Assembly (NCBI GenBank): GCA_016903695.1
Contig: JADQBB010000023.1
Coordinates: 1-64,000 of the forward strand
Source of the DNA: Chlorogloea purpurea SAG 13.99
Lineage (GTDB): Bacteria > Cyanobacteriota > Cyanobacteriia > Cyanobacteriales > Microcystaceae
Direction: 5' to 3'
Length of the DNA: 64,000 nucleotides
Shown here: positions 1-64,000 of the stretch, piece after piece
How the letters are laid out: the number at the start of each line of letters is the position of its first letter
Position numbering within the stretch: the first letter of the stretch is position 1
The notes under the pieces: model-generated
What the model saw: only the letters and a program-made list of their open reading frames with translations
Told to the model about the DNA's origin: nothing
Databases searched by the model: none
Made by a program: the position numbers and the translations under genes

Positions 1-338
1 CCATTCTGCGTCCGATAAGTCAGTTGGATAAGTTCTTTTGCCTGCCATTTTTCGTTATTACGTTACTTATTCTTTTAAAATAAACACTCTCCGCCCCGAA
101 ACTCTTTGCTATTTAGCTTTTCTTTATAAATGACCTCTCATTCGCAAGCATTACCACTTTTGTAGTTATACCGTAGTTGTGATAATGTGGAATTCAAGAT
201 AATTAGGGTTACAGTTAAGCATTTTCTAGTTATAAAATTAGGGTAAAACTGGCAGATTATTCGGCTCCTGCTTACATATAACTAATTAATACCCTGTTTG
301 TCCCACGCTTCCACTATTATTAGCTTCCTAAATGGGGC
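1..338. other. AT-rich flank with no gene recognised
   Basis: No reading frame here looks like a real protein and I see no RNA gene or clear terminator. It lies downstream of the two minus-strand genes that start at 1303. It is probably part of the accessory island that ends at the tRNA-Pro fragment near 3.3 kb. Confidence 0.4.
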
Positions 339-539
339 TTAGTTGGAGGAGCAAGCAGTGTAAATGTTTAACATTTTGTTTGAAATTGAAAATTCAATGT
401 CCAGAAAAATCTTTTGAAGTTCCATATCTTTTTGGCGTAGCTCTTTATTATGAGCGCACAAACGATAATGACCCGCTATCTTGGTAAGGGAGAAAATTGA
501 ACCGATGAAAGTTCCTCCGGGAAAGCCAATAACGTTCAT
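339..539 (-). CDS. small hypothetical protein coupled to the methyltransferase
   Basis: A 66-residue frame whose ATG overlaps the stop of the methyltransferase gene (TAATG), an arrangement typical of translational coupling. The N-terminus is hydrophobic and glycine-rich (VIGFPGGTFIGSIF), followed by a charged segment (NKELRQKDMELQ). I do not recognise a family. The position and overlap favour a real gene or the remnant of a longer one. The short length and lack of homology leave open that it is a chance frame. Confidence 0.3.
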   Translation of the reverse strand: MNVIGFPGGTFIGSIFSLTKIAGHYRLCAHNKELRQKDMELQKIFLDIEFSISNKMLNIYTACSSN

Positions 540-1303
540 TACTTTCGGGATAAGTTTTTCCCCACACGCAGATGAATAGGCCAGTTTATTTCCGATAAAC
601 CATCTTTAGGATTCCAATGGTCAGCGATATTTGCTATCACATCCTGAAGTGATTCTTCACCATGAGTTTTTAAATAATTTCGTGTTGCCGACCAAGTGTT
701 GAGATAGCCTACTAGATGGGCTACCGTCCATCGGGCCGTGAGTATGAATTGGGGGGAGTGGATTTCGATAAAGGGGAAATTTACCGTTTGATAACCCGTG
801 TTGATTAATTCTCTTTCGGGAGGCCAGAAACTATCTACCCGAAGATAAAACTCCTCTAAGGCGGCATTCAAAGAATCGCTAGCGTTGGCAATGGCGAAAA
901 AGCCGTAGCACCATATAGCGATGATGCCATCAGGCTTAAGAACTCTTTCTACTTCCCGATAAAATCTCTCGCTATCGAACCAATGAAAAGCTTGAGCGAC
1001 CGTTATCAGATCGATCGAGCTGTTGGGGAGGGGACTTAATTCCGCCGGACAGTGAAGGTATTCGATTTTATCCGCTACTATGGCTTGGCTCAGTTGCTGT
1101 TCACTCGCATCCGAGGCGTAAACTTTCTGGCAGTATTTGGCCAGTGCCTGAGCGACTTGACCGTTGCCGGTGCCGCAATCCCAAGCGGTAGGAGAAGGTT
1201 GAGCGACTAAACCAACCAGGTAGGAAAATAATTCATCCCCGTAATGGGGACGAAAACGCCGATAGTCCTGGGAGCGTTCGGAAAAGTGATCTTTAAATGA
1301 CAT
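539..1303 (-). CDS. class I SAM-dependent methyltransferase
   Basis: A 254-residue protein with the Rossmann-type methyltransferase fold of the UbiE/Methyltransf_11 group. Motif I is WDCGTGNGQVA near residues 40-50. An acidic motif II follows (VYASDAS), and motif IV lies around LITVAQAFHWF, with the FHWFD signature common in this subgroup. These proteins transfer a methyl group from S-adenosylmethionine to small molecules; the substrate cannot be read from sequence. The gene is first in a minus-strand pair with the 66-residue frame. It lies inside the accessory stretch left of the tRNA-Pro fragment, so it may be island cargo, although similar proteins are widespread in cyanobacteria. Confidence 0.8.
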   Translation of the reverse strand: MSFKDHFSERSQDYRRFRPHYGDELFSYLVGLVAQPSPTAWDCGTGNGQVAQALAKYCQKVYASDASEQQLSQAIVADKIEYLHCPAELSPLPNSSIDLITVAQAFHWFDSERFYREVERVLKPDGIIAIWCYGFFAIANASDSLNAALEEFYLRVDSFWPPERELINTGYQTVNFPFIEIHSPQFILTARWTVAHLVGYLNTWSATRNYLKTHGEESLQDVIANIADHWNPKDGLSEINWPIHLRVGKNLSRK

Positions 1304-1526
1304 GAGGATCTTTTCGCTCTCTCTTTAAAAAAGACCACTAATTAGTATAGTCGTATGTTGAAGAAAATTGGCCCAAACTTCATTTTGGCGGGAGAGACGA
1401 GCGCCCTTTCGGGAATTACTGGCGATACAGATCATACACAGCCCCGAGAACCGAAAAACTTGCTCATCATCCCGACGACATTCACATTTACAATTGCACT
1501 ACTGAACGCTTGAGGTTAGGAAAAAT

Positions 1527-1856
1527 ATGAATAACATTTTTGCATTGTCAACAGAGTTACCTCAAGAAGAAGTATTTGAGGCTATTTTAACCGGGTCTAA
1601 CATTTTCTTGAAGAGAATCATCTCTACTGGACAGGTTACGCCCCCCGGAGAATGGTACGACCAAATAGAAGATGAATGGGTTTTGCTGTTGCAAGGTGAC
1701 GCATGTTTAAGCTTCGAGGACGGTTCGTCCATTGATTTAAAGGCGGGGGATTATTTATTAATTCCGGCGGGGCGAAAGCATAGGGTCGAGCGGACTTCTT
1801 CAGAGCCGCCCTGTATCTGGCTCGCCCTTCACGGTAATCTGCTAAATTCAGAGTGA
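1527..1856 (+). CDS. cupin-domain protein
   Basis: A 109-residue single-domain cupin. The second half has the conserved small-barrel pattern: EWVLLLQGDACLSFEDG, then GDYLLIPAGRKHRV, with a histidine at the end of the second motif. The first motif lacks the usual HxH pair (it reads YDQIEDEW), so metal binding may be weakened or use other residues. Such stand-alone cupins act as small-molecule binding proteins or isomerase-like enzymes, and the role here cannot be assigned. A GGTTAGGAAA stretch precedes the ATG. It stands alone, divergent from the methyltransferase and convergent with the toxin gene that follows. Confidence 0.75.
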   Translation: MNNIFALSTELPQEEVFEAILTGSNIFLKRIISTGQVTPPGEWYDQIEDEWVLLLQGDACLSFEDGSSIDLKAGDYLLIPAGRKHRVERTSSEPPCIWLALHGNLLNSE

Positions 1857-2063
1857 TGATGGGTAAAGATAGATGATCTAAAAAAAGCTTTATTTTTGGC
1901 GTTAATGATCGTAGCGTTAGCTGTTTCAATCATCATGTCATCGAGGGCAACCGAATCCCAATCCACGTCAGCGCCCGTAGAAATATCTCGCGCAGTGCAG
2001 GTATCAGCCGTCTGGCGGTGGATAAACGTCGTCTTGCCAATAAACTATTAGCAGTCGACAAAA

Positions 2064-2417
2064 CTACTGATGGACAATAATTTCATCACGGGTCAACTCG
2101 ATATATTTATACTTTTCCAGTGAGTCAACAATAGTTGGCAATCCTTTAGCAAATAAAGTCTCAAGTTCTTTGTTTTTAATATTACCTGTTGAAACAAGAA
2201 GCAATTTATAAGGTTTTTGAGAGGTTATAAAAGAATCAACAAAATCTGAATCCTTGGTAATTACTACTCTTTCTTGTTCTATTGAAATCTTATTAATCTG
2301 ATTATCAGAAGTAGAATTTTGCTCTGGCAAATCTTTTGTATGGACAGTATCATAGCCAGAATCCTGTAAAAATCTCGCTAAACGAACTGGTAACTGAGCA
2401 TCTATCAAAAATTTCAT
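2064..2417 (-). CDS. DUF5615 family PIN-like toxin
   Basis: A 117-residue PIN-like nuclease of the DUF5615 family, the presumed toxin of a type II toxin-antitoxin pair. Visible hallmarks are the N-terminal KFLIDAQLPVRLARFL, where the first catalytic aspartate lies in LIDAQLP, and the central VVITKDSDFVDS, which carries the second acidic cluster (KDSDF). The family is predicted to cleave RNA when released from its partner. The start overlaps the stop of the upstream DUF433 gene by four bases, so the two are translated together. The pair sits in the accessory region beside the tRNA-Pro fragment, as expected for island maintenance or a passenger module. Confidence 0.85.
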   Translation of the reverse strand: MKFLIDAQLPVRLARFLQDSGYDTVHTKDLPEQNSTSDNQINKISIEQERVVITKDSDFVDSFITSQKPYKLLLVSTGNIKNKELETLFAKGLPTIVDSLEKYKYIELTRDEIIVHQ

Positions 2418-2650
2418 GAGGCAATTTTATGAATGCTCTTTACTTCAGTTATTCTAGCGGCGAAAAGCAAAACAGCTTGAATATCTTCAACTTCTAAATC
2501 TTCATAATCTTCTAAAATTTCTTCTATCGTCATGCCGGAACTTAATAGTTCTAAAATTAGTTCTACAGGATACCTAAGTCCCCTGATACATGGTTTACCA
2601 TGACAAATATCGGAATTTTGAGTGATACGTTTAAGAAGGGACTCGCTCAT
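2414..2650 (-). CDS. DUF433 antitoxin
   Basis: A 78-residue protein with the DUF433 winged-helix signature: RITQNSDICHGKPCIRGLRYPVE, then a helical segment with MTIEEILEDYEDLEVEDIQAVL. DUF433 proteins are antitoxins that pair with DUF5615 toxins and probably bind their own promoter. The gene precedes the toxin and overlaps it by four bases, the usual order for such modules. The upstream 90 bases to the next gene should hold the promoter and operator. I see no obvious palindrome there. Confidence 0.85.
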   Translation of the reverse strand: MSESLLKRITQNSDICHGKPCIRGLRYPVELILELLSSGMTIEEILEDYEDLEVEDIQAVLLFAARITEVKSIHKIAS

Positions 2651-2740
2651 AAATTATTTTCAGTTAAAGCTAATGACATATCCAATGATTTGAGCCTATA
2701 ACAGCAAATTAAAAGCCTTTACGTTCATGGTTGCCCATAA

Positions 2741-3016
2741 CTAGTTTAAACTTTTGACGGGTCTTTTTCCTGTTTTTTTCTGGTTACTCAAGAGACTGGC
2801 CTGATAGATCTCGATCGCTCTCTGATGGGCTACCGGGTCGTGACGGTTGTGGAGCCAGTCTTGGATAAGGTCAAGATTATAGCGGATACATCTGCTGTTG
2901 AGCCGAACCCAGTGAATCCCCTCGACCAGTAGCCCTTGTAGCCTATATCGCTTGAGAGTGGTTCCGCTGAGCTTTAAATATTGAGAAGCTTCGCTTTTAT
3001 TGGCAAAATGAGTCAT
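2741..3016 (-). CDS. helix-turn-helix protein, excisionase-like
   Basis: A 91-residue basic protein. The N-terminal half reads as a MerR/excisionase-type winged helix: FANKSEASQYLKLSGTTLKRYRLQGLL, then a short wing with GIHWVRLNSRCIRYN. The C-terminal tail is rich in lysine. Proteins of this kind bind DNA and often direct excision of integrated elements. Its position supports that reading. It is the last gene before a tRNA-Pro fragment, and the 270 bases between them carry the repeated motif TTAAGGGAAA and an inverted repeat. The matching integrase is not in the window. An ordinary small regulator is the alternative. Confidence 0.55.
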   Translation of the reverse strand: MTHFANKSEASQYLKLSGTTLKRYRLQGLLVEGIHWVRLNSRCIRYNLDLIQDWLHNRHDPVAHQRAIEIYQASLLSNQKKTGKRPVKSLN

Positions 3017-3074
3017 TAATACTTTCCGAGCGTAAAAACCAACGAAAGCCCTAAATGATTTCGGGTGCAGGACT

Positions 3075-3174
3075 TTAAGGGAAAGATAAGACTTCTTGGG
3101 TGAAACTTCAATTTATGTGGGTATAAGAATGAAAAATTACCCCTATTTTAAAATTTCCCGATTTAAGGGAAATT
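3075..3174. repeat. repeated TTAAGGGAAA motif and inverted repeat beside an att site
   Basis: TTAAGGGAAA occurs at 3075-3084 and again at 3163-3172. The second copy forms the right arm of an inverted repeat (AATTTCCC at 3152-3159, GGGAAATT at 3167-3174, seven-base loop). The cluster lies between the excisionase-like gene and the tRNA-Pro fragment, where recombinase arm sites or excisionase sites of an integrated element would be. Function is inferred from position only. Confidence 0.4.
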
Positions 3175-3289
3175 AAGATAAAAGTTACTTTTAACCATGC
3201 CGAAGTGTTTCGCCGTTGGTAGGAATCGGGTAGGAAATGTTATTGAGAATGGCTATAATGGTGATGTAGTGGGAAGTAAAGAGATTTTT

Positions 3290-3339
3290 GCACTTCGTTC
3301 GGGACGAAGGGGCCGCAGGTTCAAATCCTGTCATCCCGA
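3290..3339 (+). pseudogene. 3' fragment of tRNA-Pro(CGG), integration-site remnant
   Basis: The segment contains the complete anticodon arm (CTTCG, loop TTCGGGA with anticodon CGG, CGAAG), the variable region, the T arm (GCAGG TTCAAAT CCTGT) and the 3' acceptor strand CATCCCG plus discriminator A. The acceptor 5' strand and D arm are absent: upstream sequence is unrelated AT-rich DNA, not the expected CGGGATG. A tRNA cut at this point, with the 3' half kept intact, is the signature left at the far end of an element that integrated into a tRNA gene. The intact tRNA-Pro would then lie left of this window. Confidence 0.8.
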
Positions 3340-3521
3340 TTTTTTCAAGTGATAATTTGAGCGATTTTACCGATGTTACTTGCCATATTTAAACCTTTAA
3401 ATATCCGCTTGGCCTTATCGAGGTCTCTAGGCTCTACACCTGGACTCGATCGAGCTATTACCGCTACAATGTAATATTTTCTTTATAGCAGATTTTATAT
3501 CTAAAGAGGTATGGAAAATTT

Positions 3522-5720
3522 ATGACAGTAACCACTACGATTCCGGCATTTTGTCAAGGAATTAAATTTTTTGGTCAAGACCTCCCCGACTTCGATCGAT
3601 ATGGAAAATCGGCGGTGATAGGAGAAAACTCCACGGCGATCGTGGCTCCTTTCGATACCGCGGCGGCCTATCAAACCTTATTAGCGGCTGATGCCTTACG
3701 TTACCTGACGCTACAAGTTACAGCCACGAAAGAATCAGGGCATCCAGGCGGATTTGCCAGTGTAGCGGACGTGATTGCCGCCTTAATGATGCTGGGTTAC
3801 AAAAACATCTTGACGGAAGTAGGACACCACGCGCCAGGCTTTTATAGTAATATGTTCCTCGATCGTTCCTTAGAAGACATGGGCATCTACACAGTAAGCC
3901 AACTAGGGGAAAGATTCCGAGAGATGCACGGACTTTTAGGACACCTATCGGGACAGATTCCAGGACTACTCAACCCCGCGGGGCCTCTAGGACAGGGGCA
4001 ACACTTCGCTATGGCGGGAGCGAAATTACACCCTGGGATACTATTCCCCGTTACGATCGGTGATGGTGGGTTAGGCGAACCTTATATCATGAGCAGTTTT
4101 GGACACTTCCACACCGCCTACCCGCAAGCCACCAACTTTCTACCCGTATTAGTGTGGAATGGTTACTCCCAAGAACATCACAGCATGGTTTCCACCAAAT
4201 CTAACGAGGAAATGATCGCACTCTGGCGGGGCAACGGCTTCAAAGAAATTATCCTCCTCAACGCTAAAGATTACGACGACGCGAATCAACCGGGGGAATA
4301 TGTAGACAGCACTAAATTCTCTTTTGCCGGCAGATTGAGCTTCTCCCAAGCCGTTTTAGAAGCCACCGATAAAGCGGCTAAATCGGCTCTAGGCGGCACC
4401 CTGACCGTCTTGATCATCAAACAACTCAAAGGCGCAGGTGTTCATAAGCGGGGTGCAGCTTCCCATAACCTTTATCCAGGGGATAGCCTCGAGAAAGATT
4501 ATATAGTAGCCGGATTACAAGAAAGAGCGCTGTCTTCCGCCGCTTGGGAAATAGTCCGTACCAACTTTGAACGCGCGGGCGGTGGCCCTGCATCCCGTCA
4601 GGTAGTCACCGAGACAGAATTACCCCTGACTGATTTAGGTACGTTACCCCTCACTGAATACTCCGTGGGAGGCGATAAAAAAGTAGCCACTACAGCTATG
4701 GGTGAGATCGTCGTCCACGTGGGCAAAAATGACCCTAATTTCTTGGTGACGAATGCCGATGGTAACGCGGCATCGGGCATTAATAACATCAACGTGGGCT
4801 TAAAAATCATTCACCCCACGATCGATGATACCTATTATCAAGGGCCGGGCGGGCAGGTATACGAACCTCTCAGCGAGGATGCCTGTGCGGGTTTAGCCGT
4901 CGCTTTAGCCCTATTCGGGGCCCGTACCCTCTGGTGTTCTTACGAGTCCTTCGCAATCAACGGTTTACCGGTATGGCAAACCGTGACCCAAGCGATGGCT
5001 GAATTGCGTCGCCCCACTCCTTCCACTATTACTTTATTCACCGCGGGTGCTTTAGAGCAAGGTCGTAACGGTTGGACGCACCAGCGCCCGGAAATAGAAA
5101 ATTATTTCGCCGCTATGATGCGTAATGGGAATATCTTCCCACTCTTCCCCTGTGATGCTAATAGTATTCAAGTTTGTTACCAGTGGGCTTTAGGGACTAA
5201 AAATAAAGGCATCACCATCACCGCTAGTAAATCGCCTTTACCCGTCTACACTACCTTCGAGCAAACCCGTCAAGCTTTAGAAGATGGTGGCGTGATTCTT
5301 CACGATACTCAGGGTGCGAAGAAAGTAGTTTTCGCCGTGATTGGCGATATGACTTTATTACCGGTGTTTGAAGCGGCTACCGCCTTAGAATCCCAAGGAA
5401 TAGGAGTGAGAATCGTCTCGGTTATTAATCCTCGCCGTCTCTATCGCCCCGGTGATGTGATGTCTCAAACCTGCACCGATGCCGATAGCGATTTCCTAGA
5501 TGATACGGGTTTTGAACGTCTTTTCGGCGGTGACGCTTTAATCGGTGTCACGGGTGGAACTAGCGCCATGCTAGAACCGATCATATTACGCAGTACTGCC
5601 AAACGGGATGTGTTCGCTTGGAAACGAGGCGAAACTACCGCTAGTGCAGGGCAAATTATGGCTTATAACGGCTTGACTCCCTCGGCTCTAGCTCAAAGGG
5701 CAACGGAGTTGTTAGGTTAA
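3522..5720 (+). CDS. phosphoketolase/transketolase-like thiamine-diphosphate enzyme
   Basis: A 732-residue enzyme of the transketolase superfamily. The N-terminal half has the thiamine-diphosphate layout (KESGHPGGFASVADV near 70-85, the GDGGLGEP core near 180). The C-terminal half resembles the phosphoketolase group rather than classical transketolase, notably the GRNGWTHQRPE segment and the PCDANSIQ segment. It is therefore likely to cleave or transfer two-carbon units from sugar phosphates in carbon metabolism, but the exact reaction is uncertain. Cyanobacteria often carry such a protein besides true transketolase and a longer phosphoketolase. The ATG follows AAAGAGGT. It is monocistronic and the first core gene to the right of the tRNA-Pro remnant. 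Confidence 0.7.
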   Translation: MTVTTTIPAFCQGIKFFGQDLPDFDRYGKSAVIGENSTAIVAPFDTAAAYQTLLAADALRYLTLQVTATKESGHPGGFASVADVIAALMMLGYKNILTEVGHHAPGFYSNMFLDRSLEDMGIYTVSQLGERFREMHGLLGHLSGQIPGLLNPAGPLGQGQHFAMAGAKLHPGILFPVTIGDGGLGEPYIMSSFGHFHTAYPQATNFLPVLVWNGYSQEHHSMVSTKSNEEMIALWRGNGFKEIILLNAKDYDDANQPGEYVDSTKFSFAGRLSFSQAVLEATDKAAKSALGGTLTVLIIKQLKGAGVHKRGAASHNLYPGDSLEKDYIVAGLQERALSSAAWEIVRTNFERAGGGPASRQVVTETELPLTDLGTLPLTEYSVGGDKKVATTAMGEIVVHVGKNDPNFLVTNADGNAASGINNINVGLKIIHPTIDDTYYQGPGGQVYEPLSEDACAGLAVALALFGARTLWCSYESFAINGLPVWQTVTQAMAELRRPTPSTITLFTAGALEQGRNGWTHQRPEIENYFAAMMRNGNIFPLFPCDANSIQVCYQWALGTKNKGITITASKSPLPVYTTFEQTRQALEDGGVILHDTQGAKKVVFAVIGDMTLLPVFEAATALESQGIGVRIVSVINPRRLYRPGDVMSQTCTDADSDFLDDTGFERLFGGDALIGVTGGTSAMLEPIILRSTAKRDVFAWKRGETTASAGQIMAYNGLTPSALAQRATELLG

Positions 5721-5883
5721 TCCCAGAAAATATACACTAGTCCTCACCTCGAATTCAAATCTGTTTGATGAAGAGTTGAGGGTCTAAGTATCGCGTGGAT
5801 TGTTGTTTAAAAGGGGTCGAACAGCGATTCAGTTGTTCCATGTTCATCCTTGTTATTCATACTATCCCCTTGTCTCTAGGGAA

Positions 5884-6681
5884 TTATCCGAAACGCCCCG
5901 TGATATACTGCCGCGCCTCTTCGGTTTCGGGTTCGCCGAACAGTTTTTCCGTGGAACCGAACTCGACTAACTTCCCGTAACGTCTACCACCCTGGTTCGT
6001 TTCGGTGTTAAAGAAGGCTGTTAGATCGGCGATCCTCGAAGCTTGTTGCATATTGTGAGTCACGATGACGATCGTATATTTCTCCTTGAGTTGTAAACAC
6101 AAGTCTTCAACTTGACGGGTAGAGATGGGGTCTAAAGCGGAACAGGGTTCATCCATCAACAGAACATGAGGTTTCATCGCGATCGCCCTAGCGATACAGA
6201 GACGCTGTTGTTGCCCTCCCGATAGTGCGGTTCCTTTTTCCCCCAGTTTATCCTTCACTTCATCCCAGATCGCCGCCTGTCTCAGGGACGATTCCACCAA
6301 CTCATCGAGATTGCCTGTATAACCGTTGGTTTTGGGAGCGTAGGCGATATTGTCATAAATGCTCTTGGGAAAAGGGTTAGGACGCTGAAACACCATTCCC
6401 ACCTGTCGCCTTAATTTCACCGCGTTCACTTGGGGGTCATAAATATTGCGGTCACGATACAGGAGCGCCCCCTCCACCTTGGCTCCGGGGATCAGATCGT
6501 TCATGCGATTGAAGCAACGCAACAATGTACTCTTGCCGCAACCGGAAGGGCCGATGAAAGCGATGATTTTCTGGGCGGGTATTTTGATATAAACATCCGT
6601 AAGGGCTAGAAAACCGTTATAGAAAACCTTAATTCCTTCCGCATCGAAAACGCTGCGATCTTTGTTGAGATCAGTAGTCAT
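5884..6681 (-). CDS. pstB: phosphate ABC transporter ATP-binding protein PstB
   Basis: A 265-residue ATPase of the high-affinity phosphate importer, acting on the cytoplasmic face of the plasma membrane with PstA and PstC. It has Walker [10 protein letters not shown], the PstB-typical [11 protein letters not shown] right after it, signature [14 protein letters not shown], Walker [14 protein letters not shown] and the switch histidine in [10 protein letters not shown]. Length is normal for the family. It is the last gene of the minus-strand pst operon, 20 bases after pstA. Only one pstB follows here, whereas many cyanobacteria have two. Confidence 0.95.
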
Positions 6682-6701
6682 GATGGATAGTCTCCTTAAT
6701 T

Positions 6702-7601
6702 TTAATTGGGGGTGGAATAGCGTTGGCGTATATATATAGCGATCGCATTAAGTGCGAGGATCAGGGCGATCAGGACGATGATCGCCGCCGCCGCCGCGTT
6801 GGCGAAACCTGGTTCGGGACGGGTGATATAGCTAAAAATCTGAATCGGTAGAGCCATGAATCTCTGGAATAAACCGGGGTCGAAAGTGAGGAAACTCACC
6901 GCCCCGACTACTATCAGAGAAGCCGCGTCACCTATAGCCCTAGAAACGGAGATAATAACTCCCGTGAGGATTCCGGGTATGGCGTAAGGAAGAACGTGGT
7001 GCTGGATTGTCTGCCATTTGGTGCTACCCAATCCATAGGAAGCGTGCCTGAGAGAGTCGGGAACCGCCCGGATCGCTTCCCTCGCCGTCACGATGATCAC
7101 GGGCAGGGAAAGAAGGGCGAGGGTTAAGGCACCGGAGATTAAAGTGGGGCCGAAATTCAGCAGGTAGTTAAAGACCGCTAAACCCAGTAAACCGTAAACG
7201 ATCGAAGGTACACCCGCGAGATTACCGATATTGATCTCGATCAGCACCGTCCACCAATTTTTCGGGGCGTACTCCTCTAAATATAAAGCGGCCCCGACAC
7301 CGATCGGCACCGCTACCAGCAGCACGATAACACCGAGGTAGAAGCTACCCACCAGCGCGGGACGGATACCGCCCCTTTCGGGGAAACGAGAGGGGGTTTC
7401 GGTAAGGAATCCAGGCGTTAACAATCGTGCGAGTCCGTCGTGGAGAACGTTGATAATTAATAGGGCGAGGACGAACAAACCGATCAGTAACCCTAACAGG
7501 AATAAATACTCGAAGATCTTACCGATTTTTTCACGGGCTTCTAAGCGATCGTTGAATTGGGCGCTTTCTAAAGTAGAGTTTGTTAAAGAAGGTTTAACCA
7601 T
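6702..7601 (-). CDS. pstA: phosphate ABC transporter permease PstA
   Basis: One of the two membrane subunits of the phosphate importer. After a short charged N-terminus there are about six transmembrane segments ([19 protein letters not shown] first) and the permease motif [19 protein letters not shown] place the start at the internal ATG at 7601, encoding [13 protein letters not shown], eight bases after the pstC stop. The longer frame from 7646 would overlap pstC by 37 bases and adds a segment with no family support. It lies between pstC and pstB in the operon. Confidence 0.93.
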
Positions 7602-7609
7602 AGGGTAGC

Positions 7610-8554
7610 TCAGTCGTATTTTTCTTTGAAACGATGGGAAATCCAATAACTGGCGAGATTAAGGCTCAGAGTGATCACGAACAGAACCGCACCGACGGCG
7701 TAGAGGGTTTTAAAACTGAGGCTGCCCCTCGGTGCATCCCCGCCGGAAATTTCCGCCATGAAAGCGGTTAAAGTGGCGATCGATTCAAAGGGATTGAGGG
7801 TCAGACGCGGTTGTGACCCGGCGGCGATGAGAACCGTCATCGTTTCCCCTACCGCCCGGGATATTCCTAAAATGATCGAAGCCATAATTCCCGATAAGGC
7901 GGCGGGGAGAACCACTTTAAAGATCGTTTCCGCCTTGGTGATGCCGAGAGCGAAAGAACCTTCCCTGAGGGAACGGGGTACGGAGCGGATCGCGTCTAAA
8001 CTGATCGAGCCGACGGTGGGAGTGATCATGATCCCCATCATTAACCCCGCGCTGAGGGCGTTAAAAATTTCCAGGGGGAAAAGATTCTTTAAAGTGGGGG
8101 TGATGAACAGTAGGGCGAAGTAACCGTAAACTACCGTGGGAATCCCCGCTAATAGCTCGACGGCGGGGCGCAAGATCGCCGCTACATTGGGTTTGGCGTA
8201 CTCGGCGAGATAAATGGCAGAGGCTAAACCCAAAGGCACGGCTACGGACATAGCGATCACGGTCGTTAAAAAAGTACCGTTGATCAGGGGCCAGATACCG
8301 AAGTGAGGGGTGGCGAAAAGGGGTGTCCAACGGGTATCGAGGAAGAATTGAGCCAGGGATACTTCCTGGAAGAAACCCCAGGTTTCGGAGAAGATGATGG
8401 CGACGATACCAATGGTGGTGCCGACCGACACGAGGGCGCAGGCGAACAGGAGCGCGCCGATAATTTTTTCTTGAATATCGTCGGCGGGTTTTTTCAGTAG
8501 TGAATCGTCTCGCACGAATAAAGAATCATCAAAAGAGCTAGGGCTGCTCGTCAT
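7610..8554 (-). CDS. pstC: phosphate ABC transporter permease PstC
   Basis: A 314-residue membrane permease pairing with PstA. A roughly 30-residue cytoplasmic N-terminus precedes the first membrane helix (IIGALLFACALVSVGTTIGIV is its core). The PstC motif ELLAGIPTVVYGYFAL and the coupling motif DAIRSVPRSLREGSFALG are clear. It follows pstS by 12 bases in the same operon. Confidence 0.95.
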   Translation of the reverse strand: MTSSPSSFDDSLFVRDDSLLKKPADDIQEKIIGALLFACALVSVGTTIGIVAIIFSETWGFFQEVSLAQFFLDTRWTPLFATPHFGIWPLINGTFLTTVIAMSVAVPLGLASAIYLAEYAKPNVAAILRPAVELLAGIPTVVYGYFALLFITPTLKNLFPLEIFNALSAGLMMGIMITPTVGSISLDAIRSVPRSLREGSFALGITKAETIFKVVLPAALSGIMASIILGISRAVGETMTVLIAAGSQPRLTLNPFESIATLTAFMAEISGGDAPRGSLSFKTLYAVGAVLFVITLSLNLASYWISHRFKEKYD

Positions 8555-8566
8555 AAGTTAATCTCC

Positions 8567-9556
8567 TCATATAAAGTTCGTGATCGGTTCGCCAGGTTTG
8601 GCTTTATCGAATTTAGTCCCCGTCTCCTTACGCTCGAACTTCTGTAAAGTTCTCACGTAAGCTTCATCGGGTAGGGCCACGTAGCCCACCCCATCAACCC
8701 ATTTCCAAGAATTCTCTAGATAGAAATGCACGAATTTTTCCAGGGATGGGTTATTGTCTAGCGCCTTTTTGCTCACGTAGATGAAGAGAGGGCGGGAGAG
8801 AGGGTTATAAACATTCCTGAGGACGTTATCGAGAGGGACGGGTTTAACACACTTACCGTCGGCGTTTTCTATGGACACCACGTTCAAGCGGTCTTGATTC
8901 TGCATGAAGAAGGCAATACCCAAATAGGCCAGCGACGAGGGATTACCGATCACGCCTTGAACGAGGGCGTTCTGATTGCGATTAGGGGTGAAATCGGTGC
9001 GGCTATTTCTCCTTTTGCCGGTGACGGCTTGGGTGAAGTAATCGAATGTGCCCGTGTCCGATGGGGGGGCGAATAGTAATAGTCTCTCGTTGGGAAATTT
9101 GGGGTTAACCTGTTGCCAACTATCGATCTTTCCTTCGGCTTTGGCGTTCCACATCTTATCTAATTCTTTCAGCTTCAGGCATTTGGCGAAGTTATTCTTT
9201 TTATTGACTATTACCGCCAAACCATCGAGAGCCATCGGTAATTCGATGAATTCCACCCCATTTTTCTGACATTTCTCGATTTCCTCTTTGCGGATCACCC
9301 GCGATGCCCCGGCTATATCGAGATTCCCGGCGCAGAATTTGCTGAAGCCCCCCCCCGTACCGCTCGCCGCTACGCTGACTCTAGCTTCGGGATTAACTTT
9401 CTGATATTCTTCGGCGACGGCTAGAGAAAGACTGTAGCCCACCGCACCACCATCGATCGCTATCTGCTGTTGTTGGTTATCTGAGCGCTCGCAACTACCT
9501 AACAGATTGCTGCCTACCAGAAGGCACGCGAGTAAAAAACTCGTTTTCTTCACCAT
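8567..9556 (-). CDS. pstS: phosphate-binding lipoprotein PstS/SphX
   Basis: A 329-residue periplasmic phosphate-binding protein. The N-terminus is a lipoprotein signal ending in the lipobox LLGSC. The phosphate-binding loops are visible as SVAASGTGGGFSKFCAG and IAGASR in the first lobe and APPSDTGTFDYF in the second. It captures phosphate and delivers it to PstCA. In cyanobacteria such paralogues are called PstS or SphX, and I cannot separate the two by eye. It starts one base after the stop of the sulfate-binding homologue and leads directly into pstC. Confidence 0.92.
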   Translation of the reverse strand: MVKKTSFLLACLLVGSNLLGSCERSDNQQQQIAIDGGAVGYSLSLAVAEEYQKVNPEARVSVAASGTGGGFSKFCAGNLDIAGASRVIRKEEIEKCQKNGVEFIELPMALDGLAVIVNKKNNFAKCLKLKELDKMWNAKAEGKIDSWQQVNPKFPNERLLLFAPPSDTGTFDYFTQAVTGKRRNSRTDFTPNRNQNALVQGVIGNPSSLAYLGIAFFMQNQDRLNVVSIENADGKCVKPVPLDNVLRNVYNPLSRPLFIYVSKKALDNNPSLEKFVHFYLENSWKWVDGVGYVALPDEAYVRTLQKFERKETGTKFDKAKPGEPITNFI

Positions 9557-9557
9557 T

Positions 9558-10667
9558 TTAGACCCCCGCTGCCTTTCTAATTTTGCCGAAGATACCCCCC
9601 TCGAGGAAGAATTCTTTCTCTATCGAAGGCCAGCCCCCTAAATCTTGAGCGTTGAACAGGGTTTTCACCGGGGGGAATTGCAATCCGTCCGCGAGGGCCA
9701 CGAAGGGATTAACCGAGCGATAACCCAACCCGGCGAACTCTTTCTGGGCTTCCCCGGAATAGAGAAAATCGACGAACGCCTCCGCTACCTCCCTGTTACC
9801 GTGTTTATCAACGTTTTTATCCACTACCGCCACGGGGTTATCGATCGATATATTCACGGGCGGGATGAAGTAATTGATGTCCGGTCGATTTTTTTTGGCG
9901 AGTATCACTTCATTCTCGTAAGTAACTAACACATCGCCTTTTCCATCTTGGAAGAATAAATTACTAGCTTCTCGCGCGTCTCTCGTTAGAGAAGGGATTT
10001 TTTGATAAATTCGGCTCACTAGATCGAAGGCTTGATTCGATTCGCCCCCCGCCCCTGTGATGGAACCCCACAAGCCCAAAAATTGCCACACCCCTATACC
10101 GGATGTTTTCGGGTCGGCCGCTAATACCGTCACGTCTTCCCGGGCTAAATCCGCCCAACCGGTAATTTTTTTGGGATTACCTTCCCTGGTGACGATCGCC
10201 GCTACCGATTGACTCACCACTCCCCGCCTCGGTACTCTATCCTGCCAGCCCCGATTGATTAAATTCGCTTGTTCTATACGTAGTACATCTAGAGGTAGGG
10301 CTAGATGTACTACATCCGCTTCTTGTTTGCCCGCGATAATATCTCCGGCTTGCGCCAATGAACCGCCATAACTGCGATCGAAGTTAACTTTCTGGTTATG
10401 TTCTTTCTGCCACTTCTCGACAAATTTAGGGATGATTTCATCGTGTGCCGCCTTGGTCACGGAAAAAGAAACTAAATTCAGCGTCACTTCCGGTTTGGCG
10501 GCGATACTATGACCACTGCACGAGGCTAGGCCCAGACTGCCGAGCAAGCCGAGGAGCATCAGGTATATTAATTTAGTCCGTAGCAATCGACGTAGGGGGA
10601 GTGTTAATGAGCGCCAAGTGCCCTTCCTGCTTAACCGCGGTAACGATCGTGTTAGTATCCGGTTCAT
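9558..10667 (-). CDS. sbpA: sulfate-binding-protein homologue heading the pst operon
   Basis: A 369-residue periplasmic binding protein of the sulfate/thiosulfate family (Sbp/CysP). The mature start reads VTLNLVSFSVTKAAHDEIIP. Typical internal blocks are DRSYGGSLAQAGDI, ADVVHLALPLDV and GDVLVTYENE. It has an unusually long basic N-terminus of about 30 residues before a lipoprotein signal ending LGLASCSG. It is the first gene of the minus-strand phosphate operon and lies one base from pstS, so it should be co-transcribed with a phosphate transporter although its family binds sulfate. It may have been recruited to bind phosphate or a related oxyanion, or may serve a sulfate permease encoded elsewhere. 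Confidence 0.85.
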   Translation of the reverse strand: MNRILTRSLPRLSRKGTWRSLTLPLRRLLRTKLIYLMLLGLLGSLGLASCSGHSIAAKPEVTLNLVSFSVTKAAHDEIIPKFVEKWQKEHNQKVNFDRSYGGSLAQAGDIIAGKQEADVVHLALPLDVLRIEQANLINRGWQDRVPRRGVVSQSVAAIVTREGNPKKITGWADLAREDVTVLAADPKTSGIGVWQFLGLWGSITGAGGESNQAFDLVSRIYQKIPSLTRDAREASNLFFQDGKGDVLVTYENEVILAKKNRPDINYFIPPVNISIDNPVAVVDKNVDKHGNREVAEAFVDFLYSGEAQKEFAGLGYRSVNPFVALADGLQFPPVKTLFNAQDLGGWPSIEKEFFLEGGIFGKIRKAAGV

Positions 10668-10736
10668 TGATAATTTTTAATTTACTGTTTACCGATCAAT
10701 ATACTGTAGATTAATCTAGTTAGGGTAAAGGCGCAA

Positions 10737-10772
10737 GGATTGTTATGAAGTTTAATATTTTTTAATATTTAT
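10737..10772 (-). promoter_or_regulatory. weak candidate Pho box upstream of the pst operon
   Basis: Read on the minus strand, 70-105 bases upstream of the sbpA start, this stretch shows three roughly 11-base-spaced units: TATTAAAA, TATTAAAC and TAACAATC. Cyanobacterial PhoB (SphR) boxes are built from direct repeats close to YTTAAYYW with three-base gaps. The match is loose in AT-rich DNA, so this is a suggestion based mainly on location. Confidence 0.25.
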
Positions 10773-10847
10773 GCAGTGCTGCTAAACTAGATATGTTTGC
10801 GTTGAACTAAAATAGCGGTAATAAATTTATTTATAGAAGAGGTAGAA

Positions 10848-11795
10848 GTGACGAGTAATCCCAGTTGCTCACTGTGGTTCTTTGCCGCGAGAACGGACAC
10901 TTGGTATATGATGAATACGATTCCTCATCTAGTTAAAACCAGTAATTTTCCTTTTCAAGAGCGGGTGATCGCTATAGACACGGCCCCCTTAAGCGGAGAG
11001 AAAGTTCATCGCCCCGGTATAGGCACGATGGAACAGCTAAAAGAATGTACGCGACGATTGATCGATATGGACGTGATCGATCGAGTGGTAGAAATGAATT
11101 ACGATCCCGACTATGTAAAGTCAATTTATAGAAAACACTTCGGCTGTGCCGTGCGTCCCACCCATAATTACAAGGGTTATCCCATTTTCGGATCTATCTT
11201 CAAAATAGAAGCCTGTGAGAGCGATTATATGGTGCATTATGATAGCGATATGATGCTCTACCAAGACCCCGATTATAGTTGGATCGAAGAAGGTATCAGG
11301 TTAATGGAAAAGCACGAGGAGATGATGTTTTTCCGTTCCTTCGGCGGCCCGCCAACCCCTGAAGGGAAGATGCTTCAAAATGTGCCTGCTGATTTTCATC
11401 CCGATGGCTTTTATATTAGTAAAACTTTGGGTTCTAGAGCTTATCTGGTTAAAAAACAAAGGTACGATCGCCTGTTACCCTTATCTCCCCTCTGGCATAA
11501 TAACTACAAAAATAGATTTTTAAACAGCGCACCGAAAAATTTAAAAACTTGGCTGAATATTTTTACCGGTAAGGGAAAATTAGATTCTTGGGAAACGATC
11601 GTCAGCCGGGGGCTACAAGATAGCCCCTATTATCGAGGCATATCCGCTAATCCTAAAGGTTGGACTTTACACCCGATCGATCGTAGCCCTATTTTCCGTC
11701 AAAGCTGGCCCGAAATCATCAAAAAAGTTGAGGCGGGTATTTACCCACCTCAACAAGCCGGTTATTATGATCTGGTTCCTTCCGCTTGGTACTAG
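10848..11795 (+). CDS. glycosyltransferase-like protein (GT-A fold)
   Basis: A 315-residue soluble protein that I recognise only as a cyanobacterial glycosyltransferase-like family. Evidence for the fold is the central YMVHYDSDMMLYQDPD, where DSD fits the metal-binding DxD motif of GT-A enzymes, preceded by a long N-terminal nucleotide-binding-like half. There is no signal peptide or membrane segment. The start is GTG, chosen because AGAGGT lies at the correct distance. It is divergent from the pst operon, and its last four bases overlap the convergent chlP gene. Donor and acceptor are unknown. Confidence 0.55.
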   Translation: MTSNPSCSLWFFAARTDTWYMMNTIPHLVKTSNFPFQERVIAIDTAPLSGEKVHRPGIGTMEQLKECTRRLIDMDVIDRVVEMNYDPDYVKSIYRKHFGCAVRPTHNYKGYPIFGSIFKIEACESDYMVHYDSDMMLYQDPDYSWIEEGIRLMEKHEEMMFFRSFGGPPTPEGKMLQNVPADFHPDGFYISKTLGSRAYLVKKQRYDRLLPLSPLWHNNYKNRFLNSAPKNLKTWLNIFTGKGKLDSWETIVSRGLQDSPYYRGISANPKGWTLHPIDRSPIFRQSWPEIIKKVEAGIYPPQQAGYYDLVPSAWY

Positions 11796-13009
11796 GGTGC
11801 TAAAGCGTTACCGCGGATTAAAGAACCGATCGTTTTAGCGGTGATCTTCATCTGTACGAGGGGATTGGCCGGTACTACGGTTTTATAGAGATAACTGTCG
11901 AAGGTCATCTTCTGTACATCTTTATCGGCGCACATTTCCACGAAAGCTTCTCTGGTGGCATCGCTGCGATAGAAAACTCTCTGGAGAATATCTAACACTA
12001 GATAGGTCATGCCGTATTTCTTATCCCAACGTTTGAGATAGATTTTTAACTCTTCTTCCGTGGGCACTCTCTGACCACCGTTGGTGACTTCGACGATGGT
12101 TTCGGCGCACATCCGCGCTGATTTAGCCGCGAAGTAAATACCTTCTCCCGAAGATTTAGTAACCGTGCCCGCAGCGTCTCCCACTAGGGCAACTCTACCC
12201 ACTACTCGACGGGGGCGGGGATGTTCGGGGATGGGATGGGCTTCTACTTTGATGATCTCTCCACCTTCTAAACGGCGGGCGGCCCGGGCGCGGATACCTG
12301 CTTGTAAGTCTTTGATCATCGCTTTATTGGGTTTCATCGTGCCCGTACCCACGGCTACGTGATCGTATTTGGGGAATACCCAAGCGTAAAAGTCGGGGGA
12401 TACATCTTTACCCACGTACATTTCCGCTAGGTCTTCGTAGTAAGCCATTTTATCTTGGGGGAGACGAATACGTTCTTGGAATGCGATCGCATAATTATAA
12501 TCTCCCGCGTCGATAGCTTTCGCTATCCTAGAATTAGCTCCATCAGCACCGATAACCACATCTACTTTTAGAGATTTCATTTCTCCTTGACCGCTGCCGT
12601 TGGAATGATCCGCGTAGTGTAGGGTGTAGGGGTCTGTGTTGTTGATGGGGATGTCTAATCCGTATACAGTGCCGTTGATCAGATGTGCGCCCAGTTTGGC
12701 TGCTCTATCTCTCATGAAGCCGTCTAATACTTCCCGGCGGCACATACCGATATATTCTTCTTCGTTGTTGATGTTGATGTCTACTTCAATGTTCGAGGGT
12801 GAGATCATTTTCATTTTTCTCACACGACGATCGATTATTTCTGGTGGTAACTCGAATTCGCTCACCATACACAGGGGGATAGCACCGCCGCAAGGCTTGG
12901 CATTATCTAACTTTCTTTCAAATAAATAAGTTTCAATACCAGCTTTAGCTAATGTTTCCGCCGCCGATGAACCGGCTGGCCCTGAACCCACAACAGCGAC
13001 TCTTAACAC
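11792..13009 (-). CDS. chlP: geranylgeranyl reductase ChlP
   Basis: A 405-residue flavoprotein that reduces the geranylgeranyl chain to phytyl with NADPH, supplying the tails of chlorophyll a, tocopherol and phylloquinone. The N-terminal FAD dinucleotide motif is VAVVGSGPAGSSAAETLA. The ChlP-typical KPCGGAIPLCM follows near residue 40, and the second FAD motif is RVALVGDAAGTVTKSSGEG near 270. Length and motifs match cyanobacterial ChlP over the whole protein. It is convergent with the glycosyltransferase-like gene and divergent from the AAA gene. Confidence 0.95.
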   Translation of the reverse strand: MLRVAVVGSGPAGSSAAETLAKAGIETYLFERKLDNAKPCGGAIPLCMVSEFELPPEIIDRRVRKMKMISPSNIEVDININNEEEYIGMCRREVLDGFMRDRAAKLGAHLINGTVYGLDIPINNTDPYTLHYADHSNGSGQGEMKSLKVDVVIGADGANSRIAKAIDAGDYNYAIAFQERIRLPQDKMAYYEDLAEMYVGKDVSPDFYAWVFPKYDHVAVGTGTMKPNKAMIKDLQAGIRARAARRLEGGEIIKVEAHPIPEHPRPRRVVGRVALVGDAAGTVTKSSGEGIYFAAKSARMCAETIVEVTNGGQRVPTEEELKIYLKRWDKKYGMTYLVLDILQRVFYRSDATREAFVEMCADKDVQKMTFDSYLYKTVVPANPLVQMKITAKTIGSLIRGNALAP

Positions 13010-13208
13010 TGGGCTTTCTCCTACGTGCTTATGATTATTACGGTTTGCAGTCTATCACACCCCTATCTTGGTTTCTACCTTTACCCCCTCTCTTTCCCCA
13101 ACTTGAAACAGTGCTTAACAACTTTTGTAATAAAAGTTTATTTTTCCCCATTGGACACTTTGATTACTTATGTAATACAATATATTACTAAAGCGATTTT
13201 AATAATAT

Positions 13209-14399
13209 ATGTCTTATTGGAAAGAAGATGGGTCTGGCAATAACCAAAATTTGTTAGGCAGTGGCTGGAGACCATTAAGCAGAGAGTTCGATATAAATTA
13301 TTTTGGGGGTTTGTTGATAAATGATACAGAAAAAGTATTTCATAAAAGCTTGGATTTAGTAAGCGATTTTGCCGATGTTTTGGGTCGCAATCACTACAGT
13401 TGGTGGGCAAATTTAGTGGGTATGTTCTCAGAAAATATGCAGTACGAGGTGAACGAGTTCTGGGATTATATCACCCCGCCCCTGAATCTTTACGATAATC
13501 GGGATCAGAGAATATTAACGGTAGAAACTCCCGTGAAAAATTTATCTGATCGAGATACCATAGCGATTAATTACGCCCTCAATAGATTGGAAGAACTGAT
13601 ACTGTTTAAAGTTTTGGATTTATTAGCCGAGCCGGATCTGATCATACAGGAATTTGCCGATCGGACTTACCACTATCCAGTACAACAATTTAGAGGTTGG
13701 CAGAAACTCGAAATATTAGGTACGGTAACAGCCCTATGGAAAAAAGAAGGAGGGGTGCGCCTAGTGATCAACGCGGCGCAGGGGGGGAAAACCTATTACA
13801 ACCTCTGGGCGAAAGATGATATATCACGAGCCATAGAAAAAGCCAGTTATAATCTCTCGGCCTTAGTGAGCGGTTATCAAACCCGGGTGGGAAAATTAGC
13901 TAGCACTTATCCGATCAGTTCTTTTCCCGAAGATATACAAGCTTTTAGCGACGCAGTGCAAGAGGCTGTATTCAATCAAAACCGATTGGCTGTTCTAGTA
14001 CAGGGTGTTCCAGGTACGGGAAAAACAGCTTGGACACAGGCGATCGCACAAGAAATCCTCACGCCCTTGGGTTACGTGGTATTCATATTAGATCACGAAG
14101 CCGTAGAAAATTTCATGCCGCCTAATTATTTGGAAAAAGTCTGTTTAATTATTAATGAAGCCGATAATTTAGCCCAGGATAGAAGTAGAGACACAGCCCA
14201 GAATAACACCAAGACCGAGCATATTCTGAGTTTATTAGACGGTACTTTATATCAAAGTGTGATCGACGAATCTAATCCCTATCCTACTCAGAAACTAGTG
14301 ATATTGATGACCTGTAACACTACGGAGAGACTAGATCCCGCATTTTTAAGGAAAGGCAGAGTCGATTTAACTTATGAGTTCACCCATCGCTACGTTTAA
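13209..14399 (+). CDS. AAA-family ATPase of unknown function
   Basis: A 396-residue protein with a cyanobacterial N-terminal region of about 230 residues that I do not recognise, followed by one AAA module. Walker A is GVPGTGKT near residue 266. The expected Walker B reads VCLIINEADN, with asparagine where AAA proteins have the first aspartate. A sensor-1-like block (VILMTCNTTERLDP) and an arginine-bearing FLRKGRVD are kept. The layout recalls BCS1-like AAA proteins that remodel other proteins, but there is no membrane segment. It stands alone between chlP and rseP. Function is not inferable. Confidence 0.75.
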   Translation: MSYWKEDGSGNNQNLLGSGWRPLSREFDINYFGGLLINDTEKVFHKSLDLVSDFADVLGRNHYSWWANLVGMFSENMQYEVNEFWDYITPPLNLYDNRDQRILTVETPVKNLSDRDTIAINYALNRLEELILFKVLDLLAEPDLIIQEFADRTYHYPVQQFRGWQKLEILGTVTALWKKEGGVRLVINAAQGGKTYYNLWAKDDISRAIEKASYNLSALVSGYQTRVGKLASTYPISSFPEDIQAFSDAVQEAVFNQNRLAVLVQGVPGTGKTAWTQAIAQEILTPLGYVVFILDHEAVENFMPPNYLEKVCLIINEADNLAQDRSRDTAQNNTKTEHILSLLDGTLYQSVIDESNPYPTQKLVILMTCNTTERLDPAFLRKGRVDLTYEFTHRYV

Positions 14400-14557
14400 T
14401 TAAAATAGCAACGAAAAAACAGCGACCATATCAGTAATTAATAGTTGGCTACTTATTGCTTCTGACTGCTAAACTATTTCCATAGTTAGATAATTCGTCT
14501 AAGTTAGATGGGATCGCTTAGAATAGATAAAATTCATTTAATCGCAGTTCATAAGCT

Positions 14558-15646
14558 ATGCCAGTATTAGCAGCAATCGCTGTTTTAGCAATCTTAATAG
14601 TCGTCCATGAATTAGGGCATTTCTTCGCCGCCCGATGGCAGAATATTCACGTTAATCGCTTCTCGATCGGCTTCGGCCCCTCTTTATTGAAATATCAGGG
14701 AAAAGAAACGGAATACGCCCTCAGAGCCATTCCTCTAGGGGGTTATGTAGGGTTTCCCGACGATGACCCGGAAAGTAGTAATATACCGCTCGATGATCCT
14801 AACTTACTGAAAAATCGCCCCGTGTGGGATCGGGCGATCGTGATCAGTGCCGGAGTGATCGCCAATTTAATCTTCGCCTATTTCCTGCTAGTAACTCAAG
14901 CGGGCACGATCGGTTATCCCCAGATCAAGTATGAACCTGGGGTACTAGTGCCGCAGGTGTTAGACGAAAATTCGATCGCAGCTAAAGCCGGTGTCAAATC
15001 GGGAGACATCGTTCTGTCAGTAGGAGATCAACTTTTAGGCGCTTCCCCCGACGCTTTGCTCAAGTTAAGAGAAACTATCCAAAACTCTGCCGAAAAGCCG
15101 TTAGGATTAACCCTCAAAAGAGGCGAAGAAACTTTATCGGTGCAAGTGACACCCCAATTAGCGGAAGGTAAGGGAAAAATCGGGGTGATGTTATCCCCTA
15201 ACGGTATCCAAGACCGCCGCAAAGCCGATAATATAGTCAAAGCTTTCGCTATGGGCACTGCAGAATTCCAGCGCGTCATCGAATTAACCGTGAAAGGATT
15301 CTGGCAGTTAATCAGTAACTTCCAAGAAAACGCCCAACAAGTAGCAGGGCCGGTAAAAATAGTGGAGTTCGGTGCCGCTATTGCCGAAAAAGACGCGGGT
15401 AATCTGTTTCAATTCGCCGCTTTAATCAGCATCAACCTGGCGATCATTAACATTCTGCCCCTGCCTGCCCTAGATGGTGGTCAATTAGTGTTTTTATTGA
15501 TCGAAGGTTTATTCGGTAAACCTTTACCGAACAAACTTCAAGAAGGGATCATGCAAACAGGATTGGTGCTACTTTTAAGTTTAGGTGTTTTCCTGATCGT
15601 CCGTGATACATTTAATCTGGCGGTATTTCAAGGACTATTCCAATAA
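14558..15646 (+). CDS. rseP: RIP zinc metalloprotease RseP (site-2 protease)
   Basis: A 362-residue intramembrane protease that cuts membrane-anchored regulators and signal-peptide remnants. The zinc site HExxH lies in the first membrane helix (VVHELGHFFAARW, residues 16-28). A PDZ domain follows (AAKAGVKSGDIVLSVGD). The third metal ligand is in the last conserved segment NILPLPALDGGQL. About four membrane helices are visible. It is separated from nth by only six bases and the two are probably co-transcribed. Confidence 0.93.
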   Translation: MPVLAAIAVLAILIVVHELGHFFAARWQNIHVNRFSIGFGPSLLKYQGKETEYALRAIPLGGYVGFPDDDPESSNIPLDDPNLLKNRPVWDRAIVISAGVIANLIFAYFLLVTQAGTIGYPQIKYEPGVLVPQVLDENSIAAKAGVKSGDIVLSVGDQLLGASPDALLKLRETIQNSAEKPLGLTLKRGEETLSVQVTPQLAEGKGKIGVMLSPNGIQDRRKADNIVKAFAMGTAEFQRVIELTVKGFWQLISNFQENAQQVAGPVKIVEFGAAIAEKDAGNLFQFAALISINLAIINILPLPALDGGQLVFLLIEGLFGKPLPNKLQEGIMQTGLVLLLSLGVFLIVRDTFNLAVFQGLFQ

Positions 15647-15652
15647 CGGACG

Positions 15653-16321
15653 ATGAACATCTCCCGAAAGTGGGCTTCTAAAAAACAACGCGCTTTAGAG
15701 ATTCTGGTATTACTTAAGCGCTTTTATCCCGACGCTACCTGTAGTTTGAATTACGAGACACCGGTTCAACTATTGGTAGCGACGATTTTATCGGCTCAAT
15801 GCACCGATGAGCGCGTTAATTCCGTCACCCCTGGACTGTTCAGTAGATTTCCCGACGCGCCTGGTTTGGCGAAAGCCGATCGCGGTGAACTAGAAACCCT
15901 GATTCGCTCCACGGGTTTCTATCGTAATAAAGCCAAGAACATTCAAGGGGCGTGTCAGAAAATAATTACCGAATTCGGGGGTGAAGTGCCGCGGGAGATG
16001 GAACAGCTTCTCACATTACCTGGAGTGGCGAGGAAAACGGCTAATGTGGTGTCAGCCCACGCTTACAACATTATTCAAGGGGTGACGGTGGATACCCACG
16101 TCAAACGGTTGAGTAATCGATTGGGATTGACAAAAAATACAGATCCCGTCAAGATAGAGCGGGATCTGATGCGTTTATTGCCCCAACCGGATTGGGAGAC
16201 TTTTTCTATTAGTTTGATATACCATGGTAGAGCCGTATGTAAAGCCCGTAAACCCGTTTGTGAGGGTTGCTTTTTAGCGCATATTTGCCCGGCGGCGGAA
16301 GTATCAAGAAGCGTGAGCTAG
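15653..16321 (+). CDS. nth: endonuclease III
   Basis: A 222-residue DNA repair glycosylase/AP lyase that removes oxidised pyrimidines. It has the helix-hairpin-helix LTLPGVARKTANVV with the catalytic lysine, the catalytic aspartate in VDTHVKRLSNRLG, and the C-terminal iron-sulfur cluster loop with Cx6Cx2Cx5C spacing (CKARKPVCEGCFLAHIC). Length and motifs are normal. It follows rseP by six bases, and its end overlaps the convergent ctpA gene by 18 bases. Confidence 0.96.
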   Translation: MNISRKWASKKQRALEILVLLKRFYPDATCSLNYETPVQLLVATILSAQCTDERVNSVTPGLFSRFPDAPGLAKADRGELETLIRSTGFYRNKAKNIQGACQKIITEFGGEVPREMEQLLTLPGVARKTANVVSAHAYNIIQGVTVDTHVKRLSNRLGLTKNTDPVKIERDLMRLLPQPDWETFSISLIYHGRAVCKARKPVCEGCFLAHICPAAEVSRSVS

Positions 16322-17539
16322 TACCCCTTGATGGGTGAGATATTGTAGGGCTGCTTGATACTGGGAGTCGGCTTCCGAGCCTACTTGCCCATAGGTGATA
16401 GCCTCTTGGGAAACCATTTGATCCGGTATGATACCCAGTTTGTGAATATCATGGTGATTGGGGGTTTCGTATTTCGCTACGGTAATGGCGATACCCGCAC
16501 CGTCTGGAAGTTCAAACAGGGATTGAATCAGCCCTTTGCCGAAAGTTTTTTCCCCGATGAGAGCTGCCCTACCGTTGTCTTGTAACGCCCCGGCGAGGAT
16601 TTCACTGGCGCTGGCCGTACCCCCATTGACGAGTACCGCTAGGGGCGCGTCGGTGAGGGCGTTGCCGGATGCGGTGAAACTGTCGGAGATACCTTCACGG
16701 TTAACTGTATAAACGATCGTACCTTGGTTGACCCACATACGAGCGATTTCGATGCCCGATTGCAGTAAGCCCCCTGGATTGTTGCGTAAATCGAGGATGT
16801 AACCTTTAGCCCCTTGTTTTTTCAACCCTGTTACCGCTTGATTGGTTTCTTTGGCGGCATTGGCGCTGAATTGGTTAAGGCGTATGTAACCCACCGGGAG
16901 GTCATGGCTTTTGTCTAAAGAAGCGACGACGGGGCTGAGGGCTATGCGTTGCCGCGTTAATTGCACGTTCTTCTCCGGGCTGTTTCCCTGGGAGAGAATG
17001 GTCAGGGTTACTTTTGAGCCGGAGGGGCCGCGCATTCTCGCTGCTGCTTCGTCTAGGGAGAGTGTTTTCGTATCCACGTTATCGATGTAGAGGATACGAT
17101 CGCGTGATTTTAGTCCCGCTGATTCCGCCGGTGAGCCGGATAGGGGGGCGACTACTTCTAAGTTACCGGTTTCGGGGTTGATATTGATCTGTAAGCCGAC
17201 CCCCGATAGTTCGCCGGTGGTGCTAATCTGGAGATTGTGGTATTGTTCGGGTCGTAGTAAACGGGTGAAGGGTTCATCGAGGGTGGCTAACATTTTTTCG
17301 ATCGCTTCGTAAGCCTGTTCTCGATTGTTCAGGGGTTGTTTGATGAATTGCTGCCGTACCGCCCACCAGTTTTGATGGTTGAATGTGTCGTCGTAGTAAG
17401 ATTGATTCACTAGCCGCCACGACTGTAGTAATAATTTCTGTTCTTCGGTAAATGCGGCCGCCTCCGGTGTCCAAAGCACCGAGGATAAGCAACACCAAAA
17501 GCCTACCAATAGCGTGACCCAAAACGCTCTCTGTCTCAT
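16304..17539 (-). CDS. ctpA: carboxyl-terminal processing protease CtpA
   Basis: A 411-residue S41 protease that trims the C-terminus of photosystem II D1 in the thylakoid lumen or periplasm. The signal peptide is about residues 1-29 and ends near PEAAA. The next segment (FTEEQKLLLQSW and FNHQNWW) is typical of cyanobacterial CtpA. A PDZ domain lies at about 110-190. The catalytic serine is in GGTASASEILAGALQD and the lysine in GEKTFGKGLIQ. Among the three cyanobacterial Ctp paralogues the N-terminal block fits CtpA best. The gene is convergent with nth and divergent from tRNA-Gly. Confidence 0.88.
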   Translation of the reverse strand: MRQRAFWVTLLVGFWCCLSSVLWTPEAAAFTEEQKLLLQSWRLVNQSYYDDTFNHQNWWAVRQQFIKQPLNNREQAYEAIEKMLATLDEPFTRLLRPEQYHNLQISTTGELSGVGLQININPETGNLEVVAPLSGSPAESAGLKSRDRILYIDNVDTKTLSLDEAAARMRGPSGSKVTLTILSQGNSPEKNVQLTRQRIALSPVVASLDKSHDLPVGYIRLNQFSANAAKETNQAVTGLKKQGAKGYILDLRNNPGGLLQSGIEIARMWVNQGTIVYTVNREGISDSFTASGNALTDAPLAVLVNGGTASASEILAGALQDNGRAALIGEKTFGKGLIQSLFELPDGAGIAITVAKYETPNHHDIHKLGIIPDQMVSQEAITYGQVGSEADSQYQAALQYLTHQGVLAHAS

Positions 17540-17686
17540 AGACTCTAATTACTCGCTATATTTATTTATATCTTTTAACTTTAAACTGCACTTCGGGTTT
17601 TTGTCTTCCCTAACACACTACTAAATTTTTTGGGTCACTTGTCTGTTACTCGCTTATGTGCTATTCTAGTTAAAGTCTATAAAAAT

Positions 17687-17757
17687 GCGGGTGTAGTTTA
17701 GTGGTAAAACCCTAGCCTTCCAAGCTAATGATAGGAGTTCGATTCTCCTCACCCGCT
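17687..17757 (+). tRNA. trnG: tRNA-Gly(TCC), host of an integrative element
   Basis: Complete cloverleaf of 71 bases. The acceptor arms are GCGGGTG and CACCCGC with discriminator T. The anticodon loop CTTCCAA carries TCC for glycine, and the T arm is AGGAG TTCGATT CTCCT. CCA is not encoded. Its 3' end, from the T arm onward, is the left copy of a 35-bp direct repeat whose right copy lies at 19941-19975. Integration therefore kept this gene intact. Confidence 0.95.
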
Positions 17758-17768
17758 TTTGATTAATA
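17734..17768 (+). repeat. left attachment site, 35-bp direct repeat copy 1
   Basis: Starts ggagttcgattctcctcacc in the T arm of tRNA-Gly and runs through the acceptor end into gattaata. It is identical to 19941-19975. The bases on either side differ between the copies (A and T here, G and A there), which fixes the repeat limits. Confidence 0.9.
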
Positions 17769-17892
17769 TTGCAAACCTAGGGTTTTACTAACTTCTGTCT
17801 CACTTTTATCTCAATCACTATAACTAGCACAAAACAGGAAAACTGTCAACTGCAAGGGTTTCGAGCAATCGACAGTAACTTACTGGTTATTT

Positions 17893-17914
17893 TTGCCTTA
17901 AAAGTTTAAGGCAA
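17893..17914. repeat. perfect inverted repeat inside the element
   Basis: Arms TTGCCTTAAA and TTTAAGGCAA are separated by AG. The central TTAAAAGTTTAAG recurs at about 18456-18468, just downstream of the integrase stop. It may be a recombinase arm site or a site for a directionality factor. This is judged from symmetry and position only. Confidence 0.5.
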
Positions 17915-18012
17915 ACTTGCAGGACAAGAGAACAATCGTCATATCATCAATGCAAAGTACCAGAAACGGCAGTACAATTTTTCCTCTTCTATGTACTGCA
18001 GAGTTTAGTACA

Positions 18013-18255
18013 TTACCTCAATCCTTTTTCAAACATCACCGCATAACTCTTGATAAGGGTAGCCCTATCCAAGCCTTTGATTATACGTCTAGCGTTGATA
18101 TAATCGCTCATTTGACCCTTACTGGTATCCCCTAGGTAGTGTTTTAATGCCTTACCTGTAAACGTACCCATAACCGAACCATAAAACAAGATAGCCAGTG
18201 CAACTGGTTCTTTAAGTGTGTAGTTGGGGTATTCGGTCAAGTCTACATGCTCCAC
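18013..18255 (-). CDS. small element-encoded protein of unknown function
   Basis: An 80-residue frame starting at GTG. It has a hydrophobic middle (VALAILFYGSVMGTFTG) and a basic C-terminal half (NARRIIKGLDRATLIKS). The frame stays open about 14 codons upstream of the GTG to a stop, with no ATG there, so the exact start is uncertain. I do not recognise a family. It is the only sizeable frame besides the integrase in the mini element, and is divergent from the 32-residue gene. By position it could be an excisionase or a cargo protein. No DNA-binding motif is obvious. Confidence 0.45.
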   Translation of the reverse strand: MEHVDLTEYPNYTLKEPVALAILFYGSVMGTFTGKALKHYLGDTSKGQMSDYINARRIIKGLDRATLIKSYAVMFEKGLR

Positions 18256-18308
18256 AAAGAATTTACGAAGTATCTCCGTAAACTTCCTGTAAGCTTAAGG
18301 AAGTAACA

Positions 18309-18407
18309 GTGCAGGTTAGCCAGATAGAGTTTTACTCTAAGGGTCAAATGGATGATGACGGGAAAAAAATAACCCGTGATTGGGTGATTCACTTGAGGCC
18401 GAACTAA
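18309..18407 (+). CDS. 32-residue element-encoded small protein
   Basis: A short plus-strand frame with a GTG start five bases after AAGGAAG, an unusually good ribosome-binding site for this window. The encoded peptide is polar and ends KKITRDWVIHLRPN. It is followed directly by a hairpin terminator, so it has the look of a complete transcription unit. Its start faces the 80-residue gene across 53 bases that hold imperfect repeats of CTTCC. I do not recognise it. A regulatory peptide or small excision factor is possible. Confidence 0.45.
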   Translation: MQVSQIEFYSKGQMDDDGKKITRDWVIHLRPN

Positions 18408-18410
18408 AAA

Positions 18411-18452
18411 ATAAAAACCCCTAAGCCGTAGTTAAGCCTAGGGGATATTTTT
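18411..18452. terminator. bidirectional hairpin terminator between small gene and integrase
   Basis: Stem CCCCTA (18418-18423) pairs with TAGGGG (18439-18444). Two further GC pairs lie inside after one mismatch. An A-rich run precedes the stem and ATATTTTT follows it, so it can end transcription from both the plus-strand small gene and the minus-strand integrase. Confidence 0.65.
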
Positions 18453-18475
18453 AAGTTAAAAGTTTAAGTCAAAAA

Positions 18476-19864
18476 TTACCAATCATCTAACTGGTAAATC
18501 ATTTTGAGGATAGCCTTAACTTCTTTTTGGTTTATATCGAAACCATTGTTAGTTAGAGCCTGTTTAGCCATATCAAGGCTTAGTGGTTGCTTACTGTGGT
18601 TAGTAATCAGGTCAATGCTAGTCCGTATGTTGGAGCGTTTCTTATAGGTGTTCTCATTGACTGCAGTGGAGTGACCCAATAGCCTAGCTCTTATCTCTTG
18701 AGGGATACCGTACTTTTCTCCCAATTGGTTAGCTAGGTGACGGAATGCGTATTTATCCGTTATAGGCAATTTCCAACTAATCATCCTATTCGTAAACTGG
18801 TTATTAAACCCATTACATATTGAATCAGGTTTACTACCTTCCTTAGGCGTGTAGATAGGCAAGTTAGGCTCTTGTATCTTCAATCGCTCTATCAAGGCTC
18901 TATCCGTAACCATAGGTTTACAAACTCGTTTACCCGTTTTAATACGAATACCGAAGTATGTAAAGTCTCCTAAGTAAAGCAATAGCTCTTTATTATTGGG
19001 ACTGTTCAAAGCAGGGATAGTAACCCCATCTACAGTAAATGGACTAAACAAGTTTTGGGCGGCCGCTATTTCTGTAGGACGCAACCCGTAAAGGACGCAC
19101 ATAGAGGCTACCCAGACCCAGTTTACCCTAGACTCTATATCTCGTTTATTGGTCATACCATCTATGGCGGCTAATGTACGCTCATGCCATAGCAGGAAAG
19201 TATCAATGTCGATAGACTGTTTCTCCTTAAAGTCGGTTTGGTCATACTCTATACCATCTAGCTTCTCTAGTAGTGCTTCTTTGTTAGGACACAGACCGGC
19301 TACTCGTTTGAGTACGAAGTAGGCATTTTTAAAGCTTTTGCTTCCTTGTTTCCACGAGTAGAGGACTTTTTCTATATCCGTCCATTCCGGGTATTTATCC
19401 CAGTTAGTGAACCGATTAAAAATATCTGTATATGCTCTATTGAAGCTAGCTAAATCGCTAGCCTGTTCTCTAGAACGCTTAAGCTTAGTATTCTTATTCA
19501 CTCCTTTGAAATACTTGTCCTCAATCTGGGTGAATATCTCACGGTACGTCACTAGGTCATTCTTTACCTGATTTTTACCTAACACTTCTTTGTCGTACCA
19601 TTCCCAAAACTCAGAAGCTTTAGTAAATTTGCCCAGTGCCTCATGTATCTTGACTGCCTTGGCACTAGCTAGTATGATTCCCTCTTCAGTTAAACTTTCA
19701 CCAGTTGGTTTAGATGTGCGCTTATTGGTAGCAGGGTCAACGAATTGAAGTCTTAGGTATTTGCCGTACTCTACTTTAAGAGAAATACCTTTTGGTAGGG
19801 ATTTATTTTTAGACTGGACAAGCTCCAAAATCCTTTCGTAGCCTGTATATTTTCCTTCACTCAT
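18476..19864 (-). CDS. int: tyrosine recombinase (integrase) of the mini element
   Basis: A 462-residue phage-type integrase that would join the element to the tRNA-Gly 3' end. The N-terminal arm-binding region contains LKVEYGKYLRLQFVDP, followed by a helical core-binding segment. The catalytic domain has the first arginine in VLYGLRPTEIAAA, the second arginine box as YAFRHLANQL, and LLGHSTAVNENTYKKRS with histidine and the nucleophile tyrosine. The position equivalent to the usual histidine of HxxR appears altered (DKYAFRH), a variation seen in some integrase subfamilies. The gene begins 77 bases from the right attachment site. A further C-terminal extension of about 50 residues follows the tyrosine. 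Confidence 0.9.
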   Translation of the reverse strand: MSEGKYTGYERILELVQSKNKSLPKGISLKVEYGKYLRLQFVDPATNKRTSKPTGESLTEEGIILASAKAVKIHEALGKFTKASEFWEWYDKEVLGKNQVKNDLVTYREIFTQIEDKYFKGVNKNTKLKRSREQASDLASFNRAYTDIFNRFTNWDKYPEWTDIEKVLYSWKQGSKSFKNAYFVLKRVAGLCPNKEALLEKLDGIEYDQTDFKEKQSIDIDTFLLWHERTLAAIDGMTNKRDIESRVNWVWVASMCVLYGLRPTEIAAAQNLFSPFTVDGVTIPALNSPNNKELLLYLGDFTYFGIRIKTGKRVCKPMVTDRALIERLKIQEPNLPIYTPKEGSKPDSICNGFNNQFTNRMISWKLPITDKYAFRHLANQLGEKYGIPQEIRARLLGHSTAVNENTYKKRSNIRTSIDLITNHSKQPLSLDMAKQALTNNGFDINQKEVKAILKMIYQLDDW

Positions 19865-19940
19865 TTTTCACTCAGTTAGTTTTTATAGGACTAAGAGCAA
19901 AAAGTGATTTAACGAGAAATCAAGGTTCTGGGTTAAGTCG

Positions 19941-19975
19941 GGAGTTCGATTCTCCTCACCCGCTTTTGATTAATA
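19941..19975 (+). repeat. right attachment site, 35-bp direct repeat copy 2
   Basis: Exact copy of 17734-17768: the 3' end of tRNA-Gly from the T arm plus gattaata. Here it is not preceded by the rest of a tRNA, so it marks the displaced original 3' end at the far edge of the element. Confidence 0.9.
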
Positions 19976-20386
19976 AGCTCTTGGGGTCTATTTTATAAGG
20001 CTTTCGGGTATCAATTTAAATATTGTGATCCTCCTCGCTGTTACTGATCTGTTACTGCTTATTACGCTTTCTGGATCGTCGCCACCCCGTTAATTATCGT
20101 ACATCTACTATTCCTATGCAGTACGACCGCATTAGGCGGTAGAGAATCTTTATCTGGTCGATTACTTTCTGTTGCATCTGGTGGTTGCGCCAAGAGATGG
20201 TTATCAGCGCCAAGGACTACCTACACGCCGACGCTGTGGCTCACGACAGAACACACATTGATATATCCGTGGATGTCAGGGGGGTAAAGTCAAAGGCTCC
20301 GAGCTCGATGTCGGCTTGAATCGCTCTAAGCTTCCTTTCGTTAATACTTCTATTATCTACGCTCGTCATTCATTTTATTGACAAAA
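19976..20386. other. gene-poor flank right of the mini element
   Basis: These 410 bases hold no complete gene. Apart from the minus-strand integrase-like relic at 20241-20369, I see only short interrupted frames. The composition and broken frames suggest a graveyard of earlier insertions at this tRNA locus. Confidence 0.4.
20241..20369 (-). pseudogene. relic of a second integrase (N-terminal piece)
   Basis: A 42-residue minus-strand frame whose segment RKLRAIQADIELGAFDFT resembles the N-terminal arm-binding region of cyanobacterial tyrosine recombinases, which commonly contain an IxxDIxxGxFDxT pattern. It stops soon after the match and no catalytic domain follows, so if the similarity is real this is a decayed copy. 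It is not part of the intact integrase at 18476-19864. The assignment rests on a short motif recognised by eye. Confidence 0.35.
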
Positions 20387-21793
20387 CTACTTATTATTGT
20401 TTTTGATAAATCTGATTGTCAAGTCAGCGGATTTTGGTGATACAAGAGAGTTAGACTTAAAATATTCACGAAAATATTGAGTATATAATTCGCAACTGGG
20501 GCTGGCTAAATTACCTTGATATTCGATTAAACCCAAACTTTGTAATTTAAACAGGTTAACAACTTCTAGTTCTACTTGGCTTTCTGAGCTAACTACTTTT
20601 CCTAGAGACTCTATTAAACCTGGATCGCTATTTTGTAACTTCATTAATTGCCTTTGTAAATGGTCTTTATAAATATTATTATCGGCAGTAGCGGGCGTTA
20701 AAAGAATTTGTTCTAAAGTTTGCTCACTTTGACTGATGTGATAGAGTGCTTGACGGATAAGAAAAGGATTGCCGCCCACATAAGATATTAATAGTTTTGC
20801 TTGAACTAATGACCAGTCTAAACAATATCTGTTGGCTAATTCCTGTACTTGTTCTGAGGTTAATGGAGGTAACTCGATCGGTAATCCCACATTAAAAGGA
20901 GATTGATTAAGACTCAAGGGAACATAAACTTCTGTGGAATGAATGATCACGAGACGTAACTTCTGCCACAGCGGTCTATTTTTTGCTTCTTCGTGCCAGG
21001 CTCGTAACAGCCCGAAAAAATCATCGGCTAAATCGGGATACTGGAATAATCTATCTATATCATCTAACCCAATAACAATTGGTTCGGTAGTATTAGCTAG
21101 TAAATAATGTTCAAAATAAAACTTACAACTCATTTTACTACCGATCAGATCATCCCAATAATCCGTTACTTTATTGGGTAAACCTATAGCCAAACTCACA
21201 TTAGCACAAAACCACTGCAGAAACTTATCTAAATTACCGAGTAGTTTATATTCGGCTAACTGTAAAGTTAAATAAACCGTATGATAATTTTGCTTAGTAG
21301 ATTGTTCTAAGATTTTCATTAATAAAGATGTTTTTCCCATTCTTTTCGGCGCTTTTATTCTGATTAATGCTCCTGATTGAGCCACAGCTTTATAGCAATT
21401 AATTTCGATTGGAGCCCGTTCTAAATAATAAAAAGAACCGAGGGGAACTTGTCCTTCGGGTAACTCACTTTCTGAGGTAAACTCCCGATAAAAGTCAACT
21501 TTATCGATCAAAAGTTCGTCGGATTCAGGATAGTAATAATCTTCCTTCTCCAAGAGCAAGCTAAAAGCGGTGAAACAAGTTTTTAAAGTTTGTTTATCCA
21601 CTCCGAACTCGCAAGCGAAAACCTTCATTAAAGTATCAACCGCTAATTGAGTTTTCTCACTGAGAGTCTCCAACGTGAATCTCTGACCTCGATTGTCTCT
21701 ATATTCGGCGGTTTGCTTAGCTTTTTGGAGTTTTTCTAAGCCTCTCAAGGTTAAAATAACCCCACGTCTACGGCGCTTGAGCTGCTTTTCCAT
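20387..21793 (-). CDS. AAA-like (AAA_35) NTPase with N-terminal cyanobacterial domain
   Basis: A 468-residue protein. Residues 1-95 form a cyanobacterial N-terminal domain (RRRRGVILTLRGLEKLQKAK, later LAVDTLMKVFACEFGVDKQT), probably helical and often fused to different effector domains. The rest is an AAA-like NTPase of the AAA_35 type, with Walker A APKRMGKTSL, Walker B IVIGLDDIDRLF, then a sensor and a winged-helix-like tail. Such NTPases are thought to act in signalling or conflict systems. Here no effector domain follows. A perfect 20-bp palindrome lies 69 bases upstream. The gene is next to the tRNA-Gly integration hotspot. Confidence 0.8.
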   Translation of the reverse strand: MEKQLKRRRRGVILTLRGLEKLQKAKQTAEYRDNRGQRFTLETLSEKTQLAVDTLMKVFACEFGVDKQTLKTCFTAFSLLLEKEDYYYPESDELLIDKVDFYREFTSESELPEGQVPLGSFYYLERAPIEINCYKAVAQSGALIRIKAPKRMGKTSLLMKILEQSTKQNYHTVYLTLQLAEYKLLGNLDKFLQWFCANVSLAIGLPNKVTDYWDDLIGSKMSCKFYFEHYLLANTTEPIVIGLDDIDRLFQYPDLADDFFGLLRAWHEEAKNRPLWQKLRLVIIHSTEVYVPLSLNQSPFNVGLPIELPPLTSEQVQELANRYCLDWSLVQAKLLISYVGGNPFLIRQALYHISQSEQTLEQILLTPATADNNIYKDHLQRQLMKLQNSDPGLIESLGKVVSSESQVELEVVNLFKLQSLGLIEYQGNLASPSCELYTQYFREYFKSNSLVSPKSADLTIRFIKNNNK

Positions 21794-21861
21794 AATTACC
21801 GGTACTCCACTTTCTTTAAAATTGCTTCAGGTAATTTTCAATAATCACTGCATTGTCTGGT

Positions 21862-21881
21862 AGTGAGAACCGGTTCTCACT
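21862..21881. promoter_or_regulatory. perfect 20-bp palindrome, operator-like
   Basis: AGTGAGAACCGGTTCTCACT reads the same on both strands with no spacer. It lies 69 bases upstream of the AAA-like gene at 21793 in a 290-base gap. Symmetric sites of this kind are typical of dimeric repressors. No regulator gene is adjacent, so the binder is unknown. Confidence 0.55.
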
Positions 21882-22083
21882 GCTATATCCACAGCTAATC
21901 ACCGATAAAATTTTTGGTTATTACAATTTTGCTTTAAAAAACGCTTTCTTGTATTTCATTAATAGGAATATATTATGTCATAAAATATTCCGGGGAGGTA
22001 GGAATCGTTCCCCGTTCTACTGGCAAAAAACTGATCAAAACCTTGGATTCTGACCCTAATGTCACTAAAAACTTTTGTAAAGA

Positions 22084-23199
22084 TTATGGCACGTACCAGA
22101 TATTTTCTAAATGTTGGGCTATATTGACCAATTCAGCCCGATCGTTAGTGTCCGTCAACACTGTAACGTGTCCTAACTTGCGACCGGGACGGGCTTGATT
22201 TTTGCCGTACCAGTGGACATGAGCGTGAGGTACGGCTTTCAATCGTTCTCTAGCTTTTAGATAGTCATCGGTTTTACTCTCGTACCCCAATAAATTCACC
22301 ATCACAGCCCCTGGACACTTTAATGCAGGTGAACCGAGGGGTAAATCGGTGACAGCCTGTAATTGCAGGGCGAATTGAGAGGTGGCGCAGGCATCGAGGG
22401 TGTAGTGTCCAGAATTGTGAGTGCGGGGTGCTATTTCATTCACCAGTACCCGTCCCTCGACGGTCAAGAAAAATTCGATACCGAAAACCCCTATCACTTC
22501 TAAACTCGTCAATATTTGACGAGCTATCTCATGGATTTGAGCTTCTATATCGGGCTTCAGGGAAGCGGGGGCGATGACCCAGTGGCACACTTGGTCTTTT
22601 TGATGGGTTTCCACCACGGGATAAATGACGATCTCTCCCGCCCCATTCCTAGCGGCGATAACCGCTAACTCTCGATCGTATTGCACGTATTCTTCTACCA
22701 GGTGAGAAACGGATGATAGGGGAGGTAGATCCGAAAGCCCTGTTATATCCTTGACTATATAAGTACCTTGACCATCATAACCGTGACGGCGGGCCTTAAT
22801 TACCAGAGGAAAAGAAGTTAATTGGGAGCGATCATACAAACTAAATTCCGGTACGGGAAGCCCTAAAGCTCGTAGCATAGATCTTTGATCGTACTTATCT
22901 AGCAGTAACCCTAAACAATTAAGAGAAGGAGAAAACACAAAACCTTGTTTCGCTAAAGGAGAGAGCGCGTCCAGATTGACAAATTCATTCTCGAAAGTGA
23001 TCACGTCGCAAAGTTGAGCCAATTCTGCCGTAACCCTAGGGTCATCGTGTTCTCCCAAGACGATCTCGGTGGCTAATAAAGCTGCGGGATCGTCGGCGCG
23101 CGGTGTTTGTACGATCAACTCTATACCTAAACCATTGGCCTCGATCGCCATCATCTGGGCCAATTGCCCACCCCCAATTACTCCAACCCGTTTCCACAT
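22084..23199 (-). CDS. purK: N5-carboxyaminoimidazole ribonucleotide synthase PurK
   Basis: A 371-residue ATP-grasp enzyme of purine synthesis. It carboxylates aminoimidazole ribonucleotide using ATP and bicarbonate, after which PurE rearranges the product. The N-terminus has VGVIGGGQLAQMMAIEA. The ATP-grasp core shows KARRHGYDGQGTYIV and the family block NEIAPRTHNSGHYT near residue 265, followed by the C-terminal GHVTVLTD. Length is normal. Its start lies two bases after the stop of the pentapeptide-repeat gene, so the two are likely one transcript. Confidence 0.95.
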   Translation of the reverse strand: MWKRVGVIGGGQLAQMMAIEANGLGIELIVQTPRADDPAALLATEIVLGEHDDPRVTAELAQLCDVITFENEFVNLDALSPLAKQGFVFSPSLNCLGLLLDKYDQRSMLRALGLPVPEFSLYDRSQLTSFPLVIKARRHGYDGQGTYIVKDITGLSDLPPLSSVSHLVEEYVQYDRELAVIAARNGAGEIVIYPVVETHQKDQVCHWVIAPASLKPDIEAQIHEIARQILTSLEVIGVFGIEFFLTVEGRVLVNEIAPRTHNSGHYTLDACATSQFALQLQAVTDLPLGSPALKCPGAVMVNLLGYESKTDDYLKARERLKAVPHAHVHWYGKNQARPGRKLGHVTVLTDTNDRAELVNIAQHLENIWYVP

Positions 23200-23201
23200 A
23201 A

Positions 23202-23702
23202 TTAATCACATCCTAATGATTCGCGGGTAGAGACTCCCGTTTTTGAATTCACGCCGCTGGCAGTAGCACAGAGATTTTTAATTTGTTGACCGTCTAATAC
23301 TGCCAAGCTGAAATCAGTTCCCGTTACATTAGCGTTTTTAAAACTAGTGCGTAGCATGATCACTTCAGCGAAGATAGCGTCGCTTAAATCGGCATTTTCA
23401 AAGCTACTGAGATAAGCCAAGCCGTTAGTCAGATCAGCCCCGTGGAAATTAACCCTCGTCAGGGCGGAACCGTTGAAAACCGCACCTCTGAGATCGGCAT
23501 CGGTGAAATTGGCCTCGCTGAGATTAACGTTAGTAAATTGGGCCGTTTGTAGATTTTGCCCCGAAAAATCTTTGCCGATGAGAGAGGCGTTTTCATAACT
23601 GGCACTAGCTCCCGTCACCGAGGAAGAACTGGCAGCATGAACGGGCGATGATGACAATAATAATAGTATGAATACCGCGGCGATCGTCAGAAGCTTTTTC
23701 AT
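23202..23702 (-). CDS. exported pentapeptide-repeat protein
   Basis: A 166-residue protein with a signal peptide (residues 1-23, ending VHAAS) and about 18 pentapeptide repeats of the A(D/N)LxX type, for example [16 protein letters not shown] and ADLTNGL. These fold into a right-handed quadrilateral helix. Exported or lumenal versions are common in cyanobacteria, and their roles are mostly unknown. Two cysteines lie near the C-terminus. It is upstream of purK in the same direction. Confidence 0.85.
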
Positions 23703-23748
23703 CTTGTAGTTTAGTTAACTAGGCATTTTAGATCTTAAGATATATTGG

Positions 23749-24960
23749 CTATCCTGGCTGTTGCCAATATTTATAGGCGGCGTAGGCGAGGGTTACTACC
23801 CCGGTGACGATCGCTGATTCATTAACTTTAAATTCGGGATGGTGTAAAGGGGGATTGAATCCATCATCATAACCCACGCCGAGGCGGAACATACTACCGG
23901 GGGCGTGTTGTAGATAGAGAGAAAAGTCTTCCGCCCCTAAAGAAGGTTCCGTGAGTATCTGTACCTTATCATTGCCCCAAGCTTCCCTACTGGCTTCTTC
24001 GAGGATCTGGGTTAATTTCGGATCGTTCTGTACCGAAGGCACACCCCGACGGTAGTTAACCTCGCATTTTGCCCCGTAGGTGTGGCAAACGTTGGTAACG
24101 AGATTTTCAATCCACTGGGGGAGATTAGCGTGGGTTTCCGGGTGGAGAGAGCGCACCGTACCCGACATTCTCACTTGATCGGCGATCACGTTGGGAGCGC
24201 GCCCGCCGCTGATCTGTCCTATCGTGAGGACGATCGGCCGGAGGGGGTTCTGGGTGCGGCTGATAGCCTGTTGTAGGGTCGTCACCACCTGAGAAGCTAT
24301 CCAGATCGCGTCGATCGCTTCATGGGGGCGCGCCCCGTGCCCCGATTCACCTTGGATGAAGATTTCCAGATCATCGGCGGCCGCCGTCAGTGCGCCGTAG
24401 CGGATACCCACACAACTAGCTGGAATAGAAGGAAAAACATGAACGCCGAATACGGCACTCACATCTCGCATCACCCCGTCTTGTACCATCCAACTCGCCC
24501 CCTGGGCGATCTCTTCAGCGGGTTGAAATAGGAAGCGCACTTTTCCAGGCAGAGGTTGGGAAAGACGTGATAGCACCATGGCCGCCCCTAAACCTAATGT
24601 GGTATGAACATCGTGTCCGCAGGCGTGCATCACTCCAGGCTTACGGGAAGAAAAATCGAGATTGGTGCGCTCTTGGATCGGTAGCGCATCCATATCGGTG
24701 CGTAGAGCTAGGATTCTTTTATCTTCACCGCTGCCTGGAAGATGGCCGATAACGCCGGTTTTGCCGATCGCTTCTTGTACTGACAAACCGCAGGAAGACA
24801 AAACACCGGCCACGTAAGCTGCCGTTTGATACTCCTGACCGCTCAGTTCAGGATTAGCGTGAATATGACGACGAATTTCGATTAATCTGGGGCTGAGAGT
24901 TTCAGCGAGGTCTTTAATTTCCGAAAGCATTATGTGACCGACAGACTTCAATCGCTCCAT
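23749..24960 (-). CDS. M20 family amidohydrolase
   Basis: A 403-residue zinc peptidase-like amidohydrolase (M20D, the group that includes N-acyl-amino-acid, hippurate and IAA-amino-acid hydrolases). It shows RRHIHANPELSGQE, the metal-binding TDMDALP and MHACGHDVHTT, the catalytic glutamate in LFQPAEEIAQGA, and the late SLGAEDFSLYLQ. It probably releases an amino acid from an N-acyl conjugate in the cytoplasm. An internal ATG at 24930 (MLSEIKDL) is an alternative start. The gene is divergent from cysK with 62 bases between starts. Confidence 0.88.
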   Translation of the reverse strand: MERLKSVGHIMLSEIKDLAETLSPRLIEIRRHIHANPELSGQEYQTAAYVAGVLSSCGLSVQEAIGKTGVIGHLPGSGEDKRILALRTDMDALPIQERTNLDFSSRKPGVMHACGHDVHTTLGLGAAMVLSRLSQPLPGKVRFLFQPAEEIAQGASWMVQDGVMRDVSAVFGVHVFPSIPASCVGIRYGALTAAADDLEIFIQGESGHGARPHEAIDAIWIASQVVTTLQQAISRTQNPLRPIVLTIGQISGGRAPNVIADQVRMSGTVRSLHPETHANLPQWIENLVTNVCHTYGAKCEVNYRRGVPSVQNDPKLTQILEEASREAWGNDKVQILTEPSLGAEDFSLYLQHAPGSMFRLGVGYDDGFNPPLHHPEFKVNESAIVTGVVTLAYAAYKYWQQPG

Positions 24961-25022
24961 TATAACTTTTCTCAGATTCCCAGAACCTCTAAACTATTTA
25001 TTATTGCAATTAAAATGAAGAT

Positions 25023-25991
25023 ATGGATATTAAAAACGGCTTTGTCAGCGCCGTAGGTAACACTCCCCTGATCCGCTTGAACAGTTTCAGTGACGAAACC
25101 GGCTGTGAAATTTTAGGTAAGGCGGAATTTCTCAACCCCGGCGGTTCCGTCAAAGACCGCGCCGCTTTATATATTATCGAAGATGCGGAGGCGAAGGGGT
25201 TACTCAAACCAGGTGGGACAGTAGTAGAAGGTACTGCCGGGAATACGGGTATCGGTCTGGCTCATATTTGCAATGCCAAAGGTTATAAGTGTTTGATCAT
25301 CATTCCTGATACTCAATCTCAGGAAAAAATTGACCTATTGAGAACCTTGGGTGCCGAAGTGCGGACAGTTCCTGCGCTTCCTTACCGTGACCCCAATAAC
25401 TATGTAAAATTATCGGGACGGATCGCGTCAGAATTGGATAATGCTATCTGGGCTAATCAATTTGATAATCTCGCCAATCGTCTCGCTCACTACGAAACCA
25501 CCGCAGCGGAAATATGGGAACAAACCGACGGGAAAATCGATGGCTGGGTGGCCGCAACCGGTACGGGAGGAACTTATGCCGGGGTGGCTTTATTTCTTAA
25601 AGAGAAAAATCCCGATATTAAATGTGTGGTGGCTGACCCGATGGGTAGCGGCTTATATAGTTATGTGAAAACCGGAGAGATTACTATTAGTGGTACTTCT
25701 ATCACTGAGGGTATAGGCAACAGCCGGATCACCGCTAATATGGAAGGTGTACCGATCGATGATGCGATTTTAATCGACGATCCTACCGCCATTAAGGTAG
25801 TGTATCAGCTTCTCAATCAGGACGGTCTCTTCATGGGTGGTTCCGTGGGTATTAACGTGGCCGCAGCAGTGGAATTGGCTAAACAATTAGGGCCGGGTCA
25901 TACGATCGTTACCGTACTTTGTGACGGGGGGGCCCGTTATCAATCCCGTCTTTATAATCCTCAATGGTTAGAGTCGAAAGGTTTGGCGTAG
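25023..25991 (+). CDS. cysK: cysteine synthase A (O-acetylserine sulfhydrylase)
   Basis: A 322-residue pyridoxal-phosphate enzyme that makes cysteine from O-acetylserine and sulfide. The PLP lysine is in NPGGSVKDRAAL, the substrate loop is EGTAGNTGIGLA, and the phosphate-binding glycine loop is ATGTGGTYAG. The late segment FMGGSVGIN closes the active site. The family also contains CysM and cystathionine beta-synthase, but the lack of extra domains favours CysK. It is divergent from the M20 hydrolase. Confidence 0.85.
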   Translation: MDIKNGFVSAVGNTPLIRLNSFSDETGCEILGKAEFLNPGGSVKDRAALYIIEDAEAKGLLKPGGTVVEGTAGNTGIGLAHICNAKGYKCLIIIPDTQSQEKIDLLRTLGAEVRTVPALPYRDPNNYVKLSGRIASELDNAIWANQFDNLANRLAHYETTAAEIWEQTDGKIDGWVAATGTGGTYAGVALFLKEKNPDIKCVVADPMGSGLYSYVKTGEITISGTSITEGIGNSRITANMEGVPIDDAILIDDPTAIKVVYQLLNQDGLFMGGSVGINVAAAVELAKQLGPGHTIVTVLCDGGARYQSRLYNPQWLESKGLA

Positions 25992-26122
25992 AACATTATG
26001 GCTGGTCATACTTATTGTGGTTGCTCGATACTTTAGAATTAGTAGACGATGTGCAAAATGTTACTGGGAATTTTGAAATGACTGCTCACCACCGAATCTT
26101 GTTATGGGCTGGTTTTCGGTGA
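25964..26122 (+). CDS. possible 52-residue small protein between cysK and panC/cmk
   Basis: A frame starting inside the end of cysK and running through the gap into the 3' end of the convergent panC/cmk gene. The deduced peptide is tryptophan-rich in the middle (HYGWSYLLWLLDTLEL) with an acidic stretch after it (VDDVQNV). It has no clear ribosome-binding site and it overlaps coding sequence on both sides, so a chance frame is at least as likely. The coding-like composition of the 110-base gap is the reason for listing it. Confidence 0.2.
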   Translation: MVRVERFGVEHYGWSYLLWLLDTLELVDDVQNVTGNFEMTAHHRILLWAGFR

Positions 26123-27676
26123 CAGGAGCTGGTGCCTTTGTTGATAGAGAGACACTATTTTGGCGGTTACTTCTGCCACGGTTAATCCATCGGTATTGAC
26201 TTCGATAGCGTCGAAAGCTTTCTTTAAAGGAGCCAGAGGGCGATGACTATCAAACTCGTCCCGACTTTGAATATCCTTTTCTAACTGTTCTAAACGAATA
26301 TTCTGCCTTCCCTGGGCGATTAAATCCCGCGAACGTCTTTTGGCCCTCTCCGACACGGAAGCGGTTAAAAATATCTTTAATTCAGCTTCTGGGAACACAT
26401 TCGTCCCTATATCCCGACCCTCCATAACTATTCCGCCCCCTTGACCTAGTTGCCGTTGCTGTTTCACCAATACTCTTCTGACACATTTTTGGGCGGAAAC
26501 GGGGGAAACACTCTTCGTCACTTCGGGCGTACGAATAGCTAATGTCACATCTTCGCCGTTGATTTTGACCGTCGTGGGATCAGTCTCATCCTGACCCGGT
26601 ATCAATTCTATCCGCGATAAGCTCACTAATTCGGCGATCGCTATTTCATCATCCACATGAATTCCCGATCGCAACACCAACCATGTTAAAGCCCGATACA
26701 TAGCCCCGGTATCCAAATACATCAACCCCAATTCTCGCGCCACCAAACGGGTGACGGTGGACTTACCCGCCCCCGCCGGCCCATCGATGGCGATAATGAA
26801 TTGTCGTTGGCGCAGGAACAAATTATCGATTAACCGCGTTGACCCCACATAGACGGCCACGGCTAATACACCCCCTGCCACACCTATATCCGGGAGAGGC
26901 TCCAGGGTTTCGGGGTGGACTAATTGGACGTACTGAACCTTAAAGCCCCGATCTTGTTGCAATTCCCGTTCAACGATCGCTATTAACCCGGCGCTATTAG
27001 TTTCACCATGTAAAAAAGCTTCTTGGGCTTTTTGTAACCCGCGATAGATGCGGGTTGCTCTTCCCTTTTCTTCTGGGGTTAAATATTGATTACGGGAACT
27101 ATAAGCCAACCCCGATATTTCTCGCACCGTGGGGCAACCTCTAATTTCTACCCCTAAATTCAAGTCCTTAACTAACGCCCGGATTATCGCTAATTGTTGC
27201 CAATCTTTTTCACCGAAATAACTTACATGGGGCTTGACGATCTCAAATAACTTGGTGACGATCGTAGCTACTCCCTGAAAATGACCGGGGCGAAAAGCGC
27301 CGCAGAGACATTCTGTCATTGCCACTGGAGGTAATACGGTAGTGGTGTCGGCAAAAGCGGCGGTAGAAGCATGAGTGACCATGCCCATTTCTTCTGGGGC
27401 CGGGGCGAATACTATTTCTACTCGCCAATCCTCGCACAATTGGCAATCCGCCTGTAGCGCGCGGGGATATTTGCTTAAATCTTCTGCGGGGTTAAATTGG
27501 AGGGGATTGACGAAAATACTCACTATTACTAAGTCGGTTTCGGCGGCAGCCCGTTCGATCAAACTGGCGTGACCCTTGTGGAGTGCGCCCATAGTCGGCA
27601 CGAATCCTACGGTTATACCCTCTCCCCGGCTTTCCAAATAGGTCTGTAAACCGGCGATCGTTCTCAATAAACGCAC
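26102..27676 (-). CDS. panC/cmk: bifunctional pantothenate synthetase/cytidylate kinase
   Basis: A 524-residue fusion typical of cyanobacteria. Residues 1-280 are pantoate-beta-alanine ligase (VGFVPTMGALHKGHASLIE, VSIFVNPLQFNP, YFGEKDWQQLAIIR), the last step to pantothenate. Residues 290-510 are CMP/dCMP kinase with Walker A GPAGAGKST, YLDTGAMYRALTW, and the CMP-binding GRDIGTNVFPEA and RSRDLIAQGRQ. The fusion thus joins coenzyme A and nucleotide metabolism in one polypeptide. It has the same length range as its relatives and no disruption. It is convergent with cysK. Confidence 0.95.
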   Translation of the reverse strand: MRLLRTIAGLQTYLESRGEGITVGFVPTMGALHKGHASLIERAAAETDLVIVSIFVNPLQFNPAEDLSKYPRALQADCQLCEDWRVEIVFAPAPEEMGMVTHASTAAFADTTTVLPPVAMTECLCGAFRPGHFQGVATIVTKLFEIVKPHVSYFGEKDWQQLAIIRALVKDLNLGVEIRGCPTVREISGLAYSSRNQYLTPEEKGRATRIYRGLQKAQEAFLHGETNSAGLIAIVERELQQDRGFKVQYVQLVHPETLEPLPDIGVAGGVLAVAVYVGSTRLIDNLFLRQRQFIIAIDGPAGAGKSTVTRLVARELGLMYLDTGAMYRALTWLVLRSGIHVDDEIAIAELVSLSRIELIPGQDETDPTTVKINGEDVTLAIRTPEVTKSVSPVSAQKCVRRVLVKQQRQLGQGGGIVMEGRDIGTNVFPEAELKIFLTASVSERAKRRSRDLIAQGRQNIRLEQLEKDIQSRDEFDSHRPLAPLKKAFDAIEVNTDGLTVAEVTAKIVSLYQQRHQLLSPKTSP

Positions 27677-27756
27677 GTTTAAAACTAACCTCCCGACTGA
27701 GCGAAAATCACCTTTATTAGCTTAGCGGAGATCCTCGTTCCTGCAAACAATTTCTC

Positions 27757-28881
27757 TTAATACAATTCGTACTTGAGCAGGGTACAGGGCAAAGAGCCGT
27801 TATAAACTGGTATGCGGGCTGATGTTCTCAGTCCTACCTGTTTGCCTAACTCTTTATTGCCCGTGAGGATAAAAGCTGTCCAACCCCGAAAGCGTTGTTT
27901 GAATATATCCCCCATCAATCGATAAAATGATCTCAGTGTCTCCACATCACCTACTCTTTTGCCGTAAGGGGGGTTACAGACGATGATTCCCGTGTCTGTG
28001 GGCGGGTATAAGTCCTCTAGGGATTCACAGGTAAACTGAATTTTATCTTCCAGGTGACAGAAACTCGCGTTGGTATAACTTTGGTCGATCATGGCTTTAT
28101 CCGCGTCGGAGGCGAAAATAGGTGCTGTTAATTCCTCTTTCTGCTGCTGTTTCGCGGCAGTAACCAATTCTGACCATAATTGTCGATCGAAGTCGGGCCA
28201 GTTTTCTAAGCCGAAGCGACGGTATAATCCAGGGGCCACCCCGATACTTTTCAGTGCCGCTTCGATCGCTAGAGTGCCCGAACCACAACAGGGATCGAGG
28301 AAAGGTATATCGGGAGTCCATCCGGCCAGATCTAATAAGGCTGCCGCCAGAGTTTCTTTCAAGGGGGCGACTCCCATGGCCGGGTGATAACCCCGACGAT
28401 GGAGACTTTCACCGGAACTATCGAGGCTGAGGGTACAGCGATCGCCTTCGATATGAGCGTTAATACTAATATCAGCCCACTCTTTATCTACCGATGATCT
28501 GGTTCCCGTCTGCTGACGTTGTTGATCGACGATCGCGTTCTTGATCTGTAGGGCGCTGAAATGGGTGTGATTTAAAGACCCGTTCGTACCCGTACAGTGA
28601 ACCACTAGAGTCTGGTTCGGGTTCAAATACTTCCCCCAATCGATCCCTGCCACGTTATCGTACAGTTCCCCTGCATTCTTGCTGGCGATGTCTGCAATAG
28701 GAACCAATACCCGGAATACTAACCGGGACCAGAGGTTAACTTTGTAGAGTAATTGCTTATCTCCGCTAAATTTAACGCCTGTGAACACCGGTTGTACTTC
28801 TACCGCCCCCAGAGATTCTAATTCTCTGGCGGCTAAATCTTCTAAGCCTCTGGCGGTAGTGGCGAAATAGGCAGTAGTCAT
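27757..28881 (-). CDS. THUMP-domain RNA guanine-N2 methyltransferase (RlmL-like)
   Basis: A 374-residue RNA methyltransferase. The N-terminal ferredoxin-like and THUMP part (about 1-160) starts YFATTARGLEDLAARELESLGA. The catalytic domain has the SAM motif FLDPCCGSGTLAIEAA and the NPPYGKR motif (IIVCNPPYGKRVGD), typical of exocyclic amino methylation of guanine in 23S rRNA or tRNA. It matches the N-terminal module of E. coli RlmL without the second methyltransferase domain found there. It stands in a minus-strand series after rlpA. Confidence 0.88.
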   Translation of the reverse strand: MTTAYFATTARGLEDLAARELESLGAVEVQPVFTGVKFSGDKQLLYKVNLWSRLVFRVLVPIADIASKNAGELYDNVAGIDWGKYLNPNQTLVVHCTGTNGSLNHTHFSALQIKNAIVDQQRQQTGTRSSVDKEWADISINAHIEGDRCTLSLDSSGESLHRRGYHPAMGVAPLKETLAAALLDLAGWTPDIPFLDPCCGSGTLAIEAALKSIGVAPGLYRRFGLENWPDFDRQLWSELVTAAKQQQKEELTAPIFASDADKAMIDQSYTNASFCHLEDKIQFTCESLEDLYPPTDTGIIVCNPPYGKRVGDVETLRSFYRLMGDIFKQRFRGWTAFILTGNKELGKQVGLRTSARIPVYNGSLPCTLLKYELY

Positions 28882-28923
28882 AAATCTCCTAGGGTTCCTA
28901 GGTTTATTGTACTGCCTATGGTT

Positions 28924-29559
28924 CTAGCGGCCCAATACCTCTAAAAGTACCGGTGCTACTCCAGATTGAAATACGCCGATGATGCTGGCCGCGCCTTTGG
29001 AAAGGTCGATAATACGACTGCGCAGATGGGGGCCTCGATCGTTGATCCTTACCACTACAGACCTACCATTGTTCAAGTTGGTCACTTTTACCCGCGTCCC
29101 AAAAGGTAGGTAGGGGTGCGCTGCCGTGTTACCGTAGGCGTTAAATGATTCGCCGCTCGCGGTGCGTCCGCCGTGGAATCCGGGGCCGTACCAGGAAGCC
29201 ATACCCTGTTTTTTCGCTCTCCCTTTGAGCGGTGCGTCCGCGTTATCAGATGGGGTCACTTTTTTTGCTTTAGCGGGTTTGGGCGCTACTTCCTGGGGGA
29301 GGGAGTTTTCTATATTTCTTAAAATTTCATTATCACAGAAGGGCTGAACTTGTGATAAGTTATTGATAGGCTCTATTGCACGATTCGTTTGGCAGTCAGG
29401 TAGGTTAGCTACCTCTTTGATATTGGAAGCAGTTAGTCGAGCGGTAGTAGTGTTCGTCAAGCTGTCAGCTAGTACCACAGATTGGGAACTAATCAAACTA
29501 GCAGTCGTCCCCATTACTGTACTCAAGGTGAGTATAGTGAGTTTAAGTTGTTTTTTCAT
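28924..29559 (-). CDS. rlpA: RlpA-family septal ring lytic transglycosylase-like protein
   Basis: A 211-residue exported protein. A signal peptide covers about residues 1-31 (ending VVLADS). A low-complexity linker follows, then a C-terminal double-psi beta-barrel of about 95 residues with GMASWYGPGFHGGRTASGE, the catalytic-type aspartate in VRINDRGPH, and IDLSKGAA. It is expected to cut denuded peptidoglycan in the periplasm. There is no SPOR domain. The 5' leader contains a hairpin at 29584-29606, 25 bases from the start codon, and the gap upstream is unusually long. Confidence 0.85.
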   Translation of the reverse strand: MKKQLKLTILTLSTVMGTTASLISSQSVVLADSLTNTTTARLTASNIKEVANLPDCQTNRAIEPINNLSQVQPFCDNEILRNIENSLPQEVAPKPAKAKKVTPSDNADAPLKGRAKKQGMASWYGPGFHGGRTASGESFNAYGNTAAHPYLPFGTRVKVTNLNNGRSVVVRINDRGPHLRSRIIDLSKGAASIIGVFQSGVAPVLLEVLGR

Positions 29560-30230
29560 AGGCTTTCTTCATTTTGTTAGCGGGTCTTCAGCACAAAGCT
29601 GAGGACTTCGCTGACCTTTATCTTTACCGGATTGGTTGACTATCTCTAGTCTGTTCAAACCGTATCACGATTTTTTGGAGGATTATCCTCATAATTCAAA
29701 TCATTCGCCCAATAATCCATCAAAAATTTCTATAAGGTCTTGACGCAGCTTGAAAAAGCCCTTATTGTGAAAGGTTATTCAATTTTCGCCTGATAGTAAA
29801 TTAGTTTTTCCGTACAAATACTGAGACGGTATAAAAAAGAACAGGTACGAGGCCAGATTTCATGGGAGTTTGAGGGAATGAGGTCGATCCCGGAATTACT
29901 TCCTCAATGCACATTAAGACAGAAACCGCTGTTATCTAAAATACAAAAAACGAGAAAATTTTTCAAAAAGATTAATCAGAACTAAGGACATAGATTGAAA
30001 TTTACAATAGGGGGTTGACAAGCGCTATTTTTACCCCTGATATAACCCGGTATTATGTTTATAATAAGTAAAATGTATGGTTCGGGGGGTTACGAAGACT
30101 AAAATCTGGCACACAACCCCCTTGATTTCCGTTGTGAAGATAGAAATATCTCGATAATAGACCTGGAAGAGATTCTATCAGTCTATATATATAGATATAA
30201 GCCAATAATTCCGGTTGGGAAAAACCGATT
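29560..30230. other. 670-base gap with hairpins and an orphan plus-strand promoter
   Basis: No protein gene is visible. On the rlpA side (29579-29612) is a long hairpin with arms GTCTTCAGC and GCTGAGGAC around loop ACAAA, inside the presumed rlpA leader. On the other side is a plus-strand promoter-like pair followed by a second hairpin (listed separately). Both flanking genes are on the minus strand, so a plus-strand transcript would not lead into either. Confidence 0.5.
30015..30128 (+). ncRNA. candidate small RNA with its own promoter
   Basis: TTGACA (30015-30020) is followed after 17 bases by TGATAT (30038-30043), a good sigma-70 pattern. About 40 bases downstream is a stem GGGGGTT (30085-30091) pairing with AACCCCC (30115-30121) around a 23-base loop, followed by TTGATTT. 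No reading frame follows and the next gene is on the other strand. I do not recognise a known RNA family, so this rests on promoter and hairpin alone. Confidence 0.35.
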
Positions 30231-30935
30231 TTAACGTCTCCGGCGACGGATCACAGTGGGGGCCGATCGAGAATAGGGAGTTCTGGTTTCCTTTCTACCG
30301 CCCAATTCAGCGCTGACAGTGCGGAAAAAGTCCCGGCGGAGGGCGGGATATTCGCCCACCCAGAGATTAACCTGGGGTAAATGCACGTCAGAAACTTTAG
30401 CAATGTCGCTTAAATCCGATACTTTGGAGAAAACTAAAGCCTCGGCGATCATTCCGGGGCGGATACTTTTATGAACCCGCTGTAGGGGGGCTTGAACGAT
30501 CGTCGTGAAACCGGATTGATCCCCTATCTCTATATTGATACGTCTTTCCCGATTCTCGATAATCACTAATTCCCCCTGTTTATTGACCCTCTCTTCTTGC
30601 CCCACATATTCTTCGGTGATAAAAGCGTCCAAAACCCGCCCCCGCCAGAACCCGCAATAGGGCAGGCGACGATAGGAACCGTTACGTACGCCCGCCCAAT
30701 ACACGGGGGCCCAAAGCCAATACATCCCGGCGATAATATCTATTAATAACTTGATCGCCAGGAAACCGTCGCCGAATAACTTACCCAGTAGCCAGAATAG
30801 GGTCAAGGAAACCATAGAGATCAGCAGACGACGCAAGAAATCCGACCAGTTGCCCCAAAAGTAAGCGTATTGGGGGCCGGTAGCGGTGAGGGGAAGCATT
30901 TGCTCGAAGGATTGACGGGTGAGGGGGACTAACAT
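30231..30935 (-). CDS. conserved cyanobacterial membrane protein
   Basis: A 234-residue protein with two close membrane segments at about residues 35-85 (LLISMVSLTLFWLLG and IIAGMYWLWAPVYWAG), then a soluble domain of about 120 residues and an arginine-rich end (VIRRRRR). Close relatives are widespread in cyanobacteria and are sometimes labelled phosphate transporter permease. I see no permease motif that would support that label. It starts two bases after the dapB stop, so it is likely co-transcribed with dapB. Function unknown. Confidence 0.75.
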   Translation of the reverse strand: MLVPLTRQSFEQMLPLTATGPQYAYFWGNWSDFLRRLLISMVSLTLFWLLGKLFGDGFLAIKLLIDIIAGMYWLWAPVYWAGVRNGSYRRLPYCGFWRGRVLDAFITEEYVGQEERVNKQGELVIIENRERRINIEIGDQSGFTTIVQAPLQRVHKSIRPGMIAEALVFSKVSDLSDIAKVSDVHLPQVNLWVGEYPALRRDFFRTVSAELGGRKETRTPYSRSAPTVIRRRRR

Positions 30936-30937
30936 AG

Positions 30938-31768
30938 TTAAAGGATTTTTTCTAATCCGTAGATCAATGATTTCAATTGCGTGACCTTACGAATCGAGAG
31001 TAACACACCTGGCATATAACAGGCTCGATCGATCGTGTCGTGGCGGAGGGTGTATATCTCCCCAGGTGAACCGAAGATCATCTCTTGATGGGCGATAAGT
31101 CCTGGCAGCCTGACGCTATGGACGCGGATATTCTCCCCGATTACCCCGCCCCTGACTCCTGGAATTGTTTCTTTCTCTTGGACTTTCGGGGGGTTGAAAG
31201 ACTTACCTAATTCGGAGAGCATCTCGGCGGTTTTAATGGCGGTGCCGCTGGGTGCATCGGCTTTCTGGTCGTGGTGTAATTCGATAATTTCCACATGGTC
31301 GAAGTATTGGGAAGCGGTAACGGCGGCTTGTTGTAGTAATACCATACCGATCGAGAAATTCGGGATTACTAAAGCGCCGGTGCTGGCTTTTTCGGCGAAA
31401 TCGGCTAGATCTTGGATTTGCTCCGGGGATAAGCCGGTAGTGCCCACCACGGGACGAACCCCGTAGGCGATCGCACTTCTGACGTTATCGTAGACACCGC
31501 TAGGGTGGGTGAAATCCACCATCACACCCTGTACCTTCTCTTGGGTGGCCATGACGAGTATACTCTGTAAATCATCGAGAATCGGAATTTCCAAGGGGCC
31601 GCAACCGGCTACCTCGCCTATATCCAGACCCCGATAAGCGGGATTTCTATCTACCGCCCCCACCAGTTTCATGTCCTCGCAACCCGAAACGGCTTTAATC
31701 ACTTCTCGCCCCATCTTACCCGCCGCACCATTTACCACTACAGGTATAGGGGAATCACTGGCTACCAT
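30938..31768 (-). CDS. dapB: 4-hydroxy-tetrahydrodipicolinate reductase DapB
   Basis: A 276-residue NAD(P)H-dependent reductase of the diaminopimelate/lysine pathway. The nucleotide motif is [15 protein letters not shown]. The substrate-binding block [16 protein letters not shown], with the catalytic histidine pair and lysine, lies near residue 160. VVGTTGLS and IPNFSIGM are the other family markers. It feeds both lysine and peptidoglycan synthesis. Normal length; first gene of a two-gene unit with the membrane protein that follows. Confidence 0.96.
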
Positions 31769-31831
31769 CGCTATTACTGTCCTTATTGACGCTTATTCAA
31801 TGTTAATTCTAATTGAAATCAGTTTTTTCGA

Positions 31832-33040
31832 TTAAAGCGCTAGCATTACTTTAACATTCGCACCGGCGGGAATCAGGGTTATGCCCGCATCCACTACAGC
31901 TAGGGCATTAGTGCCGCCTAAATGGATCAAATTAGCGGAATTGTGACTTCCCGATGCTAGTTGGAAGTGATATTCTCCCTCGATGGTGCGTAAGTCCCCC
32001 CATAAATATAATTCTCTCTCACCTTTAGAATGTAATGAATCGAGGGTTTTGGCGTTGATAAAAATGGGGCTGTAGTTATCCTTCAATCCGCAGAGTTTCT
32101 TCAAAGCGGGTTGAACGAAACGCCAACAACACACCAGGGCGGAAACGGGATTACCTGGTATACCGAAATAAACGCAACCATTGGGAAACCGGGCCACGGT
32201 GAGGGGTTTTCCAGGTTGTATGGCCACAGAGTTAATATGAATTGTCGCCCCTAAATCTTTGAGAATCTGTTCTATATAGTCATAATCTCCCACGGATACG
32301 CCGCCGGTAGATAAGACTATATCGGCACTATTGACCGCTGCTGAAATCGTGGCTTGTAAGGCGGCGGGTCGATCACTTACAATTCCCAAAGGTACCGGTA
32401 TACCGCCTACTGTGCCCACGAATGCCCTCAGCGCGTATTGATTCGAGTCTACTATCTGCCCCGGCCCCAAACTGTCGTAAGGACTGATCAACTCGTCCCC
32501 GGTGGAGAAAATGGCTACTTTCGGTCGTCTGTACACATCGAGCGTTTTTACTTGTGCCGTGGCTAAAATCGCCATTTCTTGGGGATTGATGGCGATACCA
32601 GGGGTTAGTAAGGGTGCGCCACGACGATAGTAATCCCCCTTTTTCCGCACGAATTGCCCTGTATTTTCGGGTGGGGTGAGGATGGAAACGCGATCGTTTT
32701 CTCTGAGAGTGTTTTCTTGCATCACCACCGTATCGGCACCGTCAGGCATCACGCTGCCGGTGAATATTCTCGCTGCTTGTCCGGTTTCCACGGCTTTTTC
32801 CGGGGGTTTACCCGCTGGTATCTCTTCGATTATTTCCAGACTGGTAGGGGTTTTCACGTCTTCGTACCGCACCGCGTACCCATCCATGGCCGAGTTATCC
32901 CAATAGGGAAAGTCTGAACGCCCGCTGATCGATCGAGCTAAGATCCTCTTGTGGGCGCCTTCTAAACTAATACTTTCTGTTTCTTGTAGCGCCGTGACCA
33001 GATTTAAAACGATCGCTTCGGCTTCTTTTACCGATAACAT
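31832..33040 (-). CDS. moeA: molybdopterin molybdenumtransferase MoeA
   Basis: A 402-residue enzyme that inserts molybdate into adenylylated molybdopterin. Family blocks in order are DFPYWDNSAMDGYAVR, AARIFTGSVMPDGADTVV, the GDEL segment (IFSTGDELI), the nucleotide-binding VLSTGGVSVGDYDY, and GIPGNPVSALVC. Molybdenum cofactor is needed by the nitrate reductase encoded at 37805-39964, a functional link within the window. It is divergent from the glutaminase gene with 38 bases between starts. Confidence 0.95.
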   Translation of the reverse strand: MLSVKEAEAIVLNLVTALQETESISLEGAHKRILARSISGRSDFPYWDNSAMDGYAVRYEDVKTPTSLEIIEEIPAGKPPEKAVETGQAARIFTGSVMPDGADTVVMQENTLRENDRVSILTPPENTGQFVRKKGDYYRRGAPLLTPGIAINPQEMAILATAQVKTLDVYRRPKVAIFSTGDELISPYDSLGPGQIVDSNQYALRAFVGTVGGIPVPLGIVSDRPAALQATISAAVNSADIVLSTGGVSVGDYDYIEQILKDLGATIHINSVAIQPGKPLTVARFPNGCVYFGIPGNPVSALVCCWRFVQPALKKLCGLKDNYSPIFINAKTLDSLHSKGERELYLWGDLRTIEGEYHFQLASGSHNSANLIHLGGTNALAVVDAGITLIPAGANVKVMLAL

Positions 33041-33078
33041 ACTCTACGACACTATAAATATAATTACTCCATTCTCCT

Positions 33079-33972
33079 ATGAATTTGTCCAAGTGGTTCA
33101 GGTCAGCGCATCAGTTAGCGCGCACGGGACAATTACCTCAATATATTCCTTTTCTCAACTCCCCCGATCGCCAAAACCAGATTACTTTAGCCGTGGGTGA
33201 CACCTTCCATAGTATATATACTACGGGAGGTCAAGAATTAACCTTTCCTTTGATGAGCGTTATCAAACCTTTCTTATTATTTTACCTACTGAAAGAATTT
33301 GACCCCGGATCGATCGCCTCTAAGGTAGGTCAAACGCCGTCGGATTATCCTTTTAATTCCTTACGGCAATTGCGAGAAGATGGGGGCTTTCCCAGGAATC
33401 CGATGATCAATAGCGGCGCCCTAGCCCTGACGGATTTATTGCCTGGCGATAATCCCTGCGCTAGGTGTGAAAATCTCCGTAGCTGGCTCGATCGAGAAGC
33501 AGGTACTAATCTGTTTTTAAGCGAGGATGTATTAACATCGGTACAGTCCCTACCCAATCCGAGAAATAGGGATTTAGTGAGGGAGTTAACCATTCATAAT
33601 CGTTTACACGACCCGGAAACCGTTTTAGAAACCTATAATCATATCTGTTGTCTATCGGGCACTATTATCGATTTAATCAAGTTGGGTCTGTTACTGATTG
33701 AATCGAACTCACCGCAAACCGGTCTCGTCATCGATATTATGGCCAGTTGTGGATTGTACGAAGCTTCTGGGGAGTTCCATCGACGAACCGGTTTGTCGAC
33801 AAAATCGGGGGTGAGTGGGATCATTTTATCGATCGTACCCCACCAAGGAGTTATCGCCTGTTATAGTCCCCCCCTCGATCGTCAAGGTAACTCCGTAGCG
33901 GGATTATTTTTAGTGGAGAAGCTGGCACAGTTAAATTTTCAGCAGATAATATCTGAATTCGTCGCCCTATGA
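33079..33972 (+). CDS. glsA: glutaminase
   Basis: A 297-residue serine-dependent glutaminase of the beta-lactamase-like fold, hydrolysing glutamine to glutamate and ammonia. The SxxK catalytic pair is in PLMSVIKPFLL near residue 60. NPMINSGALALTD corresponds to the usual NPxINAGAI block, and STKSGVSG to the late KSGVxG motif. It is somewhat divergent from E. coli glutaminases but all motifs are kept. Its stop overlaps the start of the glycosyltransferase gene by four bases (ATGA). Confidence 0.88.
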   Translation: MNLSKWFRSAHQLARTGQLPQYIPFLNSPDRQNQITLAVGDTFHSIYTTGGQELTFPLMSVIKPFLLFYLLKEFDPGSIASKVGQTPSDYPFNSLRQLREDGGFPRNPMINSGALALTDLLPGDNPCARCENLRSWLDREAGTNLFLSEDVLTSVQSLPNPRNRDLVRELTIHNRLHDPETVLETYNHICCLSGTIIDLIKLGLLLIESNSPQTGLVIDIMASCGLYEASGEFHRRTGLSTKSGVSGIILSIVPHQGVIACYSPPLDRQGNSVAGLFLVEKLAQLNFQQIISEFVAL

Positions 33973-35675
33973 AATTCTTGCACCTCACGGTTAAACAGTT
34001 AGGGGCTTTAATAGCAATTCTGATAATTTTTCTGGGGTTGAATATCGGTAGTTTACTTCTGCCCCTGCGAGAAACTTTAACCTACGACGAAGATTATCAC
34101 TATCATGCGGGCTACGCGGTTTTAACGGGCAAAGCCGCCCAGTGGGGGCGAGAAGATTTAAGCCAGAGAAATGTCATACCGGCTATGGCTATTAATACTC
34201 TCACCGGTATGTATCTTAATAAGATATTTCCTCGCATAGTTTCCGTACCGGAATCGATCGCCGGTTCAAATGTAGTTTTTCTGGCTAAGTTGGCTACTAT
34301 TTTTATCTCTACTATCTTGGCGATATATATATTTATATGGTCACGGGAACTTTACGGTTTACCCTCGGCTTTTTTAGCCATAGGTTTGTATATTCTGGAG
34401 CCGAATATTATCGCTCACTCTCGCTTAGTTACTCAAGATTTATGGGGTACGGCTTCCGTATTTATCGCCGTTTATTATTTCTGGAAGTATTTACAATGTC
34501 GAACTCTACGAAATGCGAGTTTAAGTATCATATTCTTCGCCTTAGCCCAAGTATCTAGATTCACGTCCGTTTATTTAATCCCTATTTATCTAATTCTGGG
34601 ACTGAGTTTTTTTAAACCATATATTAGTAAGTTTCTAGGAAAGATTAATATATATGCCTTCTCACGAGGGTTAAAGAAACTGAGTCTCTATATGATTTTC
34701 TTGATTATTACTACCACGCTCATTATTAATTTAGGATTTAGTTTCGAGAGAAGTTTCACACCTTTAAAAGACTATCAATTTACCAGTAAAACTTTTACAA
34801 AATTGCAGGAAAACCCGATCCTGAAATCCCTGCCCGTTCCCCTGCCTTACGCTTATTTACAAGGTCTGGATATGGGCCAGTCAAAACAAGAATCGGGTTT
34901 CGGTAGCGGTTCTTCTTATCTTTTAGGTGAGATAGGATTTACCAAGGGAAAATTACACGGATTCCTTGACTATTATGCGATCGCTTTTCTATTTAAAGTT
35001 CCCATCTCCCTACAAATTTTTATATTTCTGGGTTTATCGAGTTTATTTTTCTACAGGAAGGAACTTAATATATGGCAGAATGAAAGTTTTTTGCTTCTTC
35101 CCGTATTTATCTATTCCCTTAGTTTCAGCCTGATGAACGCTCAATTAGGAATTAGATACATATTGATGATCTTTCCGTTTCTTATAATCTTGGCAGCCCG
35201 CAGCGTTCTGATGTGGCACGAACATCGCCGCCGTTATAAAATTTTTGTGGTGGTATTATTCATATATTTACTGCTATCTAACCTTTCTTATTTCCCTCAC
35301 TATATATCCTATTTCAATGAATTGGTGACTAATAGAACCATGAGCTATAAGGTATTAGCAGACTCTAATCTAGACTGGGGACAGAATAAAATTTATCTGC
35401 AAGACTATATGAAAAAACATCCCGATTCTGCATTGGTGACAGTGGAATCGGGGAAGATGGTACTTAAAAGGGGAGAAGAAACTATCAACACCGACGAAAA
35501 GCCTATTAAACGTTTAATTATCGAAGCGAATCAATTAGTAGGTATTACCACTGCCCCGGAGTTTTTTAAATGGTGGCGGGAGTCCAAAACCCCCATAGAT
35601 AATGTGGCTTATAGCTATTTAGTCTATGAACATAATTCAGCCGCTGAAAAAGAATTAATCAGATGGTTAGATTGA
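33969..35675 (+). CDS. GT39-like membrane glycosyltransferase
   Basis: A 568-residue membrane protein of the ArnT/PMT superfamily (GT-C fold). The first lumenal loop has the acidic motif LTYDEDYHYHAGYA near residue 38, the expected catalytic and metal site. About ten membrane helices follow. The loop LADSNLDWGQN late in the protein is another typical feature. It would transfer a sugar from a polyprenyl-phosphate donor to an acceptor on the outer face of the membrane; both are unknown. It starts within the last four bases of glsA. Its end overlaps the convergent hydrolase gene by 17 bases. Confidence 0.8.
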   Translation: MKFLHLTVKQLGALIAILIIFLGLNIGSLLLPLRETLTYDEDYHYHAGYAVLTGKAAQWGREDLSQRNVIPAMAINTLTGMYLNKIFPRIVSVPESIAGSNVVFLAKLATIFISTILAIYIFIWSRELYGLPSAFLAIGLYILEPNIIAHSRLVTQDLWGTASVFIAVYYFWKYLQCRTLRNASLSIIFFALAQVSRFTSVYLIPIYLILGLSFFKPYISKFLGKINIYAFSRGLKKLSLYMIFLIITTTLIINLGFSFERSFTPLKDYQFTSKTFTKLQENPILKSLPVPLPYAYLQGLDMGQSKQESGFGSGSSYLLGEIGFTKGKLHGFLDYYAIAFLFKVPISLQIFIFLGLSSLFFYRKELNIWQNESFLLLPVFIYSLSFSLMNAQLGIRYILMIFPFLIILAARSVLMWHEHRRRYKIFVVVLFIYLLLSNLSYFPHYISYFNELVTNRTMSYKVLADSNLDWGQNKIYLQDYMKKHPDSALVTVESGKMVLKRGEETINTDEKPIKRLIIEANQLVGITTAPEFFKWWRESKTPIDNVAYSYLVYEHNSAAEKELIRWLD

Positions 35676-36618
35676 ATTTAGCCAACTGAACGATCGCGTC
35701 GCCTTGATTGACTAAAGGATTCTGGACGTGACCGATAACCATACCGTCTGCCGGGGAAGAAATTTTAACTTTATCTTCACCGAAAGCATCGGTAATCATC
35801 CCCAAAGATTGCCGCTTCTTTACCCTCTCCCCCAAACATACCCCCAGATGCACCACGCCGCCGCGACTCGCCCGCACCCATGTAGTCTCCCGCACCTCGA
35901 TCGAATTACGATCGATCAAAGTGGAAGTATAGGGGTACATTTGTAAGTAAGCCATAGCCCGAAAAATCCCCTCCACGCCGATTTGAATGGCAGACCCGTC
36001 AAAGCGTAAAGCTTCCCCGCCCTCGTATAATAAAACGGGAATACCCTTACTGGCGGCCGCTTGGCGTAAAGACCCGTCGCGATGAGAAGAATGGATTAAT
36101 AAAGGCGCGCCGAAGGACTGGGCGAAATTATAAGTAGCTTCATCTTCAAGATTGGCCCGCACCTGGGGCATATTGGTTCGCGGTTGGCCTGCGGTATGGA
36201 GGTCGATACCGTGAGTGCTATGCTTGACCACTTCTTCCATGAACAGGTAAGCTAATCTAGAAGCCAGAGAGCCGTTAGGAGAACCTGGAAAAGAGCGATT
36301 AAGATCTCTCCTGTCGGGTAAATAGCGGGATTGTTCGATGAAACCGAACACATTCACCACCGGCACGGCGATGATCGTCCCCTCTAAATATTTAGTGCGT
36401 ACCCTGGCTAATACCTGACGGATGATTTCCACACCGTTAATCTCATCACCGTGAATCGCCGCGCTCAACCAGAGTTTCGGCCCCGCCCCTTGACCGTTGA
36501 CGACGATCACGGGAAGATTTATAGGTATTTGTGTCGCTAAATGTCCCACTGGAATATCTAAACGTTTCCTTTTTCCTGGAGCGATAATTTCCCCGGCGAT
36601 TTCTATAGCATGATCCAC
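35659..36618 (-). CDS. succinylglutamate desuccinylase/aspartoacylase family hydrolase
   Basis: A 319-residue zinc hydrolase of the AstE/AspA carboxypeptidase-like family. The zinc site is in the HGDEINGVEI block near residue 56 and DLHTAG near 150. VNVFGFIEQSRYLPDRRDLNRSFPG carries the family arginine and asparagine. After about residue 240 there is a biotinyl-like C-terminal domain. It lies 21 bases after the rimK-like gene and in the same direction, a pairing also seen in other bacteria. It may remove what RimK adds, or act on N-acyl amino acids. Confidence 0.85.
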   Translation of the reverse strand: MDHAIEIAGEIIAPGKRKRLDIPVGHLATQIPINLPVIVVNGQGAGPKLWLSAAIHGDEINGVEIIRQVLARVRTKYLEGTIIAVPVVNVFGFIEQSRYLPDRRDLNRSFPGSPNGSLASRLAYLFMEEVVKHSTHGIDLHTAGQPRTNMPQVRANLEDEATYNFAQSFGAPLLIHSSHRDGSLRQAAASKGIPVLLYEGGEALRFDGSAIQIGVEGIFRAMAYLQMYPYTSTLIDRNSIEVRETTWVRASRGGVVHLGVCLGERVKKRQSLGMITDAFGEDKVKISSPADGMVIGHVQNPLVNQGDAIVQLAKFNLTI

Positions 36619-36639
36619 TATCTGCCCGATTACCTGTAG

Positions 36640-37545
36640 TTAAAATTGATTCCGATCGCGCGTTACTCCTAAGATAGCGTTTTTCGCCACGAAATCGATA
36701 ATTCTCGCCGCCACATCCACACCCGTCGCCGCTTCGATACCTTCGAGGCCGGGGGAAGAATTCACCTCTATCACCACGGGGCCGTGATTCGATCGTAACA
36801 GATCCACCCCCGCCACCCGCAAACCCATCGCCTTCGCCGCCCTGATAGCGGTGCTACGCTCCTCCGGGGTTAATTTTACCTTTTCTGCTTTGCCGCCGCG
36901 GTGGAGATTAGAGCGAAAATCTCCCTCCGCCCCCTGACGCTTCATCGCCGCTATCACTTTGTTATCCACCACGAAACAACGTAAATCGGAACTGTCAGCT
37001 TCTTTGATGAACTCCTGCACTAGGATATTCGCCTCTAGTTGCCGGAAAGCTTCGATTACCGATTTAGCCGCTTGATGGGTTTCCGCTAACACCACGCCGA
37101 TGCCTTGAGTGCCTTCTAGAAGTTTAATAACTACCGGGGCCCCACCCACGGTTTCGATCAAACCGTCGATGTCTTGGGTGGCGTGGGCGAAACCCGTCAC
37201 CGGGAGACCGATTCCTTCGCGGGCCAATATCTGCAAACAGCGTAACTTATCCCGCGCCCTCGAAATCGCTTGGGAGTCGTTAGTGCTGAAAACTCCCATC
37301 ACCTCGAACTGTCTCACTACCGCTGTGCCGTAGAAGGTTTTCGAGGCGGCTATTCTAGGGATGATCGCGTCGAAACTTTCCAAGGTTTTGCCGTTGTAAA
37401 CCACGCTAGGTTTATGGGAGGTGATATTCATATAACAGCGCAGGTAATTGATCACCCGCATCTGGTGCCCTTTGGCTTCACCTGCTTCCTTCAATCTTTT
37501 GGTGGAATACAGAGAAGCATCTTGAGACAAAATTGCGATTTTCAT
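36640..37545 (-). CDS. rimK: RimK-family ATP-grasp glutamate ligase
   Basis: A 301-residue ATP-grasp ligase very close in length and motifs to E. coli RimK, which adds glutamates to the C-terminus of ribosomal protein S6. Family blocks are [23 protein letters not shown], the ATP loop [15 protein letters not shown], and [14 protein letters not shown] at the metal site. It starts 259 bases from narB in the opposite direction and is followed by the aspartoacylase-like hydrolase. S6 modification is the default reading. Another peptide substrate is possible. Confidence 0.85.
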
Positions 37546-37727
37546 GCTCGATCGGGGTGGAAAAATATTATTAAAAAAATTTAATGGAGTGCCGTGGGGA
37601 GAGGGGAAAATATTAATTCATATTGCTCATCGATCGATACAGAATCAGTATACAAGTAATCGGCCCCGCTCTTTTATGTACAATTCGCATCAAAACAATC
37701 CTTATTCTCCAATGGTTTGCTAAAAGG

Positions 37728-37741
37728 GTAATAAAAGTTAC
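37728..37741. promoter_or_regulatory. NtcA binding site upstream of narB
   Basis: GTAATAAAAGTTAC is a perfect match to the NtcA consensus GTA-N8-TAC. It lies 64 bases upstream of the narB start. NtcA activates nitrate assimilation genes in cyanobacteria when ammonium is low, so the location fits. A clean -10 box of the form TAN3T at the canonical distance is not obvious. Confidence 0.75.
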
Positions 37742-37804
37742 AAATTTTCCCATTAAATCTGAAGACCATGTTAAAAGAAGTCCTCAAGCAAAGCTCACCT
37801 GTTT

Positions 37805-39964
37805 ATGTCCCCATCAACCAAAACCCTCTGCCCCTATTGTGGAGTAGGATGCGGTTTAGAAGTAACACCCCAGACGGCGGGAGATGCCGTGGCGAGAGTG
37901 ACGGCCCATAAAGCCCACCCCTCCAGTCAGGGTATGATGTGCGTCAAGGGGGCGACGGTGGCTCAATCCCTAGATAAAAACCGACTGACCACACCGATGC
38001 TCCGGGACAATTTAGGAGAAGATTTTCGGGCTTGTAGTTGGGAGGAAGCTTATAACAGGATTATAGGGGAAATTCAGAGAACGATCGCCACTATCGGGGT
38101 AGATGGCATCTGTATGTATGGTTCGGGGCAATTCCAAACCGAAGATTACTACATCGCCCAAAAACTCCTCAAGGGCTGTCTCGGCACTAATAATTTTGAC
38201 GCTAACTCGCGCCTGTGTATGTCCAGCGCCGTCTCCGCCTACATCGGCAGTTTCGGGGCCGACGGCCCCCCCTGTTGCTACGACGACCTAGAATTAACCG
38301 ACTGCGCCTTTCTCATCGGCACCAACACCGCCGAATGTCACCCGATCGTTTTCAATCGCCTTCATAAATATCTAAAACGCAATCTTGAAGCGAAACTGAT
38401 CGTCGTTGACCCCCGCCGGACGAAAACCGCCGAGGCAGCCGATCTTCATCTTGCCATCCATCCGGGGACAGATATAGACCTACTCAACGGCATCGCCCAT
38501 TTATTAATGAAATGGGATAAATTCGATCGTGATTTCATCGCTGAATGTACGGGCGGCTTCCCCGAATACGCCGAAGTTATCCGTCATTACCCGCCAGAAG
38601 TAGTAACTCGAACTTGCGGTATCAGCGTCGAAGATTTAGAACAGGCTGCTCAATACTGGGCCCGATCGACAAAAGTATTATCTCTCTGGTCGATGGGCAT
38701 CAATCAATCTTCCGAAGGCACAGCCAAAGCACGCTCTATCATCAATCTCCATCTACTAACGGGTAATATCGGGGTTCCTGGGGCTGGGCCTTTCTCCCTC
38801 ACGGGACAACCGAACGCAATGGGAGGGAGAGAAGCGGGGGGATTATCCCACCTACTACCTGGTTATCGTAGCGTTATTAACCCCGCTCACCGGGACGAGG
38901 TGGAGAAATTATGGGGATTACCGGCGGGGCAGATTTCCCCCCTACCTGGTCGGGGTGTTTGGCAAATGATCACGGGTTTGGAGAGCGAGGAAGTGGGTTT
39001 ACTGTGGATTGCCGCCACTAATCCCGCGGTGAGTATGCCGGATTTGGAAAGGACGAAACGGGCATTGCTCAAATCCCCTTTCACGGTTTATCAAGACGCT
39101 TATTACCCCACGGAAACCTCCGCCTACGCCCATCTACTTCTACCCGCCGCCCAATGGGGAGAGAAAACGGGTACTATGACCAATTCCGAGCGCGTCGTTA
39201 CTCTCTGTCAAGCTTTCCGCCCCGCCCCGGGCGAGGCTAAAGCCGATTGGGAAATCTTCGCAGAAGTGGGTCGCCGTCTCGGTTTCGGGCAACACTTCCC
39301 GTTTAGGAACTCGGCCGAAGTTCACTCGGAATTTATGAGTTTTACGGAGGGGAGACCCTGCGAGATGACGGGGATGAGTTACGAGCGTCTCCAAAAGGAA
39401 GGGCCGCTACAGTGGCCTTGTACGGCGGAACAACCCCATAAAGCCACGAAGCGTTTATACACCGATCGACGCTTTCACACCCCCGATGGTAAAGCCAGAT
39501 TCGCCCCCGTCTACTCCCACGGTTTAGCTGAGCCTCCCGACTCCGATTATCCCTACGTTCTCACTATCGGCAGATTATACGGTCATTGGCACACCCAGAC
39601 CCGTACCGGGCGCATCGAGAAAATCCAGAAAATGCACCCTAATCCTTTTGTGGAGATACATCCTAAAGACGCAACCCGATTGGGAATAGAAGAGGGGCAA
39701 ATGGTAGAAATAAGCTCACGCCGGGGGATGTGTCGTTTTCCCGCTTTGATCACTAGGGCTATCACTCCAGGTTGTGTATTCGTACCGATGCACTGGGGCC
39801 TTTTATGGGCCGAAGGTGCTGAGGCTAATAATCTCAGCCACTCCGCCGCCTGCCCCATTTCCGGGCAACCCGAATTAAAAGCCTGTGCAGTGCAGTTAAT
39901 TCCGGTTACTGATCCCTTAACGAAAATAAAAGAAGCACCTGCCCTAGCACCAACGATAGGATAG
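37805..39964 (+). CDS. narB: ferredoxin-dependent assimilatory nitrate reductase NarB
   Basis: A 719-residue molybdopterin enzyme reducing nitrate to nitrite with electrons from ferredoxin. The N-terminal [4Fe-4S] ligands are CPYCGVGC followed by CVKG near residue 46. Molybdopterin-binding blocks include [26 protein letters not shown] and the C-terminal [15 protein letters not shown]. Length is right for the single-subunit cyanobacterial enzyme. A perfect NtcA site precedes it. Unlike the classic nir operon, nirA and nrtABCD are not adjacent. A nitrate-reductase-associated protein and an ABC transporter follow. Confidence 0.95.
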
Positions 39965-39987
39965 AAGCATTTTAGGTCTATTTAGTT

Positions 39988-40440
39988 ATGTCGGATTTTT
40001 TCGCTTTTGAAGCTGATTTCGTGCAATCTCTACGCTGTATTCCCATGGGGGTGCGGCTGAAGCTGGATACCTGCGGGGTCAAGTTAAAATTACAACACTG
40101 GAATTTATTAACAGCCGATGAACGACAGAATTTAGTTTCTCGACCCTGTAGGGGTGAAGAGGAAGTAAGAGACTATCGAGATTATCTGCAAGGATTAATT
40201 CAGGTGAAAACTGGCACGAAAGCGGCCGAATTAGCTATAGACCCCCACCCTCCCTGGCTCGACCCCACTATAATTCCTGCGAGCGTGCAAGAGAAAGCGG
40301 CGGAATTTTCAGTGAATTTAACTTGGGAACAGTGGCAAAGTCTCACACCGGGCCAGAGATTCGCTCTGATCAAACTCAGTCGTTCGAGTCACGAAAACCT
40401 CAACTTTTACCCCGCCCTTCGGGAATTTAACCTGGCTTAG
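39988..40440 (+). CDS. nitrate reductase associated protein
   Basis: A 150-residue soluble protein of the small family found next to narB in cyanobacteria (nitrate_red_assoc). The N-terminal half has FEADFVQSLRCIPMGVRLKLDTCGVKL, and the C-terminal half a repeat-like helical element (LTWEQWQSLTPGQRFALIKLSRS). Its biochemical role is not established; involvement in reductase maturation or activity is inferred from gene neighbourhood. It begins 24 bases after narB, so co-transcription is likely. Confidence 0.85.
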   Translation: MSDFFAFEADFVQSLRCIPMGVRLKLDTCGVKLKLQHWNLLTADERQNLVSRPCRGEEEVRDYRDYLQGLIQVKTGTKAAELAIDPHPPWLDPTIIPASVQEKAAEFSVNLTWEQWQSLTPGQRFALIKLSRSSHENLNFYPALREFNLA

Positions 40441-40486
40441 TCTCTCGATCGTGCCATAATGAGAATGCACTTCACATAGGGCTGTT

Positions 40487-41839
40487 ATGGCGATTAAGAC
40501 AGCAGCAGATGGGATTATTACCTTAAAAAACGTCGGTAAATCCTATATACAACCGAATAAGCAACAAATTAGTATTTTAGATAACATCAGTCTCGAATTG
40601 CGTCGGGGTGAGATCGTCGCTTTATTAGGCCCCTCCGGTTCGGGTAAATCAACGCTGATGCGGATAATTGCCGGATTGAATCCCCCCACCACGGGTGAAG
40701 TGCTGTACCGCGGCAGGCCACTAACGGGATTAAATCCAGGGGTGGCGATCGTTTTTCAAAGTTTCGCTCTCTATCCCTGGCTGACGGTGTTAGAAAACGT
40801 GGAATTGGGACTCAAGGCTAAAGGTATCCCCAGTGACCTGCGGGAACCGAAAGCTTTAGAAATGATCGACGTGATCGGCCTCGATGGTTTTGAAAACGCT
40901 TACCCGAAAGAATTATCCGGGGGGATGCGCCAGCGGGTAGGTTTCGCCCGCGCTCTTGCCGTGGAACCGGAATTACTCTGTATGGACGAGCCTTTCTCGG
41001 CTTTAGACGTACTGACGGCGGAAAACCTGCGGATAGAATTACTGGATCTGTGGCTGGAAAAACGGATTCCCACCCAATCTATCCTCATCGTCACCCACGG
41101 GATCGAAGAAGCGGTGATTTTGGCCGATCGTATTATCGTCTTGGGGCGCAATCCTGGACGCATACGCGCGGATTTTCCCGTCACCCTCAAACACTACCGG
41201 GATCGCAAGAGTCCCCACTTCCAAGCGCTCGTGGATCGGGTTTATACCATCCTCACCAACCCCGACCTCGATACCGTGGAACCTCAATCCACCATCAGCA
41301 CCCCTAAAGCCAGTAACGCTAAATACCAAGCCCTGCCATCGGTGCGGATCGGTTCGATCGCCGGTTTCTTGGAATTATTAGAAGATAGATCCAATCGCGA
41401 TCTCTACCGTCTCGGACAGGAGTTGCAGTTAGAAGTAGACGATATTCTCCCTATCGTCGAGGCGGCGAAGTTCATGGACTTGATCGAATTGCGGGAGGGG
41501 GATATTTATCTTAAACCGATCGCCCATCAATTCATAGGGGGTAATATCGATTTCAGGAAACAGATCATCCGTCAACAATTACTACAACATATTCGCCTCG
41601 TCCAACAGATCAATAATCTCTGTCGCTCCAAGCAGAATAATCGCGTCCCCGAAGAATTAATCCTCGATCTGTTAGGCAATCATTTCAGCGCTCACGAGGC
41701 GGAAAGACAGATGAAAACCGCGATCGATTGGGGGCGTTACGCCGAACTCTACAGTTATGACGAACCGGCGGGGGAAATATTCATCGAGGAAGAAGAGGAA
41801 AATAGACCTCTAGCCACCGCCAACCAATCCGAAACATAA
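40487..41839 (+). CDS. NitT/TauT-type ABC transporter ATPase with AAA-associated C-terminal domain
   Basis: A 450-residue protein. Residues 1-255 are an importer ATPase: Walker A GPSGSGKST, signature LSGGMRQRVGFARA, Walker B LLCMDEPFSALD, switch histidine VTHGIEEA. It belongs to the nitrate/sulfonate/taurine group. Residues 280-430 are an AAA-associated C-terminal domain (VRIGSIAGFLELLEDR onward), probably regulatory, as seen in some transporters of this class. A 16-base gap links it to the permease. The position behind narB suggests a nitrogen compound as substrate, but no binding protein is adjacent. Confidence 0.88.
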   Translation: MAIKTAADGIITLKNVGKSYIQPNKQQISILDNISLELRRGEIVALLGPSGSGKSTLMRIIAGLNPPTTGEVLYRGRPLTGLNPGVAIVFQSFALYPWLTVLENVELGLKAKGIPSDLREPKALEMIDVIGLDGFENAYPKELSGGMRQRVGFARALAVEPELLCMDEPFSALDVLTAENLRIELLDLWLEKRIPTQSILIVTHGIEEAVILADRIIVLGRNPGRIRADFPVTLKHYRDRKSPHFQALVDRVYTILTNPDLDTVEPQSTISTPKASNAKYQALPSVRIGSIAGFLELLEDRSNRDLYRLGQELQLEVDDILPIVEAAKFMDLIELREGDIYLKPIAHQFIGGNIDFRKQIIRQQLLQHIRLVQQINNLCRSKQNNRVPEELILDLLGNHFSAHEAERQMKTAIDWGRYAELYSYDEPAGEIFIEEEEENRPLATANQSET

Positions 41840-41854
41840 ACTTCGAGACTGCTT

Positions 41855-43591
41855 ATGACCCGCCCCTTAACTCCAGAAAACAAAACGATCGATCGTTCCG
41901 CCTGGTCCTGGCAAGACACTTTACTCATTCTCGCCACCCTCACTTTAATTTTTATCATCGTGCGTACCGCCTCTAACTTCACCGGGACTTATTACCCCAA
42001 TCTGGAAATACAAACTGACCCGTCAGTATTACCAGGATACACGGCCCAAACTTTGTTACGCATGGTGAGCGCTTACGTTCTCAGTTTACTTTTCAGCGTG
42101 ATCTACGCGTATACGGCCTATCGTTCCCAGTTAGCTTCCCAGATTCTCATACCGCTTCTGGACATATTGCAATCGATCCCGGTTTTATCTTTTTTACCTG
42201 GGGTGGTTCTAGCTTTAATCGCCCTCTTTCCAGGTCAGAGAATCGGTATCGAACTGGCGGCGATCGTTCTCATCTTCACGGGTATGACCTGGAATCTGAC
42301 TTTCAGTTTCTATCAATCCCTCTCCAATATCCCCCGCGAACTTCTGGAAGCCTCTAAAGTTTACCGCCTCAATTTCTGGCAGCGTTTCTGGACTCTGGAA
42401 TTACCCGCCGGGGTGATCGGTTTGGTGTGGAATAGCGTTATGTCGGTGGCCGGGGGTTGGTTTTTCCTGATAGCGATCGAATCTTTCACTCTCGGTAATC
42501 GCTCTTTTAAATTGCCCGGGTTGGGATCTTTCCTGGCTAAAGCCGCCGATGAAGGGGATATGGTATCGATCGTCTGGGGTCTGGGAGTTCTGATCACCGT
42601 TATCGTGCTGATCGATTTCTTCATCTGGCGACCGTTGATCGCTTGGGCGGAGAAGTTCAAATACGAGACGGTGGAGGCAGATAATGAGCCTTTCTCTCAC
42701 GTTCTCGATTTCCTGCGTCGCTCTCCTACTTTAAGGGTGTTGGTCGATCGCTTCTGGTCTCCTTTTGCGGCCTCTCTTGATAGCACCCTCGGTCGTGCTT
42801 TTCTTCCGTGTTATACCATAAAAAAGGTAAAAAGTCAAGATAGTTGGGGAAAATGGATCGGTTGGATATTGGGGGCGGGATTCGGCGGCATAGTCTTGTG
42901 GGGAACTTGGGAGGCGGCGATATTATTACAGAAATTGAGTTTCGCTGACTGGCAAGAGGTGATCGTCGGGGCGCTATATACGGCGATGAGAGTGATCGTG
43001 GCCTTGATACTATCCCTATTATGGACTGTGCCGGTGGGAGTGGCGATCGGGCGCAACCCCCGTTTATCACAGATTCTCCAGCCTCTCGTACAGATCGCCG
43101 CTTCCGTACCCGCTACCGCCCTATTCCCGGTGTTGTTGGTATTTTTAGCCAGGCTGGGGGGCGGGTTGCAGATAGGATCGATCGCTCTGATGATGCTGGG
43201 CACGATGTGGTACATACTCTTTAACGTTATCGCCGGGGCCCAATCCATACCCTCGGAATTATTTGAAGCGGCTAAGGTATATCGTCTCTCCACGGTTCAA
43301 CGTTGGCGCACATTAATCCTACCTGGTATCTTCCCCTATTTGATCACCGGGATTATCACCGCGGTGGGGGGTGCGTGGAACGCTAGTATCGTCAGCGAGT
43401 ACATTAAATTTCAAGGGCAGACTGTCACTACACCTGGACTGGGGGCGACGATTTCCCTGGCTACAGAAAAAGGTAATTTTCCTCTGTTATTAGCGGCGAC
43501 GGGGGTGATGTCGTTACTGGTGGTATTAACTAATCGTTTGGTGTGGAGGAGATTGTATAAGTTAGCCCAAGAGAAGTATCAATTAATCTAA
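41855..43591 (+). CDS. fused-duplicate ABC permease (NitT/TauT type)
   Basis: A 578-residue membrane protein made of two tandem permease modules, so one chain supplies both membrane halves. Each module has its own coupling helix: EASKVYRLNFWQRFWTLELP near residue 165 and EAAKVYRLSTVQRWRTLILP near 472. About six helices are present per half, joined by a cytoplasmic linker at about 270-330. It must partner with the preceding ATPase. Substrate is unknown. A NrtA-like binding protein at 58112-59437 is the only candidate partner in the window. Confidence 0.88.
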   Translation: MTRPLTPENKTIDRSAWSWQDTLLILATLTLIFIIVRTASNFTGTYYPNLEIQTDPSVLPGYTAQTLLRMVSAYVLSLLFSVIYAYTAYRSQLASQILIPLLDILQSIPVLSFLPGVVLALIALFPGQRIGIELAAIVLIFTGMTWNLTFSFYQSLSNIPRELLEASKVYRLNFWQRFWTLELPAGVIGLVWNSVMSVAGGWFFLIAIESFTLGNRSFKLPGLGSFLAKAADEGDMVSIVWGLGVLITVIVLIDFFIWRPLIAWAEKFKYETVEADNEPFSHVLDFLRRSPTLRVLVDRFWSPFAASLDSTLGRAFLPCYTIKKVKSQDSWGKWIGWILGAGFGGIVLWGTWEAAILLQKLSFADWQEVIVGALYTAMRVIVALILSLLWTVPVGVAIGRNPRLSQILQPLVQIAASVPATALFPVLLVFLARLGGGLQIGSIALMMLGTMWYILFNVIAGAQSIPSELFEAAKVYRLSTVQRWRTLILPGIFPYLITGIITAVGGAWNASIVSEYIKFQGQTVTTPGLGATISLATEKGNFPLLLAATGVMSLLVVLTNRLVWRRLYKLAQEKYQLI

Positions 43592-43654
43592 GATAGATTT
43601 TTTATGAAAATACCCTCGTCCTATAATAGCCAATAGGTCAATATAGGATAAATT

Positions 43655-44557
43655 ATGCTCGCCTCAACCCGAGAACTTCTAGAGACAGCCCGCAAAAATA
43701 TTTACGCCATCGGCGCTTTCAACGTGTACAACCTGGAAGGGGTGAAAGCCGTCATTAACGCCGCCGAAAAACATCGTAGCCCGGCCATGTTACAGATACA
43801 CCCCAGTGCGTTGATCTACGGCAAGTCCACATTAATAGCCATGTGTTTAGAAGCGGCTCGATCGTCCTTGGTTCCCATATCCGTCCATCTCGACCACAGC
43901 ACCAAAAGTAAAGATATATATCAAGCCTTGAGCGCGGGGATGCGATCGATTATGGCCGATGGTTCCCATTTACAATATAAAGACAATCTAGCCTTCACGA
44001 GAGAGATGACCCGATTAGCCCACGAGTACGGCGCGGTAGTAGAGGCGGAAATAGGTAGAATCAGCGGCACAGAAGACGGGCTGACCATAGCGGAAAAAGA
44101 AGCGAAAATGACCGACCCGGAACAAGCGGTGGAATTCGTCGCCGCTACCGGGGTAGATTTTCTCGCCGTGACCATCGGTAACGTTCACGGGGAATACAAA
44201 ACTCAACCTCGATTAGACTTCCCCAGACTGGCGAAAATCAAAAATTTATTACCCATCCCTTTAGTCCTACACGGCGCGTCTGGATTACCCGCCGCCATGA
44301 TCAGCCAGTCGATACAATTGGGAGTATGTAAATTCAACGTCAACACCGAAGTCAGACAAGCCTATATGCAGTCATTACAAGAAGAAATATGCGGCGGGGA
44401 AACCAAAGACTTATTAGAAGTAGCCGGGGAAACCATCAGCGCGATGGAGGTAGTAATAGCCCAAAAACTAACCTTATTCGGTTCCGTCAATAAAGCCCAC
44501 CTCCACGAAACCCCCTACGCTAAAATGTTAGTTGACTTGAATCTTACTCGTCAGTGA
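43655..44557 (+). CDS. class II fructose-bisphosphate aldolase family protein
   Basis: A 300-residue zinc-dependent aldolase of the short class II group (KbaY/GatY/FbaA-like). Zinc ligands are in VHLDHS near residue 82 and in GNVHGEY and LHGASG further on. The proton-relay region is DGSHL. The family splits between fructose-1,6-bisphosphate and tagatose-1,6-bisphosphate. Its short length is closer to the tagatose type, so the Calvin-cycle role cannot be assumed. The last bases approach the convergent GT2 gene with a three-base gap. Confidence 0.8.
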   Translation: MLASTRELLETARKNIYAIGAFNVYNLEGVKAVINAAEKHRSPAMLQIHPSALIYGKSTLIAMCLEAARSSLVPISVHLDHSTKSKDIYQALSAGMRSIMADGSHLQYKDNLAFTREMTRLAHEYGAVVEAEIGRISGTEDGLTIAEKEAKMTDPEQAVEFVAATGVDFLAVTIGNVHGEYKTQPRLDFPRLAKIKNLLPIPLVLHGASGLPAAMISQSIQLGVCKFNVNTEVRQAYMQSLQEEICGGETKDLLEVAGETISAMEVVIAQKLTLFGSVNKAHLHETPYAKMLVDLNLTRQ

Positions 44558-44560
44558 AAA

Positions 44561-45529
44561 TTATCGTTTCTCATCAAAGCCACCTATTTCGGAAATTGTA
44601 TACAAAGGTCTACCCTTCACCTCCTCATAAATACGCCCGATATACTCTCCTAGAATACCGATACTGATAAGCTGCACCGACCCCAAGAAAAATATAGCGA
44701 TCATGATCGTGGCAAAACCCGTGATTGGTGATTTAGGCTGATATAAACGCCAATAAAGTACCAAGAAAGCCATGATGAAAGATAAGCCCGCTGAGAGGAG
44801 ACCCAGATAGGTAGATAGGCGCAAAGGCACGCGAGAAAAGGAGACCAAACTATTAATAGCCAAGGATAAAGACTTACGGAAAGTATACTTCACCTCCCCC
44901 GCGAAACGAGGATCGCGTTCAAACTTCACCGCCGTCTGCCGGAAACCGATCCAAGCCCTCAAACCCCTGATATAACGATTCCTCTCCGGCATCTGGTTTA
45001 ATACATTCACCACCCGCCTATCCATCAAACAAAAATCTCCCGTATCCGCCGGTATATCCACGTCAGCCAATCTTTTCAACAACCGATAAAAAATATAAGC
45101 CGTATAACGTTTAAACCAACTTTCCTTTTTCCTTTTCGTTCTTTGAGCGTAAACCACCTCGTAACCCTGCCGCCACTTTTCTAACATTCGGGGTATCAAC
45201 TCCGGGGGGTCTTGCAAATCAGCATCGAGAACGATTATCACCTCACCTCTTGCGAAATTTAACCCGGCGGTGACGGCGGTTTGGTGTCCGAAATTGCGGG
45301 CTAAACCCAGATAAGAAACTCTAGGGTCATCCTGTTGTAATCCCCTCATTAAATACAGGGAATTATCTCTACTGCCATCATTGACGAGAATTAATTCCCC
45401 CGCACCATCGAGACTATCCATCACCGAACTAACCCGGCGGTACAGTTCTAAGAGCGTTTCTTCCTCGTTATAAACGGGAACGATCAACGAATATATTGGA
45501 GAAAACTTTTGAGTATCCACATCTGGCAA
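44561..45529 (-). CDS. GT2 glycosyltransferase with two C-terminal membrane helices
   Basis: A 322-residue polyisoprenyl-phosphate glycosyltransferase of the DPM1/GtrB type. The catalytic GT-A domain shows [19 protein letters not shown], then [14 protein letters not shown] with the DxD region, and [11 protein letters not shown]. Two membrane helices follow at about 235-295. The end carries the conserved [19 protein letters not shown]. It would load a sugar onto a lipid phosphate, the kind of donor used by enzymes such as the GT39 protein at 33969-35675, but no physical link is seen. Confidence 0.88.
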
Positions 45530-45587
45530 ACAATCTTTAACCCTAGCATAGAATAGTCTGTAGCTAGTGGTTAAAGATTCCCGAAAA

Positions 45588-47066
45588 CTAACCCACCTTC
45601 TTCCCCCGCTTGGGTTTAATAGCGGGTTCAGCTTCTTGGGGCGAAACTTCCGCCCGTTTGTAAGCCTCGTCTAACACTTCCGAAAGAGTCGGGTGGGTAT
45701 GAATATAGAAAGCCAAATCCTGTACTTTCTGTCTTTTGGCGATCGCATTAGCCGCCTCTTGAATCAAATCAGAAGCGTGGATGCCGATAATATGCACCCC
45801 TAATACCTCTCCCGTATCGGGGCGGTATACCACTTTAGCCAATCCCTCGGTTTCTCCCTCGGCCAAGGCTTTAGAATTACCTTTAAAATAGGTTTTCACG
45901 GAAGTAACGCTGAATCCTTCCTCTTTCCCTAAAGCTTCCGCTTGCGGCTCGGTCAAGCCCACATAACTGATTTCGGGATGGGTGAAAGCGGCTGCGGGGA
46001 TACAGCGATAGTCAATGGTTTTCTCTCTGCCACAGATATTTTCTACCGCTATGACTCCTTGACCGGAAGCCGCGTGAGCTAACATCATTTTACCGGTAGC
46101 GTCGCCCACGGCCCAGAGATGGGGGATGGGTTGACCTTCTTTGAGGACTTGCATCTTGTCGTTAACGGGAATATAACCCCGCTTATCGAGTTGCACACCC
46201 ACGGATTCTATACCGAGATTTTTCGTGGCGGGGATGCGCCCCGTGGCTACGAGACAGGCATCTACTTCTAAGACTTCTATTGTCTCTTTGGTTTTCATGT
46301 CGGCTAATTCGATCGTCACCGGATTACCAGGTTTAACGCTTTTGGCAATCACGCCCACGTAAGTCTCTATATCTCTGGGTTTGATTAATACCCTCTCGGC
46401 GATTTTGGAAATCTCCGGGTCAAATCCAGGCATTAAATTGTCTAAGGCTTCGATCATCGTCACCTCACAACCGAGGGCGGTGTATATATCGGAAAATTCT
46501 AAACCGATGTAACCGCTGCCGATAATGGCTAACCATTGGGGGAGAGTTTCTAGTCTCACCGCTTCATCGCTGGTGAAGACGGTTTTATGATCGATTTCGA
46601 TACCTGGTGGTACGAAGGGAATCGACCCAGGACAGAGCATAATGTCTTTAGCGGTATAAACTTTCTCGCCGCTATCACCGATGACGCTCACTTTGTGGGT
46701 ATCGACTACTTTACCCCAACCTTGAAGAGTATCGACCTTCAGACGCTTTAAACTGTTGGTCAAGTCGGCGCGAATTTTGCCCACTAAGTTATTAGCGTGG
46801 TCAGAGATGGTGGTACGATCGAAGTTAACCGCACCCAATTGTATACCCAGAGAAGCGAGATGATGACTATCCCTTAACTCTCTCACTCGCCCTGAAGCTG
46901 CCAGCAGGGCTTTGGACGGGATACAGCCACGATTGACGCAGGTGCCGCCCATATCCTTCGCTTCTATGATCGCGGTTTTCAAACCACATTTAACGGCGTG
47001 TAAGGCGGCACCGTGACCCCCTACGCCCGCACCGATAATAATTAAATCATAATCAAACTCGCTCAT
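45588..47066 (-). CDS. lpdA: dihydrolipoyl dehydrogenase
   Basis: A 492-residue flavoprotein, the E3 component of 2-oxoacid dehydrogenase complexes and the glycine cleavage system. FAD motif [17 protein letters not shown], redox-active cysteines in [18 protein letters not shown] motif [12 protein letters not shown], and the catalytic His-Glu pair in [11 protein letters not shown] basic tail of about 20 residues ends the protein (KPKRGKKVG), as in other cyanobacterial versions. It stands alone on the minus strand. Confidence 0.95.
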
Positions 47067-47212
47067 AGCTCTCCAGGGTGTATCGTAGGTGAGTTGAAAT
47101 TTTATTAGAATAGTAATTAACGTGTTAACTTAGTATTCACTTTGTTGTCCTCACTGTCAAGATCCGATCGTTCCACCCTATTATCGTCTCTACTCCCAAG
47201 TAAAAACAATTT

Positions 47213-47461
47213 ATGAAAGTTTGGCTCGTTACTGTTGTCCTTCTATTCGTTGCACTGCAATTATTTGAAGCTATTAAAGGTTTTATATTACCGCTACCGA
47301 TCTATGTTTTAGCCGGTGCATTTTTAGCGATAGTTTCTAATTACAATAAAGGCGTAGATGATATTTTTAAAAATTCTTCTCATCCTGTCATATCTCAAAA
47401 TGCTACTGTAGAAAACGATCTAGCTTTATTAAATGGAGTGGAAGAAAATCCCAAAAATTAG
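47213..47461 (+). CDS. small membrane protein of unknown function
   Basis: An 82-residue protein with two hydrophobic segments at about 3-20 (VWLVTVVLLFVALQLF) and 28-43 (LPIYVLAGAFLAIVSN), then a polar C-terminal half. I recognise it only as the kind of small membrane protein conserved in cyanobacteria. It precedes the heavy-metal ATPase by 57 bases in the same direction and could be in the same transcript, but no metal-binding motif is present. Confidence 0.6.
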   Translation: MKVWLVTVVLLFVALQLFEAIKGFILPLPIYVLAGAFLAIVSNYNKGVDDIFKNSSHPVISQNATVENDLALLNGVEENPKN

Positions 47462-47518
47462 CCTCGAAAAACCAATCAATACTAAATTTGATCCCATAAT
47501 ATTTCCCAACTTATATCT

Positions 47519-49792
47519 ATGTTAGTTGCTCCAGAGTTAGAATTGAAAACTGCCACCCTAGATGTAAAGGGGATGAAATGCGCGGGCTGTGTTAAGGCAG
47601 TAGAGCGTCAACTCCAACAAAATCAGGGTGTAACTTCGGCCCTCGTTAACTTGATAACCGAAGTGGCGGTGATTCAATACGTACCAGAAAAAATTCAGCC
47701 CCAACAACTGGCAGAAAAATTAACGGCTATCGGCTTCCCCACGGAACTACGGGCGGGGGAAACAATTACGAAAAGAGAGAGGGAAGATCGATCGTCCCCT
47801 CGAACCAATTTAATTATCGCCCTCTCGCTGTTAATTTTCTCCTCCATCGGTCATCTTCACCACATAGGGGGGCCGAGAATACCGATTCTCAGTAGTATAG
47901 AGTTTCATTGGTTATTAGCTACGATCGCTATACTGGTTCCGGGGCGGGATATTTTTATCGATGGTTGGCGGGGATTGCGTCACGGTATGCCCAATATGAA
48001 TACTCTGGTGAGTTTGGGCACAGGCAGCGCTTACGGGGCTAGTTCGATCGCTTTCTTCTTTCCCCGTCTCGGATGGGAATGCTTTTTCGATGAGCCGGTG
48101 ATGTTATTGGGTTTTATTTTACTCGGTCGTGCCCTGGAATTAGGAGCGAGAAACCGCGCCGGTGACGATTTGCGGGCTTTACTGCAATTACAACCCCCGA
48201 ACGCCCACCTGGTAGGTAATCCAGAGGATTTAGACGGGGGTATTAATATCCCCGTGGAAAAAGTGCGCCCCGGAGAGTGGTTGAGAGTTTTACCCGGGGA
48301 GAAAGTGCCGGTGGACGGTAAGATTATCACCGGCGAGACTACCGTGGATGAATCCCTGTTGACGGGGGAGTCCTTACCGGTAGTTAAAGGTATAGAGGCG
48401 GGAGTTATCGGTGGTACGATCAATCTATCGGGTGCGATCGTGATTGCGGCAACCGGTGTGGGCACAGATACGACTCTGGCTAAGATCATCGCTTCCGTGG
48501 AAAACGCTCAAGTTAATAAAGCCCCGATTCAGAAATTAGCGGATACGGTGGCGGGTTATTTTTCCTACGGGGTTATGACGATCGCCGCCGGGGTATTTTG
48601 TTTCTGGAACTTCTTCGGCGTTTATTGGTTTCCCTGGGTTTTAAATAACAATCACGATGGTATGGTTATGCACACATCGGGGTTAATATTAAGCCTGAAA
48701 CTAGCTATATCGGTTTTAGTCATAGCTTGCCCTTGTGCCCTCGGTTTGGCTACTCCCACGGCTATATTAGTGGGAACGGGTTTGGGCGCTCAAAAAGGAT
48801 TATTGATCAAGGGCGGTGATGTTTTAGAACAAGTTCATCGTCTCGATACGATCGTTTTAGACAAGACGGGAACTGTAACCCGGGGTAAGCTGAAAGTTGT
48901 GGATTATCGAACTTTAAACCATTGTCCACCGGGGTATCTTTTCCAGTTAGCGGCCACAGTAGAAAAGGGCACCAATCACCCACTAGGCACAGCTATTTTA
49001 AACGCGTTCAAAAGTTACGATCTCCCCCTATTGATGGCTCAAGATTTTCAAACCCGATCCGGTTCAGGTGTATCGGCTTTAATAGAGGGGGAAAGAGTTT
49101 ATGTGGGCAATCGACGCTATTTAGAGTCGGCGGGTATCGAGTTTAATGATGGGGTAGATGGGGAGAAAACCGTCGTCTATGTGGGTAAATCAGGGCAGTG
49201 CTTAGGAAATATTTATTTAGAGGATCAACTGCGTCCATCAGCAAAGTCAACGGTTAAAAGATTACAGGATTTAGGGCTACAGGTATTGTTAGTGACGGGA
49301 GATGCAGAAGGGGTGGCTAAAAGCATCGGTCATAAGTTAGAGATCGAGCGAGTTCACGCGGGCGTATCTCCAGGAGGCAAAGCTGATATTATTGACAATC
49401 TCCAAAAAGAAGGCAGAGTTGTAGGAATGGTGGGCGATGGAATTAATGATGCCCCCGCTCTGGCTCAAGCCGATGTAGGCATAAGTTTGGGAAGTGGGAC
49501 GGAAGTAGCCATGGAAACTGCTAAGATCGTGCTGATGGGCGATCGTTTAGAATCTATTGTTGAATCTATAGAATTAAGTTTAAAAACTTATCAGAAAATT
49601 CGTCAAAATTTATTTTGGGCCTTGGGTTATAATCTCTGCGGTATTCCTATCGCCGGGGGCGCTTTATTACCTCATTTTGGCTTACTATTAAGTCCCGCTC
49701 TATCGGGGGCCTTGATGGCCACCAGTTCGATTATAGTGGTTACTAATTCATTGCTCCTACGCCGTCAATTCCCTAACCATAAATCAAGATGA
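47519..49792 (+). CDS. copper-type P1B ATPase
   Basis: A 757-residue metal-transporting ATPase. The N-terminal HMA domain binds metal through MKCAGC. The membrane CPC motif (IACPCALGLATPT) assigns it to the copper/silver class. Also present are the phosphatase loop LLTGES, the phosphorylation site DKTGTVTRGK, the HP motif (TNHPLG) and the hinge GDGINDAPAL. In cyanobacteria two such pumps, CtaA and PacS, carry copper to the thylakoid. I cannot decide between them. The stop overlaps the FHA gene start by four bases. Confidence 0.9.
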   Translation: MLVAPELELKTATLDVKGMKCAGCVKAVERQLQQNQGVTSALVNLITEVAVIQYVPEKIQPQQLAEKLTAIGFPTELRAGETITKREREDRSSPRTNLIIALSLLIFSSIGHLHHIGGPRIPILSSIEFHWLLATIAILVPGRDIFIDGWRGLRHGMPNMNTLVSLGTGSAYGASSIAFFFPRLGWECFFDEPVMLLGFILLGRALELGARNRAGDDLRALLQLQPPNAHLVGNPEDLDGGINIPVEKVRPGEWLRVLPGEKVPVDGKIITGETTVDESLLTGESLPVVKGIEAGVIGGTINLSGAIVIAATGVGTDTTLAKIIASVENAQVNKAPIQKLADTVAGYFSYGVMTIAAGVFCFWNFFGVYWFPWVLNNNHDGMVMHTSGLILSLKLAISVLVIACPCALGLATPTAILVGTGLGAQKGLLIKGGDVLEQVHRLDTIVLDKTGTVTRGKLKVVDYRTLNHCPPGYLFQLAATVEKGTNHPLGTAILNAFKSYDLPLLMAQDFQTRSGSGVSALIEGERVYVGNRRYLESAGIEFNDGVDGEKTVVYVGKSGQCLGNIYLEDQLRPSAKSTVKRLQDLGLQVLLVTGDAEGVAKSIGHKLEIERVHAGVSPGGKADIIDNLQKEGRVVGMVGDGINDAPALAQADVGISLGSGTEVAMETAKIVLMGDRLESIVESIELSLKTYQKIRQNLFWALGYNLCGIPIAGGALLPHFGLLLSPALSGALMATSSIIVVTNSLLLRRQFPNHKSR

Positions 49793-50247
49793 CTAATATC
49801 ACCGAACTTATTCAAAAGCAACATTTTTTAATTATCGAAGATGAGAAAGGTAGACGAAAACTTGTTCTCAGGGATGTTTATTATTCCCTTGGACGTTCTC
49901 CAGGATGTAAGATCCATCTCCAATCCCGCTTCGTTTCCCGTTATCACGCCACTTTAGAGCGTTGCCTCGATCACAGTGGCTCGAGCTATTATCGGCTTAT
50001 CGACGGTGATGGCAAAGAGCGGATCAGTGCTAACGGTTTATTGGTCAATGGCAAGAAAATAGAAGCTCACAAACTGCGTCACGGCGATGAAATCGTTTTT
50101 GGCCCCCAAGTTTTCGCTATTTATCAATATATCGAGATCGATGGCAAGATTACTTATTCCGATGGCAATGTCCTCGATGTCACTCTCTTAGACCCTTCGA
50201 TAATGGAATTCGGCGACGAAGATGAAGATACTACCGGATTATTTTAG
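49789..50247 (+). CDS. FHA-domain protein
   Basis: A 152-residue cytoplasmic protein with one forkhead-associated domain, which binds phosphothreonine peptides. The key blocks are YSLGRSPGCKIHL, SRFVSRYHATLER and the later NGLLVNGKKIEAHKLRHGDEI. The C-terminal 30 residues are acidic. It is translationally coupled to the P-type ATPase (ATGA overlap), which suggests a regulatory link through Ser/Thr phosphorylation, though that is inference. Its stop overlaps the convergent gene by four bases. Confidence 0.85.
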   Translation: MTNITELIQKQHFLIIEDEKGRRKLVLRDVYYSLGRSPGCKIHLQSRFVSRYHATLERCLDHSGSSYYRLIDGDGKERISANGLLVNGKKIEAHKLRHGDEIVFGPQVFAIYQYIEIDGKITYSDGNVLDVTLLDPSIMEFGDEDEDTTGLF

Positions 50248-50591
50248 GCTGGCACATTGGCTATTAATTTCCACTGGTGGTCTTCTGAAAGAATTTTTTG
50301 CAATTTATCGAACATTTGCCGACAATGATTTTGAGTTTGTAAGGGCAATTCATCGTTTTTAACCACTAGATTAACCTGTATTCCTTTAGCTGTGGCCGTG
50401 GTACTGTCGATGAGAACTTCTATGGTTACTAATTTAGAAAATAAGACTTTACCCGGTACTTCCCGCGCCATTATATAATCGATCGTATGATAGATCACAT
50501 CGAAACTGCAAAACTGTAACACTTCATTCAACATGGGTTTTAGTTCTTCTAAAGATATTTTCACCAAGTAAGAGCAGACGTAACGGGCCAT
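50244..50591 (-). CDS. conserved cyanobacterial hypothetical protein
   Basis: A 115-residue soluble protein with no recognised domain. It reads as alternating helices and strands (VCSYLVKISLEELKPMLNEVL, then LVTIEVLIDSTTATAKGIQVNLVVK) and contains three cysteines. It is divergent from holB with only 29 bases between starts, and its end overlaps the FHA gene by four bases. The composition is normal for the region, so it is probably real, but function is unknown. Confidence 0.6.
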   Translation of the reverse strand: MARYVCSYLVKISLEELKPMLNEVLQFCSFDVIYHTIDYIMAREVPGKVLFSKLVTIEVLIDSTTATAKGIQVNLVVKNDELPLQTQNHCRQMFDKLQKILSEDHQWKLIANVPA

Positions 50592-50620
50592 AATTAATTA
50601 CTATTTTAAAAAGGTTTTCT

Positions 50621-51574
50621 ATGGAATGGTCAAAAATTGTCGGACAGAATCAAGCGATCGAGTTACTAGAGAGAAGTTTAGAACTAAAATCGATCGCACC
50701 AGCTTATTTATTCGTCGGTGCTAACGGTATAGGACGCAAGTTAACGGCTAAATGTTTCTGTCACCATCTTCTCTGTGTGAATAAAGCCGACTTCGAGAAA
50801 GCTTTACAACAAAAAAAGATCGAGGAAGGTAATCATCCCGATCTACTCTGGATCGAGCCTACTTACCAGTATAAAGGAGAATTTTTCACTTTAGAGCAAG
50901 CCATAGAAGCGGGCTTGAAAAGAAAGTCACCGCCAGGAATCAGAATCGAACAAGTGCGAGAAATCGGACGGTTTTTAAGCCGGCCGCCCCTGGAATCAGA
51001 GAGAGCGATGGTGGTGATAGAATCAGCCGAGACGATGACGGAAGGGGCGGCCAACGCCCTGTTAAAAACCCTCGAAGAACCAGGTAGAGCCACATTGATC
51101 CTCATCGCCCCCGCCACGGAAAGCTTATTACCCACCCTCGTATCCCGGTGTCAACGCGTACCCTTCTATCGTCTCTCGGAATCGGCACTGAAAGAAGTAT
51201 TGAAAAAGCAAGGTTACGGTTTCATTCTCGAACAGGAAGAAATCATCGGTCTGGCTCAAGGTAGCCCCGGAGAAGCGATTAATATTTCGGAAACCTTAGA
51301 AACGATTCCCGAAGACCTGCGCAATTCTCTCTTGGATTTACCGAGTCAACCCCTACAACTAATGAATTTAGCGAAAAACATCACCAATCATCTCGATACG
51401 GAAACGCAAATTCATCTCATCAACTATCTACAATATTGTTTCTGGAAAAAATATAAAGACCAGGAGATGATTAAACATTTAGAAGGGGCGCGGGGGTCAT
51501 TATTAAGTTACGCACAACCCCGCCTAGTTTGGGAATGTATCTTATTAAAGTTTCTGCCTGCGTCTGTCCATTAA
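50621..51574 (+). CDS. holB: DNA polymerase III subunit delta'
   Basis: A 317-residue clamp-loader subunit. The N-terminal AAA+ module starts WSKIVGQNQAIELLERSL. The P-loop is degenerate (GANGIGRKLTA lacks the usual GKT), as expected for delta', which does not hydrolyse ATP. SAETMTEGAANALLKTLEEPG and LVSRCQRVPF (the SRC motif that acts on a neighbouring subunit) are kept. A zinc-type cysteine cluster is not evident. Its end overlaps convergent thiS by four bases. Confidence 0.88.
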   Translation: MEWSKIVGQNQAIELLERSLELKSIAPAYLFVGANGIGRKLTAKCFCHHLLCVNKADFEKALQQKKIEEGNHPDLLWIEPTYQYKGEFFTLEQAIEAGLKRKSPPGIRIEQVREIGRFLSRPPLESERAMVVIESAETMTEGAANALLKTLEEPGRATLILIAPATESLLPTLVSRCQRVPFYRLSESALKEVLKKQGYGFILEQEEIIGLAQGSPGEAINISETLETIPEDLRNSLLDLPSQPLQLMNLAKNITNHLDTETQIHLINYLQYCFWKKYKDQEMIKHLEGARGSLLSYAQPRLVWECILLKFLPASVH

Positions 51575-51780
51575 CCACCCCCGACAATAGTGACGATTTC
51601 CAATTTATCACCCGCCTGCATCTTGGTATCCTGCCAAAATTGACGGTGCAATATTTCCCCATTGTATTCCACCGCTATCAAACGGGGATTTAAACCCAGA
51701 GACTCTAAAAGTTGCGGCAGGTTAAAATCGGCCGCGCAGGTTTGGAGTTTGCCGTTAACTAGAAGGGTAATTTCAGACAT
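51571..51780 (-). CDS. thiS: sulfur carrier protein ThiS
   Basis: A 69-residue ubiquitin-like protein ending in the diglycine needed for thiocarboxylate formation (IVTIVGGG), the sulfur donor for the thiazole ring of thiamin. I start it at the ATG at 51780 (MSEITLLVNGKLQ), which overlaps the thiE stop by eight bases. The longer frame from 51831 would add 17 residues antiparallel to nothing in the family and overlap thiE more deeply. It is co-transcribed with thiE. Confidence 0.88.
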   Translation of the reverse strand: MSEITLLVNGKLQTCAADFNLPQLLESLGLNPRLIAVEYNGEILHRQFWQDTKMQAGDKLEIVTIVGGG

Positions 51781-52801
51781 AAGTGGAAGATAATCGAGAC
51801 AAAAATTGACCGGTAACAGATTTAGGGTCATCGCTTTGCATGATAGCGCGAACTACCGCTACCTGTCGCGCCCCGGCATCGATAACGGCTTGTAAATTAT
51901 CCAGGTCGATACCGCCGATCGCGAACCAAGGTATAGGACAATGTTCTCTAGCATAACTCACGTAGTTTAAACCGGTTTCCGCTTTACCTGGTTTGGTGGG
52001 AGTAGAATAAACCGGGCCGACTCCAATATAATCGGCTTTCTCTTCTAAAGCTTTAGCCATCTCTTGGGGGTTAGTGGTAGAACGACCGATAATCTTGTTA
52101 TCACCCAATATCGCTCTCGCGGTAGCCACGGGTAAATCCTGTTGCCCCAGGTGAATACCGTCGGCATCTACGCTCGCCGCTAGATCAATACGATCGTTGA
52201 TGATCAATAACGCGCCATACTGATGACAGAGATGACGGAGTTTTCGCGCGTTAGCGAATCGGCTCAGATCATCGCCCTTTTTATCCCGGTACTGCACTAA
52301 CTTTAACCCGCCCTCGAGAGCCGATTCTACCGTCTCTAGTAAGTTGTTATCCGGGGAAGTGACGAGATATAAACCGTAATCATGGAGGGATGATTTAAGG
52401 GGTTGGGACAATAAAGCACTTTCTAAAGTGTAAACCCGATAGCGCAACTCTTTAAATATAGTTCCCATAGAAGGGTCGTATAGTTTGCCGTATTCTTCTA
52501 TCACTCTTAACGCCTCCTGCACCCGGCAAAGATTAGCCCGTAACAAAGCTTGGAGATTTTCCCGCCTCTCTTCTTCGGGATGGGTTAACATGGTTCCAGG
52601 GTCAGAGGGTGTATCGCGGGCTACTCTCAGTTCATCCCGGTGCGAGAGGGCTATAACCTGCCGCATTTCTTTACACTCGTTAGCCAAGACTCGATCGTTC
52701 AAGCCAAAACGACACCATTCCTCGATGATTCTCAAACCTTCTCTCGCCCTGTCTAAATTGGCATCAAGGATTCTTTTAATCGCTATGTCTTCTGATTTCA
52801 T
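51773..52801 (-). CDS. thiE: thiamine phosphate synthase with N-terminal extension
   Basis: A 342-residue protein. The C-terminal 210 residues are thiamine-phosphate synthase, joining the pyrimidine and thiazole halves: VQYRDKKGDDL, LIINDRIDLAASVDADGIHLGQQDLPV, IGVGPVYSTPTKPG and AIGGID. The first 130 residues (ILDANLDRAREGLRIIEEW) form the helical ThiD2-like domain found fused to ThiE in cyanobacteria. thiS follows with an eight-base overlap. The TPR-CHAT gene diverges 93 bases away. Confidence 0.93.
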   Translation of the reverse strand: MKSEDIAIKRILDANLDRAREGLRIIEEWCRFGLNDRVLANECKEMRQVIALSHRDELRVARDTPSDPGTMLTHPEEERRENLQALLRANLCRVQEALRVIEEYGKLYDPSMGTIFKELRYRVYTLESALLSQPLKSSLHDYGLYLVTSPDNNLLETVESALEGGLKLVQYRDKKGDDLSRFANARKLRHLCHQYGALLIINDRIDLAASVDADGIHLGQQDLPVATARAILGDNKIIGRSTTNPQEMAKALEEKADYIGVGPVYSTPTKPGKAETGLNYVSYAREHCPIPWFAIGGIDLDNLQAVIDAGARQVAVVRAIMQSDDPKSVTGQFLSRLSSTYV

Positions 52802-52894
52802 TTAAGTTTTCTAGTTACCATTCGGGTAACGAAACGTTATTCGGAGGAGTCTTATCCTACTATAGATAATACACGCTGATTAACAATAGTTTCT

Positions 52895-55800
52895 ATGGAT
52901 TCTCGACCGAAGCTCCTGGGTTTGGTAACTGTTTGTTTAAGTTTATCCTCTGGGTTGCCCCTTTTGACGGGTTGGCTAATACTCACGCCGACGATCGTCA
53001 GCGCCCAAACTGTAGAAGATAAACAAACCCAATTGGCGAAGTTAGTCCAACAAGGCGGGCGACAATTCAATCAATCCCAATTTAAAGAAGGACTTACCAG
53101 CTATCAGCAAGCTTTGATTATTATCAGACAGTTAATCGCTTTTGCCGATCGAGAAAATCGCCCCAAGTTAAGGGCGTGGGAAGATAGTATATTACGCAGT
53201 ATCGGTATCGGCTATTATCGCTTGGGTGATTATCAAAGTGCCATCAAAGCTTTTGAAGAATCTCTCGCTATTTCCCAAGAGATTAATAATGGGGGGGGTG
53301 AGGTACTGACTCTCAACGGCTTGGGGAATATTTATAATTTATTGGGGCAGAATCAACAGGCTTTAGATCTGTACGATCGAGCCTTGGTTATTCTCGAAAA
53401 AATGTCCCGAACTAGTTCTAAGGAAGAACGGGAATCGATTCGCAAAAACGAAAGTACCACGATTAATAATATCGGTAATATATATATAAATTTGGGTCAA
53501 TACAGCAAAGCTCTCGACTATTTCACCAGATCTTTAAAAATTTCCCAAGAGTTGAGCGATCGTTCGGGGGAAAAAACCAATCTCAGTAATATAGGCGTTA
53601 TCTACACCAATTTAGGAGACTCGAAAAAAGCTTTAGAATATTTTGAAAAATCTTTGGCTATCTCCCGAGAGATTAATGATTCGTTGGGTCAAAGTATAAC
53701 CTTGAATAATCTCGGTCTGATCTATAGCAACATGGGCAATACTACTAAAGCTTTAGATTATTACAACCAATCTTTACTGATCACCCGTAAAGCGGGAGAT
53801 AGAAATGGTGAAAAGACGACGCTCAATAATATTGGGTCGTTGTACGATAATTTAGGAGACTATAAAAAAGCGATCAATTTTTATAAACAGTCTCTAGGGA
53901 TCTCTGAAAGTATAGGGGATAAACCTGGAGAAAAAATCAGCCTCAATAATATCGGCGGTATTTATAATAAACAGGGAGATTATAAAACCGCTTTGGTCTA
54001 TTATGAACAAGCTTTAAACTTGAGTAAAGAGCAGGGAGATAAAAACGGCGAAGCTATCACTCTCAATAATATCGGTAATACCTATGACAAGATGGGAGAT
54101 TATAAAACCGCTCTCTCCAATTATGAAGCGGCTCTGTCTTTAGTAGCAGGAAATAATGATAAGGGAAGTGAAAGCATCACTCTCAATAATATCGGTGCAG
54201 TCTACGTCAACTTAGGCGATTACCAGAAGGCTTTAGATTACTTTCAAAAGTCCTTCAAGATTTTAGAAACCTTGGGTTATAAACCTTTAATAGGCATAAG
54301 TTTAAATAATTTAGGCAATATCTATGATAAGTTGGGCGATTATCCTACCGCCTTGGAATACTACCAGAAAGCCTTGACCATATTAGTTGCCGCGGGAGAC
54401 AAAGCTAATCAAGGCAGCGCTCTCAATAATATCGCCACTGTCTATAGTAAATTAGGCAATTATAGCCAAGCCCTTAACTATTACCAGCAGGCTTTAAACA
54501 TACAAAGCGCCATAGGCAATCAAGGAGAAGTCAGCACCGTTTTCAACAATCTGGGTAATCTTTCCCGCAATCAGGGCAATTATCAACAAGCCCTGGAGTA
54601 TTATGAAAAAGCTTTGGTCATCGCTCAGAAAATTGGTAGCCGCTACGCGGAAAATACGGTACTGGCTAATTTAGGGGAAACTTATCAAAATTTAGGAGAG
54701 TCCCATAAAGCCTTAGAGTATTTCGATAAAGCTCTCCTTCTAGCTACCAATATAAACGATCGAGCCGGACAAGCCACCATACTCAATAATTTCGGCGTGG
54801 TGTATACCAGTTTAGGTCAGTATAGTAAAGCTCTGGAGGCTTATGAAAAATCCCTGAAAATTTCCCAAGCTATGGGAGATCAATACGCAGTCGGTGTTAG
54901 TCTCAATAATATGGGGATCATTCACAATACTTTAGGACAGAATCAAGAAGCCTTGAAGTATTATCAGCAAGCCTTGCAGTTACGGCAAAAAATCGGAGAC
55001 AAATCTGGTGTCAGCACTAGCTTGAATAACATAGGTTTTATCTACTTCGATCAGAAACAATATGAAGAATCTTTAAAATATTTCCAGCAGTCTTTAACTC
55101 TCAATCACGAAATTGGCAATGTGGCTTCAGAAGCGAAAGCTACCAATAATCTAGGCAACGCCTACGAAAATTTAGGACAGAAAGATAAAGCCGTGGAAAA
55201 TTACGAGAAAGCCTTGACAATAGCTCGCTCCATAGGGGATAAAGACACAGAAGCGAGAGCAATAAATAATATCGGCTATAGCTATTTTGACAAACAAGAT
55301 TATCAAAAGACACTCGAATACTTCCAGCAGGCTCTAGTGATCAGTAGAGCGATCAAAAATCAAGAATTAGAAGGGACTATATTAAATAACTTGGGGATAG
55401 TGTGGGAAAAACAAGGCTCTCCACAGTTAGCGGTATTCTTCTTCAAACAATCGGTCAATACCTATGAAAATATCCGCCAGAATATCCGCAGTTTATCGCA
55501 AGTACAACAACAGTCCTACGTGGATACTATTTCTCACACTTATCGGCGCTTGGCAGACATATTACTACAGCTCGATCGAGTCTTAGAAGCCCAGAGAGTC
55601 CTCGACCTTTTAAAAGTGCAAGAATTAGACGACTATCTCAGTAACGTGCGCGGTAACGCCAACACCCAAGAGGGAATCGATAACCTACCTGGTGAAACGA
55701 AAATCCTCGACGAATATAATAAGTTACAAGATAGAGGCATTAAAGTCGGACAGGAACTAAGTCAATTGCGACAGATTCCCGAATCAGGACGTACAGAACT

Positions 55801-57070
55801 CCAAAAACAGAGAATCGCCGAACTGGTGACAGAACAACAAAAGTTAGTCAAACAATACGTCGAGTTCACCCGCCGCCCCGATATTGTTAACTATACCAAG
55901 CAATTAAGTCAGAGCGCTAAAGACCAGAATGTCAACTTAACGAGTCTCCGCAATCTTTCCGACAATCTCAAACGCTTACAGGCTAACGCGGCTTTACTGT
56001 ATCCCCTGATCTTAGACGATCGTTTGGAATTAATCCTCGTCACCCCCGATAGTGCCCCGATTCGGCGCACCGTCAACGTCAAGAAAACCGATTTGAACCG
56101 GGTAATATTACAATTCCGGCAAGCCTTAACAGACCCAAGTAAAGACGCAAAAACACCAGGAAAGCAATTATACGACTGGTTGATTCAACCCCTAGAGAAA
56201 GACCTGAAAGCGGCCGGCACGAAAACTCTAATTTATGCCCCCGACAGTCAACTGCGCTACGTACCTCTAGCCGCCCTCTATGACGGCACAGGGTGGTTAA
56301 TTCAGCGTTACGCCGTGAACTATATCACCGCGGCTAGTTTAACCGATTTCAATACTCGCCCCCAAACAGATCTCAAAGTGTTAGCCGGGGCCTTCACCCA
56401 AGGCAAATTTCTCGTGAAGGTGGGGGCCCGTCAATTTAATTTGGCAGGATTACCTTTCGCTAAAGTGGAAGTGGATAATTTATCCACCGAAGTACCGAAT
56501 ACAACTAGATTACTCGACGGTCAATTCAGTAAAGATAGTACCGTTTCTCGATTGGATGACTATTCGGTCATCCATCTGGCCACTCACGCGGCTTTCGTCC
56601 CGGGTAGTCCCGATGATTCTTTTATTTTATTCGGTAATGGCGATCAAGCCACCCTCTCGGAAGTCCACGATACCTGGCTGATGACGAATGTAGATTTAGT
56701 GGTGTTGAGTGCCTGTGAGACTGCTGTGGGCGGAGAATTGGGCAACGGCGAAGAAATCCTCGGTTTCGGTTACTTGATGCAGAATGCGGGGGCGAGAGCC
56801 ACTATCGCTTCTTTATGGACGGTGGATGACGGTGGTACTCAGTTACTGATGAATAATTTTTATAAGTTTTTGGAGACGAAGAAATTATCTAAAGTGGAGG
56901 CTTTAAGACAAGCGCAGATGAGCCTTATCAACGGCGATAAAAACCCCACGGGAGATGGAAGGGGTTTACGAGTGGAAGGAAAAAATATGGGAGTTTCTGC
57001 GGCTGTACAGAGTCGATTAGATCATCCCTATTATTGGGCCCCTTTTATCTTGATCGGTAATGGTTTATAA
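52895..57070 (+). CDS. exported TPR-CHAT protein (caspase-like protease)
   Basis: A 1391-residue protein. Residues 1-37 look like a signal peptide (hydrophobic core, cleavage near VSAQT). Nineteen tetratricopeptide repeats of 40 residues run from about 99 to 868, most starting LNNIGxxY and containing GDYxKALxYY. A coiled linker follows (about 870-1050). The C-terminal CHAT peptidase domain has the catalytic histidine in HLATHAAF (His1231) and cysteine in LSACETA (Cys1274), then GFGYLMQNAGARATIASLW. CHAT proteases are caspase relatives used in signalling. The target is unknown. An export signal would place it outside the cytoplasm. It is monocistronic. Confidence 0.92.
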   Translation: MDSRPKLLGLVTVCLSLSSGLPLLTGWLILTPTIVSAQTVEDKQTQLAKLVQQGGRQFNQSQFKEGLTSYQQALIIIRQLIAFADRENRPKLRAWEDSILRSIGIGYYRLGDYQSAIKAFEESLAISQEINNGGGEVLTLNGLGNIYNLLGQNQQALDLYDRALVILEKMSRTSSKEERESIRKNESTTINNIGNIYINLGQYSKALDYFTRSLKISQELSDRSGEKTNLSNIGVIYTNLGDSKKALEYFEKSLAISREINDSLGQSITLNNLGLIYSNMGNTTKALDYYNQSLLITRKAGDRNGEKTTLNNIGSLYDNLGDYKKAINFYKQSLGISESIGDKPGEKISLNNIGGIYNKQGDYKTALVYYEQALNLSKEQGDKNGEAITLNNIGNTYDKMGDYKTALSNYEAALSLVAGNNDKGSESITLNNIGAVYVNLGDYQKALDYFQKSFKILETLGYKPLIGISLNNLGNIYDKLGDYPTALEYYQKALTILVAAGDKANQGSALNNIATVYSKLGNYSQALNYYQQALNIQSAIGNQGEVSTVFNNLGNLSRNQGNYQQALEYYEKALVIAQKIGSRYAENTVLANLGETYQNLGESHKALEYFDKALLLATNINDRAGQATILNNFGVVYTSLGQYSKALEAYEKSLKISQAMGDQYAVGVSLNNMGIIHNTLGQNQEALKYYQQALQLRQKIGDKSGVSTSLNNIGFIYFDQKQYEESLKYFQQSLTLNHEIGNVASEAKATNNLGNAYENLGQKDKAVENYEKALTIARSIGDKDTEARAINNIGYSYFDKQDYQKTLEYFQQALVISRAIKNQELEGTILNNLGIVWEKQGSPQLAVFFFKQSVNTYENIRQNIRSLSQVQQQSYVDTISHTYRRLADILLQLDRVLEAQRVLDLLKVQELDDYLSNVRGNANTQEGIDNLPGETKILDEYNKLQDRGIKVGQELSQLRQIPESGRTELQKQRIAELVTEQQKLVKQYVEFTRRPDIVNYTKQLSQSAKDQNVNLTSLRNLSDNLKRLQANAALLYPLILDDRLELILVTPDSAPIRRTVNVKKTDLNRVILQFRQALTDPSKDAKTPGKQLYDWLIQPLEKDLKAAGTKTLIYAPDSQLRYVPLAALYDGTGWLIQRYAVNYITAASLTDFNTRPQTDLKVLAGAFTQGKFLVKVGARQFNLAGLPFAKVEVDNLSTEVPNTTRLLDGQFSKDSTVSRLDDYSVIHLATHAAFVPGSPDDSFILFGNGDQATLSEVHDTWLMTNVDLVVLSACETAVGGELGNGEEILGFGYLMQNAGARATIASLWTVDDGGTQLLMNNFYKFLETKKLSKVEALRQAQMSLINGDKNPTGDGRGLRVEGKNMGVSAAVQSRLDHPYYWAPFILIGNGL
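53189..55501 (+). repeat. 120-bp tandem coding repeats (19 TPR units)
   Basis: Within the CHAT gene the sequence repeats with a 120-base period, recognisable by ctcaataatatcgg near each unit start. Unit two is ten codons longer than the others. The DNA copies are diverged, so the array is old rather than recently expanded. Confidence 0.85.
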
Positions 57071-57103
57071 TTGTGAACCTTATTAGGTGAGCAAGAATTA
57101 TTA

Positions 57104-58009
57104 TTAATAACCCAATTTTTTCAGTACGGACTTAGTCGATACTACATGACGATCAAGACCTAATTTACGGGGTTCGATGCCCAAAGATAAACCTACTAAT
57201 TGGGGTAAATGTAAGACGGGTAAACCTAACTTTTTGCCTATAACTTTTTCTACCTCTGGCTGTCTTGAATCCAAATTCAAATGACACAACGGGCAAGGAG
57301 TCACCAAGCAATCGGCCCCCCCATCGATAGCCGATTGAATGTGACTACCTGCCATAGTAAAAGATTGCGTGGCCGCGTAACTAGATAGAGGCCAGCCGCA
57401 ACATTGAGTACGGCCGGAGTAGTATACAGGTTCTGCGCCGATAGCTTGAAAAACCTGTTCCATCGATTTCGGATTTATGGGATCATCGTAGGGTAGGGAT
57501 TTTTGCGCCCGTAGCAGATAACAACCGTAGAAGGCGGCGCACTTCAAACCCGTTAATTTTCTCGTGACTTTCTCCCGGAGATTATCGAGACCGTAATCTC
57601 CCACTAAAGCCCAAAGAAGGTGTTTCACTTCCGTAGTACCTTGATAAGGGGAACAATGCTCTTTTTCTAGATAACCGTTAACCTGTTCTAGATAGTGAGG
57701 ATTTTCTACTTTCGCTTCCTTGAGTCTTTCATCGACCGCGCCGATAACCCCCTGACAGGTGCTGCAATGAGTTAACAGGGGTAAATTCAGGGATTCCGCT
57801 AAGGCGATATTACGGGCATTGACGGTATCTTCTAAAAGTTGAGAATCTTCTTTATAGGTTCCTGAACCGCAACAGGCTGCTTTTTTCAGTTCGATCAATT
57901 CTATACCTAAAGCTTGAGTTAAAGCTCCTGTGGATAGATATAATTCCCGGCAAGCACCCTGGGCCACACACCCTGGGAAATAAGCATACTGTAGCGTTTT
58001 AGCTGGCAT
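57104..58009 (-). CDS. CCG-domain iron-sulfur protein (HdrB-like)
   Basis: A 301-residue protein with two cysteine-rich CCG domains, as in heterodisulfide reductase subunit B and the matching subunit of some succinate dehydrogenases. The first has YFPGCVAQGA and AACCGSGTY with a later HCSTCQG. The second has FYGCYLL, TQCCGWPLS and TPCPLCHLN. These cysteines bind an iron-sulfur cluster. It probably passes electrons in a quinone- or thiol-linked redox enzyme, but no partner subunit is adjacent. A shortened label as succinate dehydrogenase subunit would be speculative. Confidence 0.85.
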   Translation of the reverse strand: MPAKTLQYAYFPGCVAQGACRELYLSTGALTQALGIELIELKKAACCGSGTYKEDSQLLEDTVNARNIALAESLNLPLLTHCSTCQGVIGAVDERLKEAKVENPHYLEQVNGYLEKEHCSPYQGTTEVKHLLWALVGDYGLDNLREKVTRKLTGLKCAAFYGCYLLRAQKSLPYDDPINPKSMEQVFQAIGAEPVYYSGRTQCCGWPLSSYAATQSFTMAGSHIQSAIDGGADCLVTPCPLCHLNLDSRQPEVEKVIGKKLGLPVLHLPQLVGLSLGIEPRKLGLDRHVVSTKSVLKKLGY

Positions 58010-58111
58010 GGATAGTTAAAAAGTAACGATACTTATTTCTATTTTCCGATACCGGATCACGATCGTGGTTATATAAGGTTTATTTCTTAAGAGTTCAACC
58101 GACTAGTCACC

Positions 58112-59437
58112 TCACGTCGATCGTATTTCAAATTGATTCAAATATGCTACCGGCTCACTGGGGTCAAAACCGCGCCCGTCGATGAACGATGTGCCAGGTT
58201 CTTTTCTCATTCGCTCTTTAGGTAGGGGAATATTCAAGTGTTTTGCCGCGTCTTTATAAACGGTCACGGGATAAGTTTTATCGATAATTTTATCGCCATC
58301 GGCGGGATATTCTGATAAACCCAATGTGCCCCAGCGGATCATCTGCGTTAATACCCAAATACCTTGAGAACGCCACGGGTAGTTAATATTATCGGGTGGT
58401 TTTAAATAATTTGTAGAGCGATAATTATAGATATTCATATCAGGAATACTCTTACTTTGACCGCCTCCATCGTCTAATTTTTCCAACTTATAATCACCCC
58501 CTAAAGACCCCGTGATAAGGTTGGCGGGTTGATTGACATAGGGTTTACCGCTCAGAATTTGTGCCAATTCGGGGCGATTTTCCGGTACATCGCACCAGCG
58601 GCAAGCTTCGATCAAAGCGGCTACTAAAGCTCTAGCTGAGGTAGGATATTTATCGGCCCATCCCTGCATGGTTCCTAATACTTTATTGGGATGACCCTTC
58701 CAGATGTCGCGGCTAAGATAGGGTATAAATCCGAGTTTCCCAGTCACCGCCAACTGATTCCACGGCTCGGAAACTCCATAACCATTTATAGTACCCGCTT
58801 GTAATTTATGAATCAATTGCGAGGGAGCGATCGTTTCTAATTTTAGATCTTTTCCAGGTTCAAGTCCCATACTCGCCCACCAGTATCGATACAGATAACT
58901 TTCTATGGCAGTGTCTGCTTCTGTGGCAAAAACCAATGGTTGACTCCGCTTGTTAATAATCTTGTATACAGAATCGGTGAATTCGTTAAAGTTAACGTAC
59001 CAATTGCCGGGGCGGATACCTTTGCGCCAGAGTTTCTGACTCAAGGTAATGGCGCTACCATTGCCGTTGAGATTCATCAGAGAGATCATCGCCGCCTGTT
59101 TTTTGCCTAACCTCGCCAGTAGGGGCATAGCGTATAAAGTCTGGGCCGCGTCCAATTGCCAACCCAATAACCCGGATTCTATCTCGCCCCAAGTGTTAAA
59201 CCGTTTGAGAGTCACTTTCAAACCGTAACGTTCAAAAAACCCTTTCTGGGTGGCCACGATCAAAGGGGCAGCGTCGTTACTAGGAACGAAGCCAAGGGTA
59301 AGGGAATCTTTCTCTACTTTTCCCAGATCGATCTTATCTTGGTTGGGGGCGAGAGGATTTTTCACGTTTCCACAAGCCGCAAACGCGAAACTAGCGACTC
59401 CTAAACCTGAATAGGCTACGAATTGACGACGTTTCAT
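58112..59437 (-). CDS. NrtA/CmpA-like ABC substrate-binding lipoprotein, orphan
   Basis: A 441-residue binding protein of the nitrate/bicarbonate (NitT/TauT) family. The N-terminus has a twin arginine (MKRRQFVAYSG) and a lipobox-like AFAACG. The mature part begins with LTLGFVPSNDAAPLIVATQKGFFERYGL. It lacks any neighbouring permease or ATPase. The NitT/TauT permease and ATPase at 40487-43591 lack a binding protein, so the two loci could form one transporter. Whether it binds nitrate, nitrite, cyanate or bicarbonate cannot be told by eye. Confidence 0.8.
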   Translation of the reverse strand: MKRRQFVAYSGLGVASFAFAACGNVKNPLAPNQDKIDLGKVEKDSLTLGFVPSNDAAPLIVATQKGFFERYGLKVTLKRFNTWGEIESGLLGWQLDAAQTLYAMPLLARLGKKQAAMISLMNLNGNGSAITLSQKLWRKGIRPGNWYVNFNEFTDSVYKIINKRSQPLVFATEADTAIESYLYRYWWASMGLEPGKDLKLETIAPSQLIHKLQAGTINGYGVSEPWNQLAVTGKLGFIPYLSRDIWKGHPNKVLGTMQGWADKYPTSARALVAALIEACRWCDVPENRPELAQILSGKPYVNQPANLITGSLGGDYKLEKLDDGGGQSKSIPDMNIYNYRSTNYLKPPDNINYPWRSQGIWVLTQMIRWGTLGLSEYPADGDKIIDKTYPVTVYKDAAKHLNIPLPKERMRKEPGTSFIDGRGFDPSEPVAYLNQFEIRST

Positions 59438-59606
59438 CTTGAATGGGTAAACATAAACTTTATCTTATTGGCATAGTGTAGTATGAAATCCCACTTTAAA
59501 GCTTTTTACCCTCTCCCCCAAAAAAATCGGGGTTTTATGATACATCTACCTATCTATATGGGAATTCTAAGAATACTAGGTAAGCTTTATCACTGGATTA
59601 AAACAG

Positions 59607-61889
59607 ATGCCGAATGATGCACCCCTAACCCTGCCGCCTTTTGCCAACAAATTAATACAGTCAGGGTATATCACACTTCCCCAATTACAACAGGTATTGA
59701 TCGAAAAGCGCAAAAGTAACCGCCCCCTATTGGATTTATTGCAGGCCGTAACGGGTCGTCCTCTACCCCCGGAGTTAGTTCGTCAGCATCGTCAAGATCA
59801 TTTATTTAATCTCAAAATTCTCCACGGTGTAGAAATTATTGACCCGGAAACAGATACAATTGACTGGGAAAAAATAGAAACTTTATTTAAAACTTTAATA
59901 CCTTTCGATATTTGTAGACGTTACCAAATAATTCCCTTGAGCTATCAAAATTCTCCCGTACAGAGCCTCGTCTTGGCGATGGTAAACCCTGGTAAAAAAG
60001 AGTCTTTGGATGATTTGAAAAGAATCTTGAGGATGAAAGATTTACAATTTGATCGCCGGGTTATTTCTCTCCAAGACTACAACGGGTTAATGGAAAAATA
60101 TCGTATCCGTAAACTGGGTGTTGCAACTCAAACTAGAGCTTTAGGAGAACAGGAATTAGAAACTTTAGTAGATGTTACCGATATTTTTGAAGATAATCAC
60201 GGCCCCGCTTTGCGCCGCGACGAACCCGATGAAGATTTAAACTTGATCAATCAAAGCAATCAAGGCCCCGTTATTACCCTAGTTAATAATATTCTTGTGG
60301 CCGCCATAGAAAATCGTGCCTCGGAGATTCATATAGAGCCACAGGAAACACAACTTTTAGTTAAGTTCCGTCAGGATGGTAAAATTTGCCCCGGCTTTAA
60401 TCCTATCTCTAAAGAAATCAGCGGTGCGGTAATTTCTCGGTTGAAATTGGGGGCGGAGTTGGATATTACCCAACGCCTCAAGCCTCAAAAAGGAAAAATG
60501 CAAAGAACTTTTTCGGGTAGACGGGTAGATTTTTGGGTGCATACTTTACCCACCAATCACGGGGAAAAACTGTTAATTAAAGTGGTGGACTATAAATCAG
60601 ATATAGATACCCTGGAAAAGTTAATTCTTATCCCGGAAACTAGAAAGCAAATCGAGCAAATGTTAGAGCGAAAGGCGGGTTTGTTATTGTTGACAGCGCC
60701 TACGGGTTCGGGTGTATCGACAACTTTTTATTCTCTACTGACCCATCGCAATCAAGATGGGGTGAATATATCCACTTTAGAAGATCCGATCGAACGCACG
60801 ATCGATGGCATCACCCAAGTAGAAATCAATCCCCGTCAGGGGATGAATTATGAATCGATGATCGACTCGTTTTTGAATCAAGATGTGGATATTATCGGGA
60901 TCGATCGTCTAGAAGAAGCCACGACGGTAACGGCTGCCGTCGATGCGGCTTTAAAGGGCCATCTGATTATCTCTAGTTTACCGATCAACGATGTGAGCGC
61001 AGCTCTGGTACGTCTCAATAAAAGCGGCGTGGAATCTTCTACCATCGCCCAAGCTCTCATCGGTTTGATCAATCAGCGTCTCCTCCGCCGGGTTTGCCCT
61101 ACCTGTCGCCTCAAACATCAACCGGGCCCGGAAGAAATTAAAGTCTACAGACTTTCTGCCGAGAAGTTGAAACAACATACTATCTATAGGGCCAATACTC
61201 TCAATAATAACGAGATTGAACAAGCTAGGGAGCGGGGCAGATTGTGCCGTCAGTGTAACGGTGTGGGTTATTACGGCCAAGTGGGTGTTTATGAGGTGTT
61301 GCGAATCACTCCCAGATTACAGGGCATGATCGGTCATGACCTCGATACGGCAATGATGAAGCGGATGGCGATCGCAGATGGTTTTAAATCCCTTTTAAAT
61401 TACGCTCTAGAGTTAGTCACCCGCGGTGACACCACTTTCGAGGAAATAGAAAGGATCATCGGTGACACCAACGAAGAAGCGACGGCGGAAATCGCTCCGG
61501 AACTTATGCCGCCGCAAATCATTAAAAGGGTACAGAGTCTAGAAACTCTCATAGCTTCAGCGATGAAGGAGTTACAATCGCTCAAACAAGATTTAGGATT
61601 ACTCGAAGAACCATCTATATCTCAGGAAATACCGGAAATTCCCTTGGAAGAGCCGGAAGAAAGGGCCGCCTCAGCTACTATGGTAGATTTTTCTTATGAT
61701 AAGGAAACGATCGTTTCTGACCATCGTAACCCCATCTATGAGGAATTGACCGACCCCGGCGAATGGAATGAATTAAAAGAAGAATTGGATATGAGTAAGG
61801 AGACTGTTGTTTCCGAGAGTTTCGAGGATGGTTCTTCCGGTTGGGAAGTCAATTCTTCTTTTCGCTCTCTTCCCGATCCTTGGTCTTAA
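59607..61889 (+). CDS. PilB/GspE-like ATPase with degenerate nucleotide site
   Basis: A 760-residue relative of the type IV pilus extension ATPase. Residues 1-160 resemble the N-terminal MshEN region. The RecA-like core keeps an Asp-box-like region (STLEDPIERTI) and a zinc-binding tetracysteine (VCPTC and LCRQC). The Walker A reads TGSGVSTT, with valine 370 where PilB has the catalytic lysine. The Walker B region (DIIGIDRLEEATT) lacks the usual GEIRD, and the histidine box HTND reads PIND. It probably does not hydrolyse ATP normally. A C-terminal acidic tail of about 90 residues is unlike PilB. It precedes ndhM. Confidence 0.85.
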   Translation: MPNDAPLTLPPFANKLIQSGYITLPQLQQVLIEKRKSNRPLLDLLQAVTGRPLPPELVRQHRQDHLFNLKILHGVEIIDPETDTIDWEKIETLFKTLIPFDICRRYQIIPLSYQNSPVQSLVLAMVNPGKKESLDDLKRILRMKDLQFDRRVISLQDYNGLMEKYRIRKLGVATQTRALGEQELETLVDVTDIFEDNHGPALRRDEPDEDLNLINQSNQGPVITLVNNILVAAIENRASEIHIEPQETQLLVKFRQDGKICPGFNPISKEISGAVISRLKLGAELDITQRLKPQKGKMQRTFSGRRVDFWVHTLPTNHGEKLLIKVVDYKSDIDTLEKLILIPETRKQIEQMLERKAGLLLLTAPTGSGVSTTFYSLLTHRNQDGVNISTLEDPIERTIDGITQVEINPRQGMNYESMIDSFLNQDVDIIGIDRLEEATTVTAAVDAALKGHLIISSLPINDVSAALVRLNKSGVESSTIAQALIGLINQRLLRRVCPTCRLKHQPGPEEIKVYRLSAEKLKQHTIYRANTLNNNEIEQARERGRLCRQCNGVGYYGQVGVYEVLRITPRLQGMIGHDLDTAMMKRMAIADGFKSLLNYALELVTRGDTTFEEIERIIGDTNEEATAEIAPELMPPQIIKRVQSLETLIASAMKELQSLKQDLGLLEEPSISQEIPEIPLEEPEERAASATMVDFSYDKETIVSDHRNPIYEELTDPGEWNELKEELDMSKETVVSESFEDGSSGWEVNSSFRSLPDPWS

Positions 61890-61935
61890 ATTATATGGCA
61901 GAATCTTAATATCTAATTTATTTTTAGCCATTGCC

Positions 61936-62274
61936 ATGCTATTGAAGTCAACTACCCGTCATGTACGTATTTATACGGCAGAGATCGAAAATAACGAATT
62001 AGCACCCAGTGACAACGTTCTCACTCTCGACATCGACCCCGATAATGAATTTATCTGGGATGAGGTGGCTTTAGCGAAAGTTTACCGCCGCTTCGATGAG
62101 CTGGTAGAGTCTTACAATGGCGAGGATCTAACCGAGTATAATTTACGCCGCATCGGTTCTGAATTAGAACATCTTTTGCGATCGCTCCTCCTCAAAGGTG
62201 AAATAAGTTACAATCTCGACTCTAGAGCTTTAAATTACAGTATGGGCCTCCCCCAAGTGGGCACGCCGGGGTAA
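61936..62274 (+). CDS. ndhM: NAD(P)H-quinone oxidoreductase subunit M
   Basis: A 112-residue subunit of the cyanobacterial and plastid NDH-1 complex, which handles cyclic electron flow and respiration at the thylakoid. The sequence (MLLKSTTRHVRIYTAEIENN, then RRIGSELEHLLRSLL and ISYNL) matches NdhM over its whole length. I start it at the ATG at 61936; an upstream frame to 61807 overlaps the PilB-like gene and is not family-like. A strong terminator follows at 62306-62332. Confidence 0.93.
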   Translation: MLLKSTTRHVRIYTAEIENNELAPSDNVLTLDIDPDNEFIWDEVALAKVYRRFDELVESYNGEDLTEYNLRRIGSELEHLLRSLLLKGEISYNLDSRALNYSMGLPQVGTPG

Positions 62275-62305
62275 ATTATTTTCTAGAATAAGTTATTTCC
62301 AGCGG

Positions 62306-62332
62306 GGCTAGAGAACGATTCTAGCCTTTTTT
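62306..62332 (+). terminator. rho-independent terminator after ndhM
   Basis: Perfect 7-bp stem GGCTAGA and TCTAGCC around GAACGAT, followed directly by TTTTTT. It lies 31 bases after the ndhM stop and separates it from tRNA-Ser. Confidence 0.9.
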
Positions 62333-62387
62333 AAGGCAGGTACTTTTCTATTGAAAGTTCCTATGCTATGATGTAATTCTGCTATCT

Positions 62388-62479
62388 GGAGAGGTGGCTG
62401 AGTGGTTGAAAGCGGCAGATTGCTAATCTGTTGTACGGATCGTAAGGCCGTACCGAGGGTTCGAATCCCTCCTTCTCCG
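62388..62479 (+). tRNA. trnS: tRNA-Ser(GCT)
   Basis: A 92-base class II tRNA. The acceptor arms are GGAGAGG and CTTCTCC with discriminator G. The anticodon loop TTGCTAA carries GCT for serine. A long variable arm (GTACGG and CCGTAC region) and T arm GAGGG TTCGAAT CCCTC follow. CCA is not encoded. There is no sign of an integrated element at its 3' end. Confidence 0.95.
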
Positions 62480-62606
62480 TTATATAAAATAAAAACTTGT
62501 TGATAACACATAGAGAATGAGTAATAATTCACTTTTGTTACAAATTGTTGTAATATGTCAAGAGAAAGCCATATTGGTTAACAAATATTCATATTGAGGT
62601 TTGATC

Positions 62607-62786
62607 ATGCCCTATACTACCGAAGAAGGTGGACGCTTAAATAACTTTGCTAAAGAGCCTAAAGTTTATGAAGCAGCACCTCCAGATACTAATCAAAAAC
62701 GTAATTATATTATTTTAGGGGTTTTAGCCGCTATTTTAGTCGTGGGCGTGATGGCGGTAGCTGTTTACGCTTCTCAAGCCCGATAA
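62607..62786 (+). CDS. psb34: photosystem II assembly protein Psb34
   Basis: A 59-residue protein with one membrane helix (YIILGVLAAILVVGVMAVAVY) and the family N-terminus MPYTTEEGGRLNNFAKEPKVY. It matches the ssl1498/Psb34 family, which binds CP47-containing photosystem II intermediates and is related in sequence to high-light-inducible proteins. I use the ATG at 62607, preceded by TTGAGGT; the TTG six bases upstream is not needed. Confidence 0.88.
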   Translation: MPYTTEEGGRLNNFAKEPKVYEAAPPDTNQKRNYIILGVLAAILVVGVMAVAVYASQAR

Positions 62787-62870
62787 TGTAGAGAGAAGAG
62801 AGAAGAGAGGGGGATCGAGCTAGCGCACATACTCACCACTCATTTCTCACTTCTGAGTTCTAAATCCATC

Positions 62871-63668
62871 TCAGTTCGGTTTTTGCATCGCCTCGAGCGC
62901 ACTTAAAGACTTCTGTGACATTGCCGATTTGCCTTGTTGGGCCGCCGCTTGAGAAGCCTGTCTTAAATCTTGAAGAGCTTCTTTAGGTCTACCGAGTTTG
63001 TAATAAGTCAGGCCCCGATTATGAAGTGACTCGGCGTATTGAGGATTAATGCGCAAGCTTTCGTTATAGTCGCTCAAAGCTTGTTCGTGTTGACCGAGAC
63101 GATTATAAGCGAGGGCGCGGTTGTAAAAAATCCGCTCTTTCCCCCGAACATTAGATAACTTTAAAGCGTCGCTATAGTCCTTGATTGCGTCTTCGTGAGC
63201 GCCAGAGTCATCGTGGGCGTTGCCGCGATAGATATAAAAATCGGCGAAATCGGGATTGAGGGCGATCGCTTGAGAGCAATCGGTGATCGCATCTCCATAC
63301 TTTTTAGTTAGATAATAAACATAGCAACGATTACCGTAGGCGTTGACGTAATTAGGATTAACCGAGATAGCTTTAGTGTAATCATCGATCGCGCTTTCAT
63401 ACTTGCCGAGAATTAAATGAGCGTAACCGCGATTGTAATAGGCATCAGCGTCCTTCGGTTCAAGATTTAGGGCTTGGGTAAATTGTTCGATTGCGCCCTG
63501 ATAATCTCCCGAATTCAACTTATCCACACCCCGATTATAAAACACCACCGCTCTATTCGGCTCTTTCGACCCCGGAGTGGATACCGATTGTGCGGAAACG
63601 GAAGTAGAGACGCTCATAGCAGCGAGGGTGAGAGCGAGAAACTGACAGATCGATCGATTCTTTCTCAT
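62871..63668 (-). CDS. exported TPR protein
   Basis: A 265-residue protein. A signal peptide (RSICQFLALTLAAMSVS, ending VSAQS) is followed by six tetratricopeptide repeats of 34 residues with the AYYNRGYAHLILGKYESAIDDY pattern (shown in part). It probably acts as a scaffold in the periplasm or lumen. I choose the ATG at 63668 (MRKNRSI), which gives a standard signal peptide; the frame extends to 63686. It is divergent from the CyanoP gene. Confidence 0.85.
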   Translation of the reverse strand: MRKNRSICQFLALTLAAMSVSTSVSAQSVSTPGSKEPNRAVVFYNRGVDKLNSGDYQGAIEQFTQALNLEPKDADAYYNRGYAHLILGKYESAIDDYTKAISVNPNYVNAYGNRCYVYYLTKKYGDAITDCSQAIALNPDFADFYIYRGNAHDDSGAHEDAIKDYSDALKLSNVRGKERIFYNRALAYNRLGQHEQALSDYNESLRINPQYAESLHNRGLTYYKLGRPKEALQDLRQASQAAAQQGKSAMSQKSLSALEAMQKPN

Positions 63669-63728
63669 TATTAATAGTAGGGTCAACCTTATAGAATAAA
63701 ATACAATAGTTCGTCCGTGAAAATTTTT

Positions 63729-64000
63729 ATGATCAAATCACTCCTCGCCCGACTAATTTTAATTATGGGTTTAATTTTAGCAAGTTGTAGCAACGGTACT
63801 ACCGGATTACAAAGTTATACCGATGGGGCCCAAGGATACCAATTCCTCTACCCCTCCGGCTGGGTATCGGTAAACGTGAAAAATTCCTCTCCCGGAGTCG
63901 ATATAGTATTCCACGATTTGATCGAGCAAACCGAAAACGTCAGCGTCATCATCAGCGACGTATCCGATAATAAAACCCTAGCGGATTTAGGTACGCCCAC
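63729..64000 (+). CDS. psbP2: PsbP-family lipoprotein CyanoP (partial, cut by window end)
   Basis: The first 90 residues of a thylakoid lumen lipoprotein associated with photosystem II assembly. A signal peptide with lipobox LILASCSN is followed by the PsbP start YTDGAQGYQFLYPSGWVSVNV and the segment VDIVFHDLIEQTENVSVIIS. These match cyanobacterial PsbP (CyanoP) closely. The gene runs off the right edge of the window, so the length is unknown. It lies 60 bases from the divergent TPR gene. Confidence 0.88.
   Translation, partial: MIKSLLARLILIMGLILASCSNGTTGLQSYTDGAQGYQFLYPSGWVSVNVKNSSPGVDIVFHDLIEQTENVSVIISDVSDNKTLADLGTP

Follow-up and report, generated by a model that had tools for sequence, protein, structure and literature searches.

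Organisation of the tRNA-Gly locus and its integrase

The window, meaning the whole 64,000-nucleotide stretch of DNA analysed here, carries a small integrative element in a tRNA-Gly(TCC) gene (Table 1). The element measures 2,242 bp with both terminal repeats, and its predicted circular form is 2,207 bp. An earlier note, made from the letters of the sequence, had described an intact tRNA gene on the left and a perfect 35-bp repeat of its 3' end bounding the segment. Both statements held, as the gene was called by ARAGORN and Rfam, and the two att cores are identical at 35/35 positions, in direct orientation, with a start-to-start distance of 2,207 bp. The tyrosine recombinase that the note placed 77 bp from the right end was also confirmed, the start codon of a minus-strand open reading frame lying at that distance. 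An intact tRNA gene on the left, a perfect duplicate of its 3' part on the right and an integrase between them give the segment the features of a tRNA-targeting element.

Table 1. Coordinates of the features of the tRNA-Gly element, given as positions in the window.
Feature	Position	Strand	Description
tRNA-Gly(TCC)	17687..17757	+	Target gene, intact; ARAGORN and Rfam
attL core	17734..17768		T arm and acceptor 3' end of the tRNA gene, plus 11 nt beyond
Inverted partial copy of the target tRNA	17769..17788		Complement of 17704-17723, from D arm to anticodon; 17/20 nt
Putative P' arm-type integrase sites	17798..17814		Two TCTCA-type repeats 11 bp apart; read directly; similar pairs in the sister element and in relatives
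80-codon stub	18013..18255	-	C-terminal end of a GH19-type endolysin gene; 94% identity to L017:16419-17060
Deletion junction	18288..18296		Left-part similarity to the sister runs to 18292, right-part similarity from 18291; 2-bp overlap AA
32-codon stub	18309..18407	+	C-terminal end of the sister's gene for a 603-residue Pro/Gly-rich protein; alignment and translation
Tyrosine recombinase (integrase)	18476..19864	-	462 aa, intact
Putative P arm site	19895..19907		GAGCAAAAAGTGA; inverse of the sister's left arm motif; read directly
attR core	19941..19975		Displaced 3' end of the tRNA gene

In the present gene, the 5' part of the tRNA is derived from the host and the 3' part, from the T arm onwards, was supplied by the element. 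The family inserts into tRNA genes by way of a repeat beginning at the T stem, and the gene is rebuilt from the 3'-end copy that the element carries. Because the T stem's 5' strand is where the repeat begins (GGAG TTCGATT CTCC), the crossover is likely to fall in the 7-bp TTCGATT of the T loop (17738-17744), between GGAG and CTCC, where the element's own integrase would act on core and arm sites.

The G+C content is 39.7% inside the element and 45.8% in the whole window. The earlier note had also read an absence of HIP1 sites as a mark of foreign origin. This argument fails, since at the density of the whole window, which has 12 exact GCGATCGC sites in its 64 kb, only 0.4 sites are expected in 2.24 kb, and their absence from the element is therefore uninformative. 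A joined empty tRNA-Gly site was found in none of 50 genomes of the family; these match only the tRNA-Gly gene and the immediate surroundings of the site, and the right flank is unshared. Directly to the right of attR (20130-20330), short frames resemble, by eye, a decayed insertion-sequence fragment. Elsewhere in the window, a weak tRNA match was recorded at 3260-3339 (Rfam 33.4 bits, E 0.0038), which ARAGORN does not call. The source genome is a draft of 33 contigs with 78.6% completeness.

Searches against Pfam, PHROG and NCBIfam models gave no match for the integrase. Its catalytic residues R262, K309, R375, H398 and Y407 are in place and conserved in 10 members of the integrase family. 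Structural alignment of the AlphaFold2 model (pLDDT 80.7) gave matches to lambda integrase (Z 12.3; 301 residues; rmsd 12.0), to the Tn1549 enzyme (Z 11.1; 265 residues; rmsd 5.5) and to Cre, so that both catalytic residues and fold place the protein among the tyrosine recombinases. The fold shared with the lambda and Tn1549 integrases covers residues 105-433 of the model. In contrast to these enzymes, with which identity is 9-16%, the protein carries a tyrosine (Y372) for the histidine of the HxxR motif and has its own arm-site motif.

At E <= 0.001, the integrase has a match in 71 of the 293 genomes examined from the order, the faintest hits probably representing other recombinases. Additional genomes from two families also gave matches, as did 32 loci in the genome collection. 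None was found in viral contigs, phages or plasmids. The organisation corresponds to that of the tRNA islands and prophages catalogued by Islander (PMC4383910), which likewise have an intact tRNA at one end, a displaced 3' fragment at the other, a tyrosine integrase inside and a site of the T-arm type, their att sites lying in the T loop or at the T/acceptor junction. However, the size distribution of those islands peaks at 13.6 and 39.9 kb (PMC4383910), against 2.2 kb here. Further differences are an integrase outside the Pfam and NCBIfam models and, in much of the present family, an inverted copy of the target tRNA beside the core.

A 10-kb sister element and the internal deletion

A DNA search of the same genome revealed, on contig C31 (locus L017), a 10,010-bp sister element that occupies tRNA-Arg(TCT) and has an att repeat of 27 bp. 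The left part of the window element (17788-18292) matches C31:121783-122286 at 93%, and the right part (18291-19927) matches C31:112381-114016 at 81%. These two matches lie 7.8 kb apart on C31, in the same order as in the window, and about 7.8 kb is thus missing from the window element at 18291/18292 relative to the sister. The two integrases are 85% identical. In the orientation of the window, the sister contains a leftward operon that ends in an intact 214-aa GH19-type endolysin gene (PHROG endolysin families, best E 3.7e-29). This operon also encodes an AAA-type, replication-type ATPase, with weak Pfam and PHROG matches, as well as a protein resembling nucleases (Holliday junction resolvase in PHROG, E 3e-4). 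The rightward operon encodes small proteins, the last gene product being the 603-aa Pro/Gly-rich protein, and small membrane proteins are present in the element.

The frames of 80 and 32 residues reported in the earlier note do exist, on the minus and plus strands respectively. We rejected their reading as two independent small genes, both being the tails of longer genes in the sister. Since the sister holds intact forms of both genes together with the same ends, the window element is of the same kind with its middle removed. We conclude with considerable confidence that it is an internal-deletion derivative of a tRNA-targeting integrative element of about 10 kb, in which the integrase and the att sites were kept. 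The proposed event is a deletion, after insertion, between the last 80 codons of the endolysin gene and the last 32 codons of the gene for the 603-residue protein. Both halves of the window element diverge from the sister, by 6-19%, so the window copy did not arise by collapse of the sister during assembly. Identity to the sister is higher in the left 500 bp (about 94%) than in the integrase half (81%). The window element was therefore not derived from this particular copy, and a mosaic history is possible.

The earlier note had offered two origins, a decayed larger island or a satellite. The former stands, given the 10-kb sister with intact genes. As to the latter, the window element shows no sign of replication, packaging or transfer functions. 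We consider it very improbable that the element borrows replication or packaging from the sister or from another virus, despite the endolysin gene and the replication-type ATPase of the co-resident sister. Neither a packaging signal nor an interference gene nor a replication origin could be identified, and in the sister, too, no capsid gene was recognised. Phage satellites such as P4 and the PICIs have their own replication module together with capsid-remodelling or packaging genes, whereas the window copy consists of an integrase and two stubs.

The sister resembles small temperate phages and satellites of the P4 and PICI type in its integrase, AAA-type ATPase, endolysin and small membrane proteins. 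It differs from them in that no capsid, tail, packaging or terminase gene was recognised in it, although an endolysin was found; several of its genes match no family at all. Furthermore, the integrase and the 603-residue protein have no match in the phage collection, and the integrase and the ATPase have none in viral contigs. An excisionase gene was identified in neither the window element nor the sister, and PADLOC returned no match to defence genes.

A protein of about 190 residues found in relatives was considered as a capsid candidate for the sister and rejected; its kinship with the sister's 107-residue protein was not supported by a profile built without the latter. This conserved protein of unknown fold (L224:1498-2076, L223:1501-2061, L222:1489-2070 and relatives) occurs in two integrase-bearing elements and in about ten other cyanobacterial loci, and it is a candidate structural protein. 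Folding of the protein, as it occurs in two relatives, gave a model (pLDDT 84) that matched nothing in BFVD or PDB.

Recurrence of integrase-only units

Both ends were mapped for 36 elements, comprising 34 surveyed elements, the window element and the sister; the relatives among them are not independent of one another, and an element was left unclassified when the examined piece contained no tRNA. Unit sizes range from 1.6 to 17.4 kb. Five of the 36 elements are smaller than 2.3 kb, namely the window element, L100 (1,644 bp), L020 (1,918 bp), L126 (2,178 bp) and L177 (1,673 bp). The integrase frame is uninterrupted in all of these except L177, where it is truncated. Reduction to an integrase and att sites is recurrent: at least three cyanobacterial lineages besides that of the window element have integrase-only units, 1.6-2.2 kb in size.

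One of these minimal units occupies the same tRNA-Thr in two genomes (L020/L078, a pair also given as L077/L078). The integrase genes of the pair show about 5 differences, and their last ~1.2 kb are identical, whereas the blocks beyond the tRNA are only 92-97% identical. This disparity suggests that the unit moved or was exchanged recently.

These observations bear on whether the window element might be a streamlined and still spreading integrase-only element, a counterpart of the insertion sequence for tRNA sites, in which small size is favoured and the deletion form is mobile. The occurrence of such units in several lineages, three of them besides the window with an uninterrupted integrase, is in line with this reading, as are the intact integrase of the window element and the pair with nearly identical integrase genes between blocks that differ by 3-8%. 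Nevertheless, we regard it as possible but rather doubtful. The window copy is single in its own genome and was not found in relatives, its two stubs suggest a recent deletion, and L177 has a truncated integrase. Excision and re-insertion of the window element are probably still possible, through its own integrase or that of the sister. The element encodes nothing for replication, packaging or transfer, and any movement would be passive, by transformation, transduction or a helper.

A different arrangement was observed in Arthrospira sp. PCC 9108 (L102-L127, e.g. L103 9863-11548), where more than 20 copies of the same integrase family occur, mostly without a tRNA in the examined piece. These copies are flanked by inverted repeats of 60-90 bp of the core-and-arm type and might represent an invertible cassette or a transposon-like unit. 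In the tRNA-Gly(CCC) element L081, positions 365-2083 of the unit encode a 572-residue reverse-transcriptase/maturase-like protein, by eye of the group II intron type.

Inverted copies of the target tRNA beside the att core

Immediately inside attL, the window element carries a short inverted copy of part of its own target (Table 1). Among 20,000 shuffles, 8 were as good, and the own tRNA ranked first of 85 tRNAs (score 28 vs 23 for the best other isoacceptor); none of 27 other tRNAs in the window genome exceeds 24. Taken alone this copy is weak, and it becomes credible beside the sister, in which 53 nt just inside attL form the reverse complement of the sister's own target tRNA at 83%. Inverted copies of their own targets are likewise carried by L077, L078 and L081 (Thr and Gly(CCC)).

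In the survey, clear inverted copies were observed in 10 of the 34 mapped elements, under thresholds (score 33; repeat >=14 nt) chosen after the first cases were known. The copies are thus found in the sister and in about a third of the mapped relatives, between the att core and the arm sites, and correspond to several different tRNAs. Several loci placed among the controls scored highly as well, comprising the sister, L097 and L140 (integrase in the locus, end unmapped), together with L052, L061, L066 and L068. The last four are short loci taken for their ATPase, with the integrase outside the examined piece, and are probable elements.

Among copy-bearing left ends, which are not all independent, the own isoacceptor was the best of 85 tRNAs in 17 of 18 cases. 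For the 36 mapped elements, the summed own-target score was 994, against a permutation mean of 586 and a maximum of 752 (0/20,000 permutations), and the same-strand orientation control gave no signal (15.1 vs 14.8). No inverted copies were found at three E. coli tRNA prophages (leuX, argU and argW). A literature search, with most subscription papers outside its scope, returned no report of such inverted tRNA copies.

In several left ends, the copy or a spacer is followed by a pair of direct repeats of the type TTACTCA, 11 bp apart and roughly 60-80 nt from the tRNA end as judged by eye, which we take as putative arm-type integrase sites. Their distance from the tRNA end varies, for example to about 90 nt in L146 and L147, and the copy is accordingly not taken to substitute in every case for a spacer of set length. 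Agreement between the copy and the tRNA complement is highest (0.80-0.86) from the 5' strand of the T stem to the anticodon stem and falls to 0.67 in the T loop.

Three origins or roles were weighed for the copy. We rank template switching first, then a function in integrase binding and last a role as RNA. In the first case, template switching (quasipalindrome correction) within a hairpin of the tRNA gene and the element end would generate the copy and repeatedly renew it, and the copy would have no function of its own. Template switching is documented as creating and repairing hairpins (PMC8794818; PMC7202029). The copies mostly start at the T arm and stop at variable points toward the 5' end of the tRNA, and their mismatches show no wobble-compatible bias on the would-be antisense strand (20 vs 37; 107 transversions). 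Moreover, L143, inserted in tRNA-Gly(CCC), has an inverted copy of tRNA-His in the first 120 nt after the tRNA (score 59 vs 16 for its own target), as if the target had changed, and a stale copy of this kind is in keeping with such an origin. On the other hand, template switching must act often enough to keep 17 of 18 copy-bearing left ends matched. The T loop of the copies is altered alike in several elements, which suggests selection there, and in the Met group a close relative lacks the segment that contains the copy. On balance, this origin is plausible enough to lead the three, though we hold it at less than even confidence.

Somewhat less probable is that the copy is a functional address for integrase binding, mimicking the left arm of the target and helping to choose or hold that tRNA. 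Such a role is suggested by the match of the copy to the element's own target, which none of the permutations reached, and by the position of the best agreement with the tRNA complement, which adjoins the crossover on the host side. It is also in keeping with L146 and L147, whose differences in the att surroundings fall in one block that would be contiguous in the circular attP (core-proximal right arm, core and copy). However, many elements with related integrases have no copy, the copies differ between the close relatives L020 and L097, and the stale tRNA-His copy in L143 speaks against a need for a matching one.

A role as RNA, either antisense to the tRNA or neutralising antisense transcripts from the element, is improbable: the copy could pair with the tRNA transcript upon read-through, and the left-end genes are transcribed toward the tRNA, but wobble-preserving changes are not enriched on the plus strand, the weak minus-strand excess (37 vs 20) is at most suggestive, and the antisense reading was rejected for want of a bias on the relevant strand.

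The elements L146 and L147 of genome G260 occupy tRNA-Thr and tRNA-Arg, respectively, and are near-identical at both ends just inside the att surroundings. The differences comprise the last ~45 bp before the right core, the core and the copy, which form one block in the circular form. The relationship between the two is nevertheless complicated: L146 (G260:C24:133200-153199) holds two integrase genes, of which the inner is 98.5% identical in DNA to that of L147 and the outer 81%. The att surroundings of the window element and its sister follow the same pattern. On a tree in which the window is counted as copy-bearing, 7 changes of copy label are required, at least 5 of them forced by supported branches. 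The close pairs suggest that core and copy are exchanged as one attP block of about 150 bp when the target changes. A more extended proposal, which we advance only tentatively and as rather unlikely in full, is that the family retargets through this single address block, in which the core lies together with an inverted copy of the new target tRNA; the integrase would change little, and the copy would take part in target choice.

How tRNA-targeting integrases reach new tRNA genes is an old open question. In this family, close pairs within one genome occupy different tRNAs, namely Gly/Arg in the window genome (integrases 85% identical) and Thr/Arg in G260 (genes up to 98.5% identical in DNA, with the best-matching copies). 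The att surroundings of such pairs differ mainly in one short block with an inverted copy of the current target, which makes retargeting directly testable. The window element itself represents a clear case of reduction to an integrase and att sites, with a full-length relative in the same genome.

Follow-up and report, generated by a model that had tools for sequence, protein, structure and literature searches.

The window, by which we mean the whole 64,000-nucleotide stretch of DNA analysed, contains a gene for a TPR-CHAT protein that we read, with moderate confidence, as a secreted (extracytoplasmic) cysteine protease, docked through its TPRs and using His1231 and Cys1274 to cut a bound or neighbouring protein. 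The parts of this reading that come from the sequence are the signal sequence, the TPR coil, the CHAT domain with an intact dyad, the single catalytic Cys and the recurrence of these traits in relatives. From them we infer export and cleavage, protease activity and an extracytoplasmic substrate, while activation of the CHAT domain by binding at the TPRs is proposed by analogy with Csx29. Since the dyad is intact, a protease acting outside the cytoplasm is the best reading. In the mechanism proposed, a Sec-type signal peptide would carry the protein over the cytoplasmic membrane, with cleavage probably following residue 37. Once exported, the protein would dock a partner or substrate through its coil of about 20 TPRs; the linker, as in Csx29, would transmit binding to the CHAT domain, and binding would either activate the protease or bring it to its substrate. 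The His1231/Cys1274 pair would then cut the docked or adjacent protein.

Table 1 Features of the gene for the TPR-CHAT protein in the window
Feature	Position	Strand	Basis
CDS, predicted exported TPR-CHAT protein, 1391 aa (ATG to stop)	52895..57070	+	ORF translation, Pfam profile match
Predicted signal peptide, residues 1-37, motif VSA↓QT, includes Cys14	52895..53005	+	calibrated heuristic
TPR array, residues 59-867: one weak and 19 strong units, 17 of them exactly 40 aa (188-867)	53069..55495	+	own-repeat profile; AlphaFold2 model
Predicted helical linker, residues 868-1085, conserved in subfamily (alignment A2)	55496..56149	+	alignment; helices in low-confidence model
CHAT caspase-like protease domain, residues 1086-1391	56150..57067	+	PF12770 match, alignment
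Catalytic His1231 codon, motif HLATHAAF	56585..56587	+	sequence, alignment
Catalytic Cys1274 codon, motif LSACET, sole Cys of the mature protein	56714..56716	+	sequence, Cys count

Position, strand and size of the reading frame had been given correctly in every point by an earlier reading made from the letters alone (the sequence-only reading). An in-frame stop at 52877 lies just 5' of the ATG, which is the sole ATG or GTG within the first 130 codons of the ORF; the later candidate starts in that stretch are TTG codons only (10, 21, 24, 47, 74 and 110). Translation from a point 3' of the signal segment, named beforehand as a finding that would speak against export, is therefore unlikely, and a downstream start was rejected. 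No Shine-Dalgarno-like sequence was evident ahead of the ATG on inspection. The gene is solitary, with one flanking gene divergent, which we take to be a ThiD2/TMP-TENI gene, and the other convergent, presumably a CCG-domain gene, the identities of window genes having been assigned by eye.

The likeness of the N-terminus to a signal peptide, noticed in the sequence-only reading together with the suggestion of a formal prediction, was borne out by a positive call with cleavage after residue 37. The N-terminus has a charge of +1, then an uncharged hydrophobic stretch, then VSA↓QT at 37/38, so that our heuristic finds the n-, h- and c-regions and the A-X-A-like motif of a type I (Sec) signal peptide at the real start. 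All calls of this kind come from a purpose-written scoring rule, a heuristic distinct from SignalP. On the calibration set it was positive for all 7 window genes judged exported, for 0 of the 32 judged cytosolic and for 15 among 2003 internal stretches, figures obtained after the rule had been relaxed once against these same genes, whose labels were assigned by eye.

The predicted export is well supported by a signal sequence that recurs in relatives and by the loss of every Cys except the catalytic one. Beyond the reducing cytoplasm, proteins generally avoid free cysteines, so their depletion is support for export that does not depend on the signal peptide. The full-length protein has two Cys only, Cys14 in the signal peptide and Cys1274, and the mature chain (1354 residues after the predicted cleavage) has just the catalytic one. 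At the 14.4 Cys per 1000 aa of the window's 32 genes judged cytosolic (6.7 in the genes judged exported) some 19.5 others would be expected in the mature chain, and 0 are observed. Among relatives, the density is 2.2 Cys per 1000 aa in the 37 exported CHATs with lengths of 900-1900 aa and 11.5 in a clade of 16 rows lacking the signal (5-24 Cys each), and the means for the CHAT domain itself are 1.27 and 6.4, a contrast that partly sets one clade against the remaining CHATs. In the survey of C-terminal CHAT ORFs the Mann-Whitney test, which ignores the relatedness of the sequences, gives P = 8e-5. Exactly one Cys is present in 22 of the 37, and in all exported single-Cys ORFs (26/26) it is held by the catalytic SAC motif. 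That the catalytic Cys alone survives the depletion argues for its retention for use. The depletion is a tendency and not universal, since exported paralogues encoded by this genome retain 3 and 8 Cys in their mature parts.

PF12770 (CHAT) matches residues 1088-1389 with 204 bits against a curated Pfam cut-off of 24, and the positions of the intact His1231 and Cys1274 were exact in the sequence-only reading. The two dyad columns are invariant across 29 aligned exported CHATs, and the domain is probably active as a protease. When the PDB was searched with a profile that included relatives, Csx29-type chains were the nearest CHAT of solved structure (best chain E 2e-4); linker plus CHAT as a single sequence returned just a designed TPR and chance matches. 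AlphaFold2 models of the same region from 3 sequences had a mean pLDDT of 51.5, too low for use. In the TPR array, a profile built from its own repeats finds a weak unit at residues 59-78 and strong ones at 103-136 and 139-171, followed by 17 contiguous 40-aa units from 188 to 867. The earlier description as 19 uniform 40-residue TPRs was thus essentially right in number, strict uniformity being limited to 17. A single-sequence AlphaFold2 model of residues 38-867 contains 40 helices (mean pLDDT 88), suggesting about 20 helix pairs and hence a coil of about 20 TPRs. Tandem Repeats Finder detected no repeat array in the DNA, and adjacent units share only 33-61% nucleotide identity, so the repeats are old. 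This portion is also the best stretch against HaaT (NF041717), with 298 bits, which lies below the NCBIfam cut-off of 1125 and places the protein outside that family.

CHAT was found in 12 of 19 genomes searched, among the matches listed, and the source genome (assembly of 3.16 Mb, 78.6% complete) has six CHAT genes. ORFs were drawn from the CHAT-bearing genomes of the 19 and from other loci, giving 123 with a closed 5' end among the matches listed; most G053 matches, the broken G049 pair, one G049 match with a stop and a few partial G042 matches were left out, and two 5'-open ORFs and four matches below 150 bits were removed before signal-bearing and other ORFs were separated. Of the 106 cyanobacterial ORFs whose C-terminal CHAT scores at least 150 bits, among the matches listed, 72 had a signal peptide by this conservative rule, in a set that includes loci picked by similarity to the window protein and additional loci; restricted to the genome-wide part, the count is 47 of 76, again among the matches listed. 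Several further ORFs of this kind, uncalled by the rule, resemble signal-peptide bearers by eye. The premise of the sequence-only reading that CHAT proteases are usually cytoplasmic fails for cyanobacteria, and its surprise at export was partly misplaced, as exported CHATs are the commoner type in this survey. In a maximum-likelihood tree of 107 CHAT domains the 16 signal-less rows form one clade, with the window protein outside it, in a clade of 6 rows (support 97/99) that all have a signal peptide and a single mature Cys. Elsewhere on the tree the signal label is scattered, by loss or miscall, with 19 changes versus 29.8 in shuffles.

A subfamily profile, built from the linker and CHAT of six members, was run on 386 genomes of the phylum. 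Matches at E <= 1e-60 occurred in 91 of them, most being other CHATs under about 280 bits, and about fifty were full subfamily matches above 340 bits. We read 51 ORFs, 48 with a complete 5' end. The rule called a signal peptide in 35 of these 48; by eye, a nearby start in 11 of the 13 uncalled is followed by a signal peptide or lipobox, and the other 2 are 5' fragments, so the survey of orthologues proposed earlier finds the signal peptide kept across the cyanobacterial subfamily. Exactly one Cys is found in just 11 of the 48 (two or fewer in 22), and the strict single-Cys state therefore does not extend to the wider subfamily as a whole. Members share a conserved linker and CHAT, but the number of TPR units runs from 0 to 21 (median 8; 19 in the window protein), which makes the protease end constant and the binding end variable. 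Outside this set, the genome contig collection searched with the window protein gave one distant locus only, in a Phycisphaerales MAG, and no named close relative, and the viral contigs held one distant CHAT (L158) and no match to the subfamily profile.

The same proposal had asked for genomic partners, and here the answer was divided: CHASE2, DUF928 and ShlB lie near other exported CHATs, but none of them, nor DUF1822, is on the contig of the window gene. Within 5 kb of 54 exported CHATs, among which the window gene is counted as a negative, CHASE2 was found at 10 (mean of 1.5 and maximum of 6 in 1000 random draws), DUF928 at 11 (1.4 and 5) and ShlB at 8 (1.0 and 5), the draws placing genes anywhere on the same contig and ignoring gene clustering. 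With nearby copies collapsed the values are 10, 11 and 8 of 45 clusters, and each of the three is found at 0 of 16 in the signal-less clade within the same distance. Enrichment of DUF1822 was not clear (2/54 versus a random mean of 0.34 and maximum of 4). In a paralogue from the source genome (G000 L039:4782-10280) a C-terminal CHAT is fused to a TPS secretion domain (PF05860), and the adjacent genes encode a ShlB/FhaC (POTRA) transporter, DUF928 and CHASE2-AAA_35; this TPS-CHAT and ShlB arrangement would expose a CHAT on the cell surface. On plasmids, Tolypothrix and Calothrix carry relatives of the window protein (32% identity over 94% and 34% over 85%, respectively), each immediately upstream of a CHASE2 protein with a CHAT of its own. 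Because transporters of two-partner secretion or CHASE2 sensors adjoin some exported CHATs, an extracytoplasmic substrate is plausible.

We selected 16 loci that resemble the EACC2-caspase system of PMC8195603, in which EACC2-caspase proteins, whose C-terminal domains include CHASE2, are encoded beside DUF1822 and an ECF sigma factor; we do not claim these loci as new, save for the exported CHAT present at six of them. On a speculative view, to which we give little weight, exported CHATs would form the outer half of a trans-envelope relay, acting on or being sensed by CHASE2 receptors that bear a cytoplasmic CHAT and lie beside DUF1822 and a putative sigma factor, with the window protein serving in trans. 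The inner half of such a relay (EACC2-caspase with CHASE2, ECF sigma, DUF1822) is already described in PMC8195603. New here is that exported CHATs, DUF928 and TPS transporters are linked to the EACC2-caspase/CHASE2 system.

The protein might instead be an exported binding or adhesion scaffold, in which the CHAT domain has lost its cutting function and the TPR coil is the working part. The variable TPR number of the subfamily is what would be expected were binding the selected trait, and one relative (L235) has neither any Cys nor the dyad motif. A dead domain, however, predicts something other than a catalytic Cys that is the one survivor of the depletion, and all 72 exported ORFs retain an intact dyad (as do 32 of 34 other C-terminal CHAT ORFs), among the matches listed, with its motif present in 43 of the 48 complete subfamily members. 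We thus find a scaffold improbable. An uncleaved N-terminal membrane anchor, with TPRs and CHAT tethered and facing the periplasm or lumen, seems to us similarly unlikely. The hydrophobic N-terminus is long, about 30 residues (approximately 7-37), and could remain uncleaved, and ends that look lipobox-like by eye in L206, L209 and L212 suggest that tethered forms may exist. Against this, the window protein has the type I motif, where the called relatives have Ala at -1 in 62 of 72 and Gln at +1 in 29 of 72, both residues being favoured by the scoring rule itself.

Very improbable, in our view, is a cytoplasmic signalling or defence protease of the Craspase, gasdermin-activating or conflict-system type with an N-terminus that merely looks like a signal peptide. 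It would agree with the best-characterised CHATs, which work intracellularly (Csx29; PMC9729208), and with five PADLOC matches, at least two of them to models named TPR; yet 0 of the 5 fall within the CHAT part, and CHATs of the signal-less type form their separate, Cys-rich clade, outside which the window protein stands with its one mature Cys. The extracytoplasmic protease is thus the reading that we retain, and the protein is probably, on the pattern in its relatives, a real exported member of a seemingly underdescribed class and no one-off. Our literature search, most subscription papers being outside its reach, found no paper on exported CHATs in cyanobacteria.

Caspase-like CHAT proteases are mainly discussed as intracellular signalling, death or CRISPR enzymes. 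Exported CHATs are ordinary in number for cyanobacteria and unusual against this common picture. With a large exported class, much cyanobacterial caspase-like proteolysis would occur in the periplasm, in the thylakoid lumen or at the surface. The class is recognisable by a signal peptide and the loss of most or all Cys but the catalytic one, and this Cys signature offers a simple rule of thumb for separating exported from cytoplasmic CHATs. The gene neighbours (CHASE2 receptors, DUF928, TPS partners) provide concrete candidates for follow-up.

Several known systems resemble the window protein in part. Csx29 also has TPRs followed by a C-terminal CHAT with a His-Cys dyad but, according to PMC9729208, it is a member of a cytoplasmic RNA-guided complex (type III-E CRISPR, Craspase) where target binding shifts a linker and opens the dyad, whereas the window protein has a signal peptide and about 20 TPRs. 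No CRISPR genes, including gRAMP/Cas7-11 and Csx30, were recognised by eye among the window ORFs. HetF of Anabaena PCC 7120 is likewise a cyanobacterial, membrane-linked putative protease with CHAT and TPR, although in the reverse order, with CHAT at residues 1-555, one TM and then TPR (PMC8406250). Prokaryotic metacaspases or orthocaspases are caspase-like too, and PMC3501461 discusses N-terminal helices that may be signal peptides, extracellular roles and a Trichodesmium metacaspase-CHASE2 protein; they belong to Peptidase C14, and the term CHAT is absent from the main text of that paper. The TPS/haemagglutination-CHAT fusion of the source genome shares export and a C-terminal CHAT, but in place of the long TPR coil it has a TPS passenger with a ShlB partner of its own. 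Relatives from Planktothrix agardhii (BBD57070.1, 43% identity over 77%) and Pseudanabaena (WP_126390688.1) share the signal-like N-terminus, the TPRs, the CHAT SAC motif and one Cys in all, and differ in being shorter and plasmid-encoded.

Sixteen loci, one of them in the genome that contains the window, were read as carrying a DUF1822-CHASE2-CHAT module. These were chosen for having DUF1822/CHASE2 near CHAT. In 15 of 16 DUF1822 adjoins the CHAT-bearing protein, mostly with a CHASE2 fusion. DUF928 was found in 9/16, a putative sigma factor in seven (with a weak Sigma70_r4 match in one) and a CHAT protein predicted by our heuristic to be exported in six. The inner part of this module resembles the EACC2 systems of PMC8195603.

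In the genome that holds the window, a TPS-domain protein ending in CHAT is predicted to place a caspase-like domain at the cell surface; its gene neighbours a divergent ShlB/POTRA transporter, a DUF928 gene and a CHASE2-AAA_35 gene.

Among the proteins sharing the linker and CHAT of the window protein, three short members of ~690 aa (L206, L209 and L212) have lipobox-like ends (LLSC, LVSC), suggesting from sequence that lipoprotein forms exist. Three tandem members of this subfamily in G042 have near-identical signal peptides and are followed downstream by an exported-looking trypsin-like protease gene. In a close relative of the window protein from G014 the CHAT ORF is broken by an in-frame TAA, and the open frame goes on unchanged beyond it. 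The window also encodes a second TPR protein with a clear predicted signal peptide.

Coordinates of the features (G000, genome containing the window; G014 and G042, other genomes)
Feature	Location	Strand	Basis
DUF1822-CHASE2-CHAT module	L041:7296-11168 (G000:C4) and 15 further loci, e.g. L112, L242, L251		gene-neighbourhood reading, n=16
TPS-domain protein with terminal CHAT, and neighbours	L039:2645-13692 (G000:C5)		domain matches
Tandem subfamily array, 3 copies	L044:6775-17583 (G042)
Near relative of window protein, CHAT ORF broken	L042:777-3182 (G014)		in-frame TAA
Second TPR protein of window	62871-63686	-	signal peptide, cleavage motif VSA|QS
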